Origin: Bacteroides eggerthii
GTDB lineage: Bacteria; Bacteroidota; Bacteroidia; Bacteroidales; Bacteroidaceae
Reading direction: 5' to 3'
Length of the DNA: 64,000 bases
Assembly: GCF_025146565.1 (NCBI RefSeq)
Contig: NZ_CP102258.1
Span: 682,001 to 746,000 of the forward strand
In this document: positions 1-64,000 of the stretch, piece by piece
How the letters are laid out: every line of letters begins with the position of its first letter
Position numbering within the stretch: the first letter of the stretch is position 1
The notes under the pieces: model-generated
The model's database searches: none
The model's input: the letters and a program-made list of their open reading frames with translations, nothing else
What the model was told of the DNA's origin: nothing
Position numbers and translations under genes: made by a program

Positions 1-1
1 G

Positions 2-730
2 TCGGGCGTAGGAAATATAGCCAATGCAGTATTAGGCGCTTTGGGACGTGACAAGACAATCCCTGCATTCGAAATGTACACAGAGGTAATTCAGAACTCG
101 GTTATCGGACTGATTCGCGACGGCCGCGTGAAGTTCGGCAGCGCCTGCTCGCTGACCGTAACCAACGACTGTCTGAACGGCATCTACGAAGATATGGACT
201 TCTTCCGCGACAAGCTGGTTCTCCGTCCGTCGGAAATCTCCAACAGCCCTGAGATTGTACGCCGCTTAGGAGTTATTTCCATCAATACGGCCATCGAAGC
301 CGACCTCTACGGAAACGTCAACTCCACCCATATCGGCGGTACGAAGATGATGAACGGCATCGGCGGCTCAGGAGACTTTACGCGTAATGCCTATATCTCT
401 ATCTTTACTTGTCCGTCTGTTGCCAAAGAAGGTAAAATCAGCGCCATTGTGCCCATGGTTTCCCATGTGGACCACAGCGAACACGATGTCAACATCATCG
501 TCACCGAACAAGGCGTTGCCGACCTGCGCGGCAAGAGCCCGAAAGAACGCGCACAAGCCATCATCGAAAACTGCGTTCATCCGGACTACAAGAATATCCT
601 GTGGGATTACCTGAAACTGACTGACGGCAAAGCTCAAACTCCGCATGCCGTCCGCGCCGCTTTGGCTATGCATGCCGAACTGGCAAAAAGCGGAGATATG
701 AAGAATGTAGACTGGGGACAGTACAAATAA
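2..730 (+). CDS. Succinate/acetate CoA-transferase family protein, 3' part
   Basis: The frame is open from base 2, so this is the last 242 codons of a gene that begins before the window. The fragment belongs to the acetyl-CoA hydrolase/transferase family. The GGSGDF motif (near base 361), the segment VPMVSHVDHSEHDV and then TEQGVADLRG are typical of the succinate CoA-transferase branch. Such enzymes move CoA between succinyl- or acetyl-CoA and acetate or succinate in the cytoplasm, and in Bacteroides they would serve mixed-acid (succinate, acetate, propionate) fermentation. Family members are about 500 aa, so roughly half is missing. Transcription ends at a strong hairpin just downstream. The exact acyl donor cannot be read from the sequence. 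Confidence 0.88.
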   Translation, partial: SGVGNIANAVLGALGRDKTIPAFEMYTEVIQNSVIGLIRDGRVKFGSACSLTVTNDCLNGIYEDMDFFRDKLVLRPSEISNSPEIVRRLGVISINTAIEADLYGNVNSTHIGGTKMMNGIGGSGDFTRNAYISIFTCPSVAKEGKISAIVPMVSHVDHSEHDVNIIVTEQGVADLRGKSPKERAQAIIENCVHPDYKNILWDYLKLTDGKAQTPHAVRAALAMHAELAKSGDMKNVDWGQYK

Positions 731-786
731 ATATTCTTTATACAGCAAGCAGAGATACGCCTTATGATTCAACTAAAAGGCGTATC

Positions 787-849
787 AAGATATAAAATCC
801 CCCTCATACTGCGTTTCTTCAATGACAGTATGAGGGGGATTTCATATCT
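787..849. terminator. Bidirectional terminator between convergent genes
   Basis: A perfect 17-bp stem (795-811 pairing with 826-842) with a 14-base loop is extended outward by AAGATAT/ATATCTT. It sits between the CoA-transferase (plus) and the dacB-like gene (minus) and probably serves both. Confidence 0.85.
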
Positions 850-911
850 TGCACATTCCCTTTTACCCGGTTACGACGGCAAACTGTTCCTGTTCCGACA
901 TCTCATGCACC

Positions 912-2342
912 TCATCGGATAAGTATATCACAAACGGCGTCCTGAAACCTGCGCGCCTCTCTGCCGGAAAGCACATTCTGGTTCATAATGGCAAAAGCGA
1001 TCTGATGTCCGTTATTTGCCTCCAAATATCCCGCCAAACAGTTTATGGCAGTAAAGGAACCCGTTTTGGCATGTACCTTCTTATAAGAGGGAGTTCCTTT
1101 TTTCATCCGGTTCTTCAGTGTTCCGTCCACCCCGCCGATGGGCAATGCCTTATATAATTTCTGAAACACGTCTGTACGCGAATAAGCGAACTTCAGGAAA
1201 GCAACCAGAAGCTCCGATGAGATATAATTATAGTTGGAAAGCCCGCAACCGTCTGCCAGCTTATAATGATCGGGGACATAACCCAGCTTTCTTATCAATT
1301 GCCGGACCTCCGAAAGCCCGTCTTCGGCCGAAACATACTTGTTGCCTGCAGACTGTGCACCCAAGCGACAAAGCATTGCTTCGGCATTCAAATTATCACT
1401 TTCTTTCATTATCTGATTCACTACTGCCTGCACAGGAGTATTATAGTATGCCATTCGCACAGAAACACTATCTTTTTGGAACTCGCCGAAAGAGTAGTCC
1501 GGCAGACAGCGGATGCCTTTTGCCCGCAAACGTTCCAGAAACGTGTGCATGAAGAAATCCTGCGAAGAATAAATATTAACTGCACCGATGCGCCTGCCAT
1601 CCACATTCCCCGACACCGTTATGTCGTTACTGTTCTCCAGCCAGTTACGGGATACCCGAAAAGGTCCGGCAGAAGTAGTACGGCTTTTTGTAACATTAGT
1701 CAGCGTATAATAAGACGAAGCAGGAGTACATTCCAACCGCGCCGTATCTCCCTGCACGCCGGGAGAAGCAGTTACCGTAACCACTCCTTTATCAAGCATC
1801 AGCGGCGACAGATAGGGCTGGAAGGAATAGGGCGTATCGTCCCACAACCAACCGCTTCCCCAATACAAGGAGTCTTTCATGGAAACATCACCGTAGACCT
1901 TGCCTTGTACCACCGAGAAAGGCAAGCGTACCACCCCACTGACCAAAGAATCCAGCGCCTCATCATCAAACTCCGGATCGAATCCTCCGACAACGTATAT
2001 ATCCCCCTTCAACGTATCACGTTCAATCACTCCCTTATACCAGACCTCCGTACTGAAAGGCTCATCCGCCTCAGGACGTGCAAGCGCCGTAATCGTAGTC
2101 AACAGCTTCATTGTGGAGGCCGGGCGGGAAAGCTTGTCCGCCTGATAATCATACAAGGCTTCATTGGCAGTCAGGTCGTACACCGAAATGGATACATTAG
2201 AGCCTTCGGGCAATTGATACTTTATCAACGTATCCAGCTGCGAAGAAAGGATGTTTGTTTCGGGAGATACTCTCTGTGCAAACGATATACAAGGAATCAG
2301 TGACAAAACCCATATAATCGACCATAAACCAGATTTTCCCAT
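912..2342 (-). CDS. dacB: D-alanyl-D-alanine carboxypeptidase/endopeptidase, PBP4 class
   Basis: Periplasmic class C low-molecular-weight penicillin-binding protein. It should trim the terminal D-Ala or cut peptide crosslinks in peptidoglycan. The three active-site motifs are present in order: S76-T-M-K79 (in RPASTMKLL), an SDN motif in KESDNLNAEAML, and K426-T-G in HAKTGSF. The start at 2342 is chosen because it gives a clean signal peptide (MGKSGLWS followed by a hydrophobic core ending CISFAQ). The longer frame from 2435 would add a non-signal extension and overlap the upstream lpd gene. At 476 aa it has the usual PBP4 length, including the insert between SxxK and SxN. It lies 67 bp downstream of lpd on the same strand; co-transcription is possible, but no functional link is evident. 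Confidence 0.9.
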   Translation of the reverse strand: MGKSGLWSIIWVLSLIPCISFAQRVSPETNILSSQLDTLIKYQLPEGSNVSISVYDLTANEALYDYQADKLSRPASTMKLLTTITALARPEADEPFSTEVWYKGVIERDTLKGDIYVVGGFDPEFDDEALDSLVSGVVRLPFSVVQGKVYGDVSMKDSLYWGSGWLWDDTPYSFQPYLSPLMLDKGVVTVTASPGVQGDTARLECTPASSYYTLTNVTKSRTTSAGPFRVSRNWLENSNDITVSGNVDGRRIGAVNIYSSQDFFMHTFLERLRAKGIRCLPDYSFGEFQKDSVSVRMAYYNTPVQAVVNQIMKESDNLNAEAMLCRLGAQSAGNKYVSAEDGLSEVRQLIRKLGYVPDHYKLADGCGLSNYNYISSELLVAFLKFAYSRTDVFQKLYKALPIGGVDGTLKNRMKKGTPSYKKVHAKTGSFTAINCLAGYLEANNGHQIAFAIMNQNVLSGREARRFQDAVCDILIR

Positions 2343-2409
2343 CTCTTTACAAACTACCCGGTTACTTAATAATTGTTCATAATACCATATACATGATGCA
2401 TGCTGTTTG

Positions 2410-3768
2410 CTAAAGCGCTTCCCTGAAGATTTCACCTACCGTAGGATGCGGAAATATGATTTTCTTCCACTCCGAAACCGTCAGTCTGAGTTCAATAGCC
2501 ATACCGGCCAGCGTGATAATCTCTGAAGCCGGATTGCCCAGTACATGAGCTCCCAAGAGAGTGTCATCTTCTGCCAGCAACAACTTGCACATGCCATTGA
2601 CGCCTTCATTCTCCGCAACAAAACGACCGGAATAGGCCATAGGCAGTTTTATCGTACGGTAAGGAATGCCTTTTTTCCGCAGAGTCTCTTCCGTATCTCC
2701 CACACCGGCAATCTCCGGATTGGTATATACCACACCGGGAACAGCTTTGTAACTCATGCAGTCTTCCTTCCCCAGCACAGCATGTACAGCCACTTCCGCC
2801 TCACGTACCGCCGTATGGGCCAGCAAGGAAAATCCGGTTAAGTCCCCGCAAGCATACACACCCGGAACAGACGTCCGCATCTGCCCGTCAACCCATATAT
2901 TTCCGCGTTCTGTTTTCTCCAATCCCAGGTTCTCCAGTCCGAAGCCTTTCGTTACAGGACGCCGGCCAACGCTCATCAGTAACCTTTCCGCAACGACAGA
3001 ATCTGCACCCCCGGCATTTTCATAATTCACCTGCACCTGCGCCTGCCCGTCTTCCAAAACATTTCCGGACAGTGACACCACTTTGGTATCCAGCATGAAC
3101 TTAATCCCGCGTTTGGTATATTCCGCACGCAGCATAGCGGACAGTTCCTTGTCCATTCCGCCCAATATCTCATCCAGCATCTCAATGACAGTGACCTCTA
3201 CCCCCAGGCTATTAAAGAAAGAAGCAAACTCCATACCTATCACCCCACCGCCGATGACAGCCAGCGACTTGGGCAGTTCCTTATTGTCCAATGCCTCACG
3301 ATGCGTCCAGTAAGGCACCTCATCCATTCCGGGAATAGACGGAATAAACGTTTCCGAACCCGTACAGAGCAATAAATTATCACATTCATACGTTTCGCCG
3401 CCACACAGGACATGGTTCTTGTCTGCAATTGAAGCCTCTCCGTTCACAACGGTCACATTATTGGCAACCAGCTTCCCCTTGACACCCAGCACCAGTTTCC
3501 GTACAACTTTCTGCTTACGTGCCACAATTTTGGACAAGTCGAACGACACTTCCGGCACACTGACCGCATACTTAGATGCATGGCGCGCACTGTCATACGT
3601 CTTTGCCGAATACAATAAAGTCTTGGTAGGAATACACCCCTCATTCAGGCACACTCCGCCAAGACTTTGTTTTTCAAAAAGTACAACGCTCAGACCGGCT
3701 TTCCCGGCTGTCTCCGCAGCCGTATATCCGGCCGGCCCTCCGCCGATGATGGCAATTTGATATTTCAT
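2410..3768 (-). CDS. lpdA: Dihydrolipoyl dehydrogenase (E3)
   Basis: Flavoprotein disulfide reductase of 452 aa that reoxidises dihydrolipoamide with NAD+, as the E3 subunit of 2-oxoacid dehydrogenase complexes or the glycine cleavage system. An FAD dinucleotide motif (GGGPAGYTAA, residues 9-18) comes first, then the redox disulfide C40-x4-C45 in GGVCLNEGCIPTK. A second, NAD-binding motif (VIGGGVIGMEFASFF) is central, and the C-terminal active-site His lies in FPHPTVGEIF. The ATG at 3768 is preferred to the upstream frame at 3795 because it places the FAD motif at the usual distance from the N-terminus. No E1 or E2 gene is adjacent, so the partner complex is unknown. The C-terminal tail after the His is short. 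Confidence 0.93.
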   Translation of the reverse strand: MKYQIAIIGGGPAGYTAAETAGKAGLSVVLFEKQSLGGVCLNEGCIPTKTLLYSAKTYDSARHASKYAVSVPEVSFDLSKIVARKQKVVRKLVLGVKGKLVANNVTVVNGEASIADKNHVLCGGETYECDNLLLCTGSETFIPSIPGMDEVPYWTHREALDNKELPKSLAVIGGGVIGMEFASFFNSLGVEVTVIEMLDEILGGMDKELSAMLRAEYTKRGIKFMLDTKVVSLSGNVLEDGQAQVQVNYENAGGADSVVAERLLMSVGRRPVTKGFGLENLGLEKTERGNIWVDGQMRTSVPGVYACGDLTGFSLLAHTAVREAEVAVHAVLGKEDCMSYKAVPGVVYTNPEIAGVGDTEETLRKKGIPYRTIKLPMAYSGRFVAENEGVNGMCKLLLAEDDTLLGAHVLGNPASEIITLAGMAIELRLTVSEWKKIIFPHPTVGEIFREAL

Positions 3769-3852
3769 AGTTCTTGCATTTATAGATTTCTGCATGCAAG
3801 ATACAACAAGAAATTCAGAAAAAAGGCATGGTAACCCTACTTTATTATCATC

Positions 3853-4245
3853 CTACAACATACTTTGTTTCAACAACCGTATAAATTCCTCTTCTTTTAC
3901 AGGAAGCAACGCCACACACTTGCCTTCTCCATACCTCACCAATACATAACGCATAACAGCAAATCTCCCTATCCGCATGGAAGAAGTACGTTCTACCGAC
4001 GTAATATCCTTTAACAAAATCTCTCTCCCACGCGAAAAACGACCGAAAAACAGCAGCAGCCTGTTATCGGCAGTAACAGTATAAGTGGTATGAATCAGCT
4101 TCTCGATGCTGACAACCAGCAAGAGCATAAAAAGAACGGCAATAAGGATATTCTTTTCCCAAAGGCCGTAAACAGCCATTGCACCCGCCAGAATGATAAA
4201 CAAATACTGCCCGGCAGCAATACGCGCATGAAAAATTCGATTCAT
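3853..4245 (-). CDS. Small membrane protein with bacterial PH-like domain
   Basis: A 130 aa protein with two hydrophobic segments close together (about residues 12-45). A soluble part follows that resembles bacterial pleckstrin-homology-like domains (TVTADNRLLLFFGRFSRGREILLKDITSVERT, then a conserved-looking strand VMRYVLVRYGEGKCVALLP). Proteins of this layout occur widely in Bacteroidetes and have no assigned reaction. It is transcribed divergently from nadB with about 100 bp between the starts. The N-terminal segments would place the PH-like domain in the cytoplasm, but this is inferred. The domain call rests on pattern only. Confidence 0.65.
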   Translation of the reverse strand: MNRIFHARIAAGQYLFIILAGAMAVYGLWEKNILIAVLFMLLLVVSIEKLIHTTYTVTADNRLLLFFGRFSRGREILLKDITSVERTSSMRIGRFAVMRYVLVRYGEGKCVALLPVKEEEFIRLLKQSML

Positions 4246-4324
4246 TTTGTCCTATTTTTGCTGCTAAGATAGGTATTTTTATGAATTAATGCCTGCAAGA
4301 CACACAAGGAACGCAGTTATTTTG

Positions 4325-4332
4325 TAGTTTTG
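4325..4332 (+). promoter_or_regulatory. -7 element, nadB promoter
   Basis: TAGTTTTG fits the Bacteroides -7 consensus TAnnTTTG. It lies 21 bases before the nadB ATG, implying a very short leader. No clear TTTG box is seen near -33. Confidence 0.5.
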
Positions 4333-4353
4333 CAGTGTCAAATACACAAAATT

Positions 4354-5925
4354 ATGGTAAGAAAGTTCGATTTCCTCGTTATCGGTTCCGGAATTGCCGG
4401 TATGAGTTTTGCGCTGAAGGTGGCGCATAAAGGAACAGTGGCCCTCATCTGTAAAGCCGGTCTGGAGGAGGCAAATACTTATTTTGCACAAGGCGGAATC
4501 GCTTCCGTCACCAACCTGGCGGTAGATAATTTCGATAAGCACATTGAAGACACCATGATTGCCGGAGACTGGATAAGCGACCGCAAAGCTGTGGAAAAGG
4601 TGGTGCGCAACGCTCCTGAGCAAATCAATGAACTCATCAAATGGGGGGTAAACTTTGACAAAAAAGACAACGGGGAATTCGACCTGCATAAAGAAGGCGG
4701 ACATTCGGAGTTCCGCATCCTGCACCACAAAGACAATACAGGCGCGGAAATACAGGACAGCCTGATTGAAGCCGTAAAACAACATCCCAATATCACCGTA
4801 TTCACAAATTTCTTCGCGGTAGAAATCATTACCCAGCACCACCTGGGCATCATTGTAACCCGCTACACTCCGGGTATCAAATGCTACGGCGCTTATGTAT
4901 TGAACGAAAATACCGGAGAAGTGGATACCTTCCTCTCCAAAATGACCATCATGGCAACAGGAGGTTGCGAAGCCGTATACCGAAACACTACCAATCCATT
5001 GGTTGCTACCGGCGACGGTATAGCCATGGTCTACCGCGCCAAAGGAGCCGTAAAGGACATGGAATTCATCCAGTTCCACCCCACCGCCCTCTACCATCCG
5101 GGCGACCGCCCTTGTTTCCTGATAACGGAAGCCATGCGCGGATATGGCGGCGTTCTCCGTACCATGGACGGCAAGGAGTTCATGCAGAAGTACGATCCAC
5201 GCCTTTCACTCGCCCCGCGCGACATCGTGGCACGCGCCATCGACAATGAGATGAAGCAGCGCGGCGACGAGCATGTCTATCTGGATGTTACCCACAAAGA
5301 TCCCGAAGAAACCAAGAAGCACTTCCCGAATATCTATAAGAAATGCCTCAGCATCGGCATCGACATCACCAAAGAGTACATTCCCGTAGCCCCTGCCGCA
5401 CACTATCTTTGCGGCGGCATCAAAGTAGATCTGGACGGACAATCCAGCATCCGCCGCCTGTATGCCATCGGTGAGTGTTCGTGCACCGGACTTCATGGCG
5501 GAAACCGTTTGGCTTCCAACTCGCTGATTGAAGCCGTTGTCTATGCCGACGCAGCCGCCAAGCATGCGTTGAGCGTATTGGAGCGCTATGACTTCAACGA
5601 AGATATTCCCGAATGGAACGATGAAGGAACTATCTCCAACGAAGAACGCGTATTGATTACGCAAAGCATGAAGGAGGTGAACCAGATTATGGAATCTTAC
5701 GTGGGCATTGTGCGCAGCAACACGCGCCTGACACGCGCCTGGAACCGTCTGGATATTCTTTATGAAGAGACGGAAAAACTATTCAAGAGCAGTAAGGCTA
5801 CTCGTGAACTCTGCGAATTGCGCAACATGATTAATGTGGGCTATCTGATTACCCGGCAAGCCATGGAACGTAAGGAAAGCCGCGGACTGCATTATACAAT
5901 AGATTACCCGCACGCTCAAAAATAG
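4354..5925 (+). CDS. nadB: L-aspartate oxidase
   Basis: FAD enzyme of 523 aa that oxidises L-aspartate to iminoaspartate, the first step of de novo NAD synthesis; fumarate is the likely acceptor in an anaerobe. It carries the N-terminal FAD motif VIGSGIAGMSFALK. The segment YFAQGGIASV and the motif HKEGGHSEFRILHHKDNTG mark the family. EFIQFHPTALYHPG, HYLCGGI and GLHGGNRLASNSLIEA are also family signatures. The start at 4354 (MVRKFDF) is chosen over 4330 because it leaves the flavin motif near the N-terminus. The Crp-like gene begins 6 bp after the stop, so the two form an operon. The partner nadA is in the same window but 31 kb away. Confidence 0.95.
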   Translation: MVRKFDFLVIGSGIAGMSFALKVAHKGTVALICKAGLEEANTYFAQGGIASVTNLAVDNFDKHIEDTMIAGDWISDRKAVEKVVRNAPEQINELIKWGVNFDKKDNGEFDLHKEGGHSEFRILHHKDNTGAEIQDSLIEAVKQHPNITVFTNFFAVEIITQHHLGIIVTRYTPGIKCYGAYVLNENTGEVDTFLSKMTIMATGGCEAVYRNTTNPLVATGDGIAMVYRAKGAVKDMEFIQFHPTALYHPGDRPCFLITEAMRGYGGVLRTMDGKEFMQKYDPRLSLAPRDIVARAIDNEMKQRGDEHVYLDVTHKDPEETKKHFPNIYKKCLSIGIDITKEYIPVAPAAHYLCGGIKVDLDGQSSIRRLYAIGECSCTGLHGGNRLASNSLIEAVVYADAAAKHALSVLERYDFNEDIPEWNDEGTISNEERVLITQSMKEVNQIMESYVGIVRSNTRLTRAWNRLDILYEETEKLFKSSKATRELCELRNMINVGYLITRQAMERKESRGLHYTIDYPHAQK

Positions 5926-5930
5926 GGTTC

Positions 5931-6500
5931 ATGGCACATTTCAACGAGTATCTGGACTTGTTGGAACTTTCTCCTCTGGTGTATCATTTTCTGCATAACG
6001 GAAAAAAGCAGCTTTATAAAAAAGGAGAGTTCTTTTGTCGGGCAGATGAAGTGTGCCATCACATTGCCTATGTATCCAAAGGAGGTTTCCGCTATTTCTG
6101 TCTCGACAAAGAAGGAGATAAGCACATCACCGGATACAGTTTCGAAAAGGATTTTGTGACCGATTATTACTCGTTTACCAGGCAGATGCCGGCCATAGTC
6201 TGTACGGAAGCAGTCAAAGACAGCACCGTCTACCAGTTATCCCATGAACAACTGGAAAACTTTTGGGAGCTGAACTCTCAAAACCAGTTATTAGGTCGTA
6301 AGATTGCTGAAAATCTTTTCTGTATGACCTACCACCGCTTACTGGACTTCTATTCAGTCTCCCCTAAAGTACGCTACCAAGAGCTGCTAAAGAGGTGCCC
6401 TGACATTGTCCAACAAACAAGTTTGAAAGAAATAGCCTCTTTCCTTAATATTTCCCCATATACCCTGAGCCGTATCCGACGAAAAATAACTTTCGAATAA
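5931..6500 (+). CDS. Crp/Fnr-family transcription regulator
   Basis: A 189 aa protein with a cyclic-nucleotide-binding-type beta-roll (about residues 25-115) and a C-terminal helix-turn-helix (SLKEIASFLNISPYTLSRIRRK). The beta-roll lacks an obvious phosphate-binding cassette RxS/TA, so cAMP binding is doubtful. No cysteine cluster of the Fnr type is seen. Proteins of this shape are numerous in Bacteroides and mostly uncharacterised. It follows nadB by 6 bp and is followed by a terminator, so it is co-expressed with NAD synthesis. Whether it regulates nadB, nadA or unrelated genes cannot be told. Confidence 0.85.
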   Translation: MAHFNEYLDLLELSPLVYHFLHNGKKQLYKKGEFFCRADEVCHHIAYVSKGGFRYFCLDKEGDKHITGYSFEKDFVTDYYSFTRQMPAIVCTEAVKDSTVYQLSHEQLENFWELNSQNQLLGRKIAENLFCMTYHRLLDFYSVSPKVRYQELLKRCPDIVQQTSLKEIASFLNISPYTLSRIRRKITFE

Positions 6501-6508
6501 AAAGGCTG

Positions 6509-6540
6509 ATTTCTTGCTTTGAAGCAAGAAATTAATTTTT
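6509..6540 (+). terminator. Terminator of the nadB-crp operon
   Basis: An 11-bp perfect stem (6509-6519 with 6522-6532) is followed by ATTAATTTTTT. Confidence 0.8.
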
Positions 6541-6551
6541 TCAAATATATA

Positions 6552-6585
6552 TTTGTTATTAAAACACAGCTTATCGCTATCTTTG
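6552..6585 (+). promoter_or_regulatory. Promoter of the DUF3857 gene pair
   Basis: TTTG (6552-6555) and TATCTTTG (6578-6585) fit the Bacteroides -33/-7 pattern, with a slightly long 22-base spacer. The start codon is 37 bases further on. Confidence 0.6.
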
Positions 6586-6621
6586 TGAATACCTAATTAT
6601 ATAATCTTATATCAGTATGAT

Positions 6622-8448
6622 ATGAAAAGCCGTTGTATTCATATATGTATACTTCTATGTCTGTATGTTTATAATCTGTACGGACAAACACCCGATGACA
6701 ATATTATTATCACAAAATGCAGCGACTCCTATATTTTTGAGGAGAAAGACGGCATCCCCATTGTATCCAACCGGAAAGAGATATCCTATGAAGCAACAAG
6801 AATGGGAGCCTCTCTGCAACCCCACACCTATTACGGAGAGTTCATCTCACTGGACAAGGCTTCTGCCAAAGGGGGAGGGAAAGCCGAATATAAAAGCATC
6901 ACACCAGAAAATGTCTTCTTTGACGACAGCAAAGTCTGCTTTTTCAATCTCTACCTTGATCGGAAAGGGAAAAAAACAGAAGCATCGTTCAAGCGCACTT
7001 TTCACGACCTGCATTATTTTACGCGGGTCTACCTGGGCGAAGACTACTTCATCAGAGAAAAGCAACTGACATTAATCATCCCACAATCGCTTTCCCGCTT
7101 CCACCTGACGGAAAAAAACTTCAGTCCGGCCATTCACTGTGAACGCAGCATCAACAGCGCAGGCGACTCGGTATTCACCTATGTCGTGACAAACATGCCC
7201 GCCATGAAAGACGAGAAGCAGATGCCGGCAACAGGCAAAGTCTATCCGCATATATTGATCACAGGGTCGTTCAAAGACTACCACGATATGTACTGCTGGT
7301 CCAACAAACTGGCACAAGTGGACTGCAACGTGCCCGAAATCGATATTCTATTGACAAAGATCACTGCCGGCTGCCATACCGACATGGAAAAAATACGCAA
7401 TACGTATGCCTGGGTACAACAGAACATCCGCTACATCGCCTTCGAAGCAGGCATATTGGGCCACAGGCCCGATACTCCCGCAGAAGTTCTCCGCAAACGT
7501 TACGGTGACTGCAAAGGAATGTCACTCCTGCTCCGCACATTGCTGAAAGCACAGGGATTTGACGCCCGGCTCACCGACATAGGCACCATAGACATCCCCT
7601 ACCGGATGAGTGAGATAGCAACGCTTGCATCTGCCAACCACATGATATGCAGCCTTATCTATCAGGGAAAAACCTATTATCTGGACGCCACCAACGAATA
7701 TATTCCGTTGGAATTCATACCCGGAAGCATACAGGGCAGGGAAGCTATGATAGAAAACGGAGAAGAATGTATCGTACAGACGGTACCCATATTGAACAGT
7801 AGTGCTTCTACGGACAGCCTGTATTACACTTGCACCCTCTCCGGTGAGCAAACAGACAGAGTGCTGCAAGGCAAGGCAACCCGCAGCTGGAGTGGAGACA
7901 TGAAAGAATTCTTCCTCACAGCCTATCATAAAAACGACAAAAGCGACCGCGAAGAACACCTGCTTCGTACACTGGCGGGAAACAATCATAACTATCAAGT
8001 CGGCTCCGTCAAATGGATACAACAAGAACCCCAACAGCAATGGGCCATACTGGCAGGAACAGTCATAAACAACAGTGCCGTACAAGTTGCAGACAGCGAG
8101 TTCTACATTGAATTAGACCTTCACAACGACCTGTTCGACCAACCCATAGACACCCTCAAACGCATACATGATTATGAGTTGCCACTCCGTTGCCGCATTG
8201 TGCGTCACACAGAATTAGAAATACCCGCAGGCTATACCCTTGTCCATTGCCCCAAAGGAATTTCAATCCATGCGCCACAAGGCACACTCCACTGTTCCTA
8301 CAACAAGCAAGGGGAGAAAATCATCTTCCGGAAAGTAATGGAAATCAAAGAGAAACTCATTCACCGTAATGACATTGTAGCTTGGAACGAGAACCTGCGG
8401 AAATGGGCTGATACATGCAATGAACAAATTATTCTCAAAAAACAATAA
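6622..8448 (+). CDS. Secreted DUF3857/transglutaminase-like protein, catalytic triad intact
   Basis: A 608 aa protein with an N-terminal signal peptide (MKSRCIHICILLCLYVYNLYGQ), an N-terminal DUF3857-like beta region, and a central transglutaminase-like fold. The triad is visible: C297 in RYGDCKGMSLLL, H340 in SANHMICSL, and D355 in YYLDATNEY. Proteins of this architecture are common in Bacteroidetes and are thought to be exported. Neither substrate nor reaction is established, and peptidase as well as amide-transfer activity is known in the fold. It overlaps nothing and is followed after 2 bp by a paralogue that has lost part of the triad, so the two are co-expressed and may work as a pair. 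Confidence 0.82.
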   Translation: MKSRCIHICILLCLYVYNLYGQTPDDNIIITKCSDSYIFEEKDGIPIVSNRKEISYEATRMGASLQPHTYYGEFISLDKASAKGGGKAEYKSITPENVFFDDSKVCFFNLYLDRKGKKTEASFKRTFHDLHYFTRVYLGEDYFIREKQLTLIIPQSLSRFHLTEKNFSPAIHCERSINSAGDSVFTYVVTNMPAMKDEKQMPATGKVYPHILITGSFKDYHDMYCWSNKLAQVDCNVPEIDILLTKITAGCHTDMEKIRNTYAWVQQNIRYIAFEAGILGHRPDTPAEVLRKRYGDCKGMSLLLRTLLKAQGFDARLTDIGTIDIPYRMSEIATLASANHMICSLIYQGKTYYLDATNEYIPLEFIPGSIQGREAMIENGEECIVQTVPILNSSASTDSLYYTCTLSGEQTDRVLQGKATRSWSGDMKEFFLTAYHKNDKSDREEHLLRTLAGNNHNYQVGSVKWIQQEPQQQWAILAGTVINNSAVQVADSEFYIELDLHNDLFDQPIDTLKRIHDYELPLRCRIVRHTELEIPAGYTLVHCPKGISIHAPQGTLHCSYNKQGEKIIFRKVMEIKEKLIHRNDIVAWNENLRKWADTCNEQIILKKQ

Positions 8449-8450
8449 CC

Positions 8451-10637
8451 ATGAAACAAAACATGCTATTCTTAATGGGGGTATTAGCACTTTTACTAGC
8501 ATCCCCCAATGTAAATGCCGATGACAAAGAGAAATACAAGCTCTTTGCAGAAGAAACAAGAAAAGAAGTCTGGGCGCTCGAACTGCCTGAATTTGCCAAC
8601 ACCGCCGTCCCCGAAAAGTACAAGGACGAGTCTGCCGTCATTCTGGCTGCACACAGCCGGCTGGAAGTCACTAAAAAGACCCGCTTCAACGTAGGCGCTT
8701 TCCTCGGCGGTTTCCACTACATAGATCGTGAGGTAAACTGCCGCGACTTGTACCGCATGTTAGTGCAAATCAACGACAAAGCAGCTTTAAAGGAATTCTC
8801 CGAATTCGATTATAAAGCAGAAATCCGGAAAAAATCATGGCGATACGACGAAAGTTACCAACAAGTATTAGGAGTGCGCATCATCAAACCGGACGGCACT
8901 ATAAACGAAGTGAGTACCGATGAATACATGACTGCCACCGAAGGCAAAAACGACAAAGAGCAACGCCAGAAACTTGCCGTACCGGGATTGGAGATCGGCG
9001 ATAAGATAGATATTTTTTTCTTCAATTACACCTCATTGGAAAACCATAACCTTGATCCGTTCATTTTCCGTTTCCGCCAAAGCCATCCGATGCTTTCCTA
9101 CACCGTACATTGCGAAATAGACGATAAGCTCACCACCCAATACCGCACCCTGAACGGTGCGCCTGACTTCAAGCAAAGCACAAATGAAGAAGGAAACATC
9201 CTGCTTGACGTGGCGATGAAGGATATAGAACAAACCGAACCCGATTTGTGGTACAACTCCATGCAGCAAACGCCGACCACATTATTATATATCACCAACA
9301 GCCAGATGAAAAAATACACCTACATACCCAAAAGTACCAAGAAAAAAGGGCTGCAACCCAATCCCGACGCGGCTTCCATACAGGAAGACGACTGGGAATT
9401 CATAAAACAAGCGATACGGTATAACGGCTACGGAGGAGTGAGCAACGTCAAAAAAGGCATACGGCTTCTCCGCAATGTTAAACAGATAAAAAAGAAAGAC
9501 TGGACAGATGAGACAAAAGCAGACTTCATCTATAACTACTATCATTTTGCACTGATGACAGACCCTAAAAGCGATTGCAACAATGAGCTGTTCATCGTCT
9601 ATTTTCAAAGATTGCTAAATTGGGTGGATGTTCCCAACCTGCTTGGAATAACCACCAACGAAAATAAAGAACCGCTTGACAAACTGGCAAGTTACCGCAA
9701 TACAACCTGGTTTATCGCGCTCCCGGAAAGCAACAAATATTATCTCCCGCCTACGAATTATCTTATTCCCCATGAAATTCCTGCCTGTTATCAAGGCCGG
9801 CAAGCCATTTTGGAATCGGATAAATCGAAAGCCAAGGCCGGACGAAAACATTTCAACTTTCCCATGAGTACGGCTGAAGACAACAGAAATGTCACTACCA
9901 TACAAGCCGACATCAATAATACCCTGCTCACCATCCACCGTAACGAATATCGTACAGGAACACAAAAAGAACGCATGCAGACCGCATTAGCCAAAATGGA
10001 AGATGTAGACGCAGCCTATCGCCGCCTGCTCAGCATCGACAAGGAATTTGCAGAAGAAATAGGCAAGAAATATGCAGACGATCTTCAGGAAATGTTCCGG
10101 AAAGGACGTGAGCAGGAAAAAGATGACTATAAATGGGAAATCAACTTCTATCATGGCGAGGATGCGCAAGAACTGCTTAATTATCAGATGCAATGCTTAG
10201 GCAACCGTCCGGACAGCGCCGCTTTTGTTTATGACGTCCGTTACGCAATGGATGGCTATGTCAGAAAAGCCGGGCCTCACTATGTGCTTTCCGCAGGGAA
10301 ACTACTTGGCGAACAAACTCTGGTTGAGGGCAAGGAACGCAAGCGTTCGGCTGACATATACATGTCGGCTCCCCGCACTTTCCAATGGAATATCACCGTC
10401 AACCTTCCGGCAGGCTATGAAGCAGCTGCCGAGGGAGTGGAAAAATTGAATGTAAAGGTAGAGAACGAATGTGGCGCTTTCATTGCAAAAGCCGTTGCTC
10501 AGAACGGAAAACTTATACTAGACATCACCAAACGTTACAACCACAAGACAGAACCAGCTACCAACTGGGACAAACTACTTGAAATCCAAGATGCTTCCAA
10601 AGCATACGAATCACTTTCCGTAGTATTGAAAAAATAG
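8451..10637 (+). CDS. Secreted DUF3857/transglutaminase-like paralogue with a degraded active site
   Basis: A 728 aa protein with a signal peptide (about residues 1-24, ending NVNA). It shares the layout of its upstream neighbour: a DUF3857-like N-terminal half, a transglutaminase-like core and a C-terminal beta region. In the core, C376 remains (PKSDCNNELF). The position matching the catalytic His is a threonine (T418, in RNTTWFIAL), and the matching Asp is P433 (YYLPPTNYL). The Gly before the catalytic Cys is also lost. It is therefore unlikely to be a working transglutaminase or protease and may be a binding or regulatory partner. It starts 2 bp after the upstream stop and ends at a terminator. 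The alignment to the neighbour was made by eye. Confidence 0.78.
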   Translation: MKQNMLFLMGVLALLLASPNVNADDKEKYKLFAEETRKEVWALELPEFANTAVPEKYKDESAVILAAHSRLEVTKKTRFNVGAFLGGFHYIDREVNCRDLYRMLVQINDKAALKEFSEFDYKAEIRKKSWRYDESYQQVLGVRIIKPDGTINEVSTDEYMTATEGKNDKEQRQKLAVPGLEIGDKIDIFFFNYTSLENHNLDPFIFRFRQSHPMLSYTVHCEIDDKLTTQYRTLNGAPDFKQSTNEEGNILLDVAMKDIEQTEPDLWYNSMQQTPTTLLYITNSQMKKYTYIPKSTKKKGLQPNPDAASIQEDDWEFIKQAIRYNGYGGVSNVKKGIRLLRNVKQIKKKDWTDETKADFIYNYYHFALMTDPKSDCNNELFIVYFQRLLNWVDVPNLLGITTNENKEPLDKLASYRNTTWFIALPESNKYYLPPTNYLIPHEIPACYQGRQAILESDKSKAKAGRKHFNFPMSTAEDNRNVTTIQADINNTLLTIHRNEYRTGTQKERMQTALAKMEDVDAAYRRLLSIDKEFAEEIGKKYADDLQEMFRKGREQEKDDYKWEINFYHGEDAQELLNYQMQCLGNRPDSAAFVYDVRYAMDGYVRKAGPHYVLSAGKLLGEQTLVEGKERKRSADIYMSAPRTFQWNITVNLPAGYEAAAEGVEKLNVKVENECGAFIAKAVAQNGKLILDITKRYNHKTEPATNWDKLLEIQDASKAYESLSVVLKK

Positions 10638-10653
10638 AAAGCACCAATCATAA

Positions 10654-10685
10654 AAGGGCTGCATCCAACCAACGATGCAGCCCTT
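10654..10685 (+). terminator. Terminator of the DUF3857 operon
   Basis: A 12-bp perfect stem (10654-10665 with 10674-10685) lies 16 bases after the stop. Convergent rubrerythrin transcription may also use it. Confidence 0.8.
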
Positions 10686-10724
10686 CCATATATCTATATC
10701 CTTTCCTTGAAGGAAAGCGGAATC

Positions 10725-11303
10725 CTAATAGTTCTCTTTCTTTACCTCAAAATAGGCCTGCGGATGCAAACATGCCGGACATACCTGAGGAGCTTCTTTA
10801 CCGGTATAGATGAAACCACAGTTACGGCATTGCCATACAACCTCGCCTTCCTTTGCAAATACGGAAGCTGTTTCAATATTCTTGATAAAAGCGCGATAGC
10901 GTTCTTCGTGTCCCTTTTCAGCAATAGCAATATTGCGATACATCAAGGCAATTTCGGGGAAACCTTCTTCATCGGCAACATCAGCAAAGCCCGGATAATC
11001 CAATGACCATTCTTCATGTTCACCGGCAGCAGCTTCCTGAAGATTTTCAAGAGTAGTACCGATAACGCCGGCAGGATAAGAAGCTGTGATTTCCACCATT
11101 CCGCCTTCCAACCACTTGAACATACGTTTAGCGTGTTCCTTTTCCTGGTCGGCTGTTTCTGTGAAAATAGCAGCAATTTGTTCGTAACCTTCTTTTTTAG
11201 CAACGCTTGCAAAGTAAGTATAGCGCATTCTTGCTTGCGATTCACCGGCAAATGAAGTCAATAAATTCTTTTCAGTACGGGTTCCTTTAACACTTTTAGC
11301 CAT
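10725..11303 (-). CDS. rbr: Rubrerythrin
   Basis: A 192 aa non-haem iron protein that reduces hydrogen peroxide in the cytoplasm of anaerobes. The N-terminal four-helix diiron domain has the expected glutamates (FAGESQARMRYTYF, then ETADQEKEHAKRMF, and later IAIAEKGHEERY). A C-terminal rubredoxin-like domain has C159-x2-C162 and C175-x2-C178 (WQCRNCGFIY, QVCPACLHP). The length and domain order are canonical. It is a single gene with its own terminator-separated neighbour. In Bacteroides this family is induced by oxygen, but no operator could be identified upstream. Confidence 0.96.
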   Translation of the reverse strand: MAKSVKGTRTEKNLLTSFAGESQARMRYTYFASVAKKEGYEQIAAIFTETADQEKEHAKRMFKWLEGGMVEITASYPAGVIGTTLENLQEAAAGEHEEWSLDYPGFADVADEEGFPEIALMYRNIAIAEKGHEERYRAFIKNIETASVFAKEGEVVWQCRNCGFIYTGKEAPQVCPACLHPQAYFEVKKENY

Positions 11304-11374
11304 AGTCTCTTTTTTAAATTAGTTAATATTATTACGTATAAATACCGTTCGCTTTGTCCTTATGATTGTTGATA

Positions 11375-11382
11375 CAAAATTA
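11375..11382 (-). promoter_or_regulatory. -7 element upstream of rubrerythrin
   Basis: The minus strand reads TAATTTTG, a fit to TAnnTTTG, about 70 bases upstream of the start codon. No clear -33 box is seen. Confidence 0.4.
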
Positions 11383-11527
11383 AGAATTAAGTTTGATATA
11401 ACCACACTCTGTCTCATCGGATTTATCTATTGCTCCATAGGTGAAATCTATTTCGCCTGCAAATCCAAAGAGAGAGGTCATTCCCTTGTATTCTATATTT
11501 AAGAAAACAAGTAATCTGCATAGAAAA

Positions 11528-11609
11528 CAAAAAACAGGCTATTTGTGTTCAACAAATTTGCAAAAAACAGGCCAATCTATCAATTTATACATTATTTTGC
11601 TTACTTTTG
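11528..11609 (+). promoter_or_regulatory. Regulatory region upstream of the SulP gene (gap 11304-11661)
   Basis: This gap holds no credible gene. A 12-base direct repeat (CAAAAAACAGGC at 11528 and 11561) flanks a small palindrome (ATTTGT/ACAAAT, 11541-11557). TACTTTTG at 11602-11609 is a good -7 element, 53 bases before the SulP ATG. The repeats lie where an activator or repressor could bind; this is inference. Confidence 0.45.
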
Positions 11610-11661
11610 CAGCTTATTTATAAACACACACTTTTTATAGCGTAAAAAAGTCAAATTAATA

Positions 11662-13341
11662 ATGAAAGCGTTCGAATTCAAGCCTAAACTATATACGGCT
11701 TTAAAAAACTACTCAAAAGAACTTTTTATGGCAGACCTGATGGCCGGTATCATTGTAGGTATCGTAGCCCTGCCACTTGCCATTGCGTTTGGTATTGCAT
11801 CGGGTGTATCACCTGAAAAAGGCATTATTACGGCTATTATTGCCGGTTTTATAATCTCCCTGCTGGGCGGCAGCAAAGTTCAGATCGGCGGCCCTACCGG
11901 TGCATTCATCGTTATCATTTACGGCATTATTCAGCAATATGGAGAGGCAGGACTGATTGTAGCCACGCTGATGGCAGGCGTCATTCTCATTCTGTTAGGA
12001 GTGTTCAAGCTGGGAGCAGTCATTAAGTTTATCCCCTATCCCATTATTGTAGGTTTCACAAGCGGCATTGCAATCACGATCTTTACCACCCAGATTGCAG
12101 ATATATTCGGACTGAGTTTCGGTGGAGAGAAGGTTCCGGGAGACTTTATCGGGAAATGGCTGGTCTACTTCCGCCATTTCGACACTGTCAACTGGTGGAA
12201 TACAGTTGTCAGCATCGCCAGTATCTTCATCATTGCCATTACTCCGAGATTCTCAAAGAAGATACCCGGTTCGCTCATCGCCATTATCGTGGTGACCATT
12301 GCAGTCTATCTGATGAAAACCTATGGCGGCATTAGCTGCATCGACACCATCGGCGACCGTTTCAGCATTAAAGCGGAACTTCCCGATGCTGTGATGCCTG
12401 CCTTGGACTGGGAAGCCGTCAAGAACCTGTTTCCCGTTGCCATTACGATTGCCATACTGGGAGCCATAGAGTCTTTGCTTTCGGCTACCGTAGCCGACGG
12501 CGTAATCGGTGACAAGCACGACTCCAATACCGAACTGATAGCACAGGGTGTTGCCAACATGGCTACCCCACTTTTCGGCGGTATCCCTGCCACAGGCGCC
12601 ATTGCCCGTACAATGGCCAACATCAACAACGGCGGCAAGTCACCCGTAGCCGGTATAATCCATGCAGTGGTGCTGCTCTTGATTCTTTTGTTGCTTATGC
12701 CGCTGGCACAGTACATCCCAATGGGATGCCTGGCAGGCGTACTGGTGATTGTATCCTATAACATGAGTGGCTGGCGCGTATTCAAAGCACTGCTGAAAAA
12801 CCCGAAATCGGACGTCACCGTATTATTGATAACTTTCTTCCTGACGGTTATCTTCGATTTGACAATTGCCATTGAAGTAGGCCTGGTCATCGCCTGCGTA
12901 CTCTTTATGCGCCGCGTCATGGAGACCACCGAGATATCTGTTATCAAAGACGAAATAGACCCGAATACCGAATCGGACATTGCCACAAATGAGGAACATC
13001 TCATTATTCCGGAAGGCGTGGAAGTGTACGAAATCAACGGTCCCTATTTCTTCGGCATCGCCACAAAGTTTGAGGAAGTAATGGCGCAACTTGGCGACCG
13101 CCCCAAAGTGCGAGTCATCCGCATGCGTAAAGTTCCTTTTATTGACTCTACGGGTATCCACAATCTGGAAAGCCTTTGCAAGATGTCGCAAAAGGAAAAG
13201 ATAACCGTTGTACTCTCCGGCGTGAACGCCAAAGTGCATCAGGTATTGGAAAAGTCCGGTTTCTACACGCTTTTAGGCGAAGAGAATATCTGCCCCAATA
13301 TCAATGTGGCACTGGAACGGGCACGCAAGCTGGCCGAGTAA
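11662..13341 (+). CDS. SulP-family inorganic anion transporter with STAS domain
   Basis: A 559 aa inner-membrane protein. About 10-12 hydrophobic segments fill residues 25-420, starting with the SulP signature region MADLMAGIIVGIVALPLAIAF. GGPTGAFIVI is also characteristic. The C-terminal 110 residues form a cytoplasmic STAS domain (EVYEINGPYFFGIATKF), including the conserved FIDSTG that corresponds to the anti-sigma-antagonist phosphorylation site. Family members carry sulfate, bicarbonate or dicarboxylates with proton or sodium coupling, and the substrate cannot be assigned here. No sulfate-assimilation or carbonic anhydrase gene is adjacent. The gene stands alone, followed by the palindrome cluster at 13370-13455. 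Confidence 0.92.
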   Translation: MKAFEFKPKLYTALKNYSKELFMADLMAGIIVGIVALPLAIAFGIASGVSPEKGIITAIIAGFIISLLGGSKVQIGGPTGAFIVIIYGIIQQYGEAGLIVATLMAGVILILLGVFKLGAVIKFIPYPIIVGFTSGIAITIFTTQIADIFGLSFGGEKVPGDFIGKWLVYFRHFDTVNWWNTVVSIASIFIIAITPRFSKKIPGSLIAIIVVTIAVYLMKTYGGISCIDTIGDRFSIKAELPDAVMPALDWEAVKNLFPVAITIAILGAIESLLSATVADGVIGDKHDSNTELIAQGVANMATPLFGGIPATGAIARTMANINNGGKSPVAGIIHAVVLLLILLLLMPLAQYIPMGCLAGVLVIVSYNMSGWRVFKALLKNPKSDVTVLLITFFLTVIFDLTIAIEVGLVIACVLFMRRVMETTEISVIKDEIDPNTESDIATNEEHLIIPEGVEVYEINGPYFFGIATKFEEVMAQLGDRPKVRVIRMRKVPFIDSTGIHNLESLCKMSQKEKITVVLSGVNAKVHQVLEKSGFYTLLGEENICPNINVALERARKLAE

Positions 13342-13369
13342 ATGTTTACAAAAGGAACCTGAAAAAGAA

Positions 13370-13455
13370 CAGTCGTATAATGAGGGATCTCAGTCGTATA
13401 GTGAGACTATCTCAGTATACGACTGAGACCCCCTTAGCAGTATACTGAGATAGTC
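13370..13455. repeat. Palindrome cluster 1: two interlocked inverted repeats
   Basis: Two perfect inverted repeats overlap. A 12-base arm at 13389-13400 pairs with 13416-13427, and a 15-base arm at 13405-13419 pairs with 13441-13455. The inner arms share four bases (13416-13419), so only one stem can form fully at a time. CAGTCGTATA is also directly repeated at 13370 and 13391. There is no U-run, so this is not an ordinary terminator. It lies between the SulP and nuclease genes. Confidence 0.8.
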
Positions 13456-13533
13456 GCCATTTTACAAACTGATAATCAAGCTATTACAAACGCTCTATCT
13501 TATTAAGAAAAGATAGGACAAAAGAGAAGCATT

Positions 13534-14400
13534 ATGGCAAAGAGAAGAAGAAGCAACAAGAAAGAACCCAAAGGAGTGATTTACCTGATAGTTCTGGCAT
13601 GCCTTGCGGCCGTCTTCCATGAACCGATAGCCAATGCGCTCCGTAACAAACTGCCCGTTCCCACGGAAAAGACAGCAAAACGGGCAGAAACAACGGAAAC
13701 CACCGGAAATCCCCTACTGCCGGCTCCACTGAAAAACGTACCCGAACAAATATTGCACCGCAAGGGCTATACCGCCTCCTACAACCGCGAACACAAGATA
13801 CCGAATTGGGTGGCCTGGGAACTTACACCGGAAAAACTGATAGAACGTGAAAGCCGCACCGACAAATTCCTGCCCGATCCCGACCTGCCCGAAAGCCAAG
13901 CGGTAACTACGGACGACTATAAGCGCTCAGGCATGGACAGAGGTCACATGTGCCCTGCCGGTGACAACCGTTGGCATTGGAAAGCCATGCAGGAAAGCTT
14001 CTACATGACCAATATCTGCCCCCAAAATCATAACCTGAACCGCGGCGACTGGAAAGAACTGGAAGAAGCCTGCCGCCTGTGGGCAAAAAAAGAAGGGAAA
14101 ATCTATGTTGTCTGCGGCCCTGTCCTCTACCGCCAAAAGCACCGCACTATCGGAAAAAAACACAAGATCACCGTACCCGAAGCATTTTTCAAAGTCATAC
14201 TCTGCACAAACAGCAACCCACCGAAAGCCATCGGTTTTGTTTATAAAAATACATCGGGCAACCACCCATTGGACACCTATGTCAACAGCGTGGACGAAGT
14301 AGAACGCATCACCGGAATCGATTTCTTCCCAGCCCTGCCGGATAACGTTGAAAAGCAGGTAGAAGCTGCCTATAACCTTGATTTATGGAAGAAAGAATGA
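13534..14400 (+). CDS. DNA/RNA non-specific endonuclease (NUC1 family), membrane-anchored
   Basis: A 288 aa protein with a basic N-terminus (KRRRSNKK), one hydrophobic segment (about residues 15-33) and a NUC1 nuclease domain. The family signature D135-R-G-H138 (catalytic His) lies in SGMDRGHMCPAGDNRW, and the metal-ligand Asn region is TNICPQNHNLNRGDWKELEE. The fold cleaves DNA and RNA with a divalent metal. An N-terminal anchor without a clear cleavage site suggests a periplasm-facing enzyme tethered to the inner membrane, perhaps for nucleic-acid scavenging. No immunity protein gene is next to it. It is flanked by the palindrome cluster upstream and the long susC leader downstream. Confidence 0.9.
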   Translation: MAKRRRSNKKEPKGVIYLIVLACLAAVFHEPIANALRNKLPVPTEKTAKRAETTETTGNPLLPAPLKNVPEQILHRKGYTASYNREHKIPNWVAWELTPEKLIERESRTDKFLPDPDLPESQAVTTDDYKRSGMDRGHMCPAGDNRWHWKAMQESFYMTNICPQNHNLNRGDWKELEEACRLWAKKEGKIYVVCGPVLYRQKHRTIGKKHKITVPEAFFKVILCTNSNPPKAIGFVYKNTSGNHPLDTYVNSVDEVERITGIDFFPALPDNVEKQVEAAYNLDLWKKE

Positions 14401-14817
14401 ATAGCAACATTCTTTAACCTTACATATTTATACAAACATATTGTCACGACATATCCCCCATTTTTACAATTTATATCACTTGTTTTTTTAAATATTCCTA
14501 ATTCTCCTCTGCAATACTCTGCCTTTTTTCTAATTTTTAATAATCCGGAATTTAATAAATTTGCAATCCGTTATGCAATTATTTATCTCTTTTTTCACGT
14601 CTATATTAATTATTTAATATCTTTGCAAGGATTTACATAACAGATTTTATTTTCAGCTAAAAAAAATGAAACACAATACGAAACATAGCCTGTCTTTTGT
14701 TTGGAGAAACGTTAAAAAACGTGATGAGATATCACGCTAAGGAGACTGTTTCCATAATTCTACAATAACAGACATTTATCAATTCAAATTTTAATCAATA
14801 ATAAATTAAAGACAAGG
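14401..14817 (+). promoter_or_regulatory. Leader and promoter region of the SusC operon
   Basis: No gene is present in this 417-base AT-rich gap. Two -7-like elements are seen: TAAATTTG (14556-14563) and TATCTTTG (14618-14625). The second would leave a leader of about 190 bases. A small hairpin (CGTGAT/ATCACG, 14720-14736) lies inside the leader. No sigma/anti-sigma, hybrid two-component or SusR-type gene is adjacent, so the regulator is elsewhere. Post-transcriptional control through the leader is possible. No flanking inverted repeats of a phase-variable promoter were seen. Confidence 0.5.
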
Positions 14818-17754
14818 ATGAGAAAATCAATTCTTTGGTTTGTCTTTCTTACATTATTGACTATTCAATCGGCTTTTGCACAAAGTTTTTATGTAAAAGG
14901 CAAGGTTATATCCCAAGAGGATAATGAACCGTTGATTGGCGTGTCAATTTTGCAAGAGGGAAGTGGAAATGGCGTAGTAACCGATATTGACGGAAACTAC
15001 AGCCTTGAAGTTAAAGGTACGACAAAAACGACTTTAGTCTTTTCGTACATCGGTATGCAATCGCAGAAGCATGAAGTCAGCGCAAAAACTGGTACGCTGA
15101 ACGTTCGGCTCGCCTCAGACGCCGCATTAATAGACGAAGTAGTGGTAGTGGCGTACGGAACCCGTAAAAAAGGGACAATTGCCGGCGCTGTATCTGCCGT
15201 AAAATCGGAAAAATTGGAAAATGTTCCGGCAGCCGGTTTCGACCAGGCGCTGCAAGGACAGACTCCGGGTTTGTCAGTAATCTCCAATTCGGGAGAACCC
15301 AGTAAAGCTGCTGTTTTCCAGATTCGCGGTACCAACTCAATCAATTCGGGTACATCCCCGCTGTTTATTCTCGACGGTGTGCCTATTTCCAGTTCTGATT
15401 TCAATACAATCAGTCCGGGAGATATTGAATCGATCTCAGTATTGAAAGATGCTTCTTCAACCTCTATCTACGGTGCACGTGCGGCAAACGGCGTGGTAGT
15501 AATCACTACCAAGCGCGGTCTGGCTATGGATAAGGCCAAAGTGACCCTGCGTGCCCAGTATGGTATCTCACAGTTGGCATCCAACGGCAAGTGGATGATG
15601 ATGAACACGCCTGAGCGTATCCAGTTTGAAAAAGAAATCGGCCTGGACGCCGGGCAAGACTACGAACTGCTTTCGCGCACCAACGTCAACTGGATAGATG
15701 AAATATTCAACGACCGCGCTCCGCTGCAGAACTACGAACTGTCTGTGAACCGCGCCACCGACCGCTTGAACTATTACGTTTCCGGCGGTTTCTACGATCA
15801 GGAAGGTATCGCCCAAAGCTCTTCTTTCCGTCGCTACAACATGCGCGCCAATGCAGAAGTAAAGGCAAGCAACTGGTTGAAGATAGGAACAAGCACGATG
15901 GCTGCTTACGAAGAAATCCAGCAAACCGAGGAAGGTTCCATGGCGCTCTATACACCGATTTCAGGTTCACGCTTCATGCTTCCCTACTGGAACCCTTACA
16001 ACAAAGACGGCTCACTTGCCTCCGAAAACAACGGCACATGGGCAGGAACCGGCCAGAACCCCATTGAATGGATGGCCAACAATCCTGTACATTATAAAAA
16101 ATATAAGGTGTTGTCCACCGTATTTGCCAACATCACTCCGATCAAGAACCTGACTATCCGTACACAGTTCGGTGCAGACTACTCTCACTCTACGGCTTTC
16201 ATGCAGTCATACCCAAGTTATGTCATCAACAACGGCATGGGTTCTGCAGGACGCAACTCGTCGGATGTACTGACGCTGAGCGAAACGACCACCGCCAATT
16301 ATCGCTGGGAACTGAATGAAAGCCATTCGCTCAACTTCCTGCTGGGACAGGAAGCGGTGAACTTCGAATCGACCGGCTTCCAGGTAGTTTCCAGAGGACA
16401 AGCCAACGACAAGCTGACGAATGTAACGTCGGGAACACGAGCTTCCGCATGGGGCGATTCAAACAGTTCTTATTCTTACCTGTCGTTCTTCTTCCGCGGC
16501 GAATACAACTATAAGGATTTGTACTACGCGGAAATGGCTGCCCGTACGGATGCCTCCTCACGTTTCGGTAAAGACCACCGCTGGGGTGTTTTCTGGTCGC
16601 TGGGCTTTATGTGGAACATCAAGAACGAATCATTCCTGAAAGACGTCGAGTGGCTGACCAGCGCTCAAATTGCGTTGAGTACAGGTACATCGGGCAACTC
16701 TGAAATACCGAACTATGACCACCTGGCATTAGTGGCAGGCGGTCCCAACTACAACGACGAAGCCGGAATCTATCCCAAACAGCCCGGAAATGAAGATTTA
16801 GGCTGGGAGCAGACGTGGGCAAACAATGTGGGCGTCCGCATGGGACTTTTCAACCGCGCCAACGTGAATATCGACTTCTATCATAAGAAAACCAGCAACA
16901 TGCTGATGCTTGTTCCCCAATCTTACGCGGTGACCGGCGACGGTTACAGTTGGGAAAATATCGGTGCAATGGTAAACCGCGGTGTCGAAATCAGCATAGA
17001 CGGTGACATCGTCCGCACCAAAGACTTTACGTGGAACGTGAACGCCAATGTTTCTTACAACAAGAACAAGTTGGTGGAACTCTACAACGGCGTACAGGAA
17101 TACGTAAACTCCACTACCGGACTGAAGTTCGTGGTAGGCCGCCCCGTACACGAATTTTTCATGAACCGCTATGCCGGTGTGAATCCTGCCAACGGTGACG
17201 CCCTGTGGTACACCAAAGACGGCGAGCTGACTACCGAATTCCGCGAGGAAGACAAAGTGATGACCGGAAAAACGTTTGACTCTCCATGGGCGGGCGGTTT
17301 CGGAACCACTTTTGCATGGAAAGGTCTTTCGTTGTCCGCACAATTCAGCTGGATGGCCGACCGCTACGTGATGAACAACGACCGTTTCTTTGAAGAGAGC
17401 AATGGACTGTACAGCGCCTACAACCAGTCCAAACGACTGCTGTATGACCGCTGGAAAAAGCCGGGTGACCTTACCGATATTCCCCGCTACGGCGTAGTGG
17501 CGCAACTCGACGACCGTTTTCTGGAGAACGCTTCATTCCTCCGTCTGAAGAACCTGACGCTGGCTTACGTACTTCCGCAGCCGATATTGAAGAAGACCAA
17601 CTTCTTTACCTCAGCCCGTATCTATCTGCAAGGACAGAACCTGCTGACCTTTACCGGATTCAACGGACTTGACCCGGAAGTGGCAAGCAATATTTACAGA
17701 GCACAATACCCGGCTTCACGCCAATACACGTTGGGTATTGAAGTTTCATTCTAA
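14818..17754 (+). CDS. SusC-like TonB-dependent outer-membrane transporter
   Basis: A 978 aa protein with a signal peptide (MRKSILWFVFLTLLTIQSAFA). A CarboxypepD_reg-like domain follows (about residues 25-105, GKVISQEDNEPLIGVSI), then a TonB box-like EVVVVAYGT, a plug domain (DQALQGQTPGLSVISNSGEP, FILDGVPI, SVLKDASSTSIYGARAANGVV) and a 22-strand-type barrel ending in an aromatic residue (IEVSF). It lacks the extra N-terminal STN domain used for FecR/sigma signalling. It imports oligomers that the SusD partner binds on the surface, energised by TonB. It is the first gene of a nine-gene operon, and SusD follows after 22 bp. The neighbouring protease and lack of glycosidases suggest a peptide or glycopeptide cargo; that is inference. 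Confidence 0.95.
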   Translation: MRKSILWFVFLTLLTIQSAFAQSFYVKGKVISQEDNEPLIGVSILQEGSGNGVVTDIDGNYSLEVKGTTKTTLVFSYIGMQSQKHEVSAKTGTLNVRLASDAALIDEVVVVAYGTRKKGTIAGAVSAVKSEKLENVPAAGFDQALQGQTPGLSVISNSGEPSKAAVFQIRGTNSINSGTSPLFILDGVPISSSDFNTISPGDIESISVLKDASSTSIYGARAANGVVVITTKRGLAMDKAKVTLRAQYGISQLASNGKWMMMNTPERIQFEKEIGLDAGQDYELLSRTNVNWIDEIFNDRAPLQNYELSVNRATDRLNYYVSGGFYDQEGIAQSSSFRRYNMRANAEVKASNWLKIGTSTMAAYEEIQQTEEGSMALYTPISGSRFMLPYWNPYNKDGSLASENNGTWAGTGQNPIEWMANNPVHYKKYKVLSTVFANITPIKNLTIRTQFGADYSHSTAFMQSYPSYVINNGMGSAGRNSSDVLTLSETTTANYRWELNESHSLNFLLGQEAVNFESTGFQVVSRGQANDKLTNVTSGTRASAWGDSNSSYSYLSFFFRGEYNYKDLYYAEMAARTDASSRFGKDHRWGVFWSLGFMWNIKNESFLKDVEWLTSAQIALSTGTSGNSEIPNYDHLALVAGGPNYNDEAGIYPKQPGNEDLGWEQTWANNVGVRMGLFNRANVNIDFYHKKTSNMLMLVPQSYAVTGDGYSWENIGAMVNRGVEISIDGDIVRTKDFTWNVNANVSYNKNKLVELYNGVQEYVNSTTGLKFVVGRPVHEFFMNRYAGVNPANGDALWYTKDGELTTEFREEDKVMTGKTFDSPWAGGFGTTFAWKGLSLSAQFSWMADRYVMNNDRFFEESNGLYSAYNQSKRLLYDRWKKPGDLTDIPRYGVVAQLDDRFLENASFLRLKNLTLAYVLPQPILKKTNFFTSARIYLQGQNLLTFTGFNGLDPEVASNIYRAQYPASRQYTLGIEVSF

Positions 17755-17776
17755 CACAGTATAAGCAGAAAGAAAA

Positions 17777-19300
17777 ATGATAAAGAAAATTAGAAATTAT
17801 ATCCTGTTGGCTGCCGTAGCACTGTCTGCCGCTTCGTGTCTGGACAAACTGCCCGAAGACGAAGTTCCTTTTGACAATGCCATCCGGTCGGTGTCCGACG
17901 TAAACCAGGCAGTCATCGGCATCTACGATGCCTTCAAGAGCAGCGCCCTGTATTCCGGCAACCTCACTTTGCTGCCCGACCTCCAAGCCGACTTCGTGTA
18001 CGCCGTAAACGGTTACACCAATACATACGGCAACATCTGGCGCTGGAAAGATATCCTTGCTACGAACACAGACATCGAAGCGGTATACCAAGCCCTGTAC
18101 GCAGTGATCAATCGCTGTAACTTCATGCTGGATCGCGTGGACTACGTAAGAAAGAACACCACCGTCGATGCCGACCTCGACAAACTGGATCAATATTGCG
18201 GCGAAGCCTACTTTGCCCGCGCACTCGCCTACTCGGAACTGATAAAGCTCTTCTGCAAAGCCTACGAAAGCGATGAAGAAGCCGCCAACGAACTGGGCGT
18301 GATACTGACCGAGCACTACAACGGCAACGAAGAGATGAAGCGCGCTTCGCTGAAAGACTCTTACCAATTCGTACTGGACGACCTGAACCGCGCCGCCGAC
18401 CTCCTGAAACTGGAAGACGACTTCAAAGGCACGCTTTACGACACCACCTACTTCAACGAATACACCGTCTATGCCCTGCGCGCACGCATTGCCCTGTACA
18501 TGAAGAAGTGGGACGACGCCATCAAGTACTCCGACAAAGTGATAGAAAGCAATTATTATACGCTGGCAAGCTGTACAAGACAGGTATCACAGGGCGTAAG
18601 CTACTATCAATATATGTGGACCAACGATCACTCCATAGAAGGCATCTGGAAAGTGGGCTTCACCGTAAACTCTTACGGTGGCAGACTGGGCACCATCTTT
18701 GCCAACTACGACTTCCGCAACTTCCGTCCGGACTATGTGCCGGCAGAATGGGTCATCGACTTGTATGACAGCAATGACCTGCGCGTTTCTTCTTTCTTCA
18801 AGGCCTACACCACCGGATACAGCCATGGGCTCACCTGGCCATTGCTGATGAAGTACTTCGGCAACCAAGACTTCATGAAGCAGTACAACATACTCCACGT
18901 CACCATGCCCAAAGTGTTTCGCCTGTCCGAGCAGTACCTGATTCGTGCGGAAGCCTACGTGCAGAAAGACCAGCCCGACTATGCCAAAGCGGGCAGTGAC
19001 ATCAGCGCCATCCGTACAGCCCGTTATTCTTCGTACGGCGGTTCTACTGCCATGAACAAGGAGAATGCCATGGACATCATCGAAGCAGAGCGTGTGAAAG
19101 AACTTTATATGGAGGGCTTCCGCTTGCAAGACCTGAAGCGTTGGCACAAGGGATTCAAGCGCAAACCGCAAGACCAGTCGCTGACCAACGGCAGCAGCCT
19201 GAAAGTGGAGAAAGACGATCCTCTGTTCGTATGGCCTATTCCCCAGCACGAGCTCGACTCTCCGGGTTCGCAGGTAGAACCTAATGAAAGTAACAAATAA
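17777..19300 (+). CDS. SusD/RagB-family substrate-binding lipoprotein
   Basis: A 507 aa surface lipoprotein with a lipobox at C21 (LSAASC). The N-terminal TPR-like helical region carries typical SusD segments (SVSDVNQAVIGIYDAF, VINRCNFMLDRVD, AEAYFARALAYSELIKLF-like). The C-terminal signature ERVKELYMEGFRLQDLKRW precedes a final IPQHELD segment. It caps the SusC barrel and delivers substrate to it. It is separated by 22 bp from SusC and 18 bp from the next lipoprotein. Codon use matches SusC. The bound ligand cannot be predicted from sequence alone. Confidence 0.95.
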   Translation: MIKKIRNYILLAAVALSAASCLDKLPEDEVPFDNAIRSVSDVNQAVIGIYDAFKSSALYSGNLTLLPDLQADFVYAVNGYTNTYGNIWRWKDILATNTDIEAVYQALYAVINRCNFMLDRVDYVRKNTTVDADLDKLDQYCGEAYFARALAYSELIKLFCKAYESDEEAANELGVILTEHYNGNEEMKRASLKDSYQFVLDDLNRAADLLKLEDDFKGTLYDTTYFNEYTVYALRARIALYMKKWDDAIKYSDKVIESNYYTLASCTRQVSQGVSYYQYMWTNDHSIEGIWKVGFTVNSYGGRLGTIFANYDFRNFRPDYVPAEWVIDLYDSNDLRVSSFFKAYTTGYSHGLTWPLLMKYFGNQDFMKQYNILHVTMPKVFRLSEQYLIRAEAYVQKDQPDYAKAGSDISAIRTARYSSYGGSTAMNKENAMDIIEAERVKELYMEGFRLQDLKRWHKGFKRKPQDQSLTNGSSLKVEKDDPLFVWPIPQHELDSPGSQVEPNESNK

Positions 19301-19318
19301 GATTAAATACATACGATA

Positions 19319-20218
19319 ATGAAGAAACTATTAATGGGATGTATGGCAGCCTTGGCTGCTTTGATAAGCCTTGTCGGGTGCGAACAGGACAGGGTGGTAT
19401 ACGGCGGGCCCAATTATCTTATGTTTTCCGACACGATCTATTATTGTCCCGTGCAAGAAACGAATGAGATATTCAATGTCCCCGTATCAGCCACCGAGAC
19501 TGCCGACCGCGACCGTACTTTTGCCGTAGAGGTAATAGATAAAAAAAGTAATGCCGTAGAAGGAAAACATTATAAAATCCTTTCGAACACAGTAACCATC
19601 AAGGCAGGCGAAAGAGCCGCCAACGTAGAGGTAGAAGGCCTTTACGAGAATATCGGCATCAACGATTCACTGGGCTTTGCCCTGCGCCTCATCATTCCGG
19701 AAAACGACCGCTGGGATATGTACGGTACAGAGACCAAAGTGGTGTTGCGCAAGATTTGCCCGTTCGACATCAACGACTTCACCGGACACTGCAAGGTGAC
19801 TTCCTCCTATTTCGGCGAGTTTATGCAGGATGTGGACATGCGCCTGATAACCTCGGAAGTTGTGGAGGGTGAAGAGAACACCATTGTACTTCGCGGATAC
19901 TACTATGACGGCTATGACATCAAGATAAAGTTCACCCGCAACAAGGTACTCGATCCACTCATTGAAATGAAACAGCAGTTGTGCGCCAGCACAGGTGAAG
20001 CGTTTGGAACCATTCATGGCAACGGCAAACTGCTGATGAGCCAGCCCACGCAGTACGTATCTTATTACAGCACCTGCGAAAAATTCATCTTCCAGTACAC
20101 CACTTTGAGCGTAGACAACAAAGACGGCTCGCTCTACGGGGTTGTAGGTACTTTCGCCAACATCATCGAATGGATCAGCGAAGCCGAATGGGAAAAATTA
20201 AAAGAACAAGGATATTAA
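19319..20218 (+). CDS. SusCD-associated lipoprotein, DUF4843/DUF4984-like
   Basis: A 299 aa lipoprotein (lipobox LVGC, C21). The N-terminal half (about residues 30-145) looks like a Calx-beta-type sandwich found in DUF4843-like proteins: YLMFSDTIYYCP, FNVPVSATETADRDRTFAVEV, and GKHYKILSNTVTIKAGE. The second half is a separate beta-rich region without recognised motifs. Proteins of this type often sit third in SusCD operons, where they are thought to be accessory surface glycan- or peptide-binding proteins. The family label is from memory of typical layouts and should be treated as provisional; the lipoprotein nature and operon position are direct. Confidence 0.7.
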   Translation: MKKLLMGCMAALAALISLVGCEQDRVVYGGPNYLMFSDTIYYCPVQETNEIFNVPVSATETADRDRTFAVEVIDKKSNAVEGKHYKILSNTVTIKAGERAANVEVEGLYENIGINDSLGFALRLIIPENDRWDMYGTETKVVLRKICPFDINDFTGHCKVTSSYFGEFMQDVDMRLITSEVVEGEENTIVLRGYYYDGYDIKIKFTRNKVLDPLIEMKQQLCASTGEAFGTIHGNGKLLMSQPTQYVSYYSTCEKFIFQYTTLSVDNKDGSLYGVVGTFANIIEWISEAEWEKLKEQGY

Positions 20219-20237
20219 CATTTAAAACCATACAATT

Positions 20238-22223
20238 ATGAGAACATTAAATTTAAAAGGTATGAGTTGGATCATGGCATTGGCTATGATGTTTATTGTG
20301 TCATTCACAAGTTGTTCAGACGATAAAGAAGAAGGAGCCACTACCCCGGTATTTCCGGAAGAACAAGCCATTTCCTGTAATGCCGGCGAAACAAAGGTAC
20401 TTACCTTTGACGCCAATATGACTTGGCAACTGAGTTCTACGGCAGCCATTTGGTGTAAGTTCGAGGTGAACGGCGAAGATAAAGAAGTTGTTAAAGGCGA
20501 AGCAGGCAAACAAAGTATAACGATTAAGGTTACGGATGCCGCACAAGAGATAGGCAAAACCAGTGAAGCGCAACTGAAATTGGATATGGGCGGCGAAACG
20601 AAAGTGATTGCCACCGTAACACGTTCTGCCAAAGGATATTCACTGAAAATATACGATGCTGAGGGAAATGAAATTACCACAGAACAAGGTCTTGAAGTAG
20701 GATACAAAAAACAGATATCGTTTACAGTAAAAGCCAACTTCCGTTTTGCTGCAACCAGTTTCCCTGAATGGGTCATTTTGGACGGTGGTTCAATGGCAGG
20801 TGAAGTAAATGATAAAGAAGAAGGTGAACTGAAAATTCAGGCAACCAACGGTTTAACAGTTAAAGAGAACGGTGAATATGAGAAATGGCCGGTTGAAGCT
20901 GGCAAAGACAGCAAGAATGTAATCACTTTCGCTGACGAAGCAGGAAACGCATCTTTCTCTTTCCCTGTTTTCTTCAAAGGAATGGGAGCTGAAGATATTA
21001 ATATAACAGAACCTGTAATCTCCTCTCGCTATGGTTGGAACGTATCTCTGGACGGAAAAACTTTCAAATTAGCAGGAAGTATGGACGGAGGTGAAAACGT
21101 TATTACCTTTAATGATAAAATGGAATTTACTGTGGTATCACTCAAAGATGAATATGAAGTGGTGCTACTGGATGCTTCTAATGACCAGCGAACTGGTAGG
21201 AAAGTTATTAAAGAAATGAGCTCTTCGTGGATAAAGTATATTAAAAATGGGAATAAAGTAACTCTTACTGTGGATAAACTCAATCCTGACATGGAAGAGT
21301 ATGACAGCAGAGAAGGTTATGCTCTTGTTATTCCAAAAGCTCAATATGAACAAATCAAAGAGGATATAGTAGCCAATCTTGTAACTACAAATGAAGAAGG
21401 AGACCAAGATTTGGTTTATGTTTATGGACAAAATAATCTCTTGATTAATTTGATTCAGGAAGAAGAGAAAGCAGATGGAGAATCTTTTGAGATATTAAAA
21501 GGTGGATACATGCCACTTACTTGCAACAAAGTTACAGACGAAAGCATTTTAAATAAGTTCCATGATTATTCAGTAACAGCTGTTTATTCGGTAGAGGTTC
21601 CCAAAACAGAAAACTATAATAACGTGTCAATCAATCCATTATTAAGTAATTGGTCAAATATAAATGGATACTCAATTTATAATACCAAAAATAACAGCGA
21701 AAACACAGAGATAGTTTCAGAACCAGGAGAAAATAGTATATCAATTGATGTACCTGAAAATCCCATTTATATTGTCTTCAAAGATAAAAATAGTATAAAC
21801 AAGAAAATTTTAATGGTTCAATTTACTGCTGATGTATTTACTGTAACAGACAACATGCTAAACAACATTAATTGTACACTGCATAGTAACAACAGCGGCT
21901 GGGTTTCCGACCTATATGGTGTAGATGGCAATAACATTTGGGAGGCAACGCCTACTTCTCCTCAACTTTATATGATTAAATTTGCATCCTCAGAAAATAC
22001 TATAAAAAAATTGCAATGTTATAATTTCGATGCAGAAGAATTGACGGAAACAACTTCTGATTTTAATTTTAACGACACTGAAGCTAGTGATGTATCTATA
22101 GATAGTGGCACTATATACGTATACTACGGACAGGGTACATATATTAACTATTCCATAGCTTTACTCATAACAACAAATACTGATGAGAAATATTTATTAG
22201 TGGTTAACAAACCTGCTCAATAA
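20238..22223 (+). CDS. Large surface lipoprotein with BACON-like modules, variable C-terminal half
   Basis: A 661 aa lipoprotein (lipobox SFTSC, C26, followed by SDDKEE). Residues 40-130 form a BACON-like beta domain (CNAGETKVLTFDANMTWQL, then KQSITIKVTDAAQEIG), and a second beta domain follows to about residue 250. The remaining 400 residues are rich in Asn, Ser, Thr and Tyr and have no motif I know; a DUF5003-type assignment is possible. The DNA becomes visibly A+T-rich from about 21000 to the stop, unlike its neighbours, which suggests a fast-evolving or exchanged surface region. It lies 19 bp after the previous gene. The role is probably binding of the operon's substrate at the cell surface. 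Confidence 0.72.
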   Translation: MRTLNLKGMSWIMALAMMFIVSFTSCSDDKEEGATTPVFPEEQAISCNAGETKVLTFDANMTWQLSSTAAIWCKFEVNGEDKEVVKGEAGKQSITIKVTDAAQEIGKTSEAQLKLDMGGETKVIATVTRSAKGYSLKIYDAEGNEITTEQGLEVGYKKQISFTVKANFRFAATSFPEWVILDGGSMAGEVNDKEEGELKIQATNGLTVKENGEYEKWPVEAGKDSKNVITFADEAGNASFSFPVFFKGMGAEDINITEPVISSRYGWNVSLDGKTFKLAGSMDGGENVITFNDKMEFTVVSLKDEYEVVLLDASNDQRTGRKVIKEMSSSWIKYIKNGNKVTLTVDKLNPDMEEYDSREGYALVIPKAQYEQIKEDIVANLVTTNEEGDQDLVYVYGQNNLLINLIQEEEKADGESFEILKGGYMPLTCNKVTDESILNKFHDYSVTAVYSVEVPKTENYNNVSINPLLSNWSNINGYSIYNTKNNSENTEIVSEPGENSISIDVPENPIYIVFKDKNSINKKILMVQFTADVFTVTDNMLNNINCTLHSNNSGWVSDLYGVDGNNIWEATPTSPQLYMIKFASSENTIKKLQCYNFDAEELTETTSDFNFNDTEASDVSIDSGTIYVYYGQGTYINYSIALLITTNTDEKYLLVVNKPAQ

Positions 22224-22259
22224 AAATAACTTTCAATAGAATAACGAACAATAGATTAA

Positions 22260-24974
22260 ATGAATCTACATAAATTAAAGATACGCTCTATATTCTTTTT
22301 ACCCCTCATCGTCAGCTTGCTGGCGATGGTGGCGGTAACGGGATGTTCCGATGAGGAAGATGCACTGCAAACAGGTCAATACGGCTATGTGCAGTTCAAA
22401 CTCTACAAAAGCACAGGAGAAGGTGCGGCTACCCGCGCCACCGATAAACTGGAACTGCTGTCGGATGCAAAAAAGATAAACGTAGTGATGCTGCGAGACG
22501 GTGTAACACTGTCGCAAACATTGGTTCTCAATTCATATAACGCAGAGAATGCAGAGTTCGGCCTGCGCAGTGATAAACTGCAACTACTGACCGGTACTTA
22601 CAAAATAGTAGGATACTACCTGTACGACAAACTCGATGAAGAATTGCTGGCAGGTTCGGTAGAAGAAGATGATGAATTTACCGTAGTTCAAGACGGTCTG
22701 CAAGAAAAAGCATTGACCGTAAATACAGTGACACGCGGTATGGTTAAGTTTAAGCTGATTAAAGACGGACTTAGCACCCGCGCACCGGGAGAATATCTGT
22801 TCAGCCAAATAAAGCTGGCAGACATAACCGTAACCAACCTGTTCACCAAAAAGCCGACAACGATTAAAGGCTTCAAAGTGACTTACAAGGAAGAGTCCAA
22901 AGAGCACCAAAACCCCGACAACGATAATGACAAGTATATGGACATCGCCACTGCAAAGTGCGACTCTGCCGTATGGTTGCCCGCCGGAAACTATCAGGTG
23001 ACTTCTTACACTACATATTCCAAAAACGGAAATCTGGTAAAGACACTGGAAACACAAGCCGTAAAAGGCGAACAGTTCACCGTAAAAGACAATGCGCTCA
23101 CTGACGACGCCATTGTCCCCATTAAACTGTCCCGCACCGCCGAATACATCAAGGATTACCTTGCACTGAAAGAAATCTGGGATGCGCTGAACGGCAAAAA
23201 CTGGAGCCAACAAGGCTTCGGTACTCAACCGGGCGCCAACTGGAATTTCAATAAGGAACTGGATATGTGGGGAGCCCAACCCGGTGTATCGCTCAACAGC
23301 AATGGTCGTGTAACAGGGCTTTCCTTAGAAGGCTTTGGCGCCAGCGGAAGAGTGCCGGACGCTATCGGACAACTCACGGAACTGGAAGTTCTGGCATTAG
23401 GCTCGCATGGGGAGAAAGTAAACGAGAGACTGTTCGGCCCCAAAGGCATTTCAGCGAATATGAGTGACGAGCAGAAGCAAAAAATGCGTATGCACTACCA
23501 AAAAACATTCGTTGACTACGACCCGCGCGAAGACTTCTCCGACCTTATCAAAGATTGCATCAACAGCGATCCGCAGCAGAAAAGTATCAAAAAAAGCAGC
23601 CGTATCACATTGAAAGATACGCAAATCGGACAGTTGAGCAATAATATCACATTCGTTTCCAAAGCAGTGATGCGCTTAACCAAACTGCGCCAGTTCTATA
23701 TGGGTAACTCTCCTTTCGTCGCCGAAAACATTTGCGAAGCATGGGAGAATGAAAACTCCGAATACGCCCAACAATATAAGACGGAAGATTTGAAGTGGGA
23801 TAATTTGAAAGATCTGACAGATGTAGAGGTATATAACTGCCCGAACCTCACAAAGTTGCCTACATTCTTAAAAGCACTGCCCGAAATGCAGCTGATTAAC
23901 GTTGCCTGCAACAGAGGTATCTCCGGAGAGCAGTTGAAAGACGACTGGCAAGCCCTCGCAGACGCACCGGTAGGAGAGAAAATCCAGATTATCTACATAG
24001 GCTACAACAACCTGAAAACATTCCCGGTGGAAACATCTTTGCAGAAGATGAAAAAACTGGGCATGCTGGAATGTCTCTACAACCAACTTGAAGGCAAGTT
24101 ACCGGCATTCGGCTCGGAAATAAAATTGGCATCACTCAATTTGGCATATAACCAAATCACAGAAATCCCCGCAAACTTCTGCGGATTTACCGAACAGGTG
24201 GAAAATCTGAGCTTTGCGCATAACAAATTGAAGTATATCCCTAATATCTTCGATGCCAAATCCGTTTCGGTAATGAGCGCGATAGACTTTTCCTACAACG
24301 AGATAGGCTCGGTGGACGGAAAGAATTTTGATCCTCTTGACCCCACTCCTTTCAAAGGTATCAACGTTTCTTCCATCAACTTGTCAAACAACCAGATAAG
24401 CAAGTTCCCCAAAGAGCTGTTCTCAACCGGTTCACCGCTTTCTTCCATCAACCTGATGGGTAATATGCTGACAGAAATACCCAAAAACTCGTTGAAAGAC
24501 GAAAACGAAAACTTCAAGAACACCTATTTGCTTACTTCGATAGACTTGCGTTTCAACAAGCTTACAAAGTTGTCCGACGATTTCCGGGCTACCACGCTGC
24601 CCTATTTGGTTGGTATAGACTTGAGCTACAACAGTTTCTCCAAGTTCCCTACACAACCGCTGAACAGCAGCACGCTGAAAGGCTTCGGTATCCGTAACCA
24701 ACGCGACGCACAAGGTAACCGCACCCTGCGCGAATGGCCGGAAGGTATCACCCTGTGTCCCAGCCTGACGCAACTGCAAATCGGTTCGAACGACATTCGT
24801 AAAGTAAACGAGAAGATAACCCCGAACATTTCGGTACTGGACATCAAGGACAATCCGAACATTTCCATCGACTTGAGCTACGTATGCCCCTACATCGAAG
24901 CAGGCATGTACATGCTGTTCTACGATAAGACGCAGGATATTCGCGGTTGCGATGCGCTGGATATTAAACGATAA
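22260..24974 (+). CDS. Leucine-rich-repeat lipoprotein, DUF4458 type
   Basis: A 904 aa lipoprotein (lipobox VTGC, C29, then SDEED). The N-terminal 300 residues contain two related beta domains (GYVQFKLYKSTGEGAATRA and MVKFKLIKDGLSTRAP) that fit DUF4458. The C-terminal 550 residues hold leucine-rich repeats, such as ASLNLAYNQITEIPANF, NLSFAHNKLKYIPNIF, SINLSNNQISKFPKELF and SIDLRFNKLTKLSDDF. LRR solenoids usually bind proteins. The acidic residues after the lipid-bearing Cys resemble the Bacteroides surface-export signal. Together with the next gene it suggests a protein-recognising surface complex. Lies 36 bp after the preceding gene. Confidence 0.85.
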   Translation: MNLHKLKIRSIFFLPLIVSLLAMVAVTGCSDEEDALQTGQYGYVQFKLYKSTGEGAATRATDKLELLSDAKKINVVMLRDGVTLSQTLVLNSYNAENAEFGLRSDKLQLLTGTYKIVGYYLYDKLDEELLAGSVEEDDEFTVVQDGLQEKALTVNTVTRGMVKFKLIKDGLSTRAPGEYLFSQIKLADITVTNLFTKKPTTIKGFKVTYKEESKEHQNPDNDNDKYMDIATAKCDSAVWLPAGNYQVTSYTTYSKNGNLVKTLETQAVKGEQFTVKDNALTDDAIVPIKLSRTAEYIKDYLALKEIWDALNGKNWSQQGFGTQPGANWNFNKELDMWGAQPGVSLNSNGRVTGLSLEGFGASGRVPDAIGQLTELEVLALGSHGEKVNERLFGPKGISANMSDEQKQKMRMHYQKTFVDYDPREDFSDLIKDCINSDPQQKSIKKSSRITLKDTQIGQLSNNITFVSKAVMRLTKLRQFYMGNSPFVAENICEAWENENSEYAQQYKTEDLKWDNLKDLTDVEVYNCPNLTKLPTFLKALPEMQLINVACNRGISGEQLKDDWQALADAPVGEKIQIIYIGYNNLKTFPVETSLQKMKKLGMLECLYNQLEGKLPAFGSEIKLASLNLAYNQITEIPANFCGFTEQVENLSFAHNKLKYIPNIFDAKSVSVMSAIDFSYNEIGSVDGKNFDPLDPTPFKGINVSSINLSNNQISKFPKELFSTGSPLSSINLMGNMLTEIPKNSLKDENENFKNTYLLTSIDLRFNKLTKLSDDFRATTLPYLVGIDLSYNSFSKFPTQPLNSSTLKGFGIRNQRDAQGNRTLREWPEGITLCPSLTQLQIGSNDIRKVNEKITPNISVLDIKDNPNISIDLSYVCPYIEAGMYMLFYDKTQDIRGCDALDIKR

Positions 24975-24985
24975 ACTCACAAGAA

Positions 24986-26965
24986 ATGAAATATTCAAAG
25001 AAAATAATAATAGGACTGGCTCTTTGCGCGGGCATCGTAACCTCGTGCAAGGAAGATGAAGCAGGAGTATCGAACAACATCTCCACCGACAAGGACGAAA
25101 TCACAATCGGCCCGGAGGGAGGTACAGAGCAAGTCGCCGTCTCTACCAACGCCGATTGGGTGGCCGGTTCAGCCAAACCCTGGATCAGCATTTCCCCCGC
25201 AAACGGAATGGGTTCGGCAGATTGCAGACTGGCCATCGATTCTACATTGGAGAACAACGCACGTACCACCCAGATACGGTTTGCAGCGGAAGGACAAGAA
25301 CCTAAGTTGATTACGATTACCCAGTTCGGCTTCAACAAGCAGATATTGCTGAAAGAACCGGAAGTGGAAATTGAGAACTCAGCCGAGTATGACAAGCGCT
25401 TTTTCGAAACCACCATCTCTACCAACATTCACTTCAAAATTGATGAGGAGAATATAGAGTACTCGTTTGCCGAACCGATGAACGATACGGAAAAAGTAGA
25501 AATGGAGCCCGAACGCGCCAACTGGCTTACGTTGCCCAAAAACGACGACCTGGAAGTAAACCTCGACAGAAAAGCGCGTCCGCGTACCATCAAAGTGCGC
25601 TTCCGCTGGGAAATGAATACGGCACCTTTTACCCGCGTTGCCAAAATCCGCCTGATTCCGCAGAATCCTGAGGAAGACAAGCTGAAAGATGCCGACGGCA
25701 AAGAGATAGATGCGGTTATTCTCACCGTCCGCCAGAAACCGGCTCTGAAAATAGAAGACAACCGTTCGGGCGACTCGCTTGCCATCATCACTATCAACAA
25801 AAAGGTACAGGCTACAATGTCATTCGACACCAGCGAGAATATGCAGAACTGGAACTATGTAACCCTTTGGGAAGCAACCGACGACGACTTACCTTCACAG
25901 GAAGCCATCGGTCGCGTACGCAGCGTGAAATTCATAATGGTGAACTTGAAAGAAGGCGAAACCCTTCCTAAGGAAGTGAAACACCTCAAATATTTGGAAT
26001 CATTCGGTATTCAGAGTAATGCCAACTTCCAGTTGCGAGAGGTTCTTTTAGGCGAAGAAATTTGTGAACTGGAACACCTGAAATATCTAAGTGTATATGC
26101 GTATGGTCTTATCAAGTTGCCCGATAACTTTATAAAACTGGGCGGCAAGGGTAAAGAAAAAGGTCTGGAAGTACTGGATTTATCTTCCAATAACTTCCCT
26201 AAACTCTCTACCATTACGGATGTGGTGAACCAAGAAAACTTCCCGCATGTAAGAGCATTATTATTAAGCAGATGTCGCCGTACGGACTCCTTCAACGATT
26301 TGAGCCAGATGGACAACAGAGGAGGCAGCGAATACAATGGACGACCTATCGGACTGCATGTCAACATCACCGAAGAAGCCAGAGAACGGGCAGCATTCTT
26401 TAAACTGCTGACTTGGGACAATCTGGTTACCCTGTCCCTGTCTTATAACTTCATCGAAGGACAGTTGCCTACGGATAGCGAAATAACCGCTGCGCTGCAA
26501 GCCGCAGGAAAGCCTACACGCTATACGAAAGATGATTTCTCCACCGATAAAAAGGATTATTTGGACAAGCTGGTAGGCGACACTTGTATCTGGCTGAAAA
26601 CAAACGATAATCCGGTAACTTATCCGGGAGTGAACGGACAATATAAGGAAGTAGTACATGGACAGGATGTTCCGCGCGTATTGCCCAATGCACGCAGTCT
26701 TTCCATCAACCTGAACTTCATGACGGGCGATATGCCCAAATGGATACTTTTCCACCCCTACTTTGTGGAATGGGATCCGGAAGTCTTGGTTTTCAATCAG
26801 CAGGAAAGAGGTAAAAACTCTGAAGGAGCTCCCGTATTGTTTGATAATATAGACAATCAGAAGTACGACTATAAGTATTATTACGGCGATAAGGATCCCG
26901 GAACAGAGGTAACAATTCAAGGTACCGCCTATCCGCTTTACTACCGCAGATACGTAGCTCAATAA
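24986..26965 (+). CDS. BACON-domain plus leucine-rich-repeat lipoprotein
   Basis: A 659 aa lipoprotein (lipobox IVTSC, C21, then KEDE, a close match to the K-(D/E)2 surface-export signal). A BACON domain fills about residues 35-115 (IGPEGGTEQVAVSTNADW, then WISISPANG and ITITQFG), and a middle beta region follows to about residue 280. A degenerate LRR region starts around VKHLKYLESFGIQSN and continues through LEVLDLSSNNFPKL and LVTLSLSYNFIEGQLP. BACON domains are proposed to bind glycoproteins or mucin. It starts 11 bp after the DUF4458-LRR gene and looks like its shorter partner. Confidence 0.85.
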   Translation: MKYSKKIIIGLALCAGIVTSCKEDEAGVSNNISTDKDEITIGPEGGTEQVAVSTNADWVAGSAKPWISISPANGMGSADCRLAIDSTLENNARTTQIRFAAEGQEPKLITITQFGFNKQILLKEPEVEIENSAEYDKRFFETTISTNIHFKIDEENIEYSFAEPMNDTEKVEMEPERANWLTLPKNDDLEVNLDRKARPRTIKVRFRWEMNTAPFTRVAKIRLIPQNPEEDKLKDADGKEIDAVILTVRQKPALKIEDNRSGDSLAIITINKKVQATMSFDTSENMQNWNYVTLWEATDDDLPSQEAIGRVRSVKFIMVNLKEGETLPKEVKHLKYLESFGIQSNANFQLREVLLGEEICELEHLKYLSVYAYGLIKLPDNFIKLGGKGKEKGLEVLDLSSNNFPKLSTITDVVNQENFPHVRALLLSRCRRTDSFNDLSQMDNRGGSEYNGRPIGLHVNITEEARERAAFFKLLTWDNLVTLSLSYNFIEGQLPTDSEITAALQAAGKPTRYTKDDFSTDKKDYLDKLVGDTCIWLKTNDNPVTYPGVNGQYKEVVHGQDVPRVLPNARSLSINLNFMTGDMPKWILFHPYFVEWDPEVLVFNQQERGKNSEGAPVLFDNIDNQKYDYKYYYGDKDPGTEVTIQGTAYPLYYRRYVAQ

Positions 26966-27033
26966 CAACTGATAACAGACCGGGATATTCTGAAAAGAAG
27001 AATCATCAACAAGAATAATTTTAAAACGAAACA

Positions 27034-29115
27034 ATGAAGAAAAAATTCTTATACATAGCACTGTTCGCTCTTACACTGGCTGCATGCTCGGAACAAGAAA
27101 TCATTGAACAACCGTCTACCTCACCCGAGGAGACGGAAGTTCAACTTCCGGCAGACGTCACTTCGGGCGAACTGCTGATAAAGTTCAAGCCTGAAATGAC
27201 TGCCATCCTCGACCGGACGATGACACGCGCCACAAGAAGCGGTAGTGCCATGACCCGTTCGGGCATTCCGTCTACCGATGAGGTGCTTGACATTTTAGGA
27301 GGATACCACTTTGAGCGTATATTTCCCGTAGACTCCAGAAACGAAGAACGTACCCGCACCGCCGGACTGCACCTGTGGTACTTGGTGAAATTCGATGAAA
27401 ATACGGATTTGCAGCAGGCTGCCAACCGTCTCAGCCGTTTGGGAGAGATTTCGAAGGTACAAGGAAACAGCCGCATCAAACGTGCTTATAACACCGGAAA
27501 CTACCGTACTTACATCAGCGAAGCAGCCCTGCAACAGAAAGCGGCTACGCGCGCGGCAACCAACAGCACTTTTTCAGATCCGGGATTGCAATTCCAATGG
27601 CACTATAACAATACGGGAACAAACCCGTTTGATAATCCGGAGAATGGAGCAGAATCAATAGCCGGATGCGACGTAGGCTGTGTAGAGGCATGGGCAAAGT
27701 GCAAAGGAGACCCCTCTATCATCGTTGCCGTACTGGATGAAGGCGTAATGTACACCCACCCCGACCTGAAAGACAACATCTGGGTGAACGAACAGGAAAA
27801 TCTGTATAGCGATGAAGATAATGACGGAAACGGATATAAAGACGACAGATACGGTTATAACTTCGTAACGAACAGCGCCATTATCTCATGGACAGATACC
27901 TACGACACCGGACATGGAACACACGTTGCCGGAAGCATTGCGGCCGTAAACGGCAATGGCAAAGGTGTTTGCGGCATCGCCGGCGGAGACGGCACTGCAA
28001 ACTCAGGCGTGAAGATTATGTCGTGCCAGGTATTTGCAGGACAAGGCGGCGTTACGCTGAGCGCGGAAGCCCAAGCCATTAAATATGCCGCCGACAACGG
28101 AGCAGTAATCCTGCAATGCAGCTGGGGATATAACTCGGCAGACGCCAATGCAATAGATGGATTTGTACCGGGCCCGGCAACCGAGGCAGAATGGACCAAG
28201 CTCTATCCGCTGGAAAAAGAAGCCCTGGATTACTTCATCAACAATGCAGGTTCTCCCAATGGAGTGATAGACGGCGGTATCGCCATCTTTGCATCGGGTA
28301 ATGAATATGCCAAAATACCGGCTTTCCCCAGCGCCTATTCCAAATGCATATCCGTAAGTTCAATAGCCGCCGACTTCACACCGGCGTCCTATACCAACTT
28401 CGGCACAGAAGTGGACATCTGCGCTCCGGGCGGTGACGTACAGTATTATAGCCAAGCAGGAAAAGGAGAACCGGAATATTGGCTAGAAGAAAATCCGGAA
28501 GCATCGGGCTCCATTCTTTCCACTATGATACAAAACGGAAAACCTGCCTACGGCTATATGGACGGGACCTCAATGGCGTGCCCGCACGTATCGGGCGTAG
28601 CAGCTTTAGGATTGTCATACGCCGTAAAACAACGTCGCCATTTCAAGGCGGACGAATTTGTGAAACTATTGAAAGAATCGGTGAAACCTGTCAACTCTTT
28701 CTATACGGGAACTAAAAAGTTCTACAGAAACAGCGCTTCTCATGGTGCTTCGCTCACCCAGATGAACTTGTCTGCCTATATCGACAAAATGGGTACCGGA
28801 GCAGCCAATGCCGGCATATTGCTGAACAACATCGAAGGAAGCGGTTCGGACATGAAAGTGCCCAATGTATATGTGGCGGAAAACGCCGAATCTACCATCA
28901 ATCTGGCCGGCTTCTTCATAGACGGCGAGAAACTGACTTATACTTGTACGTCAAGCGACGAAGCCGTTGCGAAAGTAACCGTCAACGGTACGCTGATGAA
29001 GGTAACCGGAGTAAAAACCGGTTCGGCTCACATCACAGTGAAGGTAAGTAACGGTACGGAACAGACCATCACCGTTACCGTTCGCAAGAAAGCTAACGAC
29101 AACGGTTGGATGTAA
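27034..29115 (+). CDS. Subtilisin-family (S8) serine protease lipoprotein
   Basis: A 693 aa lipoprotein (lipobox LAAC, C18). A fervidolysin-like N-terminal propeptide region (about residues 40-150, GELLIKFKPEM) precedes the S8 catalytic domain. The residues are D235 (VAVLDEGV), H294 (DTGHGTHVAG), oxyanion N423 (FASGNE) and S513 (MDGTSMACPHVSG). The last 90 residues are a Big_2-like Ig domain (SDEAVAKVTVNGTLMKVTGV). It should cleave proteins at the cell surface or in the periplasm and feed peptides to the SusCD pair. It follows the BACON-LRR gene by 68 bp, the largest gap in the operon, with no terminator in between. All catalytic residues are intact, so activity is expected. Confidence 0.93.
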   Translation: MKKKFLYIALFALTLAACSEQEIIEQPSTSPEETEVQLPADVTSGELLIKFKPEMTAILDRTMTRATRSGSAMTRSGIPSTDEVLDILGGYHFERIFPVDSRNEERTRTAGLHLWYLVKFDENTDLQQAANRLSRLGEISKVQGNSRIKRAYNTGNYRTYISEAALQQKAATRAATNSTFSDPGLQFQWHYNNTGTNPFDNPENGAESIAGCDVGCVEAWAKCKGDPSIIVAVLDEGVMYTHPDLKDNIWVNEQENLYSDEDNDGNGYKDDRYGYNFVTNSAIISWTDTYDTGHGTHVAGSIAAVNGNGKGVCGIAGGDGTANSGVKIMSCQVFAGQGGVTLSAEAQAIKYAADNGAVILQCSWGYNSADANAIDGFVPGPATEAEWTKLYPLEKEALDYFINNAGSPNGVIDGGIAIFASGNEYAKIPAFPSAYSKCISVSSIAADFTPASYTNFGTEVDICAPGGDVQYYSQAGKGEPEYWLEENPEASGSILSTMIQNGKPAYGYMDGTSMACPHVSGVAALGLSYAVKQRRHFKADEFVKLLKESVKPVNSFYTGTKKFYRNSASHGASLTQMNLSAYIDKMGTGAANAGILLNNIEGSGSDMKVPNVYVAENAESTINLAGFFIDGEKLTYTCTSSDEAVAKVTVNGTLMKVTGVKTGSAHITVKVSNGTEQTITVTVRKKANDNGWM

Positions 29116-29127
29116 TTAAAATTATCA

Positions 29128-29943
29128 ATGAAACCCATTACTTGGATACAGCTATTTATACTCTGTGCAGGAATCGGACAGGCTTGGGCGGTTAAAGCCC
29201 AAGACGTCCGCTTTCTCTCACAAGAGAAAATCGACTCGCTCATAAATCCGCCGTTGATGAAACAGGGGGATGAGATACTGCGTTTCGAGAAAACTGTACA
29301 GAATATTGGAACACTGACCGAAGATGACGCTCCGCGGGCTTGCAGCTTCACATACACCAATGTAAGCAAAGCGCCGGTTGTCATCACCCGCGTAAGGACA
29401 ACTTGCGGCTGTACGGCGGCAGATGCCTATACAGGAAAAGTACTTCCGGGCGAAACGCGAACCATCACGCTGACTTACCACCCGAAAAATCATCCCGGAA
29501 CGATAGATACGAACACTTTCGTCTATCTATCTTCTTCGGATAAAACCCCGGTGGCACGCCTGACACTGATAGGAAACGTCATTCCCGGAGCCGACGAATG
29601 GGCACGCTACCCATATGCAATGGGAAAACTGAGACTGAAACAAAACCAACTGGAATTTCGGGAAGTAGCTGCCGGAAAGCAGCCTTCGGAACGAATTCTA
29701 TGCGGTAACAGCGGAGACAAGCCGCTGCGTTTGTCAGCACTCATCATTCCTAAATTCGCAACTTTCCGCACAGAGCCGGAAGTTATTCAGCCGGGCAGTG
29801 AAGCCGATATCGTAGTAACGGTCAACGCATCGCTCATTCCCGCGGAAAAAGGGAAATCATTCACCTTCCCGATTATTCTTGAAGGAGTGGATGCACGCCC
29901 TTCGGACCGGACATTAAATATAAAAGTAAACTGTATTAAGTAA
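29128..29943 (+). CDS. Secreted DUF1573 protein
   Basis: A 271 aa protein with a signal peptide (ending near WAVKAQ, no lipobox). The DUF1573 signature is present: FTYTNVSKAPVVITRVRTTCGCT, followed by PGETRTITLTYHPKN. A second Ig-like/MSP-like repeat follows (FREVAAGKQPSERILCGNSGDKPLRL to the C-terminus). The family is abundant in Bacteroidetes, exported, and of unknown function; the fold resembles ASPM/SPD-2/Hydin-type Ig domains that mediate protein contacts. It starts 12 bp after the protease gene and so is part of the operon. A scaffold role within the surface or periplasmic complex is a guess. Confidence 0.85.
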   Translation: MKPITWIQLFILCAGIGQAWAVKAQDVRFLSQEKIDSLINPPLMKQGDEILRFEKTVQNIGTLTEDDAPRACSFTYTNVSKAPVVITRVRTTCGCTAADAYTGKVLPGETRTITLTYHPKNHPGTIDTNTFVYLSSSDKTPVARLTLIGNVIPGADEWARYPYAMGKLRLKQNQLEFREVAAGKQPSERILCGNSGDKPLRLSALIIPKFATFRTEPEVIQPGSEADIVVTVNASLIPAEKGKSFTFPIILEGVDARPSDRTLNIKVNCIK

Positions 29944-29965
29944 CGATAAAAACAAGAAATTCGAT

Positions 29966-30445
29966 ATGAAGAATATTTTCAAATTAATGGCTTTGTTCGC
30001 CTTCCTGTTCTGTTTCTCTTCCTGTGAAGATGACGAACCGGTAATCCCGACCTTAGAAGTTACTCCCGCCAATCTGGAGGGTACATGGAAACTTGCCGAA
30101 TGGAACGGAGCTTCTTTGGATGAAGGTACATACTGTTATGTGATTTTCAACCGCAAGGAACAAACTTTCGAAATGTACCAGAAGTTCGACAGTATGTATG
30201 CCCGTTACATTACCGGTAGTTTCAGCATTGAAAACAATCCTTATTTGGGTTATATCATCAGCGGAGTTTATGACTATGGTAACGGTGACTGGAACAATAA
30301 ATATATCGTAACTGATTTATTGGAAAGCGGTTCAATGACTTGGACATCAAAAGATGATGAAAGCGATGTAAACAAATACATCCGCTGTGAAAAAGTTCCC
30401 GAAGAAATCATCGCGGAAGCCAAAGTTGACAAAGACGAAGAATAA
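29966..30445 (+). CDS. Small lipocalin-like lipoprotein
   Basis: A 159 aa lipoprotein (lipobox FSSC, C20, then EDDE, which resembles a surface-export signal). The segment LEGTWKLAEWNGASLDEGTYCYVIFN is characteristic of the lipocalin-like fold common in Bacteroides. The rest is a small beta barrel with many Tyr and Asn, and the tail is charged (VPEEIIAEAKVDKDEE). No ligand is known. It is the last gene of the SusC operon, 22 bp after the DUF1573 gene and 50 bp before a strong terminator. Confidence 0.75.
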   Translation: MKNIFKLMALFAFLFCFSSCEDDEPVIPTLEVTPANLEGTWKLAEWNGASLDEGTYCYVIFNRKEQTFEMYQKFDSMYARYITGSFSIENNPYLGYIISGVYDYGNGDWNNKYIVTDLLESGSMTWTSKDDESDVNKYIRCEKVPEEIIAEAKVDKDEE

Positions 30446-30496
30446 TACTCGGAATTTTCATTTTTTTTTCATAAAAATTACTCTATAAAACGAACT

Positions 30497-30530
30497 AAGG
30501 GGACCGTCCGCGAAGGATAGTCCCCTTTTT
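30497..30530 (+). terminator. Terminator of the SusC operon
   Basis: An AAGGGGAC/GTCCCCTT stem (30497-30504 with 30520-30527) is followed by a T-run. It closes the nine-gene operon. Confidence 0.9.
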
Positions 30531-30549
30531 AATATTAAAATTATCTTAT

Positions 30550-31323
30550 TCAATAAGAAACGCTCACAGCTATCCCCATTTCCTTTACCAATACTGCAAT
30601 ACGGTCCAATTCCTCATGAGTGGCCTTTTGCAGGTCGTGGTCGGGAGTTTCGCGGTCAATGGTATAAATCATTACCTGTCGGGGAGAAATCTCCTTAACG
30701 GCCTCTAACCAAGGCAAAACATACCTATCGGAAGTATTGTCCATATCCTTATCCTGAAAACCGCCCTTCAGGAACATGGTTTGGATAATACAATTACCCT
30801 TGAAAGCTTTCATACCGTCAATTATTTCACGAACAGAATAATGTCCTGTCGGACGGTCAAGTTCATGGATATAAGCTTCATCTACCGTATCCAGTTTCAG
30901 AATATTGTTATCCACCCTACTCAAGGCTTCGAATACGGCAGGACGGTGAATGAAAGTTGAATTGCTCAATACGCTGACTTTAGCTTCCGGAAAATATTTA
31001 TCGCGCAAGGCAAGTGTATCCTCTATAATTTCAGGAAAATGCGGATGTGCAGTCGGTTCTCCGTTTCCGGCAAAAGTCAGTACATCGGGAACAGGCCCGT
31101 TCTTCTGCATGTCTTGCAAACGGGCTTCCAAAGCAGCACGTACTTCTTCACGTGTGGGAAGCGGCTTCTTAGGACGATGATCGGAATTAAACCCACACTC
31201 ACAGTAAATGCAGTCGAAAGTACATACCTTACCGTCTTCCGGCAACAGATTAATTCCCAAAGATACTCCCAAACGGCGGGAATGGACAGGACCGAATATG
31301 GGAGAGGGATAAATGACAGTCAT
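30550..31323 (-). CDS. Radical SAM protein (COG0731-like)
   Basis: A 257 aa enzyme with the radical SAM cluster motif C34-x3-C38-x2-C41 (VCTFDCIYC). The preceding GPVHSRRLGVSLGINLLP is typical of COG0731 (wyosine-type Fe-S oxidoreductases) proteins. The segment LTFAGNGEPTAHPHF matches the SAM-binding GGE-like motif. The eukaryotic/archaeal relatives make tRNA wyosine, but bacteria lack that pathway, so the substrate here is unknown. No C-terminal SPASM cluster is seen. It stands alone on the minus strand and converges on the SusC operon terminator. Confidence 0.85.
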   Translation of the reverse strand: MTVIYPSPIFGPVHSRRLGVSLGINLLPEDGKVCTFDCIYCECGFNSDHRPKKPLPTREEVRAALEARLQDMQKNGPVPDVLTFAGNGEPTAHPHFPEIIEDTLALRDKYFPEAKVSVLSNSTFIHRPAVFEALSRVDNNILKLDTVDEAYIHELDRPTGHYSVREIIDGMKAFKGNCIIQTMFLKGGFQDKDMDNTSDRYVLPWLEAVKEISPRQVMIYTIDRETPDHDLQKATHEELDRIAVLVKEMGIAVSVSY

Positions 31324-31406
31324 TTTATTTCTAATTTTTCACCTATTTTCTACGTTTTTCAACGGCAAATATAGAAAATTGCTATAAAAAACGACTTAAT
31401 TGCTCT

Positions 31407-33431
31407 TTAAAACTTAATACGAAGCTGCATCTGCAAGTCCGTTTTTTTATTTCCCTCTATCAAATCGTTACCCGAACCGATGGTTGCACGATCCTGATAG
31501 ACGGTTTGCCCGAACTTAACGAGAAACATAAAAGTTTTGTTCAAGTCATAACGTACATGAGCAGAATAACGAAACCCTCTGCCATAAAAAGAAGGGGTGT
31601 AAAATGTATAAAGCAAGCCTTTTTCAGAAGCGTAAATCCGGGAGTCGTAATCGTCCGTATGAAAGTAAGTGCCTTGCACAGATACAGCCAAAGGAAATCC
31701 AGAAAATGTATAAGCACAAGACTGGCTACACTGCCAACCTTGTTTTCCCTCGAATTCATACCCTTTCCCATCTTGCTGGCGAAAATGGTTGTAATCGACC
31801 GTAGTACGGCACAGAAAACCTTTCGGCATATAAGTAAGCCTGCAACGGAACTTGTGATGATAGACAGGTAAGGTGACTTTCCCGCCTGTTTCCGGCACAT
31901 CCCTCTCCTTTTGCCTATACCGGTAATTAAAATATACCGATAAGTTTCTACGAGGAGAATAAGTGGCCTGAAACATCCCGTCCATACCTTGTGAAGGTTT
32001 GCTGATCCGATATTTCCACCAGGGAAAAGAAAACAAATCCAATGAAGCAAAAAATTTCCAATGTTCCAAAGGAGTTGCCTCTGCTGCCAGATACCAGCCG
32101 TTTTCATTCTGCGGCGTACCGCTTTCTCCGAAAGAATGGGAGAAGAAAGAGCAGTAATCATGCGAATAATAACGATGAATTAACAGCAGTTGATAACTTG
32201 TTAATAATCTATACTTCAATTGATTTAGCAAAGCATATCCTTGTTTTCCCACTGCTCCCTCTCCTACCCACACCAATTTTCCCAAACGATATTTATAATC
32301 CACACCCAGATTATAAAAATTATTTCCATGCAAATTGTATTTTGCATACTTCTTCAAGTCCGGTTCATAAGGATGATTGAAAAAATAATAAATACCTGTC
32401 ACCCCTATTTTCAGCTTATTCTTTTCATAAGTCAGGTTGCCTCCCGCTAATTGCATGGTAAAAACATCCATTTTATCAGCTTCTTTTTCCGTACGGTGCA
32501 GTCCTGTCTTGAAAATAGAAGTGATTTCCCCGTTTTTTACTACACCGTCCATAGAACGGTGCGAATAGAAAACAGAAAGCTCCAAGCAGCGGAGAAGTTC
32601 CATTGTAGCGGCTACCCCGCGAAAATAATTATATTCATCCGTAGAACTGTGTTTCCGAATTCCTCCCGTACGGTATTCCGATGTAGACATGGAAAACGTT
32701 TTTCCCAATCGGAAGTCCGTACTAAGCACCAGTCCTTGACCAAAACTCAACTTATAATTGCCCAATGCCAATGATTTCAATCTGCCCGAAGTTTTAAGCA
32801 GACAATAAAAAGAATAATAATCATATCCTTTTTTATTTTGCAAGGCAAAAAGCGGTTCACCCGCATCCTTCTCTCCCACTATTCCCATCTGCAAATAATC
32901 GCCATAACGAAAATCATACTTCAACGAATGATAAACAGCCGGTCCCAAATAGTTTTTATCATATCCCTTACGGGCATACAAAGGTACATCCATACGTGTC
33001 AGTATTTCCTGTTTACCATACTTCAATATCTTTTTCAAAGAAGGATAACCTGATTTATTCTCAACAGACTTTACACAGATAAAAGGCAATAATAACTCAA
33101 TAGTACGTTTATCCATTCCTTCTACCAGTTGTAATTCATAGACAGTCTGCATCTGTCCATGCACATACACATACGCCAAAAGATGTTCTATTTGAAATGC
33201 AGTCAGGAAAGGAAATTCTTCTAATTGCCGCTTGGTAGCAACATTGATATTAATCGGTTCCTGCAGACGCCTGGAAAGTTCTTCCAGTTCGTCTTCCCAG
33301 TTTCTTTCTTCCCCATCCATGGAAAGCTGTTCCAGATTTTCTTCCCACAGGGATACAGTCGTATTTTGAGCTACAAGCATAGGAGTTATTAACAGCATAC
33401 TTATAAAAACTCCTACCTTGATTATCGTCAT
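31407..33431 (-). CDS. Helix-hairpin-helix plus outer-membrane beta-barrel protein
   Basis: A 674 aa protein with a signal peptide (ending MLVAQ). A ComEA-like helix-hairpin-helix region follows (about residues 55-125: PININVATKRQLEEFPFLTAFQIEHLLAYV, then LQLVEGMDKRTIELLLPFI). The remaining 500 residues are beta-strand-rich with alternating aromatic residues and end in QLRIKF, as outer-membrane barrels do. This fusion is widespread in Bacteroidetes and uncharacterised. The HhH motif binds DNA in ComEA, so a role in nucleic-acid handling at the outer membrane is conceivable but unproven. The gene is divergent from the DUF4294 gene. Confidence 0.75.
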   Translation of the reverse strand: MTIIKVGVFISMLLITPMLVAQNTTVSLWEENLEQLSMDGEERNWEDELEELSRRLQEPININVATKRQLEEFPFLTAFQIEHLLAYVYVHGQMQTVYELQLVEGMDKRTIELLLPFICVKSVENKSGYPSLKKILKYGKQEILTRMDVPLYARKGYDKNYLGPAVYHSLKYDFRYGDYLQMGIVGEKDAGEPLFALQNKKGYDYYSFYCLLKTSGRLKSLALGNYKLSFGQGLVLSTDFRLGKTFSMSTSEYRTGGIRKHSSTDEYNYFRGVAATMELLRCLELSVFYSHRSMDGVVKNGEITSIFKTGLHRTEKEADKMDVFTMQLAGGNLTYEKNKLKIGVTGIYYFFNHPYEPDLKKYAKYNLHGNNFYNLGVDYKYRLGKLVWVGEGAVGKQGYALLNQLKYRLLTSYQLLLIHRYYSHDYCSFFSHSFGESGTPQNENGWYLAAEATPLEHWKFFASLDLFSFPWWKYRISKPSQGMDGMFQATYSPRRNLSVYFNYRYRQKERDVPETGGKVTLPVYHHKFRCRLTYMPKGFLCRTTVDYNHFRQQDGKGYEFEGKQGWQCSQSCAYTFSGFPLAVSVQGTYFHTDDYDSRIYASEKGLLYTFYTPSFYGRGFRYSAHVRYDLNKTFMFLVKFGQTVYQDRATIGSGNDLIEGNKKTDLQMQLRIKF

Positions 33432-33535
33432 TGATAATGAGCTATTTTCAAATTTATAGACAGCGAAGTTACCTTAAATTAGTTAATTGAACAAGGAAAA
33501 ACAAAAGCAATGCAACAACATTCCATAGAATGGTG

Positions 33536-33543
33536 TACTTTTG
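33536..33543 (+). promoter_or_regulatory. -7-like element directly before the DUF4294 start
   Basis: TACTTTTG fits TAnnTTTG but ends only four bases before the ATG at 33548. If used, the transcript would be leaderless or nearly so. No TTTG is found at the -33 distance. Confidence 0.35.
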
Positions 33544-33547
33544 TGCC

Positions 33548-34162
33548 ATGAACGGGCAGTTTAAAATAGTAATACTCATTGTGTTTCTCTTATCAGGAAG
33601 CCTCATTTGCCATGCCCAGCAAACCTCCAAAGAGAATGGAACGAAAAGTGTCTTCCTTACTCCTATGTGCGTTTATGAAGGTGACACCATTCCATACGTC
33701 AAACTGCCTACCGTCTACATTTTCAAACCGCTTAAATTCAAGAACAGGCGTGAAATGGCAAAGTACTACAAACTCATCCGCGATGTAAAGAAAGTACTTC
33801 CCATTTCCAAAGAAATCAACCGGGCAATTATCGAAACTTATGAATACTTGCAAACCATACCTACCGAAAAAGGACGGCAAAAGCATCTGAAAGCTGTGGA
33901 AAAAGGGCTGAAGGAACAGTATACTCCCCGAATGAAAAAACTCTCCTTCTCTCAAGGAAAGCTGTTGATTAAATTAGTGGACAGACAAACCCATTCCACT
34001 TCTTATGAATTGGTCAAAGCATTTATGGGACCTTTCAAAGCCGGATTCTATCAAACCTTTGCAGCATTGTTCGGTGCCAGTCTGAAAAAACAATATGATC
34101 CTACCGGAGACGATGCACTTACGGAAAGGGTGATTTTAATGGTAGAAAGCGGACAACTTTAA
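33548..34162 (+). CDS. Secreted DUF4294 protein
   Basis: A 204 aa protein with a signal peptide (MNGQFKIVILIVFLLSGSLICHAQ). The conserved region starts at YEGDTIPYVKLPTVYIFKPLKFKN and continues through a basic helical segment (YYKLIRDVKKVLPISKEI) to LSFSQGKLLIKLVDRQTHSTSYELVKAF, the pattern of DUF4294. The family is restricted largely to Bacteroidetes and has no known function. The start at 33548 is preferred over 33530 because the preceding six residues do not belong to a signal peptide. It is transcribed away from the HhH-barrel gene and toward the origin region. Confidence 0.8.
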   Translation: MNGQFKIVILIVFLLSGSLICHAQQTSKENGTKSVFLTPMCVYEGDTIPYVKLPTVYIFKPLKFKNRREMAKYYKLIRDVKKVLPISKEINRAIIETYEYLQTIPTEKGRQKHLKAVEKGLKEQYTPRMKKLSFSQGKLLIKLVDRQTHSTSYELVKAFMGPFKAGFYQTFAALFGASLKKQYDPTGDDALTERVILMVESGQL

Positions 34163-34184
34163 TAACCTTCATACACAGTTTTCA

Positions 34185-34348
34185 CCACTTATCCACAACC
34201 TGTTAAGAACATAGTTACTAACTGACAAACTAAAAGTCATAAACCACTTATTTACAAACCATTAATTCTGTTAATAACAAAATAAACAATTGTTTATTTC
34301 TCTGTCTGAAAACAGGTTGAAAAACAGTATTCCAACCACTTATTAACA
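34185..34348 (+). repeat. Three DnaA-box repeats, CCACTTATnnACA
   Basis: CCACTTATCCACA (34185-34197, containing the perfect DnaA box TTATCCACA at 34189-34197), CCACTTATTTACA (34244-34256) and CCACTTATTAACA (34336-34348) are all in the same orientation. The shared CCAC flank argues for a true repeat family rather than chance A+T-rich matches. Confidence 0.7.
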
Positions 34349-34354
34349 CCCATG

Positions 34355-34885
34355 TCATTTCAATTTATTGAATAAATCCCAAATAACAATACCTGCTGTG
34401 ACCGATACATTCAAAGAATGTTTCGTGCCATATTGTGGAATTTCAATGCAGCCATGAGAATGGTCAATAACTTCTTGTTGAACACCTTTTACTTCATTCC
34501 CCATTACTATGGTGTACTTCCTACTTTTATCTAAAGTCAACTCATTCAGCATGATACTGCCTTCGGCTTGTTCTACGGAATAAACCGTATAGCCCTCGTT
34601 CTTGAGGTTATCAACAGCTTCGACAGTGTTATTAACATACTTCCAGTCAACAGTAAATTCCGCTCCCAAAGCTGTTTTATGCATTTCAGGATGGGGTGGA
34701 GTAGCTGTAATGCCACACAGATAAATACATTCGATGCGAAAAGCGTCCGAAGTACGAAATACGGAACCTATATTATGCAAACTGCGAATATTATCCAATA
34801 CAACTGTGAGCGGCAGCTTTTCAGCTTCTTTAAATTCCTCTGTACTAATGCGATTAAGTTCGGTTATCTTCAGTTTTCTATTCAT
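34355..34885 (-). CDS. SpoU/TrmH-family RNA 2'-O-methyltransferase
   Basis: A 176 aa SPOUT-class methyltransferase that should methylate a ribose 2'-OH in tRNA or rRNA using SAM. All three SpoU motifs are present: NIRSLHNIGSVFRTSDAF (motif 1), YTIVMGNEVKGV (motif 2) and IPQYGTKHSLNVSVTAGIVIWD (motif 3, SAM-binding knot). It is a minimal version without an N-terminal RNA-binding extension. The ATG at 34885 is preferred to a TTG three codons upstream. It sits alone inside the proposed origin region, flanked by DnaA-box-like repeats. The exact RNA target is not predictable. Confidence 0.9.
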   Translation of the reverse strand: MNRKLKITELNRISTEEFKEAEKLPLTVVLDNIRSLHNIGSVFRTSDAFRIECIYLCGITATPPHPEMHKTALGAEFTVDWKYVNNTVEAVDNLKNEGYTVYSVEQAEGSIMLNELTLDKSRKYTIVMGNEVKGVQQEVIDHSHGCIEIPQYGTKHSLNVSVTAGIVIWDLFNKLK

Positions 34886-35150
34886 AACAATCAATTTTAC
34901 ATCTTTCGGTTTCCCACAAAGAGTATGTCTGCCGGCAAAGATACTTTTTTCCGTTCACATCCCTGTTAATAACCGTTGAAAAGGTGTCAATAGTACAGGG
35001 AAAGATTTTTAAAAATAATACTTGCATTATTCAAAGTAACACATATTACATGGGTATAACGAACAAACCAAAAAAGTTAGCCTAAATTTTCAAAGGCTAT
35101 ATAAACACATTTTTAAGCACTCTTTCACTAATAAATCTCTCTAAAGTTAT

Positions 35151-35158
35151 TAACTTTG
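35151..35158 (+). promoter_or_regulatory. -7 element of the nadA promoter
   Basis: TAACTTTG fits TAnnTTTG. Using it would give nadA a leader of about 220 bases, in which ATGAAG..TATGAG (35180-35197) can pair with CTCATA..CTTCAT (35270-35289). Confidence 0.45.
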
Positions 35159-35385
35159 CGGTTTATCAACAAGGTGTTAATGAAGTGAAGTTATGAGAGA
35201 GTAGGGGACTTATTATCAAGCGGTATAACCCTTATTTCATACGTTAATAACCGGAGTATAAAGTTTTACCTCATACTAATAACTTCATGGACAAGAAAAA
35301 TCGTATTAACTTGTCCACACTATTAACAGCCTATCATCACTATCAAAGGATTTTTAAAGAAAGAAGAGAAATAAAAATTATTATT

Positions 35386-36324
35386 ATGAATAATCTGATA
35401 GAAGCTATTAAGCAGCTGAAGAAAGAGAAGAATGCGATCATTCTGGGACACTATTACCAGAAAGGTGAAATACAAGACATAGCCGACTATGTCGGTGACA
35501 GTTTGGCTTTGGCGCAATGGGCGGCAAAAACCGAAGCTGACATTATCGTGATGTGCGGTGTTCACTTCATGGGTGAGACAGCGAAGGTGCTTTGTCCCGA
35601 CAAAAAGGTGTTGGTACCGGATATGGCTGCAGGTTGTTCACTTGCCGACAGTTGTCCGGCTGATAAGTTTGCGCAGTTTGTCAAAGAGCATCCCGGATAT
35701 ACGGTTATATCTTATGTGAATACGACGGCTGCCGTAAAGGCGGTTACCGATGTAGTGGTTACCTCCACCAATGCCAAGCAAATCGTGGAAAGTTTTCCCA
35801 AAGATGAAAAAATAATCTTTGGTCCGGATAGGAATCTGGGAAATTATATCAACTCCGTTACCGGCAGGAACATGTTATTATGGGACGGCGCGTGCCATGT
35901 ACACGAACAGTTCTCGGTTGAAAAGATTGTTGAATTAAAACAGCAACATCCCGGTGCGGTGGTATTGGCGCATCCCGAATGTAAGAGTACGGTTTTGAAA
36001 CTGGCGGATGTGGTGGGTTCTACGGCTGCTCTTCTGAAATATGCGGTCGGTCATCCCGAAAAGGAATATATCGTTGCTACGGAATCCGGTATCCTGCATG
36101 AGATGCAAAAGAAATGTCCGCAGACTAAGTTTATTCCGGCTCCTCCCAATGACAGTACTTGTGCTTGCAATGAATGTAATTTTATGAGATTAAACACATT
36201 GGAGAAGCTTTATGATTGCCTGAAAAACGAGTCTCCGGAAATAAAAGTAGATGCGGAAATAGCGGAAAAAGCAGTGAAGCCGATTAAGAAGATGCTGGAA
36301 ATCTCTGCCAAATTAGGATTATAA
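35386..36324 (+). CDS. nadA: Quinolinate synthase
   Basis: A 312 aa [4Fe-4S] enzyme that condenses iminoaspartate (made by NadB) with dihydroxyacetone phosphate to quinolinate. The three-domain repeat layout is visible. Cluster cysteines lie in VMCGVHFMGE, in the AHPECKS segment, and in CACNECNFMRLNTLEKL. AAGCSLADSCPADKF is also conserved. The start at 35386 (MNNLIEAIKQ) is chosen because the longer frame from 35287 adds 33 residues of low-complexity sequence that lie in the origin-type DNA and are not part of the family. It is separate from nadB (4.4 kb position), which is unusual since the two are often adjacent. Confidence 0.95.
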   Translation: MNNLIEAIKQLKKEKNAIILGHYYQKGEIQDIADYVGDSLALAQWAAKTEADIIVMCGVHFMGETAKVLCPDKKVLVPDMAAGCSLADSCPADKFAQFVKEHPGYTVISYVNTTAAVKAVTDVVVTSTNAKQIVESFPKDEKIIFGPDRNLGNYINSVTGRNMLLWDGACHVHEQFSVEKIVELKQQHPGAVVLAHPECKSTVLKLADVVGSTAALLKYAVGHPEKEYIVATESGILHEMQKKCPQTKFIPAPPNDSTCACNECNFMRLNTLEKLYDCLKNESPEIKVDAEIAEKAVKPIKKMLEISAKLGL

Positions 36325-36385
36325 CCGACTCTGAATCTATTCTCTATATTTACGGTAAGTAACTATACTGACTTATAACAAAGAA

Positions 36386-36625
36386 GGTGTGTCAAAACTA
36401 ACATTAATTATCATTTTACTCTGTCATTAGCTTCGCTCAAAACCTCTTCTGCCTTTTTTTATTAAGGTATAGTCAGAGCGGAGCGAAGAATCTACTCTCT
36501 GTGTGAGTATGAGTAGGAGAAGAGATGTTTCACTACGTTCTGCATGACAGACTATACATTAGCGTAAGAAATAAAAGATATTTTGAGCGAAACTAATGAT
36601 AGGCTTGTCAGAGTTTTGACACACC
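36386..36625. mobile_element. MITE-like element with 14-bp terminal inverted repeats
   Basis: Perfect 14-bp inverted repeats (GGTGTGTCAAAACT at 36386-36399 and its complement at 36612-36625) bound a 240-bp non-coding segment. Inside, ATTAGCTTCGCTCAAAA pairs with TTTTGAGCGAAACTAAT with one mismatch, and TATAGTC (36468) pairs with GACTATA (36550), so the whole unit can fold as nested stems. It encloses a REP-like repeat. No clear target-site duplication is seen, and no transposase is present. It fills most of the gap 36325-36753 between convergent nadA and rdgB; a compact long terminator is an alternative. Confidence 0.5.
36472..36548. repeat. REP-like repeat, copy 1
   Basis: A 77-bp imperfect hairpin with GAGCGAAGAATCT near the left end and TTTCACTACGTTCTGCATGACA at the right (ends GTCAGAGCGGAGCG and CGTTCTGCATGAC). 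It resembles copy 2 at 46511-46591 and lies within the MITE-like element. Confidence 0.65.
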
Positions 36626-36753
36626 CGCTTATATTTTAACATATTCTATTGCTTGACAAGGATTCACGCTGTAAGGCAATATATAGTTACCTTACGGTAA
36701 TATATAAAAAAGAGAGAAGTAGACTCTTTGCTGCGTTTCAAATGGCGGAATCA

Positions 36754-37332
36754 TTACTTGGATAGGAAATTGCAAAGTTTATTCGTAGCCAATGCCCGAT
36801 GGCTGATTTTATTCTTCAGCGTATTTCCCATTTCGGCATATGTTTGCGTGTATCCTTCGGGAATAAAGACAGGATCATATCCAAAGCCGGAGCTGCCGCA
36901 TCTGTGCTTCGTTATTTCACCTTTTACGATGCCTTCGAACAGATGCTCCTTTCCATTGATGATAAGGGCAAAAACAGTACGGAATTGGGCTTTACGGTTC
37001 TCTATTCCTTCCATATCCTGCAATAGTTTCCTCATATTGGCTTCCGAGTTGTGCGCATCGCCGGCATAACGTGCCGAATATACTCCGGGAGCTCCGTTCA
37101 GCGCTTCCACTTCAAGTCCGGTATCATCGGCAAAGCAATCCATGTTGTAGTTTTCAAAGATATATCTTGCTTTTAGCAAGGCATTTCCTTCGAGTGTATC
37201 TGCCGTTTCGGGAATATCCGCATGACAATGAATGTCTTTCATGCTGAGAAGTTCTATTTTGTCTCCTAAAATAGCGGTAACTTCTTCCAACTTATGGGCA
37301 TTGTTGGTTGCAAATACAAATTTCTTTTTCAT
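36754..37332 (-). CDS. rdgB: Non-canonical purine NTP pyrophosphatase (RdgB/HAM1)
   Basis: A 192 aa house-cleaning enzyme that hydrolyses ITP, dITP and XTP to monophosphates and so keeps deaminated purines out of DNA and RNA. The N-terminal [16 protein letters not shown] binds the triphosphate, [25 protein letters not shown] holds the metal-binding acidic residues, and [24 protein letters not shown] completes the family signature. Its start codon overlaps the stop of the YitT gene by 4 bp, so leuS, yitT and rdgB form one operon. The C-terminus ends close to the usual length. Confidence 0.95.
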
Positions 37333-38231
37333 TTTCCTTTCAATTTATCAAAACCTTCTCCATATACGCCTATGACAGAGCTTTGTGAAATAAAAGCATT
37401 CGGGTCGATGTCTTTGACCAGACGGAATATTTCAACGGATTGGCGCTTATAGGCCAGCACAACCAGTACTTTTACATTGCGTTTGCTGTACCATCCTATG
37501 CCGTCGAGTACCGTCACACCGCGGTGGGTCTCTTTGGTAATGCGGTCGGCAATCTTTTCATAATCCTTGGAAAAGATGAAGAATTGCACCGACTGGCGTG
37601 CGCCGTTGACGATATAATCCAGCACGATACCGATGACAAACAGGGTTACGAAACCGAAAATAACCCGTCTCCAGTCATTGAATATGAAGTAACAGGAAGT
37701 GATGATGATGACGTCACATGCCATGATCATACGTCCTAAGGTTACATCACGATATTTATGGATGATAGCGGCAATGATATCCGTACCGCCTGTACTTCCG
37801 TTACAGTTGAACACTACGCCCAGACCGACGCCGCACATGGCAGCGCCTATCAGGCATGCCATGAAGTCCTGGCCGGGACCCAATACCAGTGGCGGCACTC
37901 CGTCGGCTCCGTTCACCAATATCTGGAAGAACCACAGAAGGAAAGTCAGCATAAAGATTGCATAAGTGGTTTTGATGCTGAACTTCGGTCCGAGAATCTT
38001 GATGGCGAAGGTCATCAAGACTGCATTAATGATGAAATACGACCATTGGATAGGGAATCCGGTGGAGTAGTAGATGATGGCTCCGATACCTGTGGTACCG
38101 CCGGTAGTGATCTGATAGGGGATGAGGAACGCAGCCCATCCCATAGCGTAGGAAATTAGTCCGAAAGTGATGAAGATGTAGTCTTTCAACTCCCTCATCA
38201 CTTCGGCTTTGGTTGGTTTTGTAATTTGCAT
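37329..38231 (-). CDS. YitT-family membrane protein (DUF161/DUF2179)
   Basis: A 300 aa inner-membrane protein with five to six hydrophobic segments (about residues 15-215, including the family signature [20 protein letters not shown] and [14 protein letters not shown]). A C-terminal cytoplasmic DUF2179 domain follows ([32 protein letters not shown]). The family is widespread and its substrate is not established. It begins 5 bp after the leuS stop and ends in a 4-bp overlap with rdgB, so it is translationally linked to both. Confidence 0.9.
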
Positions 38232-38236
38232 ATTTG

Positions 38237-41104
38237 TTATTTAACAACAATATTTACAATCTTCTTGGGCACTACGATGACTTTGACGATGTTTTTCCCG
38301 TCTATCCATTTAATGGAACGTTCGTCTGCCAGTACCGTTTCCTGTATGGCTTCCGATGCTGCATCAGCAGGGAATTCCATGTTGAAACGGGCTTTTCCGT
38401 TGAATGAAATGGTATAGTTCACCGTATTCTCCACCAGATATTCTTCGTTGTATGCAGGCCATTGTGCATCGCACACCGATCCGGCATTGTCTAATGTTTC
38501 CCACAGTTCCTCACATACGTGCGGGGCAAAAGGAGCCAGTGTGACTGTGAGCTGGTTCAATATCTCTTTCTTGCTGCATTTCAGTGCAAACAGTTCGTTG
38601 ACACAAATCATGAAAGCACTGATACTTGTGTTGTAAGAGAACTGTTCGATGTCTCCTGTGACTTTTTTGATGAGCTTATGCAAAGATTTCAGTTCTTCTT
38701 TGTTGGCAGGTTCGTCGGTCACCAGATAATTGCCGTTGCGGTCGTAGAACAGTGACCAGAATTTCTTGATGAAGCGGTGCACGCCGTCTATGCCGTTCGT
38801 GTCCCAAGGTTTGGACTGTTCCACCGGACCGAGGAACATCTCGTACATGCGGAGCGTGTCTGCGCCGTATTTCTCTACAATCATGTCCGGATTGACAACG
38901 TTGAACATGGACTTGCTCATTTTTTCAACAGCCCAGCCGCAGATGTATTTGCCTTTGCTTGATTTGTCTTCGGTTCCTTCCGGCGATTCAAGTATGAATT
39001 CAGCCGTTGCGTATTCGGGACGCCATGCTTTGAAGGCTTCCGTATCGAGGACATCATTGGATACGATGTTGACATCCACATGGAGTGGGGTAGTGTCGTA
39101 TTGGTCTTTCAGGTTCAGGGATACGAACGTGTTGGTATCTTTGATGCGATACACAAAGTTGCTTCTTCCTTGAATCATGCCTTGGTTCACCAGTTTTTGG
39201 AACGGTTCTTCTACGGCGGAAACACCGAGGTCGTGCAGGAACTTGTTCCAGAAACGGGAATAAATCAAGTGGCCGGTGGCATGTTCCGTACCGCCTACGT
39301 AGAGGTCGACGTTACGCCAGTATTCATCCACTTTCTTGTCTACCAAGGCAGTATGGTTACGCGGGTCCATATAACGCAGATAGTATGCGCTCGAACCTGC
39401 GAATCCCGGCATTGTATTCAGTTCCAGTGGGAAAACGGTTATGTTATCAATCTTGTTGTTGTCCACTACACATTTGTTTGCTGTGTCCCAAGCCCATTTG
39501 GCGGCATGTCCCAACGGCGGTTCGCCTGTTTCGGTAGGCAGGAATTTGGCTACTTCGGGAAGTTCCAGGGGCAGACAGCTTTCATCAATCATATAAGGCA
39601 TACCGTCCTTGTAGTAAACGGGGAACGGTTCACCCCAGTAGCGCTGGCGTGAGAAAATGGCATCGCGCAAGCGGAAGTTCACCTTCACGCGTCCCAAATT
39701 ATGCTCTTTCACGTATTTTTTAGTAGTAGCGATAGCTTCCTTGATAGTCAGCCCGTTAAGGTTGAGGTCGCAATAAGGCTCTGTATTGGCTTTTGGTGAG
39801 TTGCATACGATGCCTTCCTTGGCATCGAAACTTTCTTCGCTGACATCGCAACCTTCCACCAGCGGAACGATGGGTAATCCGAAGTGTTTGGCGAAGGCAT
39901 AGTCGCGGCTGTCATGTGCCGGTACGGCCATGATGGCTCCCGTTCCGTATCCTGCCAGCACATAGTCGCTGATCCAGATGGGCACTGCTTCGCCCGTAAA
40001 AGGATTGACGGCATAGCTTCCGGAAAAGACGCCGCTTACGCTGCGGTCGGAGATGCGCTCGCGTTCGGTGCGTTTCTTGGTGCGTTCCAGATAGGCGTCC
40101 ACATCGGCTTTTTGTTCCGGGGTGGTCACTTGTGCCACCAGTTCGCTTTCGGGGGCAAGTACCATGAAGGTAACTCCGAACATGGTGTCTGCGCGGGTAG
40201 TGAAAATGGTGAATTCCAAATCGCTGTCTTTCACTTTGAATTGAATTTCAGCGCCTTCGCTGCGGCCTATCCAGTTCTTTTGGGTTTCCTTCAGGGAATC
40301 GGTCCAGTCGATGGTGTCGAGTCCGTCCAACAAGCGTTGTGCATAGGCGGATACGCGGAGACACCACTGGCGCATCTTTTTCTGGACTACGGGGAAACCG
40401 CCGCGTTCCGATACGCCGTCCACCACCTCGTCGTTGGCAAGTACGGTTCCGAGTTGGGGACACCAGTTCACCATTGTTTCACCCAGGTAGGCGATGCGAT
40501 AGTTCATCAGGGTTTCCTGCTGTTCTTTTTCGCTCATGGCGTTCCACTCTTGGGCGGTGAAACTGAGCTCTTCGCTGCAAGCCACGTCCAGTCCTTCGGT
40601 TCCTTTGGTCTCAAAGTGCTCTATCAGTTGGGCGATGGGTTTTGCCGATGCGCAGGAGTTGCAGTAGAAGCTGTTGAACATCTTTTGGAAAGCCCATTGC
40701 GTCCAATGGTAGTATTCCGGGTCGCAGGTGCGGATTTCGCGGTTCCAGTCGAAGGAGAAACCTATCTTGTCCAACTGCTCGCGATAGCGGTTGATATTGT
40801 TGACGGTGGTGATTGCGGGATGCTGTCCCGTCTGTATGGCATATTGTTCTGCCGGCAGGCCGTAAGCATCGTATCCCATGGGGTTCAGGACATTGAAACC
40901 TTGCAGGCGTTTGTAACGGGCATAGATGTCCGAAGCGATGTATCCCAATGGATGTCCCACGTGCAGGCCTGCGCCGCTGGGGTAGGGGAACATGTTCAGT
41001 ACATAATATTTTTGTTTTGTTTCGTCTTCCGTCACTTGGTAGGTTTTGTTCTCCACCCACCGTTTCTGCCATTTTTTTTCAATCTCTCTGAAATTGTATT
41101 CCAT
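38237..41104 (-). CDS. leuS: Leucyl-tRNA synthetase
   Basis: A 955 aa class I aminoacyl-tRNA synthetase that charges tRNA-Leu. The HIGH-type motif is in [17 protein letters not shown], the CP1 editing domain spans roughly residues 230-450, and KMSKS is in [16 protein letters not shown]. The length is larger than the 860 aa E. coli enzyme because of insertions typical of Bacteroidetes LeuRS. The C-terminal tRNA-binding domain is complete ([16 protein letters not shown]). It heads the operon leuS-yitT-rdgB. A -7 element lies about 100 bases upstream of its start. Confidence 0.97.
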
Positions 41105-41202
41105 AATGGTTTTAATTATATTGTTGAAAACTTGTTGATATACTTACTAAAACTTGTTGATAGTTTGTTTAATTCGGTTTATATCCTGTTAATTAAACGG
41201 TG

Positions 41203-41210
41203 CAAAGTTA
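41203..41210 (-). promoter_or_regulatory. -7 element of the leuS promoter
   Basis: The minus strand reads TAACTTTG. It would give a leader of about 90 bases. No tRNA-like or T-box structure was recognised in that leader. Confidence 0.5.
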
Positions 41211-41262
41211 AGGGTTTATTTTCAGATTTGTAGCGAAGTAGTGTAAAAAAACAGCATGAATG

Positions 41263-41427
41263 CTTGACATTCCGCTTTTTATTACTTATATTTGTGATGT
41301 GCTTTTAAAACTAATTTTTTGTTTGTAATACAAATAATGGCTAAATTAATTCAATAGGATTTTACAAAGAAGATTTTTTAGGATATTGCAAGGGATGTAA
41401 TCTGTGAAGATCACATCCCTTTTTTTG
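41263..41427 (+). ncRNA. Candidate small RNA with promoter and terminator
   Basis: CTTG (41263-41266) and TATATTTG (41287-41294), spaced by 20 bases, form a promoter. A hairpin of AAGGGATGT with ACATCCCTT (41390-41398 with 41413-41421) followed by seven T closes the unit. The expected transcript runs from about 41301 to 41427, near 125 bases. The only internal ATG frame is seven codons long including stop (41338). It lies between divergent leuS and the DMT transporter, so the terminator has no protein-coding gene to serve. RNA identity is not recognised. Confidence 0.5.
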
Positions 41428-41508
41428 TATGTTTCCTGTCGGAGGCGCTTCAATTTGTATGTTTTTCTGATAATGGGCACAACCTCTTTTCAAAAGCCCT
41501 GTATAAGG

Positions 41509-41597
41509 CCTTTGGGGAGATTTACTAAAACTCGGACGGAGATTTACTAAATCTTTCCTTTCATTTTAGTAAATCTCCCCAAAGGTTTCAGTAAATC
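41509..41597. repeat. Palindrome cluster 2: 22-bp inverted repeat plus shorter copies
   Basis: A perfect 22-base inverted repeat (41509-41530 with 41564-41585) encloses a further copy of its core GAGATTTACTAA at 41539-41550. A fourth, reversed partial copy (CAGTAAATC, 41589-41597) follows. The order is two forward then two reverse units. No U-run follows and no gene lies upstream on the same strand. Confidence 0.8.
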
Positions 41598-41626
41598 TTC
41601 TTTCGGGTATTATAAAAGCCTGTCTC

Positions 41627-41657
41627 ATTGTATAGAAAAAGGAAAGCATTATCTTTG
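41627..41657 (+). promoter_or_regulatory. Promoter of the DMT transporter gene
   Basis: ATTG (41627-41630) and TATCTTTG (41650-41657) are 19 bases apart. This position also rules out the longer reading frame from 41628 as the real start. Confidence 0.6.
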
Positions 41658-41678
41658 TGCGTAATTTATAAGCGGTGT

Positions 41679-42557
41679 ATGCATACAACGAAGAACTATA
41701 TTTATCATCTCATAGCCATTCTTACCGTAGGGATATGGGGACTGACGTTTATTTCTACAAAAGTATTGATAGAGCATGGACTTTCTCCGCAGGAGATATT
41801 TTTGCTTCGTTTTCTGATGGCTTATCTGGGAATTTGGTTTATCTCTCCGCGCAAACTGTTTGCCGATAATTGGAAAGATGAACTTTGGTTGCTGTGGGGC
41901 GGCGTTACGGGCGGTTCTTTCTACTTCTTTACGGAGAATACGGCATTGGAAATCACACTGGCCACCAATGTGGCTTTTATTGTTTGTACGGCTCCGCTGC
42001 TCACCACTATTTTGTCCTTGCTGATCTATAAAAAAGAAAAAGCCACCGCCGGACTGGTGGGCGGTTCCCTGCTGGCGCTGGTGGGGGTGGCGTTGGTGGT
42101 CTATAACGGCCATTTCATATTGAAGATTCCACCGCTTGGCGATTTCCTGACTCTTCTTGCCGCCTTCTCCTGGGCGTTCTACAGCCTGATAATGAAAAAA
42201 ATGTCCGGGCGTTATCGTACGACTTTCATTACCCGCAAGATTTTCTTCTACGGAATACTGACTATTCTTCCCGCTTTTATCCTTCATCCCTGGCAATTTT
42301 CTCTTTCCGGACTTTGGCAGCCGGCGGTTTGGATGAACCTTCTTTTTCTGGGTGTACTTGCTTCTCTGGTTTGCTTTGTGGTGTGGAACATCATTTTGAA
42401 GCAATTGGGTACGGTGCGGGCTTCCAACTACATTTATTTGAATCCGCTTTTCACGCTGATAGGTTCCGCTGTCCTGCTGGACGAACAGTTCACCGTAATG
42501 TCACTCATGGGAGCCATGCTCATATTGGGCGGTGTGTATTGGGCGGGAAAGAGATAA
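41679..42557 (+). CDS. EamA/DMT-family transporter
   Basis: A 292 aa inner-membrane protein with ten hydrophobic segments arranged as two EamA repeats. The first starts at YHLIAILTVGIWGLTFISTKVLI; the second starts at PLGDFLTLLAAFSWAFYSLIMKKM. SNYIYLNPLFTLIGSAVLLDEQFT is also typical of the family. Members export or import metabolites such as amino acids, sugars or cofactors, and the substrate here is unknown. The ATG at 41679 is chosen because a promoter -7 element lies inside the longer frame. It is flanked upstream by a palindrome cluster and downstream by the small RNA gene, which is read toward it. Confidence 0.88.
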   Translation: MHTTKNYIYHLIAILTVGIWGLTFISTKVLIEHGLSPQEIFLLRFLMAYLGIWFISPRKLFADNWKDELWLLWGGVTGGSFYFFTENTALEITLATNVAFIVCTAPLLTTILSLLIYKKEKATAGLVGGSLLALVGVALVVYNGHFILKIPPLGDFLTLLAAFSWAFYSLIMKKMSGRYRTTFITRKIFFYGILTILPAFILHPWQFSLSGLWQPAVWMNLLFLGVLASLVCFVVWNIILKQLGTVRASNYIYLNPLFTLIGSAVLLDEQFTVMSLMGAMLILGGVYWAGKR

Positions 42558-42583
42558 AGGGGAAAGAGGAGACCCATGGGCAT

Positions 42584-42645
42584 AAAAAAAGGAGTACCGC
42601 TGTACTCCAACCTTTGTTAACCTTAAATCTAATACTATGAAAAAC
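42584..42645 (-). ncRNA. Small RNA gene with exact promoter and terminator
   Basis: The minus strand reads TTTG (42682-42679), then 19 bases, then TACCTTTG (42659-42652), a full match to the Bacteroides promoter. About 40 bases later a 7-bp stem GGAGTAC/GTACTCC (42608-42591) with a four-base loop is followed by seven T (42590-42584). The transcript would start near 42645 and be about 60 bases long. It contains no plausible reading frame. The body (GTATTAGATTTAAGGTTAAC) looks like sequence I have seen repeated in other Bacteroides genomes, possibly a paralogous sRNA family; that memory cannot be checked here. Confidence 0.7.
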
Positions 42646-42651
42646 ACATTG

Positions 42652-42682
42652 CAAAGGTACGGACTTTTTGGAAATCTCCAAA
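42652..42682 (-). promoter_or_regulatory. Promoter of the small RNA gene
   Basis: TTTG-N19-TACCTTTG on the minus strand is the best promoter match in the window. Confidence 0.75.
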
Positions 42683-42768
42683 TAAAGCAAATAAAAAAGT
42701 GTGTTTTATAACATGTTTTAGTAAAATTCCCCACTTTGTTAAGGCTTGCTAAGGATTTAAAGCCCCGT

Positions 42769-42800
42769 TCTGTGTATTTTCTAAAAAAGGATTATCTTTG
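42769..42800 (+). promoter_or_regulatory. Promoter of mutS
   Basis: TCTG (42769-42772) and TATCTTTG (42793-42800) are separated by 20 bases. The leader would be about 37 bases. Confidence 0.6.
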
Positions 42801-42843
42801 TCCTGACTAATCAGATTACATTAAATTCTAAAAAGATACCATT

Positions 42844-45459
42844 GTGAATGAAGATATTGTCCTTACCCCGATGATGAAGCAGTTCCTTGATTTGAAGGCA
42901 AAACATCCTGATGCCGTCATGCTGTTTCGTTGTGGTGACTTCTATGAGACTTATTCCACCGATGCCATTGTAGCTGCCGAGATATTGGGCATTACTTTGA
43001 CGAAGCGTGCCAATGGCAAAGGGAAAACAATCGAAATGGCGGGATTTCCTCACCATGCGCTCGATACGTATCTGCCCAAACTGATACGTGCGGGTAAACG
43101 CGTAGCCATTTGTGACCAGCTGGAAGATCCGAAGCTCACCAAAAAGCTGGTGAAACGCGGCATCACCGAATTGGTGACTCCGGGTGTGTCCATCAACGAC
43201 AATGTGCTGAACTACCGGGAGAATAACTTCCTTGCCGCCGTTCACTTCGGTAAGGGTGCCTGCGGAGTGTCATTCCTGGATATTTCCACCGGTGAGTTCC
43301 TGACAGCGGAAGGACCTTTCGATTACGTCGATAAGTTGTTGAATAATTTTGCCCCGAAAGAAGTGCTTTTTGAGCGTGGCCGCCGGGGAATGTTTGAAGG
43401 CAATTTCGGCAGCAAATTCTTTACGTTCGAGTTGGACGACTGGGTGTTTACGGAGACCACCGCCCGCGAGAAACTGCTGAAACACTTCGAAGTCAAGAAC
43501 CTGAAAGGATTTGGGGTGGAACATCTCAAGAATGGCATCATTGCTTCGGGGGCTGTCTTGCAGTATCTCATTATGACGCAGCATACCCAGATAGGGCACA
43601 TCACTTCGTTGGCCCGCATAGAGGAAGACAAGTACGTCCGTCTGGATAAGTTTACGGTGCGCAGTCTCGAATTGATGGGCAGCATGAACGACGGCGGCAG
43701 CAGTCTGTTGAATGTGATAGACAGGACTATCAGCCCGATGGGAGCCCGTTTGTTGAAGCGCTGGATGGTGTTTCCCCTGAAAGACGTACAGCCCATTAAC
43801 GAACGGTTGAACGTAGTGGAATACTTCTTCCGCAAACCCGACTTCAAGGAGCTGATCGAAGAACAGCTGCATCTGATAGGAGATTTGGAACGCATCATTT
43901 CCAAAGTAGCCGTAGGGCGCGTTTCTCCGCGCGAAGTGGTTGCCCTGAAGGTGGCATTGCAGGCTGTTGAACCTATCAAGGAAGCCTGTATGGATGCAGA
44001 TAATGCCAGTCTGAACCACATCGGCGAACAACTGAATATCTGCCGGTCCATTCGCGACCGCATTGACAAGGAGGTCAACAACGATCCTCCGTTGCTTATT
44101 AATAAAGGCGGCGTGATAAAATCGGGCGTGAATGCCGGGTTGGACGAGTTGCGCCAAATAGCCTATTCCGGCAAGGATTATCTCTTGCAGGTGCAGCAAC
44201 GTGAAAGTGAACTGACGGGTATTCCCAGTCTGAAGATAGGGTATAATAATGTCTTTGGCTATTATATCGAAGTGCGCAATGTGCACAAGGATAAAGTGCC
44301 GCAGGAGTGGATCCGCAAGCAGACCTTGGTCAATGCCGAACGTTACATTACGCAGGAATTGAAAGAGTATGAAGAGAAAATACTCGGCGCTGAGGACAAG
44401 ATTCTGGTGTTGGAAACGCAACTTTATACGGAGCTGGTGCAGTCTTTGAGCGAATTTATTCCTGCCATTCAGATTAATGCAAATCAGATAGCGCGTCTGG
44501 ACTGTCTGCTTTCGTTTGCCACCGCCGCCCGCGAAAACAATTATATCCGTCCGGTAATTTCCGACGATGAGGTTTTGGAGATACATCAGGGACGCCATCC
44601 GGTCATTGAGAAGCAACTTCCCATAGGCGAGAAATACATAGCCAACGATGTGATGCTGGACAGCAGTACGCAACAGATAATCATCATCACCGGTCCTAAT
44701 ATGGCGGGTAAGTCTGCATTGCTCCGCCAAACCGCCTTGATCACGCTTATGGCGCAGATCGGCAGTTTCGTTCCGGCGGAAAGCGCACACATCGGTCTGG
44801 TGGACAAGATATTTACCCGCGTGGGTGCCAGCGACAACATTTCCGTAGGCGAATCTACGTTTATGGTGGAGATGAACGAGGCGGCGGACATCTTGAACAA
44901 TCTCTCCTCCCGCAGTCTGGTGCTCTTTGATGAGTTGGGGCGCGGCACTTCCACTTACGACGGCATTTCCATTGCATGGGCCATTGTGGAATACATCCAC
45001 GAACATCCTCGTGCCAAGGCCCGTACGCTGTTTGCCACGCACTATCACGAACTGAATGAAATGGAGAAGTCCTTCAAACGCATCAAGAACTATAATGTGT
45101 CGGTGAAGGAAATCGATAATAAAGTCATTTTCCTGCGTAAACTGGAACGGGGTGGCAGCGAACACTCTTTCGGTATTCATGTGGCTAAAATGGCGGGTAT
45201 GCCCAAAAGTATCGTGAAACGTGCCGCTGACATTTTGAAGCAACTTGAGACGGACAACCGTCAACAGGGTGTATCAAGCAAACCTATGGCCGAAGTGGGA
45301 GAGATGCGTGGCGGCATGCAGCTCAGCTTCTTCCAGCTTGATGACCCGATACTGTGCCAAATACGTGATGAGATACTGAATCTGGACGTAAATAACCTGA
45401 CGCCGCTTGAAGCGTTGAACAAGCTGAATGACATCAAGCGGATAGTAAAAGGGAAGTAG
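42844..45459 (+). CDS. mutS: DNA mismatch repair protein MutS
   Basis: An 871 aa ATPase that binds mismatches and starts repair with MutL. The mismatch-reading Phe-x-Glu is in [16 protein letters not shown] (about residues 27-42), followed by connector, lever and clamp regions. The ATPase has Walker [14 protein letters not shown], the [17 protein letters not shown]alker B/signature segment, and the [11 protein letters not shown] switch. The start is GTG (42844); no in-frame ATG lies nearby, and the family begins with [17 protein letters not shown] right after it. The C-terminal dimerisation tail is present. It is a single gene with its own promoter and terminator. Confidence 0.97.
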
Positions 45460-45483
45460 CCTGTGTGGTATGGATTTAGCGGC

Positions 45484-45545
45484 AAGGCATGAAACCTTCA
45501 GTTTCCTTGGATGGACTGCCGGTTTCATGCCTTGAAGTTTTTTTA
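45484..45545 (+). terminator. Terminator of mutS
   Basis: A 13-bp perfect stem (45484-45496 with 45521-45533) is followed by a T-run from 45538. Confidence 0.88.
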
Positions 45546-45558
45546 TTGCCGGAGGATA

Positions 45559-46476
45559 TTATTTTCCTGCCGTTTTCTTGCCGTAGAAACACATGAAGTA
45601 AATTCCGATAAGTATGAACGGAACACTGAGCCATTGCCCCATATTCAGCGCCATTGTCTTTTCAAAATCCACTTGGTCTTCTTTCAGGAACTCGATGAAG
45701 AAGCGGAAGACGAATATCTCCGTCAGGCAGAGACCGAAGAAGAAGCCGCGATGATAGGGTAGGGAGGCTACTGCTTGCACTGCGGTGGACTTTGCCTTGG
45801 TGGTGCTGAAGTCTGTTTCAAGTTTGCTTTCCTGCTTCTTCTGTCCGCGTTTGTACAGGTAGACCATGCCCAGGAAGAAGATAAAATAAGCTATTGCTTC
45901 GTAGAGCTGTGCCGGATGGCGGGGCAGCATATCTACGCGTTCGAATACAAATGCCCAGGGGACATTGGTCGGCATACCGATTATTTCGGAGTTCATCAGG
46001 TTGGCAAGGCGGATGCAGCAGGCGGTGATAGGAGTGGCAACGGCTATCATGTCCAGTACGTCCATATAGTGCATCTTTGTCTTGCGGCAGTACATCCAGA
46101 GGGAGATAATCAATCCCAGCGTGCCGCCATGACTGGCAAGCCCTTCGTATCCCGTCCATTTCCAACCGCCGTCCGGCAGGAACTTTACGGGGAGTATCAT
46201 TTCCCAGAAGTGGTTCAGGTAATAGTCCGGCTGATAGAACAGGCAGTGTCCTAATCTCGCCCCTATCAGGATGCCGAAGAAGCAATAAAAGAACAGCGGT
46301 TCGAACGTCTTTTCGTCGATTTTCCGGTCATGGTACTGACGGTGTACTATCGCATAGGCAAGAGCAATACCGACAACCCATAACAGGCCGTAATAACGGA
46401 TTGGAATACTTCCGAAAAGGTTGAACAGCTCCGGATCAGGATTCCAGTTGATAGAGAGGAGAGTTGGTATATTCAT
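45559..46476 (-). CDS. lgt: Prolipoprotein diacylglyceryl transferase
   Basis: A 305 aa inner-membrane enzyme that transfers diacylglycerol from phosphatidylglycerol to the lipobox Cys of prolipoproteins, the first step of lipoprotein maturation. Seven hydrophobic segments are seen. [40 protein letters not shown] (catalytic His region), and [15 protein letters not shown] with RHPAQLYEA are the family motifs. An insertion rich in charged residues ([20 protein letters not shown]) sits before the last two segments. Its product would process all the lipoproteins of the SusC operon in this window. Confidence 0.95.
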
Positions 46477-46510
46477 AAGTAATTAAAATTAGTTTATGTC
46501 ATTGGGTGTC

Positions 46511-46591
46511 GTCGTTCGGAGCGTAGCAAAGAATCTGCTCTTTTTGTGTATGTGTGGCAAGGAAAAGATTTTGCACCACGTTCTGAATGAC
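46511..46591. repeat. REP-like repeat, copy 2
   Basis: An 81-bp imperfect hairpin with ends GTCGTTCGGAGCG (46511-46523) and CGTTCTGAATGAC (46579-46591) contains AAAGAATCT and a GTGTATGTGTGG core. Similar in order and wording to copy 1 at 36472-36548. It lies between panE and lgt. Confidence 0.7.
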
Positions 46592-46627
46592 AAAGATAAT
46601 ATAAGATAATTGGACAAAGGTATAAAA

Positions 46628-47581
46628 TTATTTGAATTTCTCTGCTACCATTCTGTATGTAGGAATCTCAATTCCCTGTTCTTCGGCTGCCGTAATCATA
46701 TCGAACAGTAATCCCTGCACTTCGCTTTGATGTCCTTTTGCCATATCTTTTTGCATGGAAGCGGTACTTTCGGGAGCCAGTTTGTCGATTACTTTGAGAT
46801 TATATTCCACCATATCTTCCTTGAACTCAATGCCCAGCTTTTGTCCCAATGCAGCGCTTTCCTGCGAAAGTCCGATAAAGGTGTCGCGTATCCTGCCGGG
46901 TTTTTGCACTTCACCCATGGGCACGTCATAGTAAGCGCCTGTTACTGCCATGGCCGAAATGAAAGACCATTTTACGAAAGTATCCCGGTTGATGTCGGGA
47001 GATATCTCAGCTTTGATGCCGCTTTCCTGCAAGTCATGTTGTACGGCTTCCAATGTTTCACGAGGAACAATCGTGTTTTTGTGTGCTCCGTAGACCAGGC
47101 GGAATATCTTTCCCATCTGTGTGATCTCTCCTTTGCCGGAAACAAATCCTACGATGTAGATGCAACCGTCCAATACCGTTACACCGGGAACCAGCCGTTG
47201 GATGCGGGGACCGGTTCCGTAGACATTGAGAATGGGGATGACCACCGTATCTTTATGTGCGGCGCATTTGATTAATTCTGTAATGGAGTCTACGGAATAG
47301 CCCTTGACGCATACAAAGATAACATCTGCCTTGAAGTGGGCTGATGAGGAAGCGAGGGCTGTGTATTCTTCTGTGGTATAAGCGGGTATCTTCAGTGTAT
47401 GTTCACCTTTCAAGTCGGAGTGTAACCGCAAACCATGCTCATGTATAGCGGCAAGATGCTCGCCGCGTGCGATGCAAGTAACGTTCTTTCCTGCCAATGC
47501 AAGGAAAGCGGCAATGCTTCCGCCTACTCCGCCTGTGCCTGCAATGAGGTATTTCAGATTACTGTTTGTCATTTGTAGCAT
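46628..47581 (-). CDS. panE: 2-dehydropantoate 2-reductase
   Basis: A 317 aa NADPH enzyme that reduces ketopantoate to pantoate in coenzyme A synthesis. The N-terminal dinucleotide motif is GTGGVGGSIAAFLA, near YLIAGTGG. The ketopantoate family signatures are KADVIFVCVKGYSVDSI and a catalytic-Lys region in NRDTFVKWSFISAMAVTGA. The C-terminal helical half ends with QSEVQGLLFDMITAAEEQGIEIPTY. Start is 47581 or, three codons later, 47572 (MTNSNLKYLI); both fit. The related ketopantoate-like reductases of other pathways cannot be excluded. Confidence 0.88.
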   Translation of the reverse strand: MLQMTNSNLKYLIAGTGGVGGSIAAFLALAGKNVTCIARGEHLAAIHEHGLRLHSDLKGEHTLKIPAYTTEEYTALASSSAHFKADVIFVCVKGYSVDSITELIKCAAHKDTVVIPILNVYGTGPRIQRLVPGVTVLDGCIYIVGFVSGKGEITQMGKIFRLVYGAHKNTIVPRETLEAVQHDLQESGIKAEISPDINRDTFVKWSFISAMAVTGAYYDVPMGEVQKPGRIRDTFIGLSQESAALGQKLGIEFKEDMVEYNLKVIDKLAPESTASMQKDMAKGHQSEVQGLLFDMITAAEEQGIEIPTYRMVAEKFK

Positions 47582-47595
47582 ATTGATGTGATTAT

Positions 47596-47630
47596 AAAAA
47601 ATGAGCTGCCAGGAATCTCCGGACAGCTCA
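47596..47630 (-). terminator. Terminator of ychF
   Basis: On the minus strand TGAGCTG/CAGCTCA (47602-47608 with 47624-47630) with an inner CC/GG extension is followed by TTTTTT. Confidence 0.82.
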
Positions 47631-47643
47631 CAATGGATGTTTT

Positions 47644-48747
47644 TTATACGTTGAAGCGGAAGTGCATGATGTCTCCGTCCTGCACTACGTATTCCTTGCC
47701 TTCCACGCCCAGTTTTCCGGCTTCGCGTACGGCGGCTTCGCTGCCATACTTGATGTAGTCTTCGTATTTGATGACTTCGGCGCGGATGAAACCTTTCTCA
47801 AAGTCTGTATGGATGACACCGGCGCATTGCGGAGCTTTCCAGCCTTTACGGTAGGTCCATGCCTTTACTTCCATTTCGCCGGCGGTGATGAAGGTTTCAA
47901 GGTTCAGCAGGCTATAAATGGCTTTAATCAGTCGGTTGCAGCCACTTTCTTTCAGGCCGAGGTCTTCGAGGAACATTTGTTTCTCTTCGTAAGTTTCCAG
48001 TTCGGCAATGTCGGCTTCGGTCTGGGCGGAGATTATGATGAGTTGGGCATCTTCACCCTGAATGGCCTGACGTACTTGCTCCACATACTGATTGCCGCTT
48101 GCGGCGCTTGTATCGTCCACGTTGCAGACGTAAAGTACTGGTTTGGTGGTAAGCAGGAACATCTGTTTGGCGCATTGCTCCTCATCATCGTTTTGCGGTA
48201 TTACGGTGCGGGCGCTCTGTCCCTGTTCCAGTGCATCTTTGTAACGGAGCAGGAGTTCGTATTCCACTTTTGCCAATTTGTCGCCACCTACTTTTGCTAT
48301 TTTTTCCACGCGCTTGATGCGGTTTTCTACTGTATCGAGGTCTTTGAGCTGGAGTTCGGTATCAATGATTTCCTTGTCGCGTACAGGATCCACGCTTCCG
48401 TCCACGTGAACGATATTGCCATTATCGAAACAACGCAACACATGAATAATGGCGTCGCACTCGCGGATGTTGCCTAAGAACTGATTACCCAATCCTTCAC
48501 CTTTGCTGGCGCCTTTCACCAGTCCGGCAATATCGACAATGTCGCATACGGCGGGCACGATACGCCCCGGATGAACGATTTCGGCAAGTTTGGTCAGTCG
48601 TTCGTCGGGTACGGACACTTGGCCCATTTGAGCGTCGATAGTACAAAAAGGAAAGTTTGCCGCCTGTGCTTTTGCGCTGGACAGACAGTTGAAAAGAGTG
48701 GATTTCCCCACGTTGGGCAGTCCCACTATACCTGCTTTTAATGCCAT
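47644..48747 (-). CDS. ychF: Redox-regulated ATPase/GTPase YchF
   Basis: A 367 aa Obg-related P-loop protein that binds the ribosome and prefers ATP in most bacteria. G1 is GLPNVGKSTLFNCLS at the N-terminus, G3 is DIVDIAGLVKGASKGEGLGNQFL, and the middle coiled-coil domain is about residues 135-200. The TGS domain forms the C-terminus (KAWTYRKGWKAPQCAGVIHTDFEKGFIRAEV). The NKxD position reads NVDD (YVCNVDDTSAAS), which matches the relaxed nucleotide specificity of YchF. It has its own -7 element and terminator. Confidence 0.96.
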   Translation of the reverse strand: MALKAGIVGLPNVGKSTLFNCLSSAKAQAANFPFCTIDAQMGQVSVPDERLTKLAEIVHPGRIVPAVCDIVDIAGLVKGASKGEGLGNQFLGNIRECDAIIHVLRCFDNGNIVHVDGSVDPVRDKEIIDTELQLKDLDTVENRIKRVEKIAKVGGDKLAKVEYELLLRYKDALEQGQSARTVIPQNDDEEQCAKQMFLLTTKPVLYVCNVDDTSAASGNQYVEQVRQAIQGEDAQLIIISAQTEADIAELETYEEKQMFLEDLGLKESGCNRLIKAIYSLLNLETFITAGEMEVKAWTYRKGWKAPQCAGVIHTDFEKGFIRAEVIKYEDYIKYGSEAAVREAGKLGVEGKEYVVQDGDIMHFRFNV

Positions 48748-48789
48748 AAGTATATCTTGTTTTTTAATTATTATTCAGCTAATTGGCTG

Positions 48790-48797
48790 CAAAGATA
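48790..48797 (-). promoter_or_regulatory. -7 element of ychF
   Basis: The minus strand reads TATCTTTG, 42 bases upstream of the start codon. Confidence 0.55.
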
Positions 48798-48802
48798 GTC
48801 TT

Positions 48803-49429
48803 TTATCTTTTCTCTTCTTCGAACATTTGGTGAAAAATGCTTCTTAGACGCACTTCATCCGCTATAATGGCCTGCAACTCTTTCAACTGCCGGGCGTTCT
48901 TTGAGTGGGGAAACCAAAGTTTCAGATAGCCGCCGGGAGCATACTTTTCCATCAGATGATCGTAGAAACGTTGGTAGTGCCATGTTTCGTCGGCTGCAGG
49001 GTTTTGCTTTAGCCCGTATTGTACGGTACGGCGCAACGTGGTGTCCGGATCTATGATACGGTCGGCTTCGGCTACGATTTTGCCATAGATACTGCGTGGT
49101 TCATGGTCGGTGGAGGCCCGGTGGTCTTCTACGGCCTCACGCATAATTTCTATTTCTTCTTTGCCGAACCATTGCAGGAGGTTGGCATCCTCCGCTATGA
49201 TTTCTCCTGAAACAAGGTGATGTGTGGCGCGGTCCCGGCAAAGTCCTGTATCATGATAGGCCGCTATGGTATATGCGAGGCGTTCGTCTGCTTCAGGATA
49301 AAGTTTGGCAAGGGCGAGGCTTTCTTCAATGACTGCCTGCACATGCGAAAGGTTATGTGCCTTGTCAAATTGCTCGTACCGGGGGATAATCTCTGTCTCA
49401 ATGTAGAGGATAAGTGCCTGGGGTATCAT
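48803..49429 (-). CDS. HD-domain phosphohydrolase
   Basis: A 208 aa protein with the HD metal-binding pattern: H in HNLSHVQAV, HD in IAAYHDTGLC, and H in EAVEDHRAS, with D in AEADRIIDPD. HD proteins hydrolyse phosphate esters, often nucleotides, and the substrate is unknown. It is not fused to a RelA-type synthetase. A -7 element lies just upstream, and the next gene (ychF) is on the same strand 55 bp further along, within reach of the ychF promoter. Confidence 0.85.
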   Translation of the reverse strand: MIPQALILYIETEIIPRYEQFDKAHNLSHVQAVIEESLALAKLYPEADERLAYTIAAYHDTGLCRDRATHHLVSGEIIAEDANLLQWFGKEEIEIMREAVEDHRASTDHEPRSIYGKIVAEADRIIDPDTTLRRTVQYGLKQNPAADETWHYQRFYDHLMEKYAPGGYLKLWFPHSKNARQLKELQAIIADEVRLRSIFHQMFEEEKR

Positions 49430-49452
49430 GTTTCATATTCTTTATTGAAAGA

Positions 49453-49460
49453 CAAAAATA
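49453..49460 (-). promoter_or_regulatory. -7 element of the HD-domain gene
   Basis: The minus strand reads TATTTTTG, 23 bases upstream of the start codon. Confidence 0.45.
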
Positions 49461-49461
49461 C

Positions 49462-49497
49462 AAAAAGAGCCGGATACATTGCGTATCTTGGCTCTTT
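49462..49497 (-). terminator. Terminator of the DUF3836 gene
   Basis: AAAGAGCC/GGCTCTTT with inner GATAC/GTATC (49464-49497) is followed by a T-run on the minus strand. Confidence 0.8.
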
Positions 49498-49552
49498 AGT
49501 TTATAGAAAGGTTTTGGGTTGTAAAGTATCTTTAAGAGAGAATGGATGTATT

Positions 49553-49936
49553 TTACATGTTAGGGTTATCCATTGTAATAGTCATTTCAGGAATGAGGAC
49601 GTATGTGCCTTTTTTATTGTTCCACTTATAATAGGTAGTGGTAACCGACTTTCCTTGATAAGCGTAGCGGATGCACATGTCGTTGGCCCATGTATTCTTG
49701 ACAGCGTTCCATTTCATGGCTTCGCTTTCTGTCATACGGTTTTGGTCATCATACTTATAATTGTACTTCATATAGTTGGCAAGTGTACTGCCGTCCATTT
49801 TGTAAACAGTTTCAGCGACCTTCATACCATTTACTTCTTCCGAATTGTAAATGAGGTTACTTTTATTGTCTGCTGATACATTCATTCCACATACAAAAAG
49901 AAAAGAGAACAGAATCAAAGTTTTTAAAGTTTTCAT
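49553..49936 (-). CDS. Secreted DUF3836 protein
   Basis: A 127 aa protein with a signal peptide (MKTLKTLILFSFLFVCGMNVSA). The body (TVYKMDGSTLANYMKYNYKYDDQNRMTESEAMKWN) resembles YD-type beta repeats and fits DUF3836, a small family found mainly in Bacteroides. Function unknown. No lipobox, so it is probably periplasmic or secreted. It stands alone with its own -7 element (49997-50004) and terminator, between ychF/HD genes and polA. Confidence 0.78.
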   Translation of the reverse strand: MKTLKTLILFSFLFVCGMNVSADNKSNLIYNSEEVNGMKVAETVYKMDGSTLANYMKYNYKYDDQNRMTESEAMKWNAVKNTWANDMCIRYAYQGKSVTTTYYKWNNKKGTYVLIPEMTITMDNPNM

Positions 49937-49996
49937 GGTTTTATGTTTTTAGAGTTATACTTACTATTTTCTATCAATATGTCATTGATTACGCTG

Positions 49997-50004
49997 CAAA
50001 TGTA
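49997..50004 (-). promoter_or_regulatory. -7 element of the DUF3836 gene
   Basis: The minus strand reads TACATTTG, 60 bases upstream of the start. Confidence 0.45.
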
Positions 50005-50100
50005 CGCAATAAATTGACATAAATATAATAATCGGGATTTATTTTATCAATATGTCAGAATATGTACAGGAAATATACTTTCTTTTTGGAAAGATTAATG

Positions 50101-50136
50101 AATAAAAAATATCCGGCAGTGAAGATGCCGGATATT
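50101..50136 (-). terminator. Terminator of polA
   Basis: An 11-bp perfect stem (50108-50118 with 50126-50136) is followed on the minus strand by a TTTTTTATT tract. Confidence 0.88.
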
Positions 50137-50213
50137 CTGATGAGCAAACTGTATTTTAAAGCAATCACTTCTGTTGCTTTCTGATTGTAAGTTAAATAAA
50201 GTTATAGACCGGA

Positions 50214-53072
50214 TTAGTGTGCTTCCAACCAGTTTTTCCCCCAGCCAAAATCAGCTTTTAAGGGTACCAGCATGCGATATGCCCGTTCCATTTCTTCGAT
50301 TACAATTTTTTGTATAATCTCTTTTTCTGCCTCAGGAACACTGAAATTTAGTTCGTCATGGACCTGTAAAATCATCTTTGCTTTCAGATTGTTACTTTGA
50401 ATGCGTTGATAGATGAGCGACATGGCTACTTTGATGATATCGGCAGCACTTCCCTGAATAGGGGCGTTGATTGCATTACGCTCTGCATAACCGCGTACTA
50501 CGGCGTTTCGGGAGTTGATGTCCGGCAGGAAGCGCTTGCGGTGGAAGATGGTTTCCACATATCCGTTTTCGCGTGCCACCTGAATGCTTTTGTCCATATA
50601 TTCCTTGATTTGCGGATAGGTTTCAAAATATCCGTCTATCAGTTCTTTGGCTTCCTGACGGGAAACATTCATACGTTCTGCCAGCCCGAAGACAGAGATA
50701 CCGTATATAATACCAAAATTGGCGGTTTTAGCCTTACGGCGCATATCGGTGGTTACTTCGCTGATATCCACCTTGTATATTTTGGCAGCGGTGGCCGCAT
50801 GGATGTCATATCCGCTGAGGAAAGCGTCAATCATATTTCTGTCCTGACTCAGATGTGCCATAATACGCAGTTCAATCTGTGAGTAGTCGGCGGAGAAGAA
50901 CTCGCACCCGTCATCAGGAATAAAGGCTTTACGGATTTCCTTACCGTCTTCATCGCGAATGGGGATGTTCTGCAAGTTAGGATTGCTGGAACTGAGCCGG
51001 CCGGTGGCGGTTACTGCCTGGTTGAAAGAGGTATGGATGCGGCCTGTACGCGGATTTATCAGTTGGGGCAATGCATCGATATAGGTGCTCAACAGTTTCT
51101 TCAGCCCGCGGTATTCGAGTATCTTGCCAATGATTGCATGTTTGTTGCGCAGACTTTCGAGTACTTCTTCCGAGGTAACATACTGGCCGGTTTTGGTCTT
51201 TTTGGCTTTTTCTACGATTTTGAGTTTGTCGAACAGCACTTCACCTACTTGCTTGGGAGAGGCGATGTTGAAAGTTTCACCATTTGCCAGTGCATAGATT
51301 TCTTTTTCGATTTCCTGCAGGCGGAGAGTGAAATGTTCGGACGATTGCTTGAGAGCTTCTGTATCGATGCGTACTCCGTTGCTTTCAATGTTGACAAGTA
51401 CCGGTACGAGTGGCATTTCAATCTCATAAAAGAGATGTTCGGCAGATTGCTTTTTCAGTTCCTTTTCAAGTACGTTCTTCAACTTTAGAGTGACGTCCGC
51501 ATCTTCGCAAGCGTAGCGGTACACGTCTTCCGGTGGAAGGTCACGCATGCTTTTCTGGTTCTTTCCTCTGCTTCCGATGAGTTCATCTATGTGGATTGTC
51601 CGATAGCGCAGGTAGATTTCGGCAAGGTAGTCCATGTTGTGACGGAGTTCCGGTTGCAATACGTAATGGGCGAGCATGGTGTCGAAAAGTTTTCCCTTCA
51701 CCTGCACTCCGTAGTTTTGAAGGACAATCATGTCGTATTTGATGTTTTGTCCCACCTTCATGGAATTTTCATTTTCATAAAGCGGGCGGAATTCATTTAC
51801 GATTTTTAATGCTTCGTCACGATTTGCCGGAACAGGGACGTAATAAGCCCGGTTTTCGGCATTACTGAAACTCATTCCTACCAGTTCTGCCTCCATTGGT
51901 TCGGTTCCGGTAGTTTCAGTATCTATTGAGAGAATTTCTGTTGTAAGTAACTTTTGAATAATTTCGCTTCTTTTTTCTTCTGTATCAATGAGTTGATAGT
52001 CTACATCAAGCATTTCTAAGTGCGTGAGATTTGAATTTTCCGCGTTGTCTGTGCCGTTGTCTGCAAAATTTGCAAACAAATCGCCTTGAACAGGACCGTT
52101 GTTTTCAGGAGTTGGACTATCGACTGGACGAGCAAACAAGGTTCCGGCATAAAGGTCGGGTGAAACGGAGTTGGAAGAAGAGGAGAGGGGAGCACCTGAT
52201 TTTTTCAGAACGCGGTCAATGAGAGTGCGAAACTCCAGTTCCTCGAAAATCTTGCGAAGCTTCTCTTCATCAGGTTCTTCGCGAACGAGTGTTGTCATGT
52301 CGAGCTTAATGGGTACATCGACTTTAATGGTTGCAAGGAATTTGGAGAAAGTAATCATTTCCCGGTTGGCTTCCACTTTGGTCTTCAGTGCGCCTTTCAG
52401 TTGATCGGTGTGGGCAAGCAGGTTTTCGATGCTGCCAAATTCCGCAACTAACTTCTGTGCGGTTTTCTCTCCCACACCCGGACAGCCGGGAATGTTATCG
52501 GAAGAGTCGCCCATCAATCCCAACATATCGATGACCTGCTCTGTGGAGCGGATATTGAATTTGGCTTTTATCTCATCGATGCCCATGACCTCGAATCCGC
52601 CGCTGTGTTTGGGACGATACATGAATACATTGTCCGATACCAACTGCCCATAGTCTTTATCGGGAGTCATCATATAGGTGATGATACCTTGTCTTCCGGC
52701 TTCTGTGGCAAGTGTACCTATCACATCATCGGCTTCGTAACCGGAGACTTCCAGAATAGGAATACGGTAGGCGCGGATGATATCTTTTATAATAGGTACG
52801 GAGAGACGGATGGCTTCGGGAGTTTCTTCCCGCTGCGCTTTATATTGTTCATAAGCCTCGTGGCGGAATGTTGGTCCTGAAGGATCGAAAGCTACCCCTA
52901 TGTGCGTAGGATTTTCTTTTTTCAGCACTTCTTCGAGAGTGTTTACAAATCCCAAAATGGCAGAAGTGTTGAATCCTTTGGAGTTGATTCGCGGATTTTT
53001 GATAAATGCATAATAAGAACGGTATATCAATGCATAAGCGTCAAGCAAGAAAAGTTTATCGGTTGAATTCAT
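50214..53072 (-). CDS. polA: DNA polymerase I
   Basis: A 952 aa enzyme for Okazaki-fragment processing and repair synthesis. The N-terminal 5'-3' exonuclease contains FLLDAYALIYRSYYAF, YEADDVIGTLA and LMGDSSDNIPGCPGVGEKTA. The 3'-5' proofreading domain is active by its motif D-x-E in SIDTETTGTEP. The polymerase A motifs are DYSQIELRIMAHLS, RRKAKTANFGIIYG and QVHDEL. The start at 53072 (MNSTDKLFLL) is preferred to 53105 because a good AAGGAT ribosome-binding site precedes it. It is divergent from the prenyl synthase gene by 86 bp and ends at a strong terminator. Confidence 0.97.
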   Translation of the reverse strand: MNSTDKLFLLDAYALIYRSYYAFIKNPRINSKGFNTSAILGFVNTLEEVLKKENPTHIGVAFDPSGPTFRHEAYEQYKAQREETPEAIRLSVPIIKDIIRAYRIPILEVSGYEADDVIGTLATEAGRQGIITYMMTPDKDYGQLVSDNVFMYRPKHSGGFEVMGIDEIKAKFNIRSTEQVIDMLGLMGDSSDNIPGCPGVGEKTAQKLVAEFGSIENLLAHTDQLKGALKTKVEANREMITFSKFLATIKVDVPIKLDMTTLVREEPDEEKLRKIFEELEFRTLIDRVLKKSGAPLSSSSNSVSPDLYAGTLFARPVDSPTPENNGPVQGDLFANFADNGTDNAENSNLTHLEMLDVDYQLIDTEEKRSEIIQKLLTTEILSIDTETTGTEPMEAELVGMSFSNAENRAYYVPVPANRDEALKIVNEFRPLYENENSMKVGQNIKYDMIVLQNYGVQVKGKLFDTMLAHYVLQPELRHNMDYLAEIYLRYRTIHIDELIGSRGKNQKSMRDLPPEDVYRYACEDADVTLKLKNVLEKELKKQSAEHLFYEIEMPLVPVLVNIESNGVRIDTEALKQSSEHFTLRLQEIEKEIYALANGETFNIASPKQVGEVLFDKLKIVEKAKKTKTGQYVTSEEVLESLRNKHAIIGKILEYRGLKKLLSTYIDALPQLINPRTGRIHTSFNQAVTATGRLSSSNPNLQNIPIRDEDGKEIRKAFIPDDGCEFFSADYSQIELRIMAHLSQDRNMIDAFLSGYDIHAATAAKIYKVDISEVTTDMRRKAKTANFGIIYGISVFGLAERMNVSRQEAKELIDGYFETYPQIKEYMDKSIQVARENGYVETIFHRKRFLPDINSRNAVVRGYAERNAINAPIQGSAADIIKVAMSLIYQRIQSNNLKAKMILQVHDELNFSVPEAEKEIIQKIVIEEMERAYRMLVPLKADFGWGKNWLEAH

Positions 53073-53133
53073 AGATTTATCCTTTTTTTCATGGTAAAAG
53101 TACAAAAAAATACCGTATTAACTGTTTTATTAC

Positions 53134-53141
53134 TATTTTTG
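53134..53141 (+). promoter_or_regulatory. -7 element of the prenyl synthase gene
   Basis: TATTTTTG, 17 bases upstream of the ATG at 53159, implies a very short leader. Confidence 0.45.
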
Positions 53142-53158
53142 TGCTCAAATAGCGATGT

Positions 53159-54133
53159 ATGGACAGTATATCCCTCATAAAATCCCCGATTTCTGCGGAG
53201 TTGGAAGACTTCAAAAAGCATTTTGATACTTGCCTTTCCAGTTCTAATCTTTTGCTGAATAGCGTGATTGCGCATATCCGACAGAAGAATGGGAAGATGA
53301 TGCGCCCGATTCTGGTTCTGCTTGCTGCAAAGTTGTACAATGAGGTTCGTCCGGCAACACTGCATGCTGCGGTTGCTCTGGAGCTTCTGCACACAGCGAG
53401 CTTGGTGCACGATGATGTGGTGGATGAGAGTACCGAACGCCGGGGGCAGCTTTCTGTGAATGCTATCTTTAATAATAAGGTAGCGGTTCTTACGGGTGAT
53501 TATTTGTTGGCAACGGCTTTGGTGGAAGTGGGGATGACGCGTAATTACGCTATAATTGATCTCGTTTCAAATTTAGGGCAGGATTTGGCAGAAGGGGAGT
53601 TGTTGCAACTTTCCAATGTCAGTAACCCTGAATATTCCGAAGAGGTCTATTTTGATGTCATCCGCAAGAAGACAGCCGTATTGTTTGCCGCGTGCATGAA
53701 AGCAGGTGCGCTTTCGGTGGGTGTTGACGATGAAAAGGCGGAATATGCGCGTTTGTTTGGTGAGTATATCGGTCTTTGTTTTCAGATTAAAGACGATATA
53801 TTCGATTATTATGAGAACAAAGAAATCGGTAAACCTACCGGAAATGATATGCTGGAAGGAAAGCTGACATTGCCTGCGCTTTATGTACTCAATTCAACGC
53901 AGGACAAGCCGGCGCAGGAGATTGCTGTAAAGGTTAAGAACGGAACGGCGACTGCTGATGAAATAGCCCGATTGATCGAATTTACCAAAGAGCATGGCGG
54001 CATTGAGTATGCCACGAAAGTTATGGTGGACTTTAAAGAAAAGGCGCTTTCATTGTTGGCTGCCATGGAAGATACGGATGTTAAGAGAGCGCTTATTTCC
54101 TATCTTGATTATGTGATAGAGCGTGAGAAATAA
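53159..54133 (+). CDS. Polyprenyl diphosphate synthase
   Basis: A 324 aa trans-isoprenyl diphosphate synthase. The first aspartate-rich motif is LVHDDVVDESTERRG, and the second is FQIKDDIFDYYENKEIGKP; both are complete, so it should be active. GKMMRPILVLLAAKL binds the homoallylic substrate. In Bacteroides such enzymes make the menaquinone side chain; the product length cannot be read with confidence. The residues before the first motif (small and without bulky Phe/Tyr) allow a long chain. It is a single gene ending at a hairpin shared with the deoC operon. Confidence 0.92.
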   Translation: MDSISLIKSPISAELEDFKKHFDTCLSSSNLLLNSVIAHIRQKNGKMMRPILVLLAAKLYNEVRPATLHAAVALELLHTASLVHDDVVDESTERRGQLSVNAIFNNKVAVLTGDYLLATALVEVGMTRNYAIIDLVSNLGQDLAEGELLQLSNVSNPEYSEEVYFDVIRKKTAVLFAACMKAGALSVGVDDEKAEYARLFGEYIGLCFQIKDDIFDYYENKEIGKPTGNDMLEGKLTLPALYVLNSTQDKPAQEIAVKVKNGTATADEIARLIEFTKEHGGIEYATKVMVDFKEKALSLLAAMEDTDVKRALISYLDYVIEREK

Positions 54134-54148
54134 TAAAATGATTTATAT

Positions 54149-54190
54149 ATGCAGACAGCCTGACAAGAGATCTTGTCAGGCTGTCTGCAT
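54149..54190. terminator. Convergent terminator with 20-bp stem
   Basis: A perfect 20-bp stem (54149-54168 with 54171-54190) with a two-base loop lies between the prenyl synthase (plus) and deoC (minus). It is A+T-rich on the minus-strand exit side. Confidence 0.82.
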
Positions 54191-54209
54191 TCTACACTAA
54201 TACTTCTTG

Positions 54210-55112
54210 TTAAAAGAACTTCATTTCTTCGCCTTTGATTTCCGAGAGTAATAGATTTGCCAAACGGCTGGTTCCCAAACGGAATAATTCATTGTTCAGC
54301 CATTCCTCTCCAAGCACTTCTTTCACAATGGTATAGTAAATCAGTGCGTCATTTACACAGTTGATGCCGCCTGCCGGTTTGAAACCAATCTTATTGCCTG
54401 TCAACGCATGGTATTCCTTAATGGCCTGGCACATTACGTATGCTGCTTCCGGAGTAGCGGCAGGCTGTTGTTTTCCGGTAGAGGTCTTGATGAAATCAGC
54501 TCCGGCATACATGGATAGGATAGAGGCTTTCTTGATGTTTGCTGCCGTTTTCAAAGCTCCCGTCTCCAAGATTACTTTCAGGTGGTGCTCTTTGCAGGTA
54601 GCTTTCAGTTCTTGTATTTCATCGCACATGGTTTCATAGTCTCCGCTCAGGAACTTGCCTACAGAGATGACGATGTCTATTTCGTCAGCACCTTCCATAA
54701 TGGCCATGGCGGTTTCGGCAATTTTTACTTCTATAAAAGTTTGGGAAGAAGGGAAACCTGCTGATACACAGGCAATTTTTACATCTTCTACTTCCAATGT
54801 ATCTTTTACTACTTCTGCAAAATTGGGATATACACAGATAGCTGCCACGTTTTTCAGGTCGGGAAATTCTTCGTCAAACCGGTTTACTTTTTGAGTAAAT
54901 TTCATGACGCTTTCATCGCTGTCTGTACTGTTGAGCGTGGTGAGGTCAATGCAATTGAACAGGAATTTCTTTACTTCCGGAGTGTTGTTTGCAGGCACTT
55001 TCTCCTCGATTATTTTGGCTACTTCTGCAGCCACTTCCGCATCGTTCAAATTGGTGTTGTACTTTGCCAAAGCAGCATCGTACTTGTTCTGGGTGGATTC
55101 ATTATTCTCCAT
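54210..55112 (-). CDS. deoC: Deoxyribose-phosphate aldolase
   Basis: A 300 aa class I aldolase that splits 2-deoxyribose 5-phosphate into acetaldehyde and glyceraldehyde 3-phosphate in deoxynucleoside breakdown. Motifs include AICVYPNFAEVVKDTL, GADEIDIVISVGKFLSG, the Schiff-base Lys region LKVILETGALK, GADFIKTSTGKQ, and IGFKPAGGINCV. The start at 55112 (MENNEST) is preferred; it overlaps the stop of the upstream pyrophosphohydrolase gene by 11 bp. It is the last gene of a minus-strand operon starting at mnmG. Confidence 0.94.
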   Translation of the reverse strand: MENNESTQNKYDAALAKYNTNLNDAEVAAEVAKIIEEKVPANNTPEVKKFLFNCIDLTTLNSTDSDESVMKFTQKVNRFDEEFPDLKNVAAICVYPNFAEVVKDTLEVEDVKIACVSAGFPSSQTFIEVKIAETAMAIMEGADEIDIVISVGKFLSGDYETMCDEIQELKATCKEHHLKVILETGALKTAANIKKASILSMYAGADFIKTSTGKQQPAATPEAAYVMCQAIKEYHALTGNKIGFKPAGGINCVNDALIYYTIVKEVLGEEWLNNELFRLGTSRLANLLLSEIKGEEMKFF

Positions 55113-55437
55113 GATCAGATAATTTAGGGTTATTGATATGCCTTGTTTGGTCACGTTTGGTTTTCTTCTCTATGCTGCGTGCAAACGCTTCGGTGACATC
55201 GACTCCGGTTTGGTTTGCGATGCAGAGAAGTACCCAAAGGACATCTGCTATTTCTTCTTCGATATTATCTTTTTCTCCCTCCTTAAAGGATTGGTCGCCA
55301 TACTTGCGCGCTATAACTCGTGCCAGTTCACCTACTTCTTCGGTCAGTACGGCCATATTGGTGAGCTCGCTGAAGTAACGCACTCCATATTGCTTAATCC
55401 AGGAGTCTACTTCTTTCTGTGCTTCTTTCAGTGTCAT
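55102..55437 (-). CDS. MazG-like nucleotide pyrophosphohydrolase
   Basis: A 111 aa all-alpha NTP pyrophosphohydrolase. The EExxE metal motif is in LTEEVGELARVIARKYG, followed by EEEIADVLWVLLCIANQTGVD, the second acidic motif of the MazG/dUTPase-like fold. It may hydrolyse dNTPs or non-canonical nucleotides. The start at 55437 (MTLKEAQ) shares its first base with the stop of dtd, giving a TAATG junction, so translation is coupled. The neighbouring dtd, rdgB-like roles and repair genes fit a nucleotide-quality theme. Confidence 0.9.
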   Translation of the reverse strand: MTLKEAQKEVDSWIKQYGVRYFSELTNMAVLTEEVGELARVIARKYGDQSFKEGEKDNIEEEIADVLWVLLCIANQTGVDVTEAFARSIEKKTKRDQTRHINNPKLSDHGE

Positions 55438-55889
55438 TATTCCTTGTTTTTTGTATCCATGCAAATGGTCACAGGACCGTCGTTCAATAATTCTACCTTC
55501 ATGTCGGCTCCGAACTCGCCGGTTCCTATTTCCTTGCCTAACGCTAAACTCAATTCTTTGCAGAATTGTTCATATAGCGGGATAGATATTTCCGGTTTCG
55601 CTGCCCGGATATAGGAGGGGCGATTGCCTTTCTTGGTCGATGCGTGCAGCGTGAACTGGCTGATTACCAGTATGTCACCGCCGATGTCGAGTATGGATTT
55701 GTTCATTACGCCATTTTCATCGTCAAAGACGCGCAGGTTGACGATCTTTTTGCACAACCAATCAATATCTTCCTTTCCGTCTGTCTCCTCTATGCCAATC
55801 AATATCATAAGGCCCTTTTGAATGGCAGACTTGCAAATCCCGTTGATGGTAACAGATGCATGTCCGGTACGTTGTATGACTACTCTCAT
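55437..55889 (-). CDS. dtd: D-aminoacyl-tRNA deacylase
   Basis: A 150 aa enzyme that removes D-amino acids (and Gly) from mischarged tRNAs. Family motifs: MRVVIQRTGHASVTING at the N-terminus, the SQFTLHAST segment with the catalytic Thr/Gln region, and LLNDGPVTICMDTK near the C-terminus, which contains the cross-subunit Gly-Pro. Full length. The stop overlaps the next start, and uvrC ends 75 bp upstream with a -7 element between, so dtd and the genes after it may also be transcribed separately. Confidence 0.95.
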   Translation of the reverse strand: MRVVIQRTGHASVTINGICKSAIQKGLMILIGIEETDGKEDIDWLCKKIVNLRVFDDENGVMNKSILDIGGDILVISQFTLHASTKKGNRPSYIRAAKPEISIPLYEQFCKELSLALGKEIGTGEFGADMKVELLNDGPVTICMDTKNKE

Positions 55890-55921
55890 GCTTTGGTTCT
55901 AAAAATTAATTTTGCGAATTG

Positions 55922-55929
55922 CAAAGTTA
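55922..55929 (-). promoter_or_regulatory. -7 element upstream of dtd
   Basis: The minus strand reads TAACTTTG, 33 bases upstream of the dtd start. Confidence 0.45.
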
Positions 55930-55964
55930 CGAATAAATTTGTGATTGTTATGTGTAAGATAGGG

Positions 55965-57785
55965 CTATTTGTTGGCAAAGTGTTCCTTTATGATTTTTGC
56001 TTTGGCTTCGCCAACCACCTTGATAATATCCTCTGTGGATGCTTCCTTGATGCGTTTTACGCTTTTGAACTCTTTTAGCAGGGTGTTTTTGGTTTTTTCT
56101 CCGATTCCTTTTATCTCGTCTAAGGCCGAGGCTACCTGTCGCTTGCTGCGCTTGTCGCGGTGGAAAGTTATGGCAAATCTGTGTACCTCGTCCTGTATCT
56201 GTGTCAGCAGACGGAAAAGGGGGGAATTTTGTTTGAGTCCGATTGTTTGAGGCGGGAATCCATACAGCAGTTCCGATGTACGGTGTTTCCCGTCTTTGGC
56301 AAGTCCGGCAATGGGGATGTCAAGGTTTAGTTCGTCTATAATCTCTTTTACGGCGCTCATTTGCCCTTTTCCGCCGTCGGTGATAAGAAGATCGGGGAGG
56401 GGGCTGTTCTCTTCGATAGCGCGCTGGTAACGCCGTTTCACGACCTCTTTCATGGATGCATAGTCATCGGGGCCTTCCACTGTTTTGATATTGTACTTCC
56501 GATAGTCCTTTTTGGACGGTTTACCTTTGATGAAAACGACGCATGCCGCAACAGGGTCCGACCCTTGGATGTTGGAATTATCAAAACATTCTATGCGCAT
56601 AGGCAGCCGGTCGAGATGCAATTCCCCTTGGATTTCTTTCAAGAGACGCACAGTGCGCTGTTCCGGGTTCAGCTTTTCCGTCTGTTTCAGCCGGTCGGCT
56701 TTGTATTGTTTCACATTGAGGATGGAAAGTTCAAGCAGTTTTTTCTTATCACCGCGTTGTGGAATGGTGAAGACGACATCTTTGAGTTCCATATCCAGTT
56801 CGAAAGGCACGATGATTTCGCGGGAGAGGCTTTTGTAGCGTTCGCGCATTTCGATGATACCCAGCGAAAGGAGCTCTTCTTTGGTTTCGTTCAGCCGTTT
56901 TTTGTACTCAAAGGTGAAAGCTTGGTTGATAGCTCCGTTCGTGATATGCAGGTAATTGATGAATGCGGACTTTTCATCGGTATCTTCTTCAATGGAGAAC
57001 ACGTCGATATTATGCAATATGTTGCTCACGACTTCTGATTTGGAACGATAATTTTCTAACAGCAGGTACTTTTCTTTGATCTTTTGCGCTTCTTCAAACT
57101 TCATTTCGGCGGCAAGATCCTGCATTTGCCGATACAGCATCCGCCCTACCTCTTGGGTGTTGCCTTTGAGTATCTCTTTTATCTCGGCGATGTTGTTCAG
57201 ATATTCTTCCTGACTTTGTTTGCCGACGCAAGGACCTGCACAGTTCTTGATGTGATATTCCAGGCATACGTTGAATTTCCCGGTCCGGATGTTTTCCGGA
57301 GAGAGGTTCAGGTTGCAAGTGCGTAGCGGATATAAATGCTTGATAAGGTCGAGCAGCGCATACATGGACGGTATGTGACTGTACGGACCATAGTACGAAG
57401 AGCCGTTGCGTATGACTCTTCGTGTCTTGAATACGCGTGGAAAGTATTCGTTCTGTACGCAGATGGACGGGTAGGTTTTATCGTCTTTCAGCAATACATT
57501 GTAGCGGGGCTTATACTTTTTAATGAGGTTGTTTTCCAGTAATAAGGCGTCTTCTTCCGTATTGACTACGATATACCGGATATCTGCAATCTTGCTTACC
57601 AGTACGCGTGTTTTTCCCGGTTCGTGCTCCCTGTTGAAGTAGGACGACACCCTGCGTTTCAGGTTTTTGGCTTTTCCTACATATATAATCGTTCCTTCGG
57701 TGTTCAGGTATTGGTAAACACCGGGGCTTTCGGGAAGGTTCAGAACGATACCTTTTAGATAATCACTTGTTTTTAGTTCTTCCAT
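55965..57785 (-). CDS. uvrC: Excinuclease ABC subunit C
   Basis: A 606 aa nuclease that makes both incisions in nucleotide-excision repair with UvrB. The N-terminal GIY-YIG domain (SPGVYQYLNTEGTIIYVGKAKNLKRRVSSYF) makes the 3' cut. A UVR/coiled-coil motif lies at about residues 205-240. The RNase H-like domain for the 5' cut includes IECFDNSNIQGSDPVAACVVF and LLITDGGKGQMSAV. The C-terminal (HhH)2 region ends SVKRIKEASTEDIIKVVGEAKAK. Starts 32 bp after apt in the same operon. Confidence 0.96.
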   Translation of the reverse strand: MEELKTSDYLKGIVLNLPESPGVYQYLNTEGTIIYVGKAKNLKRRVSSYFNREHEPGKTRVLVSKIADIRYIVVNTEEDALLLENNLIKKYKPRYNVLLKDDKTYPSICVQNEYFPRVFKTRRVIRNGSSYYGPYSHIPSMYALLDLIKHLYPLRTCNLNLSPENIRTGKFNVCLEYHIKNCAGPCVGKQSQEEYLNNIAEIKEILKGNTQEVGRMLYRQMQDLAAEMKFEEAQKIKEKYLLLENYRSKSEVVSNILHNIDVFSIEEDTDEKSAFINYLHITNGAINQAFTFEYKKRLNETKEELLSLGIIEMRERYKSLSREIIVPFELDMELKDVVFTIPQRGDKKKLLELSILNVKQYKADRLKQTEKLNPEQRTVRLLKEIQGELHLDRLPMRIECFDNSNIQGSDPVAACVVFIKGKPSKKDYRKYNIKTVEGPDDYASMKEVVKRRYQRAIEENSPLPDLLITDGGKGQMSAVKEIIDELNLDIPIAGLAKDGKHRTSELLYGFPPQTIGLKQNSPLFRLLTQIQDEVHRFAITFHRDKRSKRQVASALDEIKGIGEKTKNTLLKEFKSVKRIKEASTEDIIKVVGEAKAKIIKEHFANK

Positions 57786-57817
57786 ACTCTAAAGGTGCTG
57801 TCGCCCTACCGTTATTT

Positions 57818-58342
57818 TTATAGCGTCAGTACAGACTCTACATCCACATCTTTATCGAATACATCCTTTCCATGCAGCTCTTTCAGCTCGATAATGAAGT
57901 TTACATATATCTTTTGGGGATTCATCTTCTTTACCAATTTGCAGGCAGCTTCCATTGTTCCGCCTGTGGCCAGCAGGTCATCGTGTAGCAACACTACATC
58001 GTCCGGTTCAATGGCATCCTTGTGGATTTGCACCGTATCTTTTCCATATTCTTTATTGTAGCTTTCTTCAATGGTTTCTGCCGGCAGCTTTCCGGGTTTG
58101 CGTATGGGTACGAAGCCGGCTCCTAAGCGGGTGGCGAGAATTGGTCCCATAATGAATCCTCTGGATTCTATGCCTACAACTTTGGTTATTCCTTTGTCCT
58201 TGTACATTTCGTACAAGGTGTCTGAAAGTTCCTGCAATGCAACCGGATTTTTGAACAGGGTGGTTACATCATAAAATAAGATTCCGGGGATAGGGAAGTC
58301 GGGAATTTCCCGAATGCTCTTGGCAAGTGTTTCTTTGCTCAT
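57818..58342 (-). CDS. apt: Adenine phosphoribosyltransferase
   Basis: A 174 aa salvage enzyme converting adenine and PRPP to AMP. The PRPP-binding loop is DDVVLLHDDLLATGGTMEAACKLV, and the N-terminal FPIPGILFYDVTTLFKNP is typical of Apt, as is VVGIESRGFIMGPILATRLGAGFVPIRKPGKLP. The start at 58342 (MSKETLAKSI) is preferred over the frame from 58411, whose extra 23 residues cross the parS site and have no family match. It lies 56 bp from the mnmG stop, with the parS site in that gap. Confidence 0.95.
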   Translation of the reverse strand: MSKETLAKSIREIPDFPIPGILFYDVTTLFKNPVALQELSDTLYEMYKDKGITKVVGIESRGFIMGPILATRLGAGFVPIRKPGKLPAETIEESYNKEYGKDTVQIHKDAIEPDDVVLLHDDLLATGGTMEAACKLVKKMNPQKIYVNFIIELKELHGKDVFDKDVDVESVLTL

Positions 58343-58375
58343 AATCAGTTTTTTTATTGCGTTTATTGAATTTTT

Positions 58376-58391
58376 TGTTTCACGTGGAACG
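58376..58391. other. Probable ParB-binding site parS
   Basis: The minus strand reads CGTTCCACGTGAAACA, 15 of 16 bases of the classical parS consensus TGTTCCACGTGAAACA. It lies in the mnmG-apt gap, 23 kb from the proposed origin. It is non-coding, so the match is not explained by codon choice. Confidence 0.75.
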
Positions 58392-58398
58392 TTGGCTC

Positions 58399-60273
58399 TT
58401 ATCGGCCGCAAAGCACCAACAGTACATTAATGTCGCTTGGTGATACTCCCGGAATCCGGCTTGCTTGGGCTATTGTTTCCGGGTCGATTTTGACTAACTT
58501 CTGGCGGGCTTCGGTGGAAAGGGATTGAATGGAATTATAGTCAAACTTTCCCTTAATCTTTATGCTTTCCAGTCGTGCCAGTTTATCTGCTATGATTCGT
58601 TCGCGTCCGATGTATCCTTCATACTTGATAAGTATCTCTGCCGCTTCGATAATCTCATCTTTTCTTTCCGTAATTTTATCAAGTTCCCGATGGAAAGCGC
58701 CGACATGCTGTGCCATGTTCTCCAGGGTTATTTGCGGACGGTTTATCAAATCTATCAGCTTGCATCCCTGGCGAAGTGGAGTGGTGCCAAGTTGTTCCAG
58801 TACCGGATTGATTAATGCTGGTTTCATCGAATAATTCCGGGTGAAGTTTATGATGTTTGTAACGGCTTCGCGTTTGCTTCTTAGTAACTCGTAGCGGTCA
58901 TTCTTTGCAAGTCCGAGTTTCCAGGCTCTTTCGGTAAGTCTCATATCGGCATCATCCATACGGAGGAGGATACGATATTCCGCACGTGAAGTAAACATAC
59001 GGTAAGGCTCGTCAACGCCTTTGGTTACCAAGTCATCGATTAATACGCCGATGTATGCTTCATCGCGTGCAAGGGTGAAGGGTTCTCCGCCATGGCAGTT
59101 GATATGTGCATTGATACCGGCGATGATGCCCTGTCCGGCTGCTTCTTCGTAGCCGGTGGTTCCATTTACTTGTCCGGCAAAGAACAGGTTTTTGATTTTC
59201 TTCGTTTCCAACGTATGTTTGAGCTGGGTGGGATCGAAGAAGTCATATTCTATTGCATAACCGGGGCGGTAAATTACGAGATCCCGGAATGCAGGAATCT
59301 TTTTCAGTGCCTCAATCTGTATGTCCATTGGCAAGGAAGAAGAGAAGCCGTTCAGGTAGAGTTCCTGAGTGGTTTCACCTTCCGGTTCCAGGAAAAGCTG
59401 ATGCTGCTCTTTGTCGGGGAAGGTCACAATTTTTGTCTCTATACTGGGACAGTAACGGGGACCTATGCTTTGAATTTGTCCGTTGAAAAGGGGAGAGTCC
59501 GGCAGACCCTCGCGCAGGATGCGGTGTGCTTCTTCATTGGTGAAGCAGGTCCAGCATGGCAGTTGCTTCAAATGGCGCACGCCGTTATCCATAAAGGAGA
59601 ACTTGTGGAAATCGTTTTCTCCGTCCTGAACATCCATATCCTCATAGTGCACGCTGCGTCCGTCGATGCGTACCGGCGTTCCGGTTTTCATTCGTCCGTA
59701 TGTGATGCCATGTCTGGCAATGGATTCGGTCAGTTGGTAGGATGCAGGTTCGGCCATTCGTCCGCCCGGAAGCATGGTGCGTCCCACGTGCATCAGTCCG
59801 TTCAGGAAAGTTCCGGCAGTCAGTACGATGCATTTGGCGCGGAAAGTTACTCCCCAAAGAGTAGTGAGTCCGGTCACTTCGCCGTTTTCAACAAGAATCT
59901 CTTGTACGGTATCCTGCCAAATATGCAGGTTGGGAGTGTTTTCCAGAATTTCACGCCATGCCCAGATGAATTTGTTACGATCGCATTGCGCACGCGGACT
60001 CCACATGGCAGGTCCTTTGGAGCGGTTTAATATACGAAACTGGATAGCGGTTTTGTCAGTTACCAATCCCATATATCCACCCAATGCGTCTATTTCACGT
60101 ACAATTTGCCCTTTGGCAATACCGCCTACGGCAGGGTTGCAACTCATTTGGCCTATCTTATTCATGTCCATCGTGATAAGACAGGTCTTTGAACCCAGGT
60201 TTGCGGCAGCGGCAGCGGCTTCACAGCCGGCATGTCCGGCGCCGATTACAATAACATCATACTTAAACTCCAT
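58399..60273 (-). CDS. mnmG: tRNA uridine-5-carboxymethylaminomethyl enzyme MnmG (GidA)
   Basis: A 624 aa FAD enzyme that, with MnmE, modifies the wobble uridine U34 of several tRNAs. The FAD motif GAGHAGCEAAAAAANLGSKT is at residues 11-30. MSCNPAVGGIAKGQIVREIDALGG and GLEFTSR-like FTSRAEYRILLRMDDADMRLT mark the family. The C-terminal helical MnmE-binding domain is intact (RIPGVSPSDINVLLVLCGR). It heads the operon mnmG-apt-uvrC-dtd-MazG-deoC. In many bacteria gidA lies near oriC, as proposed here. Confidence 0.97.
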   Translation of the reverse strand: MEFKYDVIVIGAGHAGCEAAAAAANLGSKTCLITMDMNKIGQMSCNPAVGGIAKGQIVREIDALGGYMGLVTDKTAIQFRILNRSKGPAMWSPRAQCDRNKFIWAWREILENTPNLHIWQDTVQEILVENGEVTGLTTLWGVTFRAKCIVLTAGTFLNGLMHVGRTMLPGGRMAEPASYQLTESIARHGITYGRMKTGTPVRIDGRSVHYEDMDVQDGENDFHKFSFMDNGVRHLKQLPCWTCFTNEEAHRILREGLPDSPLFNGQIQSIGPRYCPSIETKIVTFPDKEQHQLFLEPEGETTQELYLNGFSSSLPMDIQIEALKKIPAFRDLVIYRPGYAIEYDFFDPTQLKHTLETKKIKNLFFAGQVNGTTGYEEAAGQGIIAGINAHINCHGGEPFTLARDEAYIGVLIDDLVTKGVDEPYRMFTSRAEYRILLRMDDADMRLTERAWKLGLAKNDRYELLRSKREAVTNIINFTRNYSMKPALINPVLEQLGTTPLRQGCKLIDLINRPQITLENMAQHVGAFHRELDKITERKDEIIEAAEILIKYEGYIGRERIIADKLARLESIKIKGKFDYNSIQSLSTEARQKLVKIDPETIAQASRIPGVSPSDINVLLVLCGR

Positions 60274-60298
60274 TCGTTCAATCTCTTTTTAAACCCTG

Positions 60299-60306
60299 CA
60301 AAGTTA
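60299..60306 (-). promoter_or_regulatory. -7 element of the mnmG operon
   Basis: The minus strand reads TAACTTTG, 26 bases upstream of the start codon. Confidence 0.5.
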
Positions 60307-60426
60307 CTAAAAAGTTATTTTGTAGCCGCGATTTCTTTCTTTTCCTTGTGAATTCTTAGGAAATACTTCGTGTGGGACTGCCGGCGTCTCCGGTACATAG
60401 ATATCCGGCTCCTTGGTTCCGGAGAA

Positions 60427-60520
60427 TACCTTAGTAAGGTACGGCAAGTTTCCTGCTTTGGTACGACGTGTACCTCACTGAGAAATCTCTTGTACCTTAG
60501 TGAGGTACAAGCCGTACCAA
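60427..60520. repeat. Palindrome cluster 3: GTACC-based nested palindromes
   Basis: TACCTTA-G-TAAGGTA (60427-60441) is a near-perfect palindrome. CTTGTACCT (60489-60497) pairs with AGGTACAAG (60503-60511). GTACCTCACT (60470-60479) also pairs with AGTGAGGTAC (60499-60508), and TTGGTACG (60458) with CGTACCAA (60513), so alternative stems compete. Confidence 0.75.
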
Positions 60521-60772
60521 CCGTTGGTATTGACTTGGTACGCGTATCTTTTTATTTTTCATTGCTTTAACCGATTTTCTTCTTCAGGTTTATCAAATCA
60601 GCAACGTTCCTTCGGTTGGGAAGAGGCAATTGCACTTGTCCTTTCAGCGCAAATGAACTTAATGTCTCGGTATAAAAGGTATTTTAACAATATTGTGACA
60701 AGGGCTGTATGGAACGTTTGTTGTTGCTGTAAATAAGGATGTTACGATATGCTAGAGAGCATAATAGTAAAC

Positions 60773-60807
60773 AAAAACAGTGACGACCAACATTTGGTCG
60801 TCACTGT
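60773..60807 (-). terminator. Terminator downstream of ybeY
   Basis: A 13-bp perfect stem (60777-60789 with 60795-60807) is followed on the minus strand by TTTTTG. It lies 113 bases after the ybeY stop and probably ends the SpmAB-ybeY transcript. Confidence 0.78.
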
Positions 60808-60919
60808 CATAATGTTTCTCGTAACTTATTAAGTCGCTTATTTACAGATAGTTGAGCCTAAGGGTGATGAGTGATGACAAAAAACTCATCACTTTTATGC
60901 TTGTCTTGCGTTGCAATTT

Positions 60920-61333
60920 CTATCGCATGGCCAGTGCCTTGTTCTCGGCAGCTTCCATAATTTCCCGTTCTCCCGGACCTTTATCATTGATGCCGCAAAG
61001 GTGCAGGATGCCATGGATAATGACCCGGTGCAGTTCTCTTTCATAGTCGTTGCCGGCAAATTGTTCGGCATTGGTGCGTACCGTATCAAGGCTGATAAAG
61101 AGATCGCCGCTCAGGCGGTTGCCTTCGCAATAGTCAAAAGTGATGATGTCGGTATAATAATCATGCTGAAGATATTGCCGGTTTACTTCGAGAATTTTCT
61201 CGTCCGAGCAAAAAATATAGGCGATTTCACCGATTCTTTTTTCATAGGTGGCAGCAACGGCTTTAATCCATTCCGTTGTTTCCCGTTTCTTGATTGCAGG
61301 CATTTTGATGCCGTCCGCTTGATAACTTATCAT
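60920..61333 (-). CDS. ybeY: Endoribonuclease YbeY (rRNA maturation)
   Basis: A 137 aa metal-dependent RNase for 16S rRNA 3'-end maturation and ribosome quality control. The fold markers are EIAYIFCSDEKILEVNRQYLQHDYYTDIITFDY and the motif HGILHLCGINDKGPGE. The usual third metal ligand, the last His in HGxLHLxGYDH, is a Lys here. I recall the same GYKDK-type ending in other Bacteroidetes, so this is probably lineage-typical rather than decay. It starts 31 bp after the SpmAB-like gene. Confidence 0.9.
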   Translation of the reverse strand: MISYQADGIKMPAIKKRETTEWIKAVAATYEKRIGEIAYIFCSDEKILEVNRQYLQHDYYTDIITFDYCEGNRLSGDLFISLDTVRTNAEQFAGNDYERELHRVIIHGILHLCGINDKGPGEREIMEAAENKALAMR

Positions 61334-61364
61334 ATTGTTTACTATTTATTAGAATGGGCTTTTT

Positions 61365-62597
61365 TTAGAAAAAGAATATATAGCTGATGATGATAGCGGC
61401 GATAATGCCGGATAAATCTGCTATCAGACCACAGGTAACCGCGTTGCGGGTTTTCGTAATGCCTACACTGCCGAAGTAAACGGCAAGTATATAGAACGTT
61501 GTATCCGAAGCACCGCGTGCCACGCAACTCATGCGGCCGACGAAGGAGTCGGCGCCATATTGCTTCATTGTATCAATCATCAGGCCATTGGCGCCGCTGC
61601 CGCTCAATGATTTCATCAAAGCGGTGGGCAAAGCTCCTACAAAGCCGGTATCTACTCCGAACAAGCCTACGATGTAGCCGATGCCGTTTACTATTATATC
61701 CATTGCGCCTGAAGCGCGGAAAACGGCGATTCCAACGAGAAAAGCTACCAGGTAGGGGATGATGCGTATGGCTGTTGTAAACCCTTCCTTGGCACCTTCT
61801 ATAAAAGCGTCGTACACATTAATCTTCTTCCACAATCCCCAAAGGATAAAAAGCAGGATGATGGAGAAAAGTATTATATTGGCAACCAGTGTGGAATAGA
61901 CTCCCATGTCCTCGCGGCTTACTTGGGTGAACAGGTAGATAAGTCCGGAAAAGAACAGGCTGATGCAACCGATCAGAATGAGGATAGGTTTATTCAACAG
62001 GTTTATCCGTTGTGCAATGCTGACGGCAATCACACCGACAGTGGTGGAAATGGCAGTGGTAATCAGTGTCGGGATGAAGATGTCGGTGGGCTGCGCAGCA
62101 CCCATTTGCGAACGGTACATCATGATGCTGACAGGTATCAATATCAATCCGGAAGTGTTCAGCACAAGGAACATAATCATCGGGTTGGTGGCTGTGTCTT
62201 TCTTCGGATTGAGTTCCTGAAGTTCTTTCATGGCTTTCAGCCCCATTGGGGTAGCGGCATTATCCAACCCCAGCATGTTGGCGGAGAGGTTCATGAAAAT
62301 AGATCCCATGGCGGGGTGTCCTTTGGGTATCTCCGGAAAGAGGCGGCAAAACACCGGACTCAACCAGCGGGAGAGTGCGTTGATCATACCGCTGTTTTCA
62401 CCGATCTTCATAATGCCGAGCCATAAGGACAGAATGCCGGTCAGCCCCAACGATATTTCGAATGCAGTTTTGGAGGAGTCGAATGTAGAGTTGACAAGTT
62501 CCGTAAATATCTCTACATTTCCCATGAACAGGAGTTTGAAGAGCGCCACAATGAAAGCTATTACAAAAAATGCTACCCAAATGTAATTTAAAATCAT
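61365..62597 (-). CDS. SpmA-SpmB-type nucleoside-recognition (Gate-domain) membrane protein
   Basis: A 410 aa inner-membrane protein that combines what are two proteins, SpmA and SpmB, in Bacillus. Each half contains a Gate (nucleoside recognition) domain: first half IMKIGENSGMINALSRWLSPVFCRLFPEIP with MNLSANMLGLDNAATPMGLKAM; second half EGAKEGFTTAIRIIPYLVAFLVGIAVFRASGAM with PTALMKSLSGSGANGLM. About ten membrane segments. Bacteroides do not sporulate, so the name is historical and the substrate is unknown. It has a -7 element upstream and ybeY 31 bp downstream. Confidence 0.88.
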   Translation of the reverse strand: MILNYIWVAFFVIAFIVALFKLLFMGNVEIFTELVNSTFDSSKTAFEISLGLTGILSLWLGIMKIGENSGMINALSRWLSPVFCRLFPEIPKGHPAMGSIFMNLSANMLGLDNAATPMGLKAMKELQELNPKKDTATNPMIMFLVLNTSGLILIPVSIMMYRSQMGAAQPTDIFIPTLITTAISTTVGVIAVSIAQRINLLNKPILILIGCISLFFSGLIYLFTQVSREDMGVYSTLVANIILFSIILLFILWGLWKKINVYDAFIEGAKEGFTTAIRIIPYLVAFLVGIAVFRASGAMDIIVNGIGYIVGLFGVDTGFVGALPTALMKSLSGSGANGLMIDTMKQYGADSFVGRMSCVARGASDTTFYILAVYFGSVGITKTRNAVTCGLIADLSGIIAAIIISYIFFF

Positions 62598-62619
62598 AAA
62601 ATAATATGTTGATTTTCTG

Positions 62620-62627
62620 CAAAAGTA
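62620..62627 (-). promoter_or_regulatory. -7 element of the SpmAB-like gene
   Basis: The minus strand reads TACTTTTG, 22 bases before the start codon. Confidence 0.5.
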
Positions 62628-62661
62628 GGAATATCTTTCTATTTAGCGTGGAAAAAATTGC

Positions 62662-62669
62662 TATTTTTG
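62662..62669 (+). promoter_or_regulatory. -7 element of the AlkD-like gene
   Basis: TATTTTTG, 37 bases upstream of the ATG at 62707. Confidence 0.5.
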
Positions 62670-62706
62670 GCAGGTAACATTACGAATAGCAAATATATAA
62701 GAGAAT

Positions 62707-63411
62707 ATGAGACAGTGGGCAAAGGAGATAGAACAGGAGATAAGCGAGTACATAGATCCGGTGAAAAGGGAGTATCTCCCTAATTTTTTCAAAACGGGAA
62801 AAGGGCAATATGGCGAAGGCGACAAGTTTCTGGGAGTGGTAGTGCCGAATACCCGTTTAGTGGCCAAGCGGCATAAAGATGCTCCTTTGGATGTTATGGC
62901 GGAACTTTTGCAAAGCCAATGGCATGAATGTCGTCTTTGTGCTCTGTTGATGCTGGTGGAGCGCTTCAAGAAAAGCGATGAAAAGGAGAGAAAACGCATT
63001 TATGATTTCTATCTTTCACAGACGTCGCGCATCAATAACTGGGACTTGGTGGACTTGTCTGCTCCGGGTATTGTGGGGGAATATTTGAAAGATAAGTCCC
63101 GCGAAGATCTTTATCGTTTGGCAGGCAGTGAACTGCTTTGGGACCAGCGTATTGCGGTTGTTTCCACTTATACTCTAATCAAAAACGGTGATTTCATTGA
63201 TATTCTGGCGCTTTCCGAACGGCTGTTGCATCATCCGCACGATTTGATGAGAAAGGCAATAGGCTGGATGCTGCGCGAAATGGGGAAGAGGGACAAGGAT
63301 TTGTTGGTGCAGTTTCTGGAGAAATATTGCAAGGTGATGCCGCGTACCATGCTGCGTTATGCCATTGAGAAATTTCCGGAAGAAGAAAGGAAGGAGTTTA
63401 TGAAACGTTGA
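62707..63411 (+). CDS. DNA alkylation repair protein, AlkD-like
   Basis: A 234 aa all-alpha HEAT-like-repeat protein. The family pattern is visible in YLPNFFKTGKGQYGEGDKFLGVVVPNTRLVAKRH and in INNWDLVDLSAPGIVGEYL, which contains the Trp-Asp pair used to stack and excise bases. FIDILALSERLLHHPHDLMRKAIGWMLREMG also matches. AlkD relatives are glycosylases for N3- and N7-alkylpurines. It precedes ruvB by 42 bp, so repair genes are clustered here. Confidence 0.9.
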   Translation: MRQWAKEIEQEISEYIDPVKREYLPNFFKTGKGQYGEGDKFLGVVVPNTRLVAKRHKDAPLDVMAELLQSQWHECRLCALLMLVERFKKSDEKERKRIYDFYLSQTSRINNWDLVDLSAPGIVGEYLKDKSREDLYRLAGSELLWDQRIAVVSTYTLIKNGDFIDILALSERLLHHPHDLMRKAIGWMLREMGKRDKDLLVQFLEKYCKVMPRTMLRYAIEKFPEEERKEFMKR

Positions 63412-63423
63412 AAGATTTGCATT

Positions 63424-63431
63424 ATCTTTGT
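63424..63431 (+). promoter_or_regulatory. -7 element of ruvB
   Basis: TATCTTTG, 22 bases upstream of the ATG. No clear -33 box. Confidence 0.5.
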
Positions 63432-63453
63432 CGCTGTATATACTGATTTTGAA

Positions 63454-64000
63454 TGGAACAAGAAGATTTTAACATACGTGATCATCAACTGACCAGCAAG
63501 GAGCGTGACTTCGAGAACGCTCTCCGTCCTTTGAATTTCGAGGATTTCAGCGGACAGGATAAAGTGGTTGATAATTTGCGTATTTTCGTAAAGGCTGCCC
63601 GCCTCAGAGGCGAGGCCTTGGATCATGTATTGCTTCATGGTCCTCCCGGATTGGGAAAAACCACACTTTCCAACATTATAGCCAACGAACTGGGAGTAGG
63701 CTTCAAGATTACTTCCGGGCCGGTGCTCGACAAGCCGGGTGATCTGGCCGGTGTCCTTACCAGTCTGGAACCGAACGATGTGCTTTTCATTGACGAAATA
63801 CATCGGTTGAGTCCTGTGGTGGAGGAGTACCTGTATTCGGCTATGGAGGATTACCGCATTGATATTATGATCGACAAAGGCCCGTCGGCACGAAGCATAC
63901 AGATCGACCTGAATCCGTTTACTTTAGTGGGCGCTACCACCCGTAGCGGTTTGCTGACTGCTCCGTTGCGTGCCCGTTTTGGCATCAACCTTCATTTGGA
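63454..64000 (+). CDS. ruvB: Holliday junction helicase RuvB, 5' part
   Basis: The first 182 codons of the AAA+ motor that drives branch migration with RuvA. Frame opens at ATG 63454 ([20 protein letters not shown]) and stays open to the window edge. [19 protein letters not shown] is the RuvB N-terminal signature. Walker A is [15 protein letters not shown], Walker B is [19 protein letters not shown], sensor 1 is LVGATTRSG and [11 protein letters not shown] follows. The C-terminal winged helix is outside the window. It lies 42 bp after the AlkD-like gene. Confidence 0.96.

Follow-up and report, generated by a model that had tools for sequence, protein, structure and literature searches.

The closest described system is the FopS group of small RNAs of Bacteroides thetaiotaomicron. 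According to the main text of PMC11697453, FopS has 14 members in that species and 12 to 15 in some others, is conserved within the Bacteroidaceae, is expressed at higher levels under bile salts and represses SusC-type transporters through start-codon pairing, an action antagonised by RbpB. The same main text reports northern blots with two FopS bands, of approximately 65 and 70 nt, and its Methods give a 35-nt query consensus of the FopS seed region. In the window analysed here, a 64,000-nt stretch of the Bacteroides eggerthii genome, we located on the minus strand an element that is almost certainly a gene for a FopS small RNA, about ten of which occur in the genome. Its product, judged from its sequence and by analogy with B. 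thetaiotaomicron, would act as a base-pairing repressor of glycan-transporter translation. What can be read from the sequence is a canonical promoter, a predicted transcript region of about 67 nt, a nearly invariant and largely unstructured seed and a covarying terminator stem. The features of the locus are as follows.

42682-42581, minus strand: whole element, from promoter to 3' end, read directly from the sequence
42652..42682, minus strand: promoter of the Bacteroides primary-sigma type, TTTG-N19-TACCTTTG, with TTTG at 42682-42679 and TACCTTTG at 42659-42652
42581..42647, minus strand: FopS small RNA gene, 67 nt, full-length match to Rfam RF04319
42613..42647, minus strand: 5' seed region R1', 35 nt, mostly single-stranded, equal to the published consensus
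42584..42608, minus strand: intrinsic terminator with a 7-bp stem, an AGCG loop and seven T, as folded
41679..42557, plus strand: DMT-type transporter gene, convergent neighbour, an ORF given for context only and named after the first-pass annotation
42844..45459, plus strand: mutS, divergent neighbour, an ORF named from its sequence, given for context and not part of the RNA

The first-pass annotation, made from the letters of the window, had described an exact Bacteroides promoter, a hairpin and seven T on the minus strand, and all three are present around a transcript region of about 67 nt, the start of which (near 42647) is set by the RF04319 model. TTTG-N19-TACCTTTG occurs once on the two strands of the 64-kb window, with 0.025 occurrences expected from 40 first-order Markov resamplings of the window, and the looser form TTTG-N18..21-TANNTTTG occurs three times, with 0.95 expected. 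The combination of a promoter with a hairpin plus T-run within 30-120 nt had a single occurrence in the window itself and did not arise in any of the 40 resampled windows; the hairpin, GGAGTAC-AGCG-GTACTCC, lies at 42608-42591 and the seven T at 42590-42584. The earlier claim that no reading frame fits also holds, in that no frame both opening and closing inside the 67 nt was found. The sole ATG forms the final three bases of the region, the frame of a GTG at the 5' end has no stop in its 22 codons before the 3' end is reached, and that of a TTG close to the terminator also runs off the end; mechanically called minus-strand ORFs of 56-77 aa span the whole element but have no support as genes. 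In the predicted fold, the 5' part is weakly paired and the terminator forms its 7-bp stem. The folding energy of the whole sequence was modestly below that of shuffled sequences (z -1.60, with 9 of 200 shuffles equally good), as expected for a small RNA that is mostly unstructured. We also observed that the plus strand opposite the seed (window 42625-42647, AAATCTAATACTATGAAAAACAC) resembles the start region of a SusC-type gene, and, on this sequence resemblance, an inverted fragment of such a leader could be the origin of FopS.

When the whole window was compared with Rfam, the only match above a curated cut-off was the element itself, which scored 78.2 bits with RF04319 (BTncRNA_FopS, "family of paralogous sRNAs"; cut-off 56) over model positions 1-71 of 71. 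Its first 35 nt are identical (35/35) to the seed consensus in the Methods of PMC11697453. The Rfam search proposed in the first-pass annotation thus bears out its suggestion of a regulatory RNA belonging to one of the paralogous families reported from Bacteroides. As it had anticipated, the genome has additional copies that come with a promoter and a terminator. Searching the genome with RF04319 gave 17 matches at E values up to 1, of which nine passed the cut-off; a tenth copy, at 49.1 bits, is under the cut-off and retains much of the seed, an eleventh match (41.4 bits) is the GibS gene of this genome, and the other six, at 31.9 bits or less, were weak and left out of the copy count. The nine copies fall into two terminator types, five of 67-70 nt and four of 72-73 nt, and these two size classes resemble the two northern bands of B. 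thetaiotaomicron FopS described in the main text of PMC11697453.

Beyond this genome, RF04319 matched 142 of the 151 sampled genomes of the family at E values up to 0.001, 127 of them over the cut-off, and 34 of the 149 sampled genomes of the order, 27 of them over the cut-off, both runs being made with stricter filters by which weak matches are lost. The matches in the order came from 25 family labels besides that of the window, 19 of them with scores over the cut-off. The nine family genomes without a match comprised eight of genus label g20, that is, all those sampled from it, and one of g12; among the other 29 genus labels, 28 had no miss and g12 had the one. A blastn match was also found in a Parabacteroides distasonis plasmid record, between two annotated genes.

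Sequences related to FopS are also present in phage DNA. The exact 29-nt seed was observed in 13 uncultivated viral contigs, nine of which have a matching TTTG-N-TANNTTTG promoter. The remaining four (L081, L085, L086 and L089) have a common variant whose 5' end and terminator are different and which lacks the TTTG box, for example at the following positions.

L086:5440-5530, plus strand: phage-type FopS variant
L081:803-890, minus strand: phage-type FopS variant

In L086, about 0.5 kb separates the variant from an integrase gene, downstream of which it is located; anti-repressor and repressor genes lie farther on (PHROGs), and the surroundings in L081 look the same by eye. The 5' sequence of the phage type was found in none of 399 family genomes, with up to three mismatches allowed. 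A FopS copy carried by a phage might lower the amount of SusC-type surface proteins or might mark an attachment site. In addition, a FopS-like sequence, matching at 88% over 77 nt, lies in the annotated record of Bacteroides phage BX-TP2 (PQ571285.1, L172:938-1014; source, antibiotic induction), in a part that carries no annotation, roughly 1 kb from an end; four other phage records gave shorter FopS matches.

We searched 60 genomes of the same genus with the first 150 residues of MutS and the intergenic DNA, and found MutS in 57. Within the 30 best-matching mutS loci, a set that includes the window's own and favours close relatives, FopS lies divergent and upstream of mutS in 26. In 25 of the 30, the number given by a search that allowed substitutions but no gaps, mutS is preceded on the opposite strand by a perfect 23-nt seed, located 228-351 nt away from a conserved motif of MutS; allowing gaps adds L098, the copy of which has a seed with one substitution and one deletion. 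No FopS was found within 1.2-1.5 kb upstream of mutS in the remaining four loci (L099, L113, L116 and L119). The locus L115 has two copies 248 nt apart, the second with its seed at 576 nt from the motif and the one nearer mutS having CTTG instead of TTTG; this pair is possibly a recent duplication.

Alignment of 26 mutS-linked copies, the L098 copy being left out, revealed TTTG-N19-TANNTTTG in 25, with the two middle bases varying, and CTTG instead of TTTG in the remaining one. The 35-nt body was unchanged in 24 of the 26, the other two having one inserted T, and the terminator stem was present in four versions (13, 9, 3 and 1 rows), each paired over 6-7 bp. The first-pass annotation would have been contradicted by promoters and terminators that drift in relatives; no such drift was seen, the boxes with their 19-base spacing being kept in 25 of 26 rows and the terminator pairing in 26 of 26. 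Since promoter boxes, seed and terminator pairing are kept, whereas the spacer and flanks drift among the aligned loci, the transcription signals and the seed look to be under selection at the mutS position. Because the head-to-head position is conserved, and for that reason only, it may be conceived that the mutS-linked copy is fixed and vertically inherited, and that mutS expression is tied to the bile-induced transcription of FopS through the divergent promoter; we regard this as a long shot. If true, the shut-off of glycan uptake and DNA repair would answer bile together. The word mutS is absent from the main text of PMC11697453, supplements aside.

To examine the predicted targets, we calculated duplex energies alone, with accessibility left out, between the seed and the 50 nt around the start (the 5'-most in-frame ATG) of the 30 best-scoring of the 46 SusC genes over the cut-off. 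The mean was -15.7 kcal/mol for these 30 and -9.6 for 42 controls, which were non-overlapping window ORFs of 150 codons or more, chosen mechanically and unscreened by function (Mann-Whitney p 1e-8), and duplexes at or below -14 kcal/mol were predicted for 21 of the 30 and two of the 42, respectively. With 300 shuffled seeds, neither the SusC mean nor the SusC-control difference was reached once, although shuffling controls for seed composition only and the SusC start regions are A+T-rich (GC 0.21). When the 50-nt frame was moved in steps of 25 from -300 to +300, the start-codon frame alone stood out (mean -15.66, 21 of 30 at or below -14), whereas at the 24 other offsets the means ranged from -8.36 to -10.56, and between 0 and 6 of the 30 genes lay at or below -14. 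For nine of the 30 SusC genes the duplex is weaker than -14, the window's own gene (L171, -7.9) giving the weakest of all; this gene is also counted among the 42 controls. The two strongly pairing controls are at 6622-8445 on the plus strand (-20.7) and 54213-55112 on the minus strand (-18.1). Pattern searches of the genome for complements of the seed gave 14 matches (3 with the reversed pattern) in one run and 39 (13 with the reversed pattern) in another; of the 39, nine were FopS genes, one was the GibS gene and nine others gave no locus. Reading 26 seed-complement loci, two places being read twice, gave 14 distinct places with an ATG-started frame of at least 200 codons, the products of which were judged by eye. 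As the pattern includes ATGAAA, and the search is thereby biased to starts and has no control, we rely on the duplex-energy test instead. From the target prediction, SusC repression would seem to be a role of FopS outside the model species as well.

The assignment to FopS has to be weighed against the possibility that the copy is a GibS-type RNA, a GlcNAc-responsive relative with two seeds. The GibS model RF04182 does match the copy, and the main text of PMC11697453 describes seed R1 as common to GibS and FopS, but the score is 40.1 bits, far from the cut-off of 115, and we therefore rejected GibS membership. Moreover, the copy is 67 nt in length, compared with 142 for the GibS model, it has the canonical promoter that the same main text assigns to FopS and not to GibS, and a distinct GibS gene above the cut-off (131.4 bits, C1:2844161-2844306) exists elsewhere in the genome, so that a GibS identity is extremely unlikely. 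The element could instead act in cis, as an antisense RNA to or a terminator for the DMT gene, or as a control on mutS. It is indeed directed at the convergent DMT gene, as the first-pass annotation had reported, with the T-run ending 27 positions short of the final base of the DMT stop codon (42557) and the Rfam match 24 positions short of it, and its promoter is divergent from mutS. However, within the upstream DNA covered, the DMT gene was found in just four of 25 mutS-linked loci, one of the four being that of the window, and the seed was found within 900 nt downstream in one of 15 DMT relatives selected by name (266 nt covered in L070). The DMT gene was thus rejected as a conserved partner, and the conserved neighbour is mutS (26 of 30 loci) rather than the one singled out earlier. 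On the plus strand, the hairpin is followed by AACCTTTG and no T-run. The predicted pairing of the seed with the start regions is weak for mutS (-9.1) and for DMT (-9.1 or -12.0, depending on the chosen start), and both mRNAs were rejected as FopS targets; a cis-acting role is accordingly very improbable.

A further view is that the copy is degenerate or silent and kept merely through the multicopy state of the family. It could be dispensable in view of the other copies that carry the same seed, four of the 30 mutS loci are without FopS, and the seed in L098 is changed. Against this, the boxes, the seed and the terminator pairing are kept at the mutS position, and we give degeneration very little weight.

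For a functional FopS copy, the mechanism proposed by analogy, transferred from the experiments in B. thetaiotaomicron, is that the RNA would be made in greater amounts under bile stress and that its seed would pair with the start-codon region of mRNAs for SusC-type glycan transporters and of certain other genes that come first in polysaccharide utilisation operons. Such pairing would block translation initiation, and the RRM protein RbpB would counteract it; two RRM_1 proteins are encoded in this genome. The analysis extends a published regulator to another genome, and mutS provides a fixed genomic address for comparing FopS copies across species, which helps to tell vertical inheritance from spread by mobile elements.

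Compared with the FopS family of B. thetaiotaomicron (RF04319), as described in the main text of PMC11697453, the window copy has an identical 35-nt seed, the canonical promoter, a single-stranded 5' part followed by a terminator hairpin, a multicopy setting and SusC start regions as predicted targets; unlike that species with its 14 members, this genome has nine copies over the cut-off and one weaker. With GibS (RF04182; PMC7366714) it has the R1 seed stretch in common, according to the main text of PMC11697453, but it is shorter, scores far under the GibS cut-off and occurs beside a separate GibS gene. The copy is an ordinary member of an already described family, and its position at mutS is common to many relatives.
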